Below, one piece after another: positions 1 through 33,286 of a stretch of 33,286 bases of DNA. The translations under genes and the position numbers were made by a program. The notes beneath the pieces were generated by a model. It did not search any database. It was not told where the DNA came from and worked only from the letters and a program-made list of their open reading frames with translations. Numbering within the stretch: the stretch's first letter is position 1; each line of letters opens with the position of its first letter. Origin of the DNA: Acidobacteriaceae bacterium (lineage in GTDB: Bacteria; Acidobacteriota; Terriglobia; Terriglobales; Acidobacteriaceae); NCBI GenBank assembly GCA_030038115.1, contig JASHPM010000013.1, positions 1 to 33,286 on the forward strand, read 5' to 3'.

Positions 1-22
1 GCTCGCTGGGCGAGGTTTTTTC
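1..22 (+). terminator. Probable intrinsic terminator of a + strand gene upstream of the window
   Basis: CTCGC-TGG-GCGAG perfect 5-bp stem (2-14) followed by GTTTTTT; the stem may extend beyond the window edge. Confidence 0.4.
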
Positions 23-56
23 TTTTCTAACTTCATCGGCTCTCCATGTGAGCGGC

Positions 57-923
57 TCAGACGAAGCGCGCCACCCAGGCGGCCAGCACCGCGGCGGCCA
101 GGGTGGACAGCGCATTCACGGCGTCGTTGTTGAGCCAGCCGCGGCGCTCCGGGATGGCTCCGAGAAGACTGTCCACGAGGGTTCCCGCGATACCGCAGCC
201 AAACGCGACCGTCGCATCGATGTGACTGAGCGGCAGTACGGCCCACCCCATCACGATGACAACGGCAGCGGCGGCGCTTCCGCACAGCGTGCCGGTGAGG
301 CTCACCGCTCCATCGGTTCCCGCGGGAACGAGATGCAGGGTGGTGATGAGGCGCGGTTCTCCGCCCAGAACCTGACCCAGCTCGGAGGAAACGGTATCGG
401 CAGTGGCCTCGGCCATGGCGGCGAGCATTGCGGTCATGGCTTCCCGGCCTCCAAAAGCGACCGGACTAAAAATATGCGCCGCCGAGAGCGGTATCCCGGC
501 CAGCACCGCGACACCCAGATTCGCCGCCACCTGCGAAGCGGTTCGCCCTCGCCGCGCCTCGGCAATTCCGAGGGCCTCTTTCCGCCTCCGGCCGAAGCGT
601 GTGGCCGCGAACGTGAGCAGCAGGAGCGCCAGCAGCGGCCACAAGGCGGTCCGCAGGCCCGGTGTCTGCAGATAGAGCGCCGCGCAAAAAATCGCTCCCG
701 TGAGTGCGGCGCCGAGGGTGGCGGCGCGCGTGGCGTACACCAGCACCGCCAGACCTGCACTGATGGCCGTCGCCTGCCACAGCATGGGATCGGTCCAGGC
801 CTGGCCCATCTGCAGAAAAACCCAGGTCCCCGCAAAAGGAACGAACGCCAGCAGCACCGCTTGCGATTGCCAGCGCAGCGCCGTCTGCCGTGCTCGACGA
901 TCCCGACCGTTCTCCTCGCTCAT
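57..923 (-). CDS. DUF92 (TMEM19/VTE6-like) family integral membrane protein
   Basis: ORF 57..968; likely start MSEENGRDRRAR at 923. Multi-TM; motifs AEATADTVSSELGQVLG and DATVAFGCGIAGTLVDSLLGA are typical of DUF92. Confidence 0.8.
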   Translation of the reverse strand: MSEENGRDRRARQTALRWQSQAVLLAFVPFAGTWVFLQMGQAWTDPMLWQATAISAGLAVLVYATRAATLGAALTGAIFCAALYLQTPGLRTALWPLLALLLLTFAATRFGRRRKEALGIAEARRGRTASQVAANLGVAVLAGIPLSAAHIFSPVAFGGREAMTAMLAAMAEATADTVSSELGQVLGGEPRLITTLHLVPAGTDGAVSLTGTLCGSAAAAVVIVMGWAVLPLSHIDATVAFGCGIAGTLVDSLLGAIPERRGWLNNDAVNALSTLAAAVLAAWVARFV

Positions 924-980
924 GGCGCCGCCCGACGAAGCGCGCGAACCCAGGCCCGTACAGTACAATCATCTTTCTAT

Positions 981-1092
981 ACCGTTTCTGTAAACACTGG
1001 GTCCTGACAGGTACTGGCTACGTGCAGCCGCTTTTCCACTTAGCGGCTGCGTCGAGATTGCGGCTGCGGGAAACACCATTTGCAGAAACGGT
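981..1092. other. Compound palindromic/structured element upstream of the YncE-like gene
   Basis: Outer inverted repeat ACCGTTTCTGTAAA (981-994) / TTTGCAGAAACGGT (1079-1092), 14 positions with one G:T pair; inner perfect stem GCAGCCGCT (1024-1032) / AGCGGCTGC (1042-1050). Confidence 0.55.
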
Positions 1093-1151
1093 CTATCAGC
1101 AACTCAGTTGAGCCTGCGCCGTACGGCGGCCCGGGCTGAGGAGTCGGGTAC

Positions 1152-2708
1152 TTGCGAGTGCGTAGCATGACATGGCTGGATCGCCTTCGCGGCGGATCGA
1201 GCTCGATTGTGAACCGGCCGGTGCGCAGGGCCGGAAGCATCGTTCACAGCGTTCTTTACAACCCAGGGATCGTGACCGCGGCGCTGGCCGGCATGTTCGC
1301 CGTCATCGTGACCCTGGCCGCAGGTTGCGGGAACCAGTATCGCCCCGTGATCACCCCCGTTCAGCCTACTGGCCCGGCAGCACTGCCTTCGGCTTTCATC
1401 ACGGTCGTTTCCCAGCCCGGGTTCAGTCCGTTACCGGCGGGCGTCACCGGACCGTGCAGCGGGACCGCGTTCTCCACGCCCAGCATCTACACGCTCCTGG
1501 ATTTCTCCGGGGACTCCGTCGTAGCGCAGGCCGACGGCGGCCTGGGTCCGATTACGTTTTCGCTGGAATCGGGCGGCGCCGACGTCTATTCCCCGAACTG
1601 CGATGGAACGCTGACCACCGCGCAGTCCACGACCACTTCGCTGCTGACGAAATTCGTGCTCACCAGCACGTTGCTGCCGGGTTCCATACCCACCAATACC
1701 CTGCTGGCCAACGGCGATCTGTATGTGACCGAAGCAGGACTGCACGGTCCCACCTGTCAGACGACGAACTGCGTAGCGCAGATGACCGGCTCTCCTTCGG
1801 CGCTGAAGCAGGAGATCCCGGTGGCTCCGTCTCTGATCAACCTGACCGGCTTCAGCACCGGTGAGCGCGTTTATGCCATCAGCCAGGGCAATTCCGGCGG
1901 AGGCGCGCAGCCGGCGTGGGGTGACTGCGCCAATCCCGCAGCGGTTACCGCGAATGGCGAAGCGGATGCGATCGAGACCACCACTAACACCATCTCCGCG
2001 CGTCTGCCGCTGGGAATTTGCCCGGTGTACGGCTTTATGACCCAGGACACGCTGCGCGTCTTCATCATGAACCGCGGCAGCGGGACGGTCACGGTGATCA
2101 ACTCCCAGCTCAACGCCATCGACAGCACCAATCCAAACTTAGGGCCGAACGGCACCATCACCGTTGGCGCGGGGCCGGTCTACGCCGACTATTACCGGCT
2201 TGGACAAGTGCTGGTGACTGCAAACTACGACTCGAACACCATCAGCATCATCGATGCCAGCCTCGATGTTTACGGCAATGACAGCGCGTCCTTCGGTACC
2301 GTCCTCGCCACAGTCCCGGTAGGACTGCATCCGGTTGAGGTTTCCGTGCTGCAGGATGGCAGCCGCGTCTACGTCGCCAACCAGGGAGATATCGCGGCTG
2401 GAACGCCCGGCAGCGTCACCATTGTGAACCTGGTGAATTACACGGTGGAGAAGACCATCCCGCTCACAGCAAACCCGCACGCCATTGGAGCGATCTACAA
2501 CTACCCCATCGGCAAGGTGTACGTGGCTTCGCAGAACAGTCCCTACCTCACGATTATTTACACCGACACGGATGATGTGACTGTGACACCGGAGATGGAG
2601 GGCAACATCGTCGATATGCACGTGAACGCGCAGTATCCCGGACAAGCGACGGCCGGCGCCCTCAACTACCAGACCGAGAGCCGCTCGGTGGGATCGGGAG
2701 CACCGTAA
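1152..2708 (+). CDS. YncE-like beta-propeller lipoprotein/secreted protein
   Basis: 518 aa; hydrophobic segment with AAGCGN lipobox-like site; repeats such as YVTEAG, VTVINSQLNAID, ISIIDASLDVYGN, VTIVNLVNYTVEKTIPL typical of NHL/YncE propellers. Confidence 0.7.
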   Translation: MRVRSMTWLDRLRGGSSSIVNRPVRRAGSIVHSVLYNPGIVTAALAGMFAVIVTLAAGCGNQYRPVITPVQPTGPAALPSAFITVVSQPGFSPLPAGVTGPCSGTAFSTPSIYTLLDFSGDSVVAQADGGLGPITFSLESGGADVYSPNCDGTLTTAQSTTTSLLTKFVLTSTLLPGSIPTNTLLANGDLYVTEAGLHGPTCQTTNCVAQMTGSPSALKQEIPVAPSLINLTGFSTGERVYAISQGNSGGGAQPAWGDCANPAAVTANGEADAIETTTNTISARLPLGICPVYGFMTQDTLRVFIMNRGSGTVTVINSQLNAIDSTNPNLGPNGTITVGAGPVYADYYRLGQVLVTANYDSNTISIIDASLDVYGNDSASFGTVLATVPVGLHPVEVSVLQDGSRVYVANQGDIAAGTPGSVTIVNLVNYTVEKTIPLTANPHAIGAIYNYPIGKVYVASQNSPYLTIIYTDTDDVTVTPEMEGNIVDMHVNAQYPGQATAGALNYQTESRSVGSGAP

Positions 2709-2717
2709 AGACAGCCC

Positions 2718-2759
2718 GTAGCCGGTGGCGAGTAGCCAGTAGTCAGCAGGGAGTGGAAG
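2718..2759 (+). repeat. GTAGCCA-family heptad array
   Basis: In-register heptads GTAGCCG GTGGCGA GTAGCCA GTAGTCA GCAGGGA GTGGAAG, 9 bp after the upstream stop. Confidence 0.7.
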
Positions 2760-2948
2760 AGCGCGAAACAATTGCTGCTGGCTGTGCGTCCAAGGGATCG
2801 GAGCTTCCGGGAGACAGAACAACGGCCCGGATGCTCCGGGTTTGCGACGTTGCCGAATCGACAGCTCTGCGGAGGTTGGAAATCGTGCGGGCCGCAGCAG
2901 AACTTCACTGATTAGTGCCGATGGGCGCGCGCGGCCGGGTGAGTTACG

Positions 2949-5099
2949 ATGTCGGGACGCGATGTACTTCTCTGCACTTTTGCCCTGGTTACCTTCACTG
3001 GATTAACGGGATGCACCGGCGGCTCGTCAAGTCCACCGCCAATACCACAGCCAACCCCGACTTCGGTCATCTTTGTCGAATCGCCGCCGTCGTCGCTGGC
3101 CGTCAACGCGAAGACGACGGTGTATGCGGTGACGCAGTTCTCTTCCGCGGGGAGCAATGAGAATACCTTCGTCACCTACGCGGTGAGCTGCGCGAGCACG
3201 AATGCGTGCGGCACGCTGAGCGCGAGCGATGAAGTGGGCGCGATGGTCTATACCGCGCCTCCTGCCGTTCCCTCCCCCGCGAACGTGACGGTGACGGCGA
3301 CATCGGTGGCGGACACCTCCCTGTCCAAATCGGCGACCATCACCATCGTGCCGCCGATTCCCATTGCGGTGACGCTGTCATCAGCGCCGGCATCGCTTGA
3401 GGTAAATGCACAGTTCGTGTTCGATGCGGGGATCGCGAACGACGTCAGCGCGAATCCAGAGGTGACATGGTCGGTCAGTTGCGGCGGCACAGCGTGCGGT
3501 TCGTTCAATCCGGCGACGACGACGAACGAGGCGCAGACGACCTATACCGCGCCAGCCACAGTTCCTCCGGGCAATACAGTCACGGTGACGGCGACCTCGG
3601 TTACGGATACGACGAAGTCGGCTTCGGCAAGCATTGTGATTACACCGCAGGCGCCGACCCTGGCCAACGGGACGTATGTATTTCAGGTAGCGGGGATCGA
3701 GACCACTGGGAGCAGCTTCGTCACCGGCGTGCTGACTGCGCAGAATGGCCAGATCACGGCGGGCGAGCAGGACGCGATCTTTGACGATGGCGATTCTGGC
3801 CCTTACTCCCAACTCCAGCAGTTCAGTGGTGGCACCTATGCCACAACGGCGGATGGGAACCTGGCCATCACGATCCAGCTGGGACCGGGGCCGTACGACA
3901 CTGAAACTCTGAACGGCACGCTGGCTTCGGCTCAACAGGGCTTCATCGGCGGGATCGATGGAGTACCTGGCAACGGCACGCTGGAGTTGCAGACATCGAC
4001 CGCGGCCCCTTCGGGCGGGTACGCGTTCGCGCTGGACGCGGCGAACTTCTCGGACGGTTCGCCGTGGATCGATGGCATCGTGAATGTGGACAGCGCGGGC
4101 GGAATCTCCGGCAACGGCAGCCTTCTGGATTTGAATTGGGAGGGATTCTTCTACGGCGGCTCGCAGACCATCGGCGCGAGCACGGTGTCGGCGCCGGACG
4201 CTTACGGCCGGGTGCTGTTTCAGCTGAATCCAACCAGCAACTCGGCGGTGCAGCCGCTGTACGTAGCGGGGTACGTGGTGGATGCGACCCACATCCGCCT
4301 GATCGACGTGGGGACTGCGAACAACAGCTACGTGGTGCAGGGAGCCGCGGGCGGCGTGGCGCTGGGGCAGGGCGCCAACACCGGCCAGTTCAGCGGCGCA
4401 TCGGTGGCCGGGTCGAGCTATGTGTTCGGCGCAGAGGGTGAGGATCGAAACGGCACTCTGCAGATCGCCGGGGTAATGACCTTCAACGCCGGGGGCAGCG
4501 TGACGGGCACACTGAACTGGAATGACCAGGGCGGAAACTCGCCCACGACTCCTCTGGCTTTCACCGGAAGCTACACAGTGGATCCGACGGGGCGGGTGAC
4601 GCTGACCGGCCTGACCGACGGCTCCAGCTTCACTTACTCACTGCATCTTTACCTGGACGGAAACGGCGGCGGGCTGGTGCTCTCCGCCGACACTGAGGAT
4701 GTCTTCGCGGGGCGGGCGTTCCAGCAACAGGCGGGTGCATTTACCGCAGCGTCGTTCAGCGGCAGCTACGGGCTGAACGCGAGCGTGTATGGCGTTCCGC
4801 AGGACGGCCTACCCGAGTTCGCAAGCGCGGTGGGACCGATCACGGTGACACCGGGCCCCGGAGTGGACAACGTTGCGGGATATGCGGATCTGGGCGCGGG
4901 AGCAGCCGACTTCGCCGTTGCCGGAAGTTTCACTCCGGCGGCGAATGGCGTCTTCACTGGCACGCTGAGCGGCCTGGGAGCAACGGCGGCATCATCCACC
5001 AATTCGTTCACGCTGTATTTGATCGACAACACCCAGGGCGTGGCGATTGAAACGGGGAGCGCGGGGCTGACGGTGGGGAGGGTTGTGAGTAGCCAGTAG
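2949..5099 (+). CDS. Large secreted lipoprotein with tandem Ig-like domains
   Basis: 716 aa; lipobox LTGCTGG; two N-terminal repeats each ending TYTAP...VTVTATSVxDTxxS; Gly/Thr/Ser-rich beta-type remainder. Confidence 0.7.
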   Translation: MSGRDVLLCTFALVTFTGLTGCTGGSSSPPPIPQPTPTSVIFVESPPSSLAVNAKTTVYAVTQFSSAGSNENTFVTYAVSCASTNACGTLSASDEVGAMVYTAPPAVPSPANVTVTATSVADTSLSKSATITIVPPIPIAVTLSSAPASLEVNAQFVFDAGIANDVSANPEVTWSVSCGGTACGSFNPATTTNEAQTTYTAPATVPPGNTVTVTATSVTDTTKSASASIVITPQAPTLANGTYVFQVAGIETTGSSFVTGVLTAQNGQITAGEQDAIFDDGDSGPYSQLQQFSGGTYATTADGNLAITIQLGPGPYDTETLNGTLASAQQGFIGGIDGVPGNGTLELQTSTAAPSGGYAFALDAANFSDGSPWIDGIVNVDSAGGISGNGSLLDLNWEGFFYGGSQTIGASTVSAPDAYGRVLFQLNPTSNSAVQPLYVAGYVVDATHIRLIDVGTANNSYVVQGAAGGVALGQGANTGQFSGASVAGSSYVFGAEGEDRNGTLQIAGVMTFNAGGSVTGTLNWNDQGGNSPTTPLAFTGSYTVDPTGRVTLTGLTDGSSFTYSLHLYLDGNGGGLVLSADTEDVFAGRAFQQQAGAFTAASFSGSYGLNASVYGVPQDGLPEFASAVGPITVTPGPGVDNVAGYADLGAGAADFAVAGSFTPAANGVFTGTLSGLGATAASSTNSFTLYLIDNTQGVAIETGSAGLTVGRVVSSQ

Positions 5100-5123
5100 G
5101 GAGTAGCCAGTAGCCAGTAGAAG
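5089..5123 (+). repeat. GTAGCCA heptad array overlapping the stop codon of the upstream CDS
   Basis: GTAGCCA GTAGGGA GTAGCCA GTAGCCA GTAGAAG; the CDS stop TAG is 5097-5099. Confidence 0.85.
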
Positions 5124-5164
5124 AACAAGGGGGAACTCAGGTAATGGGGCATTGTTGATTCGCG

Positions 5165-5185
5165 GTAGTCAACAGGTAGTGGGTG
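5165..5185 (+). repeat. Degenerate heptad array
   Basis: GTAGTCA ACAGGTA GTGGGTG. Confidence 0.4.
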
Positions 5186-5224
5186 GGGGAAAATCAGCTG
5201 CAGGCGCGTGGCGAGGCGTCCTGC

Positions 5225-5581
5225 ATGAAAGTCGAATCTTACCGCGACCTCAACGTCTGGCAACGTGCTATCCAGATGACCCTTGCGGTGTACCGGCTTA
5301 CGGCCGAATTTCCTCGAGAGGAAGTTTATGGCCTGGCCTCCCAGCTGCGAAGAGCGGGAGTTTCAGTCGCAAGCAACATCGCAGAGGGCTACGGCCGCAC
5401 TTCCAAAAGCGAGTATCGACAGTTCCTCGGAATGGCACGTGGCTCGAATCTGGAGCTGCAGACGCAGCTGGTAATCGCAAGAGAGCTCCATCCTGGCATC
5501 GCAAAGAAGATTGACGACGCTGAGAATCTGTCGTTGGAAGTCGGAAAAATGCTGGTGGTAATGATGCGCAGGCTGACCTGA
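5225..5581 (+). CDS. S23-type four-helix-bundle protein (23S rRNA intervening sequence protein family)
   Basis: MKVESYRDLNVWQRAIQMTLAVYRLTAEFPREEVYGLASQLRRAGVSVASNIAEGYGR: hallmark LNVW, FP..E.YGL..QLRRA..S..SNIAEG motifs. Confidence 0.93.
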   Translation: MKVESYRDLNVWQRAIQMTLAVYRLTAEFPREEVYGLASQLRRAGVSVASNIAEGYGRTSKSEYRQFLGMARGSNLELQTQLVIARELHPGIAKKIDDAENLSLEVGKMLVVMMRRLT

Positions 5582-5594
5582 GGTCCCAACCCTA

Positions 5595-5644
5595 CAGCTA
5601 CTCCCTGCCTTTCTACTGGCTATTGGTTATTGGCTACTCCCTGC
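5595..5644 (-). repeat. Heptad array downstream of the TolC-like gene (read on - strand)
   Basis: - strand: GCAGGGA GTAGCCA ATAACCA ATAGCCA GTAGAAA G GCAGGGA GTAGCTG. Confidence 0.75.
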
Positions 5645-5646
5645 CT

Positions 5647-7077
5647 TTACGGCGCTGTTCCCATTTCATAATTCAACGTCGCCAGCGACAGGCGGTATTG
5701 ATAGCGCGCGCTGGTGTCCTCAATCTGCGCAGTGGTTTGCTGCAGTTGCGCCTGGCTTAATTCCACAATGGAGCTCAGCCCGAGTTTGTAGCGTGCGGAG
5801 GCGAGTTCCATCGCCAGATTGGCCTCCTGCACCAGCTGCGCGGTCACGGCCATGCGCTGCCAGTTGTTCACGGACTGCAGCCAGGAGGTGCGCACATCGC
5901 GCACGATGCGGTCGCGCAGGTCGCGGCTGCTTTCGCTGGCGGCCTGGGCGCGGTACTTCGCTTCGCGCGCTTCGGAGCTGTAGAGAAAGCCGTTGAAGAT
6001 GGGGATGCTCATGTTGCCGCCGACGGCGCCCCACCAGTTGTTGATGTAGTACTGGCTGGGGTGGACCGGGACAATGCCGGTGGTGCCGGCGGCGGAGACG
6101 GTGGGCAGGAGCTGGTCCCACTGGGCGCGCTCGAACTTCTGCGCCGACTGTGTGTCCCAGGTAAGCGCCTGCAGGTCGGGACGCTGCTGCAGGGCGGTCT
6201 GGATGAGCGGATCGACGGACTGCGCCGGTGGAGGCGGCAGAGCCGTGTCTTCCACCAGGGCGTAGCGGACGTCGTGATCGAGGCCGAGCACAGCATCGAG
6301 GGCGGCCATGGTCGCCTCCGCGTTGCTCTGCGCATCGAGCTGGAGGAGCTGGGCCTGAGACAGGTCGACGTCCGCGAAACTGAGGTCGAGCGTGGACTTG
6401 AGCTTGTTGCGGGTCATCTCGCCGACCTGGGTTTCGGTGGTCTGACGGGTATTCACGGTTTGGCGGGCGACGTTGAGCTCGGCCTGCGCGGTCAGCGCGT
6501 CGTAGAAGGCCTGATCGGTGGCGAGGACGATTTCTTCGGTGGTGGCCAGAGCGCTCGCATTGGAGGCTTTTTCCTCCAGCTTGCGGGAGAGGACAAGATT
6601 GTGGGTATGGCCGAAGTCATAAATGAGCTGAGTGACGTTGGCGCCTGCGCCGACGTGCTGCAGAAGGCGTGAGGCGGTGAGCGATCCGGCCGAGAGACGG
6701 CTGGCTTCCTCGGCCTGTTCGCCGGTAGCGGCGAAGCTGGCAGCGGGAAGTTCGGCGGATTTCGCCTCGCGGTAGACCTCATGCTGGGCCAGCGCCAGCA
6801 ATTTGCCGACGCTCACCCGCGGATTGTTGCGGATGGCCAGCTGCTCCGCTTCGGCCAGCGTGAGCGTGGGAAGATTGGCCGCGGGCGCCGGTGCGGCGGA
6901 CGTTGCGGGCGCCTGGCCGGATGGCGCCGCCTGCGCCAGAAAGACCGGTTGCGCGCCGGGTTCGGTTGGCGGCACAGCAATCACGCGGGGACCGGGCGCG
7001 GCGGGCAACGTCGATTGCGCGCAGAGCCATCCGCAGGCGCTCAGCAGCGCAGCCAGCAGGATCGGAGTCTTCTTCAT
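5647..7077 (-). CDS. TolC family outer membrane efflux protein
   Basis: 476 aa; signal peptide; LTLAEAEQLAIRNNPRV and YKLGLSSIVELSQAQLQQ typical of the OEP family; shares an ATGA overlap with the permease gene. Confidence 0.92.
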   Translation of the reverse strand: MKKTPILLAALLSACGWLCAQSTLPAAPGPRVIAVPPTEPGAQPVFLAQAAPSGQAPATSAAPAPAANLPTLTLAEAEQLAIRNNPRVSVGKLLALAQHEVYREAKSAELPAASFAATGEQAEEASRLSAGSLTASRLLQHVGAGANVTQLIYDFGHTHNLVLSRKLEEKASNASALATTEEIVLATDQAFYDALTAQAELNVARQTVNTRQTTETQVGEMTRNKLKSTLDLSFADVDLSQAQLLQLDAQSNAEATMAALDAVLGLDHDVRYALVEDTALPPPPAQSVDPLIQTALQQRPDLQALTWDTQSAQKFERAQWDQLLPTVSAAGTTGIVPVHPSQYYINNWWGAVGGNMSIPIFNGFLYSSEAREAKYRAQAASESSRDLRDRIVRDVRTSWLQSVNNWQRMAVTAQLVQEANLAMELASARYKLGLSSIVELSQAQLQQTTAQIEDTSARYQYRLSLATLNYEMGTAP

Positions 7078-10000
7078 GCTTCGGCTCCTTGCCGTTCGGC
7101 GGCGATGCGCTCTCGCCGCGCATGAATCGCCAGATAGACGGCGGGGACCAGGAATACCGTGACCACCACGGAGACGGCGAGGCCGCCGATGACGGCGCGG
7201 ACCAGCGGCGCATACTGTTCACTGCCCGCTTCAAGGCCGAGGGCCATGGGAATCATACCCAGCAGCGTCGCCAGGGACGTCATCAGAATCGGCCGCAGAC
7301 GCACTTTGCACGCCTCCACTGTGGCATCCAGCAAACTCATTCCCTGCTTGTGCAGGATGCCTGAGAACTCCACGATCAGAATGCTGTTGGAAACCACGAT
7401 GCCGGTCATCATGATCACCCCCATCAGCGACATGATGTTCAGCGTACTGCCGGTAAAGAGCAGGATCATCACCACGCCCGTCAGGCCCGGAGGAATGGCC
7501 ATGAGGATGATGAACGGATCGACGAACGACCTGAACTGCGACATCAGAATCAGGTACACCAGCAGCACCGAAATAATCAGACCCAGGGCGAATTCGCGGA
7601 ATGACTGGTTCATGCTGACGACCGCGCCGCGCAGATGGAGGACGGTGTTATGGGGGACCTGCTTCTGGGTCTGCGCGATGAGCTTGCCGATGCGCGCGCC
7701 CACGCCCTCCAGCGCCTCGGTCTTTGTTGCCACGTAAATGTCGATCACGCGGCGAATCTGGTAGTGATCGACTTCGGTGGGCGTGTTAATCAGGTGAATG
7801 CTCGCTACCGAACTCAGCGGCGTGTACCCCGTGCGGTGGGAGCCGATCCATTCCCCCGGGCTGGTATCGGAAGCCTGCAGCGCGTCCTGGAGCGGGCTGT
7901 AGCCCACCGGGCGCACCCCACGCATCGGAATACTGTTGAAGTCCTGCATGGTCATGTTGTCGATCCAGCGATTCGAATACTGCACGGTCACCATGTAGTT
8001 GTTACCGCTCTTCGGATCAATCCAGTAGCTCGGCGCCACCATGCCGTCGGAGGTGAGCGCGGTGATCACGTTGTCCACCACGTCCTGCGCGGAGAGCCCG
8101 ATCAGGCTGGCTTTCTCGCGGTCGATGTCCAGCTGGATGCCCGGGTAGTTCACGTCCTGGGGAATGTACGTTCCGCTGACGTTGGGAAAGGTGCGGATTT
8201 TCGCTGCCAGTTGCTGTGCCAGCGTATAGGCCCCATCCATGTCCATGGCGCTCACCTGCACATCGATGGGCGCGGGCAATCCCTGATTGATGACGCCGTC
8301 GACCAGGCCGCCCGCCTGAAAGTACGTAGTCAGCTCCGGCATCTCGCGGGAAAGGCGATCGTGCACCCGCCGCATGTATTCATAACTGCCCACCGCGTGA
8401 TCTTCCTTCAAACTGGTTTGCACAAAGGCCGTATCCATGGAGGCATTGGGCGTGAAGATCGACGAAAGATCGGGATAGACGCCAATATTGGAAACAATCA
8501 TGCCCAGATCGGCGGGGCGGACCGTTTGGCGGATGATGTCTTCCACCTGGGCGATGTACTGATTGCTGACTTCGAGACGTGTACCCGAGGGCATGCGCAC
8601 GTTGATGACAAACTGCCCGGGATCCGTGCGCGGAAAGTAAGCGCGGCCGAGGAAGGGAAACAGTCCGATCAGCACCACAGCAACGCCGCTGAGGATGAAC
8701 ACCGCCGTCATGCCCGGCCGCACCAGCGCCCGGCGCGCCAGACCCTCGTACCAATCGAGCATCCTGCGGAAGTACTCATTGAATTTCGCCACGAACCACT
8801 GGAACCACGAAGGCCGGCCCGTGTCCTGATGCTGCTCGTCGCCGGCCGGATGATGCAGCCGCACGAACATGGAGCAGAACAGCGGCACCACGGTCATGGC
8901 GAAGAAGTACGAGGCGAAAATGGAGATGACCACGCCCAGGGCCAGCGGCGTGAAGATGTACTTGCTGATTCCGGAGAGAAAAGTCACCGGGAAAAACACA
9001 ATCGACGTGGTCGAGGTCGCGGCCAGAACCGCAAGCGAAACCTCCATCCCGCCTTTTTCCGCGGCGATGCGCGGCGGCTCACCCATTTCCATGTAGCGGA
9101 AGATGTTTTCCAGCACCACCACCGAGTCGTCGATGAGGCGCGAGAAGGCCAGCGCCAGGCCGCCCAGGATCATGGTATTCACCGTGCCGCCCATCATGTG
9201 CGTTACCAGCAGGCACACCAGCGCCGAGAGCGGAATGGAGAGCATCACGGCAAACGTGGCGCGCGGGCTGCCCAGGAAAATCAGGATCATGATGCCGGTG
9301 AGGAACAGCCCGATGGAGGCTTCCTTGACCAGGTTGCGAATGGCCAGCTTGACGAAGATGGACTGATCGAAAACCACCGCCGTCTTCAGCGACGCGGGAA
9401 TGTCCACCAGATGTTTGATGGCCTGCTTCATCCCGTCCACGATGGTGATGGTGTTGCTGTTGCCGCCCTGCTTGAAGACCGGAACGTAGACGGAGCGCTG
9501 GCCATCGATGCGGACGAAGTTGTACTGCAGCGCGCCGGCGTCGACAGCGTGGCCCACATCCGCCACCAGCACCGATCCGTTGCCCACCGACTTGAGCGGC
9601 ATCTGGTTCATGGACTCGGCGTCGGGAAACTGGCTGTTGGCGTAGATGTTGAAGTCTTTGCTTCCCACGCGCACGTCGCCGGCGGGCAGAATCAGGTTCG
9701 AGCTGTTCACCGACTTCACAATGTCATTCAGGCTCAGGTTGCGCGCTTCCAGGCGCAGCGGATCGACATACACCTGAATCTGCCGATAGGTGCCGCCGTA
9801 GGGCTGCGGGACCGAAGCGCCCTGCACATTGGAAATCTGATTGCGCACCTGGAACTGCGCCAGGTCCTTCAGCTGGGTTTCGCTCAGGCCCTTGCCTTCC
9901 AGGGTGACCAGGCAAACGGGCTGCGTGGAAGCGGTGAGGCCGAGGACCACGGGCGGCAGCGTGCCGGGCGGTAAACGCCGCAGATCGGCCATGGCGAGAT

Positions 10001-10322
10001 TGGCGACGTTGCTCAGGGCCGCATTGGGGTCGGTGCCCGGCTTGAAGTAAATCTTGATCAGGCTGACGCCGGTAAGCGAGCGCGATTCGCTGTGATCGGC
10101 ATTGGCGGCGAGCGTGAAGAAGCGCTCGAAGGTATTCGTAATGTCGGCTTCGATCTGCTGCGGCGGCATCCCGTTGTAGAAGGTGGCGACTACTACCACC
10201 GGCATGTCGATGTCGGGGAACAAATCGACGGGCATGGAGAACAAATTCACGATGCCCACCAGCGCCACCATGAGGCAGAGCATCACAATGAAGAATGGAT
10301 AGCGGAGCGCGAAACTCGGCAT
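7074..10322 (-). CDS. Efflux RND transporter permease (copy 1, membrane-proximal DD retained)
   Basis: 1082 aa; MPVDLFPDIDMP, LIDDSVVVLENIFR, RLRPILMTSLATLLGMIPMA, AcrB/MdtBC-like topology. Confidence 0.95.
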   Translation of the reverse strand: MPSFALRYPFFIVMLCLMVALVGIVNLFSMPVDLFPDIDMPVVVVATFYNGMPPQQIEADITNTFERFFTLAANADHSESRSLTGVSLIKIYFKPGTDPNAALSNVANLAMADLRRLPPGTLPPVVLGLTASTQPVCLVTLEGKGLSETQLKDLAQFQVRNQISNVQGASVPQPYGGTYRQIQVYVDPLRLEARNLSLNDIVKSVNSSNLILPAGDVRVGSKDFNIYANSQFPDAESMNQMPLKSVGNGSVLVADVGHAVDAGALQYNFVRIDGQRSVYVPVFKQGGNSNTITIVDGMKQAIKHLVDIPASLKTAVVFDQSIFVKLAIRNLVKEASIGLFLTGIMILIFLGSPRATFAVMLSIPLSALVCLLVTHMMGGTVNTMILGGLALAFSRLIDDSVVVLENIFRYMEMGEPPRIAAEKGGMEVSLAVLAATSTTSIVFFPVTFLSGISKYIFTPLALGVVISIFASYFFAMTVVPLFCSMFVRLHHPAGDEQHQDTGRPSWFQWFVAKFNEYFRRMLDWYEGLARRALVRPGMTAVFILSGVAVVLIGLFPFLGRAYFPRTDPGQFVINVRMPSGTRLEVSNQYIAQVEDIIRQTVRPADLGMIVSNIGVYPDLSSIFTPNASMDTAFVQTSLKEDHAVGSYEYMRRVHDRLSREMPELTTYFQAGGLVDGVINQGLPAPIDVQVSAMDMDGAYTLAQQLAAKIRTFPNVSGTYIPQDVNYPGIQLDIDREKASLIGLSAQDVVDNVITALTSDGMVAPSYWIDPKSGNNYMVTVQYSNRWIDNMTMQDFNSIPMRGVRPVGYSPLQDALQASDTSPGEWIGSHRTGYTPLSSVASIHLINTPTEVDHYQIRRVIDIYVATKTEALEGVGARIGKLIAQTQKQVPHNTVLHLRGAVVSMNQSFREFALGLIISVLLVYLILMSQFRSFVDPFIILMAIPPGLTGVVMILLFTGSTLNIMSLMGVIMMTGIVVSNSILIVEFSGILHKQGMSLLDATVEACKVRLRPILMTSLATLLGMIPMALGLEAGSEQYAPLVRAVIGGLAVSVVVTVFLVPAVYLAIHARRERIAAERQGAEA

Positions 10323-13300
10323 TTAGTGCGCTCCCTCCAGGCCCTCGGCTGCGCCCTCCAGGCCCTCGGCTCCGCGCTCGGTGCGGCTGTGGATGATGAG
10401 ATAAACCGCCGGGACCAAGAACATGGTGGCGACGACGGAGACGCCGAGTCCGCCAATGATGGCGCGCGCCAGAGGGGCGTACTGTTCGCTGCCGGCTTCG
10501 GCGCCGATAGCCATGGGGATCATGCCCAGCAGCGTCGCCATGGAGGTCATGAGGATGGGGCGCAGACGCATCTTGCAGGCTTCCACGGTGGCCTCAAGCA
10601 GGGGCCGGCCCTGGGCGTGCAGAATGTTCGAGAAATCGACGATGAGGATGCTGTTGGAGACCACGATGCCGGTCATCATGATGGTTCCCATCAGCGACAT
10701 GATGTTGAGCGTGCTGCCGGTGAGGAGCAGAAACACGACCACACCGGCGATGCCGGGCGGGATGGCCATGAGGATGATGAACGGATCAATGAAGGAGGTG
10801 AACTGGGCCATCAGCACGAGGTAGACGAGCGCCACGGCGATCACCAGGCCGAGGCCGAAGTCCTCAAAGGCGTCGTTCATGTTGACGACAGCGCCCCGCA
10901 GGGTGAGCAGCGTGTTCTTATCGGTTTTCGTGTTGGCGATGAGGTTGCGAATGCGCTTGCCGGTCCCGCCCAGCGCCTCCGACCTGGTCGCCACGTAGAC
11001 ATCGATCACGCGGCGAATCTGGTAATGATCGACTTCTGTCGGCGTGTTGATCAGCTGAATATCGGCCACGGAACTCAGCGGCGTGTAACCGGCTCGATGC
11101 GAGCCAACCCACTCTTCCGGGTCGGTGTCCGAAGCGTTGTGGCCCTCCTCCAGCGGACCATAGCCAGCCGGGTGAATGCCACGCAGCGGGATATTCTCGA
11201 AATCCTGCATGGTCATGTTGTCGATCCAGCGATTGGCGTACCGCACGGTGACCATGTAGTTGTTGCCGCTGGCAGGATCGATCCAGTAACTGGGTGCGAT
11301 CATCCCGTCGGAAGTTAGGGCGGTGATGACGTTGTCCACGACGTCCTGCGCGGAAAGACCGATCAGGCTGGCTTTTTCGCGGTCGATGTTCAGGGCGATG
11401 CCGGGGTAATTCACGTCCTGCGGAATATACGTCCCGCTGACGTTGGGAAAGGTGCGAATCTTCGCCGCCAGTTGCTCAGCCAGCGCGTAGGCGCCATTCA
11501 TGTCCATGGAGCTGACCTGCACATCGATGGGCGCCGGCAGCCCCTGATTGATGACGCCGTCGACCAGGCCGCCCGCCTGAAAGTAGGTGGTCAGCTCGGG
11601 CATTTCGCGGGAAAGCCGCTCGCGCACGCGCCGCATGTATTCGTAGCTGCCGATGGAGTGCCCTTCCTTCAGGCTGGTTTGCACGAAGGCCGTATCCATC
11701 GACGCGTTGGAGGTGAAAATCGCGGACAGATCGGGGTAGACGCCGATGTTGGAGACGATCATGCCCAGGTCTTTGGGGCGAACTTCCTCATGAATGATCT
11801 TCTCCACCCGGGCGATGTACTGATCGCTGACTTCCAGCCGCGTGCCCGAGGGCATGCGCACGTCGATGATGAATTGTCCGGGATCGGTGCGGGGGAAGTA
11901 CGCCCGCCCCAGGAAGGGGAAAGTGATCAGCAGTAGCACCACTACGCCGCCCAGAATGCCCGCCGTGGTCATCCCCGGGCGCTCGAGCGAGCGGCGCACC
12001 AGGCCTTCGTACCAGTTCACCATGCGCAGGAAGTAGTAGTTGAATTTGTCGACGACGGGCTGGAATCCGAACCGCCGCTTTGCCGGCGCCGCGCGATCCT
12101 CCGTTGCCTCGCGATGGGCTTCGCCATGCGGGTGGATGAACATGGCGCAGAAGAGCGGAATCACCGTCATGGCGAAGGCGTAGGAGGCGAACATGGAGAG
12201 CACCACGCCCATGGCCAGCGGAGTAAACAGATACTTGCTGACTCCGGAGAGCGCGGCGACAGGCAGGAAGACGATGGAGGTCGTGACGGTGGCCGCAAGC
12301 ACGGCCAGTGAGACCTCGGTGCCGCCTTTTTCTGCGGCAATGCGCGGAGGCTCGCCCAGTTCCATGTAACGGAAAATATTTTCGAGCACGACGACGCCGT
12401 TATCGATGAGACGGGAGAAGGCCAGGGCCAGCCCGCCCAGGATCATGGTGTTGATGGTTCCCCCCAGAACGTTGGTCATCAGCAAACAGGCGACCGCGGA
12501 TAAGGGAACCGACAGCATGACGGCGACGGTGGCGCGCGGGCTGCCGAGGAACAGCAGGATCATGAGGCCGGTGAGCACCAGGCCGATGGTGGCTTCGTTG
12601 ACGAGCTGTTTGAGCGCGAGCTTGACGAAGACGGACTGATCGAAGACGACGGCGGTGCGCAGGGAGGAGGGGATGTCGACCAGATGCTTAATGGCTTCCT
12701 TCATGCCGTCGACGATGGTGATGGTATTGCTGTTGCCGCCCTGCTTGAAGACGGGGACATACACCGAGCGCTGGCCATTAATGCGCACGATGTTGTACTG
12801 CAGAGCGCCGGAATCGACGGCGTGTCCGATGTCGGCCACCAGCACCGACCCGTTGCCCACCGACTTGAGCGGCATCTGGTTCATCGACTCGGCGTCGGGA
12901 AACTGGCTGTTGGCGTAAATGTTGAAGTCCTTGTTGCCAATGCGCACATCGCCGGCGGGCAGAATCAGGTTGGAGCTGTTGACCGCCGACACCACGTCGC
13001 TCAGGCTCAGGTTGCGCGCCTCCATCTTCAACGGATCGACGTACACCTGAATCTGCCGGTAGGTGCCGCCATAGGGCTGCGGAACGGAGGCCCCATCCAC
13101 ATTCGAGATCTGATTGCGCACCTGGAACTGCGCGTAATCCTTCAGCTGGGTTTCGTTCAGTCCCTTGCCTTCGAGCGTGACCAGGCACACCGGCTGCGTG
13201 GAGGCGGTAAGGCCCAGCACTACAGGCGGCAGCGTGCCGGGCGGCAGGCGGCGCAGATCGGCCATGGCCAGGTTCGCCACATTGCTCAGGGCCGCGTTGG

Positions 13301-13595
13301 GGTCGGTCCCCGGCTTGAAGTAAATCTTGATGAGGCTGACGCCGGTGAGCGAGCGCGATTCGCTGTGATCGGCATTGGCGGCGAGCGTGAAGAAGCGCTC
13401 GAAGGTATTCGTAATGTCGGCCTCGATCTGCTGCGGCGGCATGCCGCTGTAGAAGGTCGCGACCACCACCACGGGCATGTCGATATCCGGAAACAGATCC
13501 ACCGGCATGCTGAACAGATTCACGATGCCGACCAGCGACACCATGAGGCAGAGCATCAGGATGAAATAGGGAAACTTGAGGGCAAACTTCGGCAT
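10323..13595 (-). CDS. Efflux RND transporter permease (copy 2, DN variant)
   Basis: Likely start MPKFALKFPYF at 13595; highly similar to the neighbouring copy; LIDNGVVVLENIFR replaces LIDDS. Confidence 0.95.
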   Translation of the reverse strand: MPKFALKFPYFILMLCLMVSLVGIVNLFSMPVDLFPDIDMPVVVVATFYSGMPPQQIEADITNTFERFFTLAANADHSESRSLTGVSLIKIYFKPGTDPNAALSNVANLAMADLRRLPPGTLPPVVLGLTASTQPVCLVTLEGKGLNETQLKDYAQFQVRNQISNVDGASVPQPYGGTYRQIQVYVDPLKMEARNLSLSDVVSAVNSSNLILPAGDVRIGNKDFNIYANSQFPDAESMNQMPLKSVGNGSVLVADIGHAVDSGALQYNIVRINGQRSVYVPVFKQGGNSNTITIVDGMKEAIKHLVDIPSSLRTAVVFDQSVFVKLALKQLVNEATIGLVLTGLMILLFLGSPRATVAVMLSVPLSAVACLLMTNVLGGTINTMILGGLALAFSRLIDNGVVVLENIFRYMELGEPPRIAAEKGGTEVSLAVLAATVTTSIVFLPVAALSGVSKYLFTPLAMGVVLSMFASYAFAMTVIPLFCAMFIHPHGEAHREATEDRAAPAKRRFGFQPVVDKFNYYFLRMVNWYEGLVRRSLERPGMTTAGILGGVVVLLLITFPFLGRAYFPRTDPGQFIIDVRMPSGTRLEVSDQYIARVEKIIHEEVRPKDLGMIVSNIGVYPDLSAIFTSNASMDTAFVQTSLKEGHSIGSYEYMRRVRERLSREMPELTTYFQAGGLVDGVINQGLPAPIDVQVSSMDMNGAYALAEQLAAKIRTFPNVSGTYIPQDVNYPGIALNIDREKASLIGLSAQDVVDNVITALTSDGMIAPSYWIDPASGNNYMVTVRYANRWIDNMTMQDFENIPLRGIHPAGYGPLEEGHNASDTDPEEWVGSHRAGYTPLSSVADIQLINTPTEVDHYQIRRVIDVYVATRSEALGGTGKRIRNLIANTKTDKNTLLTLRGAVVNMNDAFEDFGLGLVIAVALVYLVLMAQFTSFIDPFIILMAIPPGIAGVVVFLLLTGSTLNIMSLMGTIMMTGIVVSNSILIVDFSNILHAQGRPLLEATVEACKMRLRPILMTSMATLLGMIPMAIGAEAGSEQYAPLARAIIGGLGVSVVATMFLVPAVYLIIHSRTERGAEGLEGAAEGLEGAH
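10333..10371. repeat. Tandem 21-bp-period duplication in the 3' end of RND copy 2
   Basis: CCCTCCAGGCCCTCGGCT at 10333-10350 and 10354-10371, encoding GLEGAAEGLEGAH. Confidence 0.85.
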
Positions 13596-13596
13596 C

Positions 13597-14886
13597 TTAC
13601 TGCGGGCCCTCACCGCCTGAGCTGCTCTGCGCGTTCATATCGATCATGCCCCCGGACTGCGGAGCTTCTTCTGACGCGGGCGTTTTCTCCACCACCGGAG
13701 TCACCGCCTCGTCTTCTGCGTATTTCGCCTGCGCGGCCACAATCACGCGATCGCCCGGGTTGAGGCCGCTCGCGATCTCCGCCAGCAAATTGCCTCGGAT
13801 GCCCACCTCGACCGTGCGGATGTGAACCCGATTCTCGCTGTCGAGCACGTACACCTGGTGCTCGTTGCCATGCAGCACAATCGCCCCCACCGGGGCCGTC
13901 GCCACATTCTCCGCGTGGTTCAGCCGCAGCATGGTGTTGGCATACATGCCGGAATCGATGGCGAGGCTCTGGTTGGGAACGTCAATCTCCGTTTCCATGG
14001 TGCGCGTCTCGAAATTCAGCTCACGTGTGAAGCGCACGATCTTACCGGTGAACGATCGCCCCAGCGCGTCCACACGCACCTGGACCGGGTCGCCCAGGTG
14101 CACGTAGCGGACGTAAGCTTCCGGCACCGGCAGCCGCAGCCGCATCACGCCGCTCTGCGCCAGCTTCACGATGGGCAGGTCCTGCACGTTGGAGCTGATG
14201 CCGGACTGAATCAGCGCGCCCGTGTCCGCATAGCGCCAGACGATGACTCCATCCAGAGGGGCGACGACGTTGGTGTAGCCCTCGAGTGCACTCACCCGCG
14301 CATTATCGTCTTTTGAAACTTCCATTCCCTTCTGCGCCGCGGCCAGCGCTGCTTTCGCCGCATCCACGTCCGCGCCCGACGACATGTCCTTCGCCTGGGC
14401 ATCGTCCAGTTCCTGCTGCGCCACCAGTCCAGGCTGCGCTTCCGAGGTCTGCAGCAGCCGTTGATAATCGGCATGCAGCGCGCTGTGCATCGATTCGGCT
14501 CGCTTCACCTCATGCTCGGCGCGCACGATTTCGTCGCTGCTGCGCGCCACTTCCGATACCGTGCCCGCCAGCTGCGCTTTCAGCTCCGGCACCTCCAGCA
14601 CCGCCAGCGTCTGTCCCTGGTGCACGCGGTCGCCGATGTCGACGTAGATATTGCGAATGAACCCTGACACCTTGGGGTGCACATCGACGACCTGATAAGG
14701 CTGGAACTGCCCGGCCAGGGTCAGCACCTGGGCAATATCGCCGCGCTGCACTACCGCGACCTGCGCCGCCGGCGGGCCGGGCGCAGCCTCCACCGTCGCC
14801 GCCCGGTGACGCCCATACCAAATCGAAACCACCACAGCAAGGGCGAGAACAACGGCAGAAATAACGATCCATAAACGCTTGCGCAT
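13597..14886 (-). CDS. Efflux RND transporter periplasmic adaptor subunit (MFP)
   Basis: Start MRKRLWIVISAVVLALAVVV at 14886; VHPKVSGFIRNIYVDIGDRVHQGQTLAVLEVPEL biotinyl/lipoyl-like hairpin; VVAPLDGVIVWRYADTGALI. Confidence 0.93.
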   Translation of the reverse strand: MRKRLWIVISAVVLALAVVVSIWYGRHRAATVEAAPGPPAAQVAVVQRGDIAQVLTLAGQFQPYQVVDVHPKVSGFIRNIYVDIGDRVHQGQTLAVLEVPELKAQLAGTVSEVARSSDEIVRAEHEVKRAESMHSALHADYQRLLQTSEAQPGLVAQQELDDAQAKDMSSGADVDAAKAALAAAQKGMEVSKDDNARVSALEGYTNVVAPLDGVIVWRYADTGALIQSGISSNVQDLPIVKLAQSGVMRLRLPVPEAYVRYVHLGDPVQVRVDALGRSFTGKIVRFTRELNFETRTMETEIDVPNQSLAIDSGMYANTMLRLNHAENVATAPVGAIVLHGNEHQVYVLDSENRVHIRTVEVGIRGNLLAEIASGLNPGDRVIVAAQAKYAEDEAVTPVVEKTPASEEAPQSGGMIDMNAQSSSGGEGPQ

Positions 14887-15022
14887 ATTCGGCAAACTAC
14901 CTTCCTGGGAATTGAAGGGCCTGGCCCGATCAAAAACTCGGCCGGAAAGGAAGCATTCGCGCACTCGCGGCGCCGGAAATGGCGGTACGCCGCGGCAACT
15001 GGCGCCAGTTCTTAGATGTAAA

Positions 15023-15523
15023 TCAGCGGATACGCGGCGGAGGACGAACGAAGCAGGGACCCCACCGGTCATTGGCCGCGGCGATACGGGCAGGCGCGGT
15101 TCTCCGCATCCAGCCGCCGAACCCGGGCTGTAACTTCGCAGCTGCCGATGTGAAAAGCACGAGCGTCAGGATGCTCAGCGCCCCTGGGACGATGGGATTT
15201 CCGGCGAGCCGCCCAACCCCCGCGCGCGAAATCGGATTCCGCTCTTTTCCGGGAGGCAGCAGCTTGGCCGCCGGCATGTGGTGCGAGATCGCGTGCGGCG
15301 GATCGTAGAGCGACAGCTTGTACTTCAGCCCCCATGCAAAGACGCACAGCCCCAGCAGCGCCAGCCCGAACGCCAGAAGGCGGAAGCTCGGCCGGCTAAC
15401 TCGAATTGAAGTGGGGCGTGGGATCGTCACCTTGCTCTGGTCCGATGATGCCACAAAGTTGGACGGTTCCCCAAGCTCATGGGTGAGCGAACCATCCCGT
15501 GAACCCCCTTCCTTTCCGGCCAT
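15023..15523 (-). CDS. Hypothetical small membrane protein
   Basis: ORF with two hydrophobic segments (LLAFGLALLGLCVFAWGLKY; PIVPGALSILTLVLFTSAAA); upstream of and co-oriented with the efflux operon; start uncertain. Confidence 0.5.
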   Translation of the reverse strand: MAGKEGGSRDGSLTHELGEPSNFVASSDQSKVTIPRPTSIRVSRPSFRLLAFGLALLGLCVFAWGLKYKLSLYDPPHAISHHMPAAKLLPPGKERNPISRAGVGRLAGNPIVPGALSILTLVLFTSAAAKLQPGFGGWMRRTAPARIAAANDRWGPCFVRPPPRIR

Positions 15524-15536
15524 TTACAATCTCCCC

Positions 15537-16541
15537 ATGCAATCCGCCGAGTTGGCGCGCGTGCTCGGAGCCGAGCTGCGCGGCGACCCCCATCTCGAGA
15601 TTACCGGCGTTGCCGGTATCGAAGAGGCCGGACCCGGCCAGCTCACTTTCGTGGCCAATCCCAAATATGCGGGCCTCGCCAAAACCACGCACGCGTCTGC
15701 CATCCTCGTCACTCCGGACTTCCCCGATGTGCCCGCCGCCACTCTCCGCCTGAAGAATCCTTACCTCGCGTTCGCGCGCGCGGTCGACATTTTCTACCAG
15801 CCGCCGGCGTGGCCGCCAGGAATCCATCCCGCCGCCGTCATTCACCCGACAGCCCAGCTCGGAGCCAATGCCCGGATCGGCGCCTATGCGGTCATCGGCG
15901 AAAACGTCGTCATCGGCGATGACGCCATCCTCCTCCCTCATGTTGTGATTTACCCCGGCGTCCATATCGGCCATCGTTTCTTTGCGCATGCGCATGCCGT
16001 CGTCCGCGAAAACTGCCAGCTTGGCGACGACGTTGTGCTGCAGAACGGCGCGGTGGTAGGCTCGGACGGCTTCGGCTTTGCCAAAGACGAGCACGGCCGC
16101 TGGCACAAGATTCCGCAATCCGGGCCGGCCATCCTCGGCGACCGCATCGAGGTCCAGACCAATGCCTGCATCGACCGCGCCAGCGTTGGCGCCACCCGCA
16201 TCGCCGACGGTGTCAAGGTCGATAACCTGGTCCAGGTGGGGCACGGCTCTTCCGTCGGCGAAAATACCCTCCTCTGCGCCCAGGTGGGACTCGCCGGTTC
16301 CACCCATGTCGGCAAAAACGTGATCCTTGCCGGCCAGGTGGGCGTCGCAGGCCATTGCAACATCGGCGATAACGTCGTCGCCATCGCCCAGGCCGGACTC
16401 CACGGCGATGTTCCTGCCGGCTCTATGCTCGCCGGATCCCCCGCTTTCGATCACAAGCAGTGGCTGCGCGCCACAGCGTTGTTCAGCCGCCTTCCCGAGC
16501 TGCTCCGGCAATTTCAGCGCAAACCGAAGCGCGAAGAGTAA
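15537..16541 (+). CDS. lpxD: UDP-3-O-(3-hydroxymyristoyl)glucosamine N-acyltransferase
   Basis: Start MQSAELARVLGAELRGDP at 15537; hexapeptide repeats; GSDGFGFA and VQVGHGSSVGENTLLCAQVGLAGS motifs. Confidence 0.95.
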   Translation: MQSAELARVLGAELRGDPHLEITGVAGIEEAGPGQLTFVANPKYAGLAKTTHASAILVTPDFPDVPAATLRLKNPYLAFARAVDIFYQPPAWPPGIHPAAVIHPTAQLGANARIGAYAVIGENVVIGDDAILLPHVVIYPGVHIGHRFFAHAHAVVRENCQLGDDVVLQNGAVVGSDGFGFAKDEHGRWHKIPQSGPAILGDRIEVQTNACIDRASVGATRIADGVKVDNLVQVGHGSSVGENTLLCAQVGLAGSTHVGKNVILAGQVGVAGHCNIGDNVVAIAQAGLHGDVPAGSMLAGSPAFDHKQWLRATALFSRLPELLRQFQRKPKREE

Positions 16542-16627
16542 AGTGGAGAGTAAAGTAAAGCATCGGTAAATTTTTTCCCGGCGGCTGACGCAGCAGCGTC
16601 GCGTCATTTCGCATCTAAGAGATATTC

Positions 16628-17428
16628 ATGCCGACGAACGACCAGGATTCCCCCCTGACTCTGGTGCAGTCGCCCAGCGCGCCGATTCGCGTACTCCTGC
16701 TCGACGATCATCCCGACAATCTGCTGCTGCGCTCCACCATCCTGCGCAAATATGGCTACGAGGCTCAAACCGCGAGCACCGTGGAGGAAGCCGAGGCGCT
16801 GCTGGATGAGATTGACATCGCGGTTCTCGACTACCACCTGGGCGCAGGCAAGTTTGGCACCGACGTAGCGGCCCATCTGCGCGCGCGCCACCCGCAGGTG
16901 CCCATCATCATTCTCTCCGCCACGCTGGAGCGCCGCTTCGGCGGCGTCGAGGACATGCACCTGCTGAAGGGCTACAGCTCCATCGACGACCTGGTCACCG
17001 CCCTGCGTTCCTTCGAAGCCAAGCGCCGCGGCAAACCCGTCGTCGTCGACGCCCGCGACTTCTTCTATTCGCGGATCAACATGGCCATGGGCGACGACGT
17101 GGTGCTCGAGATTCTCGACGGCGCCGGCACTTGGCACTATGTCAACGAGACCTGCGCCCGCGTGCTGGAGAAGCCGCGCGACTGGTTCCCCGGCCGCAAC
17201 ATGTTCGAGGAGATGCCGGAGCTGGCCGCCGACTGGGCCGACATTCTCAGCACCGTCGCCGAAACGCGCGAAACCTATATTGACCGCACCTTCCGGGGCG
17301 TGCTCAACCTGCCCAGCAAGGGCGATCGCTGGGTGTGGAACGTCCTCGCCTTCCCCATCACCCTGCACACCCGCGAAACCGGCGTGGTGCTCACGGCGCG
17401 CGCCCTCGATCGCAAGCGGCTGGTGTGA
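16628..17428 (+). CDS. Response-regulator receiver domain plus C-terminal PAS-like domain
   Basis: IRVLLLDDHPDN, AVLDYHLG (phospho-acceptor Asp), conserved Lys in HLLKG; C-terminal GAGTWHYVNETCARVLEKPRDWFPGRNMFE is PAS-like; no DNA-binding output domain visible. Confidence 0.8.
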   Translation: MPTNDQDSPLTLVQSPSAPIRVLLLDDHPDNLLLRSTILRKYGYEAQTASTVEEAEALLDEIDIAVLDYHLGAGKFGTDVAAHLRARHPQVPIIILSATLERRFGGVEDMHLLKGYSSIDDLVTALRSFEAKRRGKPVVVDARDFFYSRINMAMGDDVVLEILDGAGTWHYVNETCARVLEKPRDWFPGRNMFEEMPELAADWADILSTVAETRETYIDRTFRGVLNLPSKGDRWVWNVLAFPITLHTRETGVVLTARALDRKRLV

Positions 17429-17434
17429 GCCCGC

Positions 17435-17800
17435 TTACCTGCTCCCCAGCACGTACATGTTGCCATCTGGATCCTTGAACACCGCCGACGTTCCCCAATG
17501 CTCTTTCTTCGGCTCCTGGGCGAACACCACGCCTTTTTGCTTCAGCGCCGCCGCTGTCGCGAAAACATCGTCGCTCCAGAACGAAATCGACTGAAATTGC
17601 CCGATCCTGCTTTCATGACCCTCCGGAGTAAACAGCGCAATGCCGGTCTCCGCCCCCGGATTCTTTAACTCAATCCATCTCTGCTTCTCATTGAAGGGCT
17701 GATCCGTTGTGACCTTCATCCCCACGGCTTCGGTCCAGAACTTCAGCGCCACATCCTGATTGCTCACCGGCACGCCCACAAATTTGATTCCCTTGATCAT
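17435..17800 (-). CDS. VOC family (glyoxalase/bleomycin-resistance fold) protein
   Basis: MIKGIKFVGVPVSNQDVALKFWTEAVGMKVTTDQPF...FKDPDGNMYVLGSR. Confidence 0.92.
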   Translation of the reverse strand: MIKGIKFVGVPVSNQDVALKFWTEAVGMKVTTDQPFNEKQRWIELKNPGAETGIALFTPEGHESRIGQFQSISFWSDDVFATAAALKQKGVVFAQEPKKEHWGTSAVFKDPDGNMYVLGSR

Positions 17801-17850
17801 GCTTCCTCCTCGATTTCCGGAGCATAACCACGCCCCCCGCCCGGGCGCAA

Positions 17851-17904
17851 TCGTCCAGAGCCTGCTATAGTAAGCATCGGTATAGGTATGCCGGCTCTGG
17901 ACGA
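17851..17904. promoter_or_regulatory. Inverted repeat spanning the start codon of the HTH gene (putative operator or mRNA hairpin)
   Basis: TCGTCCAGAGCC (17851-17862) / GGCTCTGGACGA (17893-17904), 12-bp perfect; ATG at 17888 lies in the 30-nt spacer. Confidence 0.6.
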
Positions 17905-18193
17905 CTACATCGTCGATGTCCTCATGCGCGATCTGGTCGGCCACGATCGCCGCCCCGTCGCCTTCCTTGTCTATCTCTGGCTAGCGTCCGGGCAGGCCCG
18001 CACCGGCCAGCCCGTTCGTGTGAGCTTTCAGGAGATGGCCGAGTCCATCGGCGTGTCGAAAAGCTCCGCTCAGGCGGCCGTGCGCTGGCTCATGCGGCGC
18101 AAGCTGCTCTCTGCCAGCAAGGCGAATGCGACCGCCATCCCCTCCTACAAAGTCATCAGCCCGTGGAAGGATGGCTCACGCCGCGGCCGCTGA
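17888..18193 (+). CDS. Small helix-turn-helix protein
   Basis: VSFQEMAESIGVSKSSAQAAVRWLMRRKLLSA winged-HTH-like pattern; 101 aa. Confidence 0.75.
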   Translation: MPALDDYIVDVLMRDLVGHDRRPVAFLVYLWLASGQARTGQPVRVSFQEMAESIGVSKSSAQAAVRWLMRRKLLSASKANATAIPSYKVISPWKDGSRRGR

Positions 18194-18215
18194 TGGTACC
18201 CTGACCGCAAACGCG

Positions 18216-18587
18216 ATGCGCCATCCCGCCCGCCTTATATCGCTGTGCTGCGCCGCTCTGGTCCTTCTGGTTCCCCTCTCCGGCTGCCACTCCGCCTGGA
18301 TTCAGTGCACCGTCGTCAATCATCAGAGCGCGCCGGTTTCGCTGGTCGAGGTGAATTATCCGGGCGGCTCGTTCGGCGTGCAGACCATCGCCGCCGGCGC
18401 CAGCTATCGCTACCGCTTCCACGCACTCAGCACGGACACCCTGAGCATCGACTTTACCGACGCCGCTCGCCACGACCACACCGTCAAAGGTCCTGAGCTC
18501 GAACAGAGCCAGCAGGGAGCTCTGCAAATTGCCCTAGAGCCGGATAACCGGGTCACGTGGACGCCCGCCCTGACCCCGCGACACTGA
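18216..18587 (+). CDS. Small lipoprotein of unknown function
   Basis: Start MRHPARLISLCCAALVLLVPLSGC with clear lipobox LSGC at the end of the signal peptide. Confidence 0.7.
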   Translation: MRHPARLISLCCAALVLLVPLSGCHSAWIQCTVVNHQSAPVSLVEVNYPGGSFGVQTIAAGASYRYRFHALSTDTLSIDFTDAARHDHTVKGPELEQSQQGALQIALEPDNRVTWTPALTPRH

Positions 18588-18601
18588 AAGACGAGAGCCA
18601 C

Positions 18602-19357
18602 ATGGCAACCTATGTTCTTGTGCACGGCGGCTGGCACGGCGCATGGTGCTGGAAGAAAGTGATTCCTCTCTTCGAGCAGGCGGGACATCGGCTATTTACT
18701 CCTGTGCTGACCGGATTGGGAGAAAAGGCGCATCTGCTCGCGCCTGGGGTAGGGTTGTCCACCCACATCCAGGACGTCGTTCAGCTGATCCAGGAGAATC
18801 AGCTGAACGGTGTGATCTTACTCGGCCATAGTTACAGTGGCATGGTAATTACGGGGGTTGTCGATCGGATCCCGGAGCGGATAGGCCATTTGGTGTATCT
18901 CGACGCCGTTGTCCCACGCGACGGCGAATCGATGGCCGATATCGCTCCCATGGTCATCAACAGCCTCCGTAAAGACGCGCGCAGGCATGGGGATGGCTGG
19001 CGGGTGAATCCACCCGTGGCGCCCTTCGGAATTGGCCGGGCCTTTGGGGTGACCGAAGAACCGGATCTGAGCTGGGTACGTTCATTGCTGACCCCTCAGC
19101 CCCTGAAGACCTTTGAAGAACGTCTCCTCCTGAAAGACCCCGATATCCTGTCCAGGACACCGCGCACGTTTGTTCGCTGCGCAGGGAAAGGCTTTCCGGC
19201 GGTTTTCCGCGATGTGATGCGCCGTCTCTTCGCGCCTCGGACGCTGGCTCCCACCGGCCCTGGTTGGCGTTTAGGACAGCTCCCGACCGGTCACGACTGC
19301 ATGATCACCATGCCAAAGGAAATGACCGATCTCCTTTTGGATATATCTGCTGTCTGA
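18602..19357 (+). CDS. Alpha/beta hydrolase (EstC/plant methylesterase-like)
   Basis: MATYVLVHGGWHGAWCWKKV oxyanion region, GHSYSG nucleophile elbow, GHDCMITMP His region. Confidence 0.92.
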   Translation: MATYVLVHGGWHGAWCWKKVIPLFEQAGHRLFTPVLTGLGEKAHLLAPGVGLSTHIQDVVQLIQENQLNGVILLGHSYSGMVITGVVDRIPERIGHLVYLDAVVPRDGESMADIAPMVINSLRKDARRHGDGWRVNPPVAPFGIGRAFGVTEEPDLSWVRSLLTPQPLKTFEERLLLKDPDILSRTPRTFVRCAGKGFPAVFRDVMRRLFAPRTLAPTGPGWRLGQLPTGHDCMITMPKEMTDLLLDISAV

Positions 19358-19442
19358 ACCGCCCCTTGCCGCCGCAATTGCCAGACGGCTCGGCTCGACC
19401 CTTCTCGCCGCATAGCCTCGCCGCATTCTTTCTGGCAAACTG

Positions 19443-19553
19443 GAACTGGTCTCATAAACCCCGAATGCCCCGAACGCCAACGGATGAGACCCGCCGCCGA
19501 AGCGGGGCTCACGCCGCTCGCCGAAGCCGCGAGCCTGTATATGAGACCAGTTC
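19443..19553. other. 111-bp compound palindrome (possible structured RNA or miniature element)
   Basis: GAACTGGTCTCATA (19443-19456) / TATGAGACCAGTTC (19540-19553), 14-bp perfect; encloses GAGaCCCGC-CGCCGAA-GCGGGgCTC (19486-19510) and GCTCGC-CGAAGCC-GCGAGC (19516-19534). Confidence 0.65.
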
Positions 19554-19609
19554 TGGACAAACCGCTCTAACCGCTGTTGCAACTGCATTTCTGCCGGGAG
19601 GCCGACCCT

Positions 19610-20401
19610 GTGATTCGTGTGGAAAATCTGACGAAGACCTTCGACCAGTTCACCGCCGTGAACGACATCACTTTCCAGGTGGACTCGGGGGAAATCTTCG
19701 CGTTCCTCGGCCCCAACGGCGCCGGGAAAACCACCACCATCAAAATGCTCACCACCCTGCTGCGTCCCACCGCCGGCCGCATTCAGCTGGACGGCTTCGA
19801 TCCCTGGGTGAAACAGCGCGAGGCCCGCCAGCGCTTCGGCATCGTCTTCCAGGATCCCAGCCTCGACAACGAGCAGACCGCGTACGAGAATATGGAGCTG
19901 CACGGGGTTCTCTACCACATCCCCCACCGCGTCCGCGGCGAGCGCATTGAGCAGCTGCTGCGCCTGTTCGAGCTGTGGGAGCGCCGCAACGACTACGTGA
20001 AGACCTTCTCCGGCGGCATGAAGCGCCGGCTGGAAATTGCGCGCGGCTTCCTGCACACGCCGAAGATTCTCTTTCTCGATGAGCCCACGCTGGGCCTCGA
20101 TCCACAAAGCCGCAACCAGCTCTGGACGCACGTGAAGGCTCTCAACGCGAAAGAGAAAACCACCGTCTTCCTGACCACGCACTACATGGACGAGGCCGAC
20201 CGCGTCGCCCATCGCATCGCCATCATGGATCACGGCGCCATCGTCGCCATCGGCACCTCGGCCGAGCTCAGGGCCCGCACCAACACCGATTCGCTGGAGG
20301 GCGCATTTCTCGCTCTCACCGGAACTTCCCTGCGCGACGAAGCCGCCAGCTCCACCGACGCGATCCGGCGCTTCGCGCAGATGTGGCAACAAAAACGATA
20401 A
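19610..20401 (+). CDS. ABC transporter ATP-binding protein (DrrA/ABC-2 type exporter)
   Basis: GTG start (VIRVENLTKTF); Walker A GPNGAGKTT, signature FSGGMKRRLEIARG, Walker B ILFLDEPTLGLD. Confidence 0.95.
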   Translation: MIRVENLTKTFDQFTAVNDITFQVDSGEIFAFLGPNGAGKTTTIKMLTTLLRPTAGRIQLDGFDPWVKQREARQRFGIVFQDPSLDNEQTAYENMELHGVLYHIPHRVRGERIEQLLRLFELWERRNDYVKTFSGGMKRRLEIARGFLHTPKILFLDEPTLGLDPQSRNQLWTHVKALNAKEKTTVFLTTHYMDEADRVAHRIAIMDHGAIVAIGTSAELRARTNTDSLEGAFLALTGTSLRDEAASSTDAIRRFAQMWQQKR

Positions 20402-20410
20402 GGAGACAGT

Positions 20411-21208
20411 ATGGGCGCGATTTACATCATGTGGCTGCGCGAAGTGAAGCGGTATTTCCGTTCCCGGGCACAGGTCGTCGTCTCGCTCGGCCAGCCGACC
20501 CTCTATCTGCTGGCTCTGGGCTTCGGCTTCGGTCCCGTCTTCGCCAAAGCCGGAGCCGGGAACTACCTGCAGTTCATAGCGCCCGGCGTCATCGGCATGA
20601 CCGTCCTTTTCAGCTCCATCTTTTCCGGCATGGCCATGCTCTGGGATCGGCAATTCGGTTTCCTCAAAGAAACCCTGGTCGCCCCGGTGCCGCGCCTGAA
20701 CATCATTCTCGGCCGCACCCTCGGCGGGGCAACCGTCGCCAGCCTGCAGGGGTTTTTGATGCTCATCGTCTGCCTCATCGCCGGCTTTCGCCCTGTTCAC
20801 GCGCATGCCGCTGGAACGCCCGGAAGCCACAACTGGCTCGCCGTTCCCATTGCGGCGATCTTCATCGGCATGATCGCCATTGTTTTCGCGGCGCTCGGCG
20901 CGTCGGTGGGATCGACCATCAAGGATATGCAGGGCTTCCAGGTCCTGATGAATTTCCTCGTCATGCCCATCTTCTTTCTCTCCGGCGCGCTGTACCCCCT
21001 CAAAAATCTTCCCAAAGTTCTTTCGTGGATCACGCATGGCGATCCGCTCACCTATGGCATCGACGGGCTGCGCGGCGTGCTGATCGGCAGCTGGCAGTTT
21101 AGTTTCAAGTGGCAGTTCAACTTCATGCTCGACCTGTGCCTGCTCCTCGCCCTCGCGGCGATTTTCCTTAGCACCAGCGCCTGGTTATTTTCAAGGATCG
21201 AGGTATAA
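20411..21208 (+). CDS. ABC-2 type transporter permease
   Basis: 265 aa, six TM-like segments, FLSGALYPLKNLPKVLSWITHGDPLTYGIDGLRG ABC-2 motif; 9 bp after the ATPase gene. Confidence 0.95.
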   Translation: MGAIYIMWLREVKRYFRSRAQVVVSLGQPTLYLLALGFGFGPVFAKAGAGNYLQFIAPGVIGMTVLFSSIFSGMAMLWDRQFGFLKETLVAPVPRLNIILGRTLGGATVASLQGFLMLIVCLIAGFRPVHAHAAGTPGSHNWLAVPIAAIFIGMIAIVFAALGASVGSTIKDMQGFQVLMNFLVMPIFFLSGALYPLKNLPKVLSWITHGDPLTYGIDGLRGVLIGSWQFSFKWQFNFMLDLCLLLALAAIFLSTSAWLFSRIEV

Positions 21209-21309
21209 CGAAGCCCCTGAAAATTCTCGATCGCATATTTGGCTGCCTGCTCGCCCTCGGCGGCATCGGACACGGCTTCGGCGCGTATCAGGCGTATCAC
21301 AGCGACCCG

Positions 21310-21564
21310 ATGGCCCTGCTTTGGGCGCTTTCCGCTTCGTTCGCCCTCCTGCTTCTCGCGGCTGTGAACCTGCTGCGCACCAGTCACCCTGGCGATCGCG
21401 CTCTTGCCTGGATCAGCTTCGCCGGGTGCCTCGTCTGGATCGGCTTCGTCCTCTGTTTCGGTCATCTGATCCACAACTTTCTCGACTTCCGCTTCCTGAT
21501 CCACCTCATCGTCACCACGGCTCTCGCCCTGTTCAGCATCCGGTCCGCGCTCCGACCTGCTTAG
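21310..21564 (+). CDS. Small multi-TM hypothetical protein; coding-like reading frame extends upstream of this ATG
   Basis: In-frame KPLKILDRIFGCLLALGGIGHGFGAYQAYHSDP precedes the ATG without a stop back to 21172. Confidence 0.65.
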   Translation: MALLWALSASFALLLLAAVNLLRTSHPGDRALAWISFAGCLVWIGFVLCFGHLIHNFLDFRFLIHLIVTTALALFSIRSALRPA

Positions 21565-21685
21565 CCGTCTTGTGGGCGTAAGAGCCTGTTGTTTCACCCG
21601 TTCGAGGTATAACGAGGCAGGTTCCACCCCTGCCTCGTGCAACCCCCCGCCGTATTCCTGCTTCTGGTAACGTGATAGTCAGGCG

Positions 21686-22453
21686 ATGATTAATCTCATT
21701 TCCGCGTTACTTTTCTTTCAGGATACGAATCCCGTCGCGCCTCCCCCGGTGAACAACGGCAGCGCGGTCGTGGAGATGCTGCACAACAGCGGGCCGATCG
21801 CCATGACCGTGCTGGGCGTGCTGCTGGTCGCGAGCCTTTTTTCCTGGGCCATCATTCTCGGCAAATGGGCCAGCTTCCGCCGCGCCCGCACGCAAAGCCG
21901 CCGTTTCCTGCGCTCCTTTCGCAAGGCCAACCGGCTCCAGGAAATCGCGGCCGTCAGCGAGCAGTTCAAGCCCAGCCCCCTGGTCAATGTCTTCGACGAA
22001 GTCTACGAAACCTATCGCCGCCAGACCGGCGGCTACGGGCCGCCGCGCAACATCACCGCGCTGGAGCGCGCCGCCCAAACCGCGGCCAGCGAAACCCTGA
22101 CGGCCATGGAGCAGCGCCTCACCTGGCTGGCCAGCATTGGCGCCATCTCCCCCTTCATCGGCCTGTTTGGCACCATCATGGGTATCGTGGACGCCTTTAT
22201 GGGCCTGGGCACTGAAGGTACCGCCACCCTGCGCGCCGTGGCCCCGGGCGTTTCCGAGGCCCTCATCACCACCGCCGCCGGACTGCTGGTCGCCATTCCC
22301 GCCGTCATCGCCTACAACCAGTTCACGGCGCGCTGCCGCGACTTCGCCGCGCGCATGGACGACTTCGGCCGCGAGCTGCTCAACAGCATGGAAGAAGCCG
22401 CCCTCAAGCCCGATCAGGACGCACTGGAGACCGCCCGTGGCCTTCACAAGTAG
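21686..22453 (+). CDS. exbB: MotA/TolQ/ExbB proton channel family protein
   Basis: LASIGAISPFIGLFGTIMGIVDAFMGLG and PGVSEALITTAAGLLVAIPAVIAYN. Confidence 0.93.
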   Translation: MINLISALLFFQDTNPVAPPPVNNGSAVVEMLHNSGPIAMTVLGVLLVASLFSWAIILGKWASFRRARTQSRRFLRSFRKANRLQEIAAVSEQFKPSPLVNVFDEVYETYRRQTGGYGPPRNITALERAAQTAASETLTAMEQRLTWLASIGAISPFIGLFGTIMGIVDAFMGLGTEGTATLRAVAPGVSEALITTAAGLLVAIPAVIAYNQFTARCRDFAARMDDFGRELLNSMEEAALKPDQDALETARGLHK

Positions 22454-22865
22454 AGCCGGGCACACCCAGACCGCGCTCGCCGAGATCAACATCACGCCCC
22501 TGGTCGACGTGGTTCTGGTGCTGCTCGTCATCTTCATGCTGACCGCGCCCGTGCTGCAGTCCGGAATCCAGGTGAATGTGCCGAAGACGAAAACCGTGCG
22601 CGAAATTACCGAGCAGCGCACCGTCCTTACCATCGACAAAGATCAGCAGGTCTTCCTCAACGACCACCCTGTCAATCTGAACGACCTGCCCAACATCCTG
22701 CGCGCACAGAACACCGACACCACGCACCAGATCATCTACCTGCGCGCGGATGAGAAGGTCCCCTTTGGCGCTTTCGCCACGCTCATGGACGCGGTGAAGC
22801 AGGCTGGCATCACCAACGTGAGCATCATCACCCAGCCCGCGGAAACCACCCCCGCGGCAAAGTAA
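22437..22865 (+). CDS. exbD: ExbD/TolR family biopolymer transport protein
   Basis: GTG start inside the exbB 3' end (17-nt overlap); AEINITPLVDVVLVLLVIFMLTAPVLQSG. Confidence 0.93.
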   Translation: MAFTSRAGHTQTALAEINITPLVDVVLVLLVIFMLTAPVLQSGIQVNVPKTKTVREITEQRTVLTIDKDQQVFLNDHPVNLNDLPNILRAQNTDTTHQIIYLRADEKVPFGAFATLMDAVKQAGITNVSIITQPAETTPAAK

Positions 22866-22925
22866 CCCCATCGGCTACCGGCTGCACCTGTTTTTGGCCG
22901 CAGGCTGGCCTCCGCTCGCCTGTAC

Positions 22926-22962
22926 GAAGTTTCGCCATTTCCGCGCCGGAGCGCGAAACTTC
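22926..22962. repeat. Intergenic inverted repeat (hairpin) downstream of exbD
   Basis: GAAGTTTCGC (22926-22935) / GCGAAACTTC (22953-22962), 10-bp perfect, 17-nt loop; no T-tract after it. Confidence 0.55.
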
Positions 22963-23078
22963 CGTTTAGCCGGCGATACGACGGGAAGAATTTCATTGGT
23001 CTCCTCGCCTGCAAATGCATCTTCGCGAGGGCAGGAACCTGCTTACCGCTAAAGGCCTATACTGTTCCGCATCCTGCT

Positions 23079-24215
23079 ATGCGCAGATCCGCCATCCTGT
23101 TCCTTGTTGTGCTGCTTTCCGTCACGGTGCATGCCGCCCAACTCGTCACTGTCGATCAGATCGAGCGGGTGCTCGTTGCCTCCCACGGCGAGAGCGATGC
23201 GAAGCTGGCCGAGCAAATCTCTTCCCTCGAAGCTACGGAGAGAATCGATACGCCTACGCTGGCTCGCTGGCAGGCAGCTGCCCCGGGAGACCGCACGCGT
23301 GAAGCGCTGGCGCTGCTGGCCGACACGTCCGTGTTTCTGCCTCTGCCGGCTTCGCGGATTGTCGACCAGCCTCCTCCTGACGCCGCCAGCCTCCAGCAGA
23401 TCGTCGCCCGGACCATCGACTATCTGACCAGGGTCCTTCACAACCTGCCGAACTTCATGGCGGTGCGTGACACGACGCAATTCGAGGACTCGCCGATGCG
23501 TGAGCGGCTGGAGGGGTCCGCCGACGCCCATCAGCACATGCATTCCGAAGACTCGGTCCAGCTGATTGTGGGAAAACCCTGGTTTCTGCCCCTTTATCTC
23601 AGCGGTCAAAAAGCGATGCACGTCACGTATCGCGAAGGCCACGAAATCCAGGTCAATCTTTCCAGGAACGACGTGGACGCGGGCCTCCGCAGCCGCGGTG
23701 AGTTCGGTCCGGTCCTCGCCGTGGTCATCGGGGATGCCTTCCGCCAGAAGCTTTCCTGGGATCACTGGGAGCAGAGCGCCGCAGGTCCCGTGGCGACCTT
23801 TCGCTACGCCGTTCCCGCGGGGGGATCGCACTACGTCGTTGAATATCCCGCTGACGCAGGAGTGAATCGCTTTGTTCCTCCGTATCACGGCGAAATCGCG
23901 ATCGATCCCGCCACCGGCGTTGTCGTCCGCCTGACCCTCATCGCCGACATGCCGCCTCCGTTTGAGCACGTCCAGTCGGCCCTGGCCGTCGAATACGGCC
24001 CGGTCATGCTCGGAGACCGAACCTATATTTGTCCTCTGCGATCGGTGAACCTCGCGCGCGAGCCGCTGGCCGGAGAGTCGGAAGCCAACGCGCCCATGCT
24101 CCGCACCTTTCTGAACGATGTTTCGTTTACGAATTACCACCTGTTTCGAGCCGACGCGCACATCCTCGGCTCCGCGCATGCCGACGACGGTCAACCGCCG
24201 CCGCAACCCCGCTGA
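23079..24215 (+). CDS. Secreted protein of unknown function
   Basis: Signal peptide MRRSAILFLVVLLSVTVHAAQ; 378 aa; no family confidently recognised. Confidence 0.75.
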   Translation: MRRSAILFLVVLLSVTVHAAQLVTVDQIERVLVASHGESDAKLAEQISSLEATERIDTPTLARWQAAAPGDRTREALALLADTSVFLPLPASRIVDQPPPDAASLQQIVARTIDYLTRVLHNLPNFMAVRDTTQFEDSPMRERLEGSADAHQHMHSEDSVQLIVGKPWFLPLYLSGQKAMHVTYREGHEIQVNLSRNDVDAGLRSRGEFGPVLAVVIGDAFRQKLSWDHWEQSAAGPVATFRYAVPAGGSHYVVEYPADAGVNRFVPPYHGEIAIDPATGVVVRLTLIADMPPPFEHVQSALAVEYGPVMLGDRTYICPLRSVNLAREPLAGESEANAPMLRTFLNDVSFTNYHLFRADAHILGSAHADDGQPPPQPR

Positions 24216-24227
24216 TGCCCTGGCTTG

Positions 24228-26000
24228 CTACTGCCTCCCGTTTAACCCCAGTTCCACGGTCCCAATCCGCCCGCCGGCCGCATCCCGCACGCCCAGTTGC
24301 AGCCACACCGGCCCCGCCGGCACATCGATCTGCTGCCGCACCCGCAGCTCGCTCTGCACATCCCGCGCTGTCTGCGCGGCGGGCAGCGTTGCTTCCAGGC
24401 CCGCATCAGTGAAGTTCAGGCGCTTGCCGTCCGGGCTGTAAACCGCCTGTATCACTTCCAACTCCGCCCGCTGCTTCCCGCCCGGCAGATCCTGCAGCAC
24501 CAGTTGATGCGGATCAATCGAGTAGTCCACGAAATACCGTGTCACCGGCGGCTGCAGCGGCTCCGGCGGTTTCCCCGCCAGACCCGGCGCCGGTTGCAGT
24601 CCATGCAACTCCGGATCGCTCGCCGGCAGCACCCGCGCTTCGAAAATCACCTGCGAAAGCGGAGGAACTCCCGGCTCCATCGCCTCCGCCATCGGACTCG
24701 GCATCGCCGTCTCCTTTCCCGTCTTGTTGGGATCGACCGCAAAGTATCCCCGCCGATAGGCCAGTTCGTACTTTCCCTCCGTCATCCGCACCGTGATGCG
24801 GTGATACGCCCCGTCGTCCTTCGCCTCCTGTGGCGCGTAACCCAGGGTGTAGTAGTTCTCGCCATCCGCGATCGCCGCCTCTACCGCTTTCCCCACCGCA
24901 TTCGTGTTGGTGAACGCCACTCCCCCCGTGTCCGCCGCTACCCGCTTCATTTCCTGCTGCGATTCGCCCCACTGCTGCGGAACCGTGATATCGTTCTGCG
25001 CGGCCTCGCCCGTGGCAGCCTGCATATCCTGGTTCATTCCCATCTCTGTCGACGCGGTAACATTCGCAATGTTCGAATCCGTCAAAGTCATCTGCGCCCG
25101 CGCGTCCACGGGATACACCGCCACCCGCGCCTGCGTCAGTTCCGCATTCACCGTCCGCACCGCTGGCGCAAAGCGCGCCGCCTGGCCGGACTTCATCCGC
25201 GACAGGTCGGGGTCCAGAGCCCCGGACAGCCCTCCCGACACCCAGATCAGATTCTTCCGTCCCGGAACCGTGCTCAGATACCGCGCCAGCTCGCTGAACG
25301 CCCCCAGCGTGATGTCCATCCGCTGTTCTTCCTGGAACGTCTGCCGGCCCTTGTCCTGCTGCGGCATCTCCAGAAGTGCCGCGGTCATCTCTTCGCCGAT
25401 TTGCTTTTCAGCAACCTCGTCCTGGGGATTCGTCGTGAGGTTCGTCTGGGTTGGCGCTTGCTCCAGCACCTCTTCGATTGTCCCCACATTGGTCGTGAAC
25501 CCGGAAATCATCCGCAGCCGCGACCCCAGCGTAAAGACCGCGATCTGCGTCCCCGCCGGAATCGTGTGCAGATACCGGAGGACCTGCGTCCGCGCATAGG
25601 TCTGATCGTTCACCGCAGTATTCAGAGCGTCCAGCAGCAGCACATTTGCCGCGCTCGTAACCCGGTACTGCGGAGCATCGCTGTACACGTGCGGCGGCAG
25701 CACCGGAGCCTTCGCCGACTCCTGCACATCGGTGGCTTTGTGCTCCTCGAAAACCGTGACCGTTTGCGGCTTGCCGTCTTCCAGCACCTGGAACTCCGAT
25801 GGCCGCAGTCCCTCCAACGGCTTCCCGTTGTCCCGTACCACCACGTCCAGCAGAACCAGATTGGCGTTGGCCTGAAAGGTGGGCACCGAACCCGCCTCGC
25901 GTTGTTGCGCAGGATTCCCGCCCGTCTGCGCGGCTCCTACCCAGACCAGCGTTGACCCAAATCCCACCGAAACAGCAAGGAACCCGCGCAACCGAATCAT
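24228..26000 (-). CDS. VWA domain-containing secreted protein (TIGR03436-like)
   Basis: LVLLDVVVRDNGKPLEGLRPSEFQVLEDGKPQTVTVFE, LTLDSNIA/ARVAVYPVDARA, GGVAFTNTNAVGKAVEAAIADGENYYTLGYAP. Confidence 0.88.
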   Translation of the reverse strand: MIRLRGFLAVSVGFGSTLVWVGAAQTGGNPAQQREAGSVPTFQANANLVLLDVVVRDNGKPLEGLRPSEFQVLEDGKPQTVTVFEEHKATDVQESAKAPVLPPHVYSDAPQYRVTSAANVLLLDALNTAVNDQTYARTQVLRYLHTIPAGTQIAVFTLGSRLRMISGFTTNVGTIEEVLEQAPTQTNLTTNPQDEVAEKQIGEEMTAALLEMPQQDKGRQTFQEEQRMDITLGAFSELARYLSTVPGRKNLIWVSGGLSGALDPDLSRMKSGQAARFAPAVRTVNAELTQARVAVYPVDARAQMTLTDSNIANVTASTEMGMNQDMQAATGEAAQNDITVPQQWGESQQEMKRVAADTGGVAFTNTNAVGKAVEAAIADGENYYTLGYAPQEAKDDGAYHRITVRMTEGKYELAYRRGYFAVDPNKTGKETAMPSPMAEAMEPGVPPLSQVIFEARVLPASDPELHGLQPAPGLAGKPPEPLQPPVTRYFVDYSIDPHQLVLQDLPGGKQRAELEVIQAVYSPDGKRLNFTDAGLEATLPAAQTARDVQSELRVRQQIDVPAGPVWLQLGVRDAAGGRIGTVELGLNGRQ

Positions 26001-26141
26001 AGTTTGTCTCCTGCACCAGCAAAGACCGGCTCGCTGGGAGAGAGACCACAGTATAGACAGCCAGGATGCCGAAGTGGGGTTGTCACAATTTCTGTTTCGT
26101 CGGCAACTCGGAAGGCTCGCCCGCTCCCGACCCCCCGTGTT

Positions 26142-26169
26142 TTTCTACTCCCTATACCCTACTGGCCGC
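26142..26169 (-). repeat. Heptad array carrying the stop codon of the M20 peptidase gene
   Basis: - strand: GCGGCCA GTAGGGT ATAGGGA GTAGAAA; stop TAG = 26159-26161. Confidence 0.75.
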
Positions 26170-27610
26170 TCCCCGCCGTCAGCATCCGCACATAGTCGTA
26201 CCAGAACTGCACGCCCTTCCAGTACGACGTCTCCGGCAGCCGCTCATCTTTGCCGTGCGCGCGCACGTCGCTCACTTCCAGTTCAATGGCGGACCAGTTG
26301 TAGGTCGGAATTCCCGCAGCGTTCGTAAAGATGCTGTCCGAGGCCCCCGTGGCCATGTCCGGAACCACCGGCGTTCCCGGCCAGTAGACGGCCACCAGCT
26401 TTTCGAGCGGCTTCATCACCTCCGGCTGCAGCGCCACCGGTGGCGGTCCTTTGGAGTCAGGCGCGCCGGAGTGAATCCCTCCTCCATTGTCCACATAGCG
26501 CACCGTAATCTTCGCATCGTCGAAAACGCGAATCAGATCCTGACGCACTTCTTCGCGCGAATGCCCGGGCAGAATGCGGCAGTTTACATTCGCCTGCGCC
26601 ATGGCCGGCAGCGCGTTGTTTGCATGGCCGGCCAGCAGGCGCGTCGCCACGCAGGTGGTGTGCATCACCGAGTTCCATTCCGGCGAAACCGAGAGGCGCG
26701 CAATCGCCCCCGCATCGGGCGGCGTGGCCAGCATCGCCCGGATATCCGCGGCGGTCTGCGCCGGCTCCAGCGTCTCCAGTTTTTCGAAGTAAGCCCGCGT
26801 GGTCGCATTCAGTTCGAACGGGAACTGGGAGTGCTGCAGCCGCTCCAGCGCGTCGGCGATGTGGTAGATGGCGTTGTCCGGCACCGGCAGCGAGCTGTGC
26901 CCGCCGGGATTCGTGACGATCAGCTGATAATCGGCATACAACTTCTCGCTGGCATCCACGTCGGCGGAGATCGCCTTGCCGTTTTGCAGGTCCACGCCTC
27001 CGCCATCGGGATTAAACGCGAAGGCCGCCTTCATCAGCTCCGGATGATTTTTGAGGAGCCAGTCTACGCCGTTCGATTCTCCGCCCTCCTCGTCCGCGGT
27101 GAGCGCCAGAATCAGGTCGCGGTCCGGCTTAAATCCTTCCTGGTGCAGGCGCAGGAACGTCGTCACCATAATCGCGTCGCAATCCTTCATGTCCTGGGTG
27201 CCGCGTCCGTACCAGTAACCATCCTTCTCGATGAACTGAAACGGATCGGTGGTCCAGTCCTCGCGCCGCGCTTCCACAACGTCTTCATGCCCGATGAAAA
27301 GGATCGGATCATGCGCGCCCGTCCCGCGATAGCGCACCACCAGGTTCTCTTTGCGGTCGTTGGGACCGCCCAGAAAGATGTCGCTCGCGGGAAAGCCGGC
27401 ATCCAGAAAGCGCTGCTGCATGGCCTTCGACACAGCGGTCACGCTGCCCACCGAATCCGTGCTGTTGATCTCGATAATCTGCTTAAAAATGCCGAGCGCC
27501 TGCTCTTTGGTCGCGGCGTCGGGCGGCGTCCACCCCGGCGCACTCTGCGCCATTGTGGTGGATACAGCGAGAACGGCAAAAACGATTGGACTTGCGAATC
27601 GGTTCCGCAT
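26159..27610 (-). CDS. M20/M25/M40 family metallopeptidase
   Basis: Start MRNRFASPIVFAVLAVSTTMAQ at 27610; FIGHEDVVEAR, GRGTQDMKDCDAIM, LTADEEGGESNGVDWL metal-binding/catalytic motifs. Confidence 0.93.
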   Translation of the reverse strand: MRNRFASPIVFAVLAVSTTMAQSAPGWTPPDAATKEQALGIFKQIIEINSTDSVGSVTAVSKAMQQRFLDAGFPASDIFLGGPNDRKENLVVRYRGTGAHDPILFIGHEDVVEARREDWTTDPFQFIEKDGYWYGRGTQDMKDCDAIMVTTFLRLHQEGFKPDRDLILALTADEEGGESNGVDWLLKNHPELMKAAFAFNPDGGGVDLQNGKAISADVDASEKLYADYQLIVTNPGGHSSLPVPDNAIYHIADALERLQHSQFPFELNATTRAYFEKLETLEPAQTAADIRAMLATPPDAGAIARLSVSPEWNSVMHTTCVATRLLAGHANNALPAMAQANVNCRILPGHSREEVRQDLIRVFDDAKITVRYVDNGGGIHSGAPDSKGPPPVALQPEVMKPLEKLVAVYWPGTPVVPDMATGASDSIFTNAAGIPTYNWSAIELEVSDVRAHGKDERLPETSYWKGVQFWYDYVRMLTAGSGQ

Positions 27611-27743
27611 CAAGGTGAGCTCCTGTTTTCTGTGAACAAACAAAGTATCAGATTCCGGCGCAATGCTCTTTCGCATCCGTCGCCCCTGGCATTCCCACCC
27701 CTTCTTTGCGTAAGCTGAATCGCGGAACGCAACGAGGGCGACG

Positions 27744-29792
27744 ATGAACCTGAATCAATTGGCGCGCACAGTACGGCGAGCGACGCTGGCCGGCGCGATA
27801 CTGACAGGAACGATGCTGGCGCAGCCCGGAGCCACCCCGGAGTTTGTGAATACCCTCATGCCCCAGCCGGCTCAGCTCACGGTGGGCAACGGCCTGCTGG
27901 ACATCTCGCACGGTGTCGCCATCAGCTTCGATAAGTTCCACGATGATCGCCTGGATAATGCCGTCACGTGGGCCCGCGAGCGCCTGCAGGAGCAAACGGG
28001 GGCGATGATGCAGGCGGACGCGGCGTCCCTGGTCATCTCCGTCGACGGAGCCGGCGAGGCCGTCCAGGGCCTCGACGAGGACGAGTCCTACTCGCTCGAC
28101 GTCACACCCCAGGGCATCCATTTGCACGCGGCCACTGACGTTGGCGCCATGCGCGGCCTTGAAACCCTGCTCCAGCTGGTGCAGTCCGGCGACAACAGCT
28201 TCTGGCTTCCCGCCGTCTCCATTCAGGATTCCCCACGCTTCCGCTGGCGTGGCCTCATGATCGACTGCTCGCGCCACTTTGAGCCTGTCGGCGTCATCGA
28301 GCGCACCCTCGACGGCATGGCCGCCGTCAAAATGAACGTCTTCCACTGGCATCTGACCGACGATCAGGGCTTTCGCATCGAGAGCCAGATCTACCCCAAA
28401 CTCACCGGTCTGGGCTCCGACGGCCAGTACTACACACAGGATCAGGCCAGGGAAATCGTCGCCTACGCGCGCGGCCTCGGCATCCGCGTGGTGCCGGAGT
28501 TCGACATGCCCGGTCACAGCACTTCCTGGGCCGTGGGCTATCCCGACCTCGCCAGCGCGGCCGGCCCGTTCACCATTGAGCGTCGCTTCGGCGTGTTCGA
28601 CGTGGTGATGGACCCCACGCGCGAGAGCACCTACGCGTTTCTCGACAAATTCATTGGCGAAATGGCGGCGATTTTCCCCGACGAGTACATGCATATCGGC
28701 GGCGATGAAAACAACGGCGCCGAATGGAAGCAGAATGCGCGCATCCAGGCCTTCATGACCGCGCACAATCTCAAAGACACCGCCGCGCTCCAGGCCTATT
28801 TCAATCAAAAACTGTTACAAATCCTCACAAAACACGGAAAGAAGATGATCGGCTGGGACGAAGTTCTCAACCCCGGACTTCCCAAAGACGTCGTGGTGCA
28901 GTCCTGGCGTGGCTTTAACTCGCTGGCCGCCGGTGCCAGGCAGGGTTACAGCGGCATCCTCTCGGCGGGCTATTATCTCGATCACATGGAACCCGCCGCG
29001 GCGCACTACCGAGTCGATCCCCTCCCCGCCAACAACAATCTCACTCCCGAGGAGGCGGCCCGCATCCTGGGAGGCGAAGCCTGCAGCTGGGGCGAGTACG
29101 TCGACCCGCGCACCATCGACTCGCGCATCTGGCCGCGCACCGCGGCCATCGCCGAGCGCCTGTGGTCGCCGCGCACTGTCACCAGCGAGGACGACATGTA
29201 CCGCCGCCTCGCCGTCGAGTCTCTGCGTCTGGAAGAGCTGGGGTTGACGCACATCTCACAGGAAGAGGCCAGCCTCCGCGCCCTGGCCGGAACCCAGCAG
29301 ATCGATGCCCTGCGCCCGCTCATGGCCGTGCTGGAGCCGGTGAATTTCGACACGCGCTCGCACTGGTCCGAGGCGCACGGTGTGACCACACTCACGCCCA
29401 TCAACCAACTAGTCGACGCTTTGCCGCCCGATCCACCCTCACGTCATGATTTCGGCGACCTGATGAGTACTTACCTGGAGGATCCGGTGGCCCACGTCGA
29501 GGAGGAAGCGGCGCTGGAGGACACGTTTCAGTCCTGGGTGGCGTCTCCCGAGCTGATGGAGCTGATGTCCAGCTCGCCGCAACTCGCCGCCGCACTGCCC
29601 CGCGCGCAACAGCTTGCCGAACTCGGTACGCTGGGCCGCGAGGCGGTGTCGTACCTCTCGTCGGGTGTCCCCGCCCCGCCCGGATGGAAAGCCCAGAAGC
29701 TTGCCTTTCTCGACGAGGCAGAGCAGCCGGTAGCGCTCACGCGCTTCACCGTCCTCAAACCGCTGCGCGACCTGGTGAATGAAGTGAAGTGA
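27744..29792 (+). CDS. Glycoside hydrolase family 20 beta-N-acetylhexosaminidase
   Basis: RWRGLMIDCSRHF, FHWHLTDDQGFRIE, PEFDMPGHS, MHIGGDENNGAEW (D-E catalytic pair), signal peptide. Confidence 0.95.
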   Translation: MNLNQLARTVRRATLAGAILTGTMLAQPGATPEFVNTLMPQPAQLTVGNGLLDISHGVAISFDKFHDDRLDNAVTWARERLQEQTGAMMQADAASLVISVDGAGEAVQGLDEDESYSLDVTPQGIHLHAATDVGAMRGLETLLQLVQSGDNSFWLPAVSIQDSPRFRWRGLMIDCSRHFEPVGVIERTLDGMAAVKMNVFHWHLTDDQGFRIESQIYPKLTGLGSDGQYYTQDQAREIVAYARGLGIRVVPEFDMPGHSTSWAVGYPDLASAAGPFTIERRFGVFDVVMDPTRESTYAFLDKFIGEMAAIFPDEYMHIGGDENNGAEWKQNARIQAFMTAHNLKDTAALQAYFNQKLLQILTKHGKKMIGWDEVLNPGLPKDVVVQSWRGFNSLAAGARQGYSGILSAGYYLDHMEPAAAHYRVDPLPANNNLTPEEAARILGGEACSWGEYVDPRTIDSRIWPRTAAIAERLWSPRTVTSEDDMYRRLAVESLRLEELGLTHISQEEASLRALAGTQQIDALRPLMAVLEPVNFDTRSHWSEAHGVTTLTPINQLVDALPPDPPSRHDFGDLMSTYLEDPVAHVEEEAALEDTFQSWVASPELMELMSSSPQLAAALPRAQQLAELGTLGREAVSYLSSGVPAPPGWKAQKLAFLDEAEQPVALTRFTVLKPLRDLVNEVK

Positions 29793-29794
29793 AA

Positions 29795-29815
29795 ACAGCC
29801 AGTAGCCAGTGGCGT
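29795..29815 (+). repeat. Heptad array downstream of the GH20 gene
   Basis: ACAGCCA GTAGCCA GTGGCGT. Confidence 0.6.
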
Positions 29816-29875
29816 GGGATTTTGGAGAGGGCCGCACTGGTTGCCTTCTCGCAACCGCCTTTCGCTGCTCGCCGC

Positions 29876-29947
29876 AGGCTGCAGGCTACCCGCTACAGGC
29901 TACCGGCTGCATTTTGGGTTTTCTACTCCCTGCACCCTACTGGCTAC
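29876..29947 (-). repeat. Heptad arrays at and downstream of the mnmA stop codon
   Basis: - strand: GTAGCCA GTAGGGT GCAGGGA GTAGAAA (29920-29947) then GCAGCCG GTAGCCT GTAGCGG GTAGCCT GCAGCCT (29876-29910). Confidence 0.8.
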
Positions 29948-31064
29948 ACCCTGCACTTATCCAGCCGCCGCCCACTACTTCGTCGCCGTGGTAGAACACG
30001 GCCGCCTGGCCAGGCGTCACGGCGCGCTGTGGCTCGTCGAACACCGCTTCGACCTCGTCCGAACCCACGCTGCGAATCGTCGCCCACGCCGGCTCGTGCC
30101 GGTGGCGAATCTTCGCGCGCACCCGCATCTCGCCCTCCAGGCCAGGAATCGAAATCCAGTTCAGTTCCCGCGCGCGCAGCGTCCTCGTCGTCGCCTCGGC
30201 GTCCGAGCCCACGGTCACACGATGGCTCGCCTGGTCAATCTGGATCACGTACAGCGGATCGGGCGACGCCACGCCGAGCCCCTTCCGCTGTCCAACCGTG
30301 AAGTTGTGAATGCCGCGGTGCTGGCCGATCACCTCACCTGCCGTCGAGACCAGCTCTCCCGCCGTATCCGGAATCTCCTCGCCCTGCTCCTCGAGATATG
30401 CCGCGATGAAGCGCTTGTAGTCGCCGCCCGGGATAAAACAAATCTCCTGTGAGTCCGGCTTCACGGCAATCGCCAGCCCATGCTGCGCGGCGATGTCGCG
30501 CACCTCCGCCTTACGATAGCCGCCCAGCGGAAACAGCGTGCGCGAAAGCTGCTCCTGCGTCAGGCCAAACAGAAAATAGGTCTGATCCTTCGCCTGATCC
30601 ACAGGCCGGCTCAGAATCCAGCGATCGCGCGCAGGATCGTACTCATTGCGCGCGTAATGTCCCGTCGCTATGCGATCCGCACCGATCTGCCGTGCCCGCA
30701 CCAGCAGCTGATCGAACTTCAGATGGTTGTTGCACAGCGAGCACGGAATCGGTGTCCGCCCGTTCAGGTACTCGCGCACGAACGGCCGCACTACATCCTG
30801 CTCGAAGCGCTCCTGCTCATTGACCACGTAATACGGAATCCCCAGCGCCTCCGCAACGTGACGCGCGTCGTACACATCGTCGAGCGAGCAGCACCGCCCC
30901 GTCACCTGCTCCGGCATGCCCTCCTTGCCCGCCAGGCGACGCTGGTTCCACAGCTGCAGCGTCAGCCCCACCAGCTCGTAGCCCTGCGCGCGCAGCATGG
31001 CCGCGGCCGTCGACGAATCGACACCGCCGGACATAGCAACCGCAATGGTGTTGTTGAAGGACAT
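29937..31064 (-). CDS. mnmA: tRNA 2-thiouridine(34) synthase MnmA
   Basis: AMSGGVDSSTAAAML PP-loop, PCSLCN and DSQEICF cysteines, KDQTYFLFGLTQEQL, C-terminal GDEVVGGGWI. Confidence 0.96.
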   Translation of the reverse strand: MSFNNTIAVAMSGGVDSSTAAAMLRAQGYELVGLTLQLWNQRRLAGKEGMPEQVTGRCCSLDDVYDARHVAEALGIPYYVVNEQERFEQDVVRPFVREYLNGRTPIPCSLCNNHLKFDQLLVRARQIGADRIATGHYARNEYDPARDRWILSRPVDQAKDQTYFLFGLTQEQLSRTLFPLGGYRKAEVRDIAAQHGLAIAVKPDSQEICFIPGGDYKRFIAAYLEEQGEEIPDTAGELVSTAGEVIGQHRGIHNFTVGQRKGLGVASPDPLYVIQIDQASHRVTVGSDAEATTRTLRARELNWISIPGLEGEMRVRAKIRHRHEPAWATIRSVGSDEVEAVFDEPQRAVTPGQAAVFYHGDEVVGGGWISAGCSQ

Positions 31065-31100
31065 AACCGGAGGGTTTGGGGACCCCTTAGCTTCTATGAT

Positions 31101-31135
31101 AGCCGGAAGCTGGCAGCGGGTAGCTAAAAGCAGCT
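31101..31135. repeat. Degenerate 7-bp-period array
   Basis: AGCCGGA AGCTGGC AGCGGGT AGCTAAA AGCAGCT. Confidence 0.5.
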
Positions 31136-31186
31136 CGCGTTAAAGCGGCCAGCGCACCAATCGCCACGAGGGAGTGATGCCGTTTT

Positions 31187-31231
31187 CGCTGACGGTCTTA
31201 TCGCTGACTGCTGACCGCTTTCCTGGCTGAC
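31187..31231 (-). repeat. GTCAGCR-type degenerate heptad array downstream of the SDR gene
   Basis: - strand: GTCAGCC ... GTCAGCA GTCAGCG ... GTCAGCG. Confidence 0.5.
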
Positions 31232-31247
31232 CGTGGTATCGCTGCTG

Positions 31248-32024
31248 TTACTGGTTCACCCCACTGGCCAGGAAACCGCCATCCACCACCAGCACCTGCC
31301 CCGTCACAAATGACGCTGCGTCGGAAGCCAGATAAATCGCAGCTCCCACCACCTCATCGGTTTTTCCGAAGCGGTTCATGGGCGTGCGCATCAGCAGTTC
31401 TTTCCCGCGCGGCGTGTTGTCCAGCAGATCCGCGTTGAGCGCGGTACGAAAAACCCCCGGCGCGATGGCGTTGACCAGCACACCCTTCTTCGACCACTCC
31501 ACCGCCAGCGAGCGCGTGAGCGAAGCGACCGCCGCTTTGCTGGCCGCGTACGCAGCGACCTCGCTGAGCGCCACAAACGAGTTCAGCGACGCAATGTTCA
31601 CGATGCGCCCGTAGCCACGCTCCAGCATGTGCGCACCGAAAACCTGGCAGGCGCGCAGCGTGCCCGTCAGGTTGGTGTCGATAATGTCCTTCCACTCGTC
31701 TTCGGGAAACGTCAGCGTCGGCGCGCGTTTGATCTTGCCCGCACTGTTGACGAGGATGTCGACTTTGCCGAACCGTATGACGGTTTCCGTCAGCAATCGC
31801 TCCAGTGACGAACGGTCCTGCATATCGCAGGTGACCCGCAACGTCTTCCGCCCGCGCTTCTCGATTTCCGCGGCGGTTTCATCGACCTGCTCCTGGCGGC
31901 GTGCCGACACGACCACATCCGCGCCCGCTTCCGCCAAACCAAGACTGATGGCACGCCCGATCCCCGAGGTTCCGCCCACCACGACAGCGGTCCTGCCGTT
32001 CAACTGCAATGCCGCCAGCGTCAC
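31248..32024 (-). CDS. SDR family NAD(P)-dependent oxidoreductase (KduD/gluconate 5-dehydrogenase-like)
   Basis: VVVGGTSGIGRAISLGLAEAGADVVV, NSAG, YAASKAA, VDGGFLASG. Confidence 0.93.
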   Translation of the reverse strand: MTLAALQLNGRTAVVVGGTSGIGRAISLGLAEAGADVVVSARRQEQVDETAAEIEKRGRKTLRVTCDMQDRSSLERLLTETVIRFGKVDILVNSAGKIKRAPTLTFPEDEWKDIIDTNLTGTLRACQVFGAHMLERGYGRIVNIASLNSFVALSEVAAYAASKAAVASLTRSLAVEWSKKGVLVNAIAPGVFRTALNADLLDNTPRGKELLMRTPMNRFGKTDEVVGAAIYLASDAASFVTGQVLVVDGGFLASGVNQ

Positions 32025-33286
32025 TTTGCCTCCGCGTGTGCCAAAACAGCCACCGGCGACGGTTTCCCCAGAAACACCGGCGCAATGTGGCGATCGAACA
32101 GGTTTTCCGTCACGTTTTTCGCGATCACTTTTTCATTCGCCTCCACCAGCCGAAAATATCTGTCCCCCATTTTCGCAGCAATCTTGAACCCCACGTGCAG
32201 CAGCTGCCGCAGGCTGCTGTTGTACGCGGGCGAATGTGGGTCATGGCGCAGCGCCGACGTGAATTGCTCCGAAGTCCACCAGGCCACCGTCGCCGGCGCA
32301 GGCAATTTCGCCGCATTAATATCAATCACTGTGGCATATGGAGCGCACAGCTCTTCGCGATGCGCGTACGCTTCCGCGTAAATCTCCTTCGCCAGCGCCA
32401 AGCCGTCGCCGCCTGCTTCCGCCAGCCCGATAATCTCTTCCAGCCACGTGGTTCCCGCCGTCTTCAGGTGCACACCGGACTTCTTCGTTGCCTCGTGGAT
32501 GGCCGCATCGATGGAAAACTTGTCGCTGCCCGAGTGCACGCTCAGCTTCAAATTCTTCGGCAGCCCCAGATTGGCGACCGCCCACGCAATCGCCGCCACG
32601 TCCAGCGTCATCTCGCGCTGGAACTGCACTGCATTTCCAACATAATCCACGCCTTTGTTAAACCGTCCCGTAAACTTCGGCGCGATCGTCTGCACCGGAA
32701 TCCCCTCATCCGCAATGGCCGCCAGAATAATCAGCAGCTCCGCCGGCGTTTGCGCCGCGTCGGTTTCGTCCATCGAAACCTCGGTGATGAAATTTCCCTT
32801 CCCTTTCGCGCCTTCGATCCTGCGGTAAACCTTTCCTGCCTCCTCCACCGCAAACAGAAACTTCGCAGCCGTCGCGCGCACCAGTTCCGGCGTAATCTCG
32901 AATGCTTCCCGCACTCCCTCCAGGCGCAGCGTTCCCGCGAGATCCGCACGCCGCTTCACGAATTTCTCTATGGCCGCCTGCGACGCCGGCTTGCCGATGA
33001 AATCAGCCACGTCGATGGTGAAAAAATCGCACGGCCCCAGAAACCGGTCGACCGTCGTCAGGTTGATGTGATCCGCATCGCAGAAGTAGGGCTTTTTCCA
33101 GCCCAGCGCCTGCACCGCCGCATCCGCCGCCGCGCGTGTTTGCTCCGGCTCCGACCCGATAATGTTGTGCTCCCGGTTGGATTTGTTCCATACCGGAATC
33201 ACCTCAACCCCCGCGCGCGCCGCTTCGATGCACGCCTGCAGCTGCGCTTTGGCCTGATGAGCAAATCGATCGCCCACCCCAATGGA
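32021..33286 (-). CDS. uxaE: Tagaturonate epimerase (UxaE)-like protein, 5' end truncated by the window edge
   Basis: In-frame coding continues to the edge (SIGVGDRFAHQAK...); DADHINL, TIDVADFIG, VSMDETDAAQTP, FNKGVDYVGNAVQFQREM, LSVHSGSDKFS, VHLKTAGTTWLE resemble the Thermotoga UxaE family. Confidence 0.82.
   Translation of the reverse strand, partial: SIGVGDRFAHQAKAQLQACIEAARAGVEVIPVWNKSNREHNIIGSEPEQTRAAADAAVQALGWKKPYFCDADHINLTTVDRFLGPCDFFTIDVADFIGKPASQAAIEKFVKRRADLAGTLRLEGVREAFEITPELVRATAAKFLFAVEEAGKVYRRIEGAKGKGNFITEVSMDETDAAQTPAELLIILAAIADEGIPVQTIAPKFTGRFNKGVDYVGNAVQFQREMTLDVAAIAWAVANLGLPKNLKLSVHSGSDKFSIDAAIHEATKKSGVHLKTAGTTWLEEIIGLAEAGGDGLALAKEIYAEAYAHREELCAPYATVIDINAAKLPAPATVAWWTSEQFTSALRHDPHSPAYNSSLRQLLHVGFKIAAKMGDRYFRLVEANEKVIAKNVTENLFDRHIAPVFLGKPSPVAVLAHAEAK

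Follow-up and report, generated by a model that had tools for sequence, protein, structure and literature searches.

The heptad array at positions 5087-5123 (+ strand) of the window, i.e. of the whole 33,286-nt stretch of Acidobacteriaceae DNA that was analysed, is best read as one terminal arm, the left one, of a small mobile element carrying an IVP gene; to this explanation in full, its inferred steps included, we assign a probability of roughly 70%. The element would measure about 0.4-0.6 kb and consist of a YAG heptad array, the IVP gene, coding for an Avd-like four-helix bundle, and an inverted copy of the array. It would insert directly after stop codons, in most cases within an operon and oriented in sense, and its transcript would fold to a hairpin closed by both arrays, as that of the 23S rRNA intervening sequence (IVS) does. 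The anatomy of the element, the complementarity of its arrays, their orientation, the association with IVP and the occurrence of empty sites are established by the comparisons described here.

The left array reads GAGTAGCCAGTAGGGAGTAGCCAGTAGCCAGTAG and contains about 4.9 imperfect units GTAGCCA/GTAGGGA with YAG on the + strand; GTAGCCAGTAGCCA, searched with at most one mismatch, matched twice in the window versus 0.00 times in 100 shuffles. The C-terminus and the stop codon of the upstream gene (2949-5099, +, 716 aa) are written by this array, the stop codon being the array's TAG at 5097-5099. The 716-aa protein had no Pfam match; it has paralogs in its own genome, and in the genus larger homologs with internally repeated matches are found. 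The IVP gene (5225-5581, +, 118 aa, PF05635 23S_rRNA_IVP) follows, and behind it lies the inverted right array CTACTGGCTATTGGTTATTGGCTAC (5610-5644, − strand), which carries YAG on the − strand and pairs with 5096-5123. Next to it the convergent gene for an outer membrane efflux protein (PF02321; 5647-7077, −) belongs to an efflux locus (5647-15072) that also comprises two tandem AcrB-type pumps and an HlyD-type adaptor. No Rfam family matched in the window, and the neighbours of the element are protein genes, not rRNA. A Pfam scan of 25 window ORFs detected no transposase, reverse transcriptase or integrase.

Three further places in the window carry arrays of the heptad family. A solo degenerate array (2711-2755, +) lies directly 3' of the stop of gene 1152-2708, a short array (29794-29812, +) 3' of the stop of the GH20 gene 27744-29792, and arrays on the − strand (29870-29945) 3' of the stop of the convergent tRNA_Me_trans gene 29937-31064. 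The latter two could be the left and right arms of an IVP-less hairpin. A 13-nt tandem repeat, TCGTCCTGAGGAT, was also noted at 25417-25446 within the reading frame 24228-26000.

The transcript of the IVP element is predicted to form a hairpin (5096-5644, +; z −3.48) closed by a 28-bp terminal stem, in which 5096-5123 pairs with 5610-5623 and 5631-5644 and one heptad is bulged out. The array pair at 29790-29945 was considered as a second stable hairpin and rejected, z being only −1.72 and not significant. The 23S rRNA IVSs of Leptospira, Coxiella and Xanthomonas are likewise elements of about 430 nt with a PF05635 ORF (S23p/IVP) and inverted repeats that pair in RNA. However, an IVS lies inside an rRNA gene, whereas the window element is situated between protein genes, and its two arms consist of heptad arrays whose unit is specific to the locus. 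In the Coxiella IVS, GACAGAT heptads precede the ORF (PMC4990558), and this unit fits nnYAGnn. Mobility of IVSs was proposed in 1993, and work on Coxiella suggests that the bacterium does not express its IVS protein in vivo (PMC4990558).

In the host genome (4.9 Mb, 568 contigs, 91% complete), the 15-mer AGTAGCCAGTAGCCA with at most two mismatches gave 199 matches versus 14 for the reversed control. Array counts cover 1.28 of the 4.9 Mb, in part contigs picked for having arrays; this sample contained 168 YAG-heptad arrays, while reversed-sequence controls gave 13 and 5 under two detection rules. Period 7 stands alone, with 137 arrays versus 8 at period 8. A purine- or G-rich strand was tried as the true signal and turned out weaker than YAG. 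The full IVP loci of this genome are flanked on either side by short repeats, which are mostly inverted and whose unit differs per locus (GGGAGCT...AGCTCCC, CAGGTTG...CAACCTG, TCAGCGA...TCGCTGA); at one of them (L073:3500-4150) the arms repeat with a 15-nt unit, not 7. Two decayed IVP fragments of the genome also adjoin arrays, and inverted array pairs lacking IVP are present at loci L071, L077, L110 and L122. Such pairs and the solo arrays would most simply be remnants or non-autonomous derivatives of the element.

The association of arrays with IVP genes extends over many phyla. Named genomes, scanned once, together with a sample of the family and the host genome yielded 116 IVP loci; a short tandem array was called when at least 17 of 21 positions matched. 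Arrays were present at 75% of these loci versus 13% of 82 control genes, period 7 prevailing; about a quarter of the IVP loci had no detected array. At 76 of the 116 loci the left and right flanks had at least three inverted 9-mers in common (15 loci for direct ones), as against 6.9 expected when left flanks were paired with the right flanks of other loci. The subset outside Acidobacteriota gave the same picture, with arrays at 34 of 52 loci and inverted flanks at 33 of 52 versus 2.9. When inverted, left and right units agree at 6-7 of 7 positions at 31 of 37 loci. The closest named IVP relatives belong to Acidobacteriaceae, and phages gave no IVP match.

Aligned by rotation, the units have the consensus nnYAGbn, with TAG about as frequent as CAG and a likelihood of 175.5 versus at most 122.7 for shuffled units. 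YAG was exclusive to the IVP sense strand on the left in 34 cases versus 2, and exclusive to the antisense strand on the right in 32 versus 2. Unit-to-unit mismatch was 17-19% at A and G and 26-33% elsewhere; this better keeping of A and G is a modest point, because GC was kept equally well in the control. Where both neighbours of an IVP gene share one strand, IVP is on the same strand in 75 cases and on the opposite one in 7, a count made on home-made gene calls that favour longer ORFs, with which the annotated plasmid loci mostly agree. Thus, like an IVS in rRNA, the element is part of transcripts in the sense direction. In Riemerella (L317:1965-2381), a heptad-armed IVP gene separates sufB from an accessory gene of iron-sulfur assembly.

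It is improbable that the arrays are neutral simple-sequence repeats, produced by polymerase slippage with a 7-nt footprint and tolerated in gene gaps. The dominance of period 7 and the variable copy number would suit such an origin, and the bacterial heptamer excess has long been known and ascribed to slippage (quoted in PMC4679880). However, slippage predicts neither locus-specific reverse-complement arrays some 500 bp apart nor their enrichment beside IVP genes, neither a YAG core common across phyla nor arrays and IVP behaving as one polymorphic insertion unit. Slippage may set the copy number of units within an array.

The preliminary description had regarded the heptad as a strand-specific stop cassette, and its reading of the sequence holds: repetition of GTAGCCA places TAG in all three + frames of 5087-5123, and the complement is free of stops in every frame and reads YWLLATG-like repeats. 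It had also stated that the stop-bearing strand is mostly the coding strand of the upstream gene, which is true of every array of the family seen in the window, namely 2713-2746, 5087-5120 and 29794-29812 on + and 5613-5640 and 29870-29945 on −; each shares its strand with the gene whose stop it adjoins, and for the − strand arrays this same-strand partner is the outer-membrane efflux gene (5613-5640) or the tRNA_Me_trans gene (29870-29945). The orientation count that it had called for, run on the 1.28 Mb sample, revealed a clear bias, and the lack of bias that it had named as refutation was not observed: of the 141 intergenic arrays flanked by a gene on either side, 97 are preceded by a stop on their own strand, where 44.7% are expected from gap lengths (p=1e-8), and 64 of these 97 overlap the stop or lie at most 20 nt from it.

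The stops themselves are not the cause of this bias, because arrays without TAG keep it: TAG-majority arrays were oriented 40:18 and CAG-majority arrays 61:27 (odds ratio 0.98, p=1.0). Three-frame stops made no difference (36:14 with them, 65:31 in the remaining arrays, p=0.71); as a weak residue, the bias was weaker in arrays whose other strand is fully stopped (11:11 vs 90:34, p=0.045). Left arrays flanking IVP genes in many phyla, with a stop on the sense strand only in 7 cases and on the antisense strand only in 12, likewise have no preference for the stop-bearing strand, and the core common to units is YAG, with TAG and CAG in similar frequency. The published TAACTGA heptad even has its stops on the strand opposite relative to YAG (PMC4679880). 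That arrays were selected for all-frame stops, which would make them barriers to read-through or safe places for insertion at the ends of genes, is thus very improbable, in spite of the strong same-strand bias; the proposed action as read-through barriers fails on the CAG-rich arrays. Stops do matter locally for tolerance, since an array that overlaps a gene's stop codon supplies the TAG in 23 of 25 cases; TAG stops are also enriched in genes preceding arrays (33/69 vs 249/876). The TAG stops are a by-product of the YAG core, not the purpose of the array, and the array is tolerated by selection only at or behind gene ends. Of the suggestion that arrays are tolerated sites for element insertion at gene ends, insertion at gene ends survives, but the arrays are more aptly seen as arms of the inserted element than as sites for one. 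For TAACTGA, MacGregor 2015 (PMC4679880) had earlier formulated the all-frame-stop constraint at the ends of genes.

When the IVP protein of the window was analyzed, it matched PF05635 with E 1.6e-34, above the curated cut-off, and bAvd weakly (E 1.6e-4). A resemblance of PF05635 to Avd has been described (PMC10053308). The structure model is a confident four-helix bundle (pLDDT 91.7) and is nearest to 2GSC and 2RLD, each with five chains, followed by Avd of the diversity-generating retroelement (DGR) reverse-transcriptase particle. Chains of 4DWL/8UB7 were matched with TM of about 0.7-0.8 at E 0.02-0.15, so that the Avd match denotes fold likeness only. With DGRs the element has an Avd-fold protein in common (4DWL and 8UB7 being among the matches), but it differs from them in that no reverse transcriptase matched among the scanned window ORFs. 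TRAP reads NAG repeats; by analogy, IVP as a ring might read the evenly spaced YAG in RNA. RNase III may trim the stem, and IVP might drive mobility together with a partner enzyme.

A related system working on DNA, in which IVP would act on ssDNA hairpins during replication and copy heptad hairpins as RAYTs do REPs, is unlikely. The resemblance to REP/REPIN-RAYT lies in the short inverted repeats dispersed between genes and near gene ends, the repeat-flanked helper gene in the genome and the dispersed non-autonomous IVP-less pairs, which are found in the host genome and as a cyanobacterial mini-element. However, the 25 window ORFs gave no Pfam match to RAYT (Y1/HUH transposase), the arms are tandem heptads, and IVP, with no Pfam match to a nuclease, is a helical bundle whose nearest functional relatives act with RT and RNA. 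The sense orientation in operons also points to RNA.

Occupied and empty versions of the same site support the reading as a mobile IVP element. Four cyanobacterial plasmid sites present such a contrast, each difference being a gain or a loss. At the first site, the element is located directly 3' of a stop codon in Trichormus and Scytonema and is absent in Tolypothrix PCC 7601 and N. linckia; Trichormus and Tolypothrix differ by 428 nt there, with flanks of 600 bp each that are 98.8% and 97.3% identical. Further pairs are Nostoc ATCC 53789 pNsp_a versus pNsp_b and C052_A, and Calothrix versus N. carneum and Tolypothrix. In a type I-D CRISPR operon on Anabaena sp. 90 plasmid pANA02, cas6 and cas4 are separated by an IVP element (L313:2001-2369) whose left array is very long, and Dolichospermum UHCC 0315A has no IVP at this position. 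The empty plasmid sites lack both arrays together with IVP. Direct repeats of 5 bp (GTAAT, TTCTA), which could be due to chance, flank the inserts at the two cleanest junctions. Judging from these sequence comparisons, the arrays and IVP probably form a mobile unit.

An IVP-less hairpin of 182 nt with inverted YAG arrays interrupts an IVP gene on the Nostoc N6 plasmid pNPM1 (L325:1148-1329), and a near-identical copy of this gene is without it; 40 cyanobacterial plasmid records contain relatives of the hairpin, at 76 places in all. A decayed element on Nostoc C052 pC052_E (L320:1146-1278) has retained its left array and lost most of the IVP gene by deletion. Two Calothrix plasmid copies were considered as independent moves and rejected, the surrounding genes being common to both. 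For the window locus, only 2 of 12 genus genomes have an IVP adjoining the efflux-gene ortholog, the efflux side being compared by coordinates alone. Synteny of the 716-aa gene with the efflux gene in relatives was considered and rejected, since its orthologs (L291-L293) do not lie beside that gene. Identity of the genome's other IVP copies to the window IVP is only about 42-66%, so recent bursts are not seen.

The number of arrays follows the number of IVP copies. YAGx5 matches correlated with IVP copies with rho 0.69 in 60 Acidobacteriaceae and rho 0.59 in 81 Flavobacteriaceae, in both cases uncorrected for kinship and genome size and with IVP's own arms counted. Median YAGx5 numbers were 3 in Acidobacteriaceae without IVP and 105 in those with six or more, and 0 in Flavobacteriaceae without IVP and 17.5 in the high-copy class. 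Since the reversed control pattern climbs as well (rho 0.49 in Acidobacteriaceae and 0.62 in Flavobacteriaceae), the correlation concerns heptad arrays at large. One Acidobacteriaceae genome (G061) is an exception, having no PF05635 match and 68 YAG heptad matches.

These data also bear on the idea that the arrays are regulatory or structural repeats of the host (3'-end hairpins, G-quadruplexes or binding sites of translational regulators) that IVP genes share by chance, for which we see little probability. The location at gene ends and the inverted pairs in convergent regions would be in keeping with it, and G-quadruplexes were proposed by Rehm 2015 and a post-transcriptional regulator by MacGregor 2015. 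Nevertheless, the unit sequence varies between loci of one genome, the empty sites are devoid of arrays despite flanks that are about 98% identical, array numbers are near zero in most IVP-free genomes, and the mini-hairpin 29790-29945 lacks significant stability.

Published heptads have much of this geometry. According to Rehm 2015 (PMC4692102), the heptads GGGAATC (Xanthomonas) and GGGGA(C/T)T (Nostoc) lie on the sense strand at most 50 bp from stop codons and on the antisense strand near start codons, are scarce between divergent genes and form 70-75 convergent inverted pairs. They have no YAG core and are explained there by G-quadruplexes; the text consulted makes no link to IVP. The Xanthomonas GGGAATC arrays, having the same geometry and not being YAG, are a counterpoint to our reading as IVP element arms. 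TAACTGA repeats of Beggiatoaceae, Cyanobacteria and Bacteroidetes (MacGregor 2015, PMC4679880) are likewise intergenic heptads that put stops in all frames of one strand and are tolerated where genes end, and their reverse complement TCAGTTA contains CAG. Unlike the window's left array, they are found mostly just upstream of start codons, which corresponds to the right-arm position, and have been explained as translational control (PMC4679880). A search of open-access literature brought up no paper that connects heptad repeats with IVP outside rRNA or presents such elements as insertions. Heptad geometry and IVP were each known before, and no paper of this literature was found to join them.

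To our knowledge, heptamer repeats have been on record since at least 1999 with no agreed cause, and IVP structures have been solved since 2006 with no known role. Joining the two gives testable roles: IVP would read YAG heptads, and the heptads would form the arms of an IVS-like element in mRNA. The insertion polymorphisms in cultured cyanobacteria are offered for bench study. This would explain repeats so far credited to slippage, quadruplexes or translational control. More tentatively, and at somewhat less than even chance, these may be cross-phylum minimal mobile elements without a classical recombinase of their own, whose pentameric Avd-like protein would read periodic YAG heptads in hairpin arms and mobilise its own element and, in trans, IVP-less heptad hairpins. 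If true, much of the unexplained heptamer repeat content of Acidobacteria, Cyanobacteria, Bacteroidetes, Xanthomonas and Beggiatoaceae would be debris of IVP elements.
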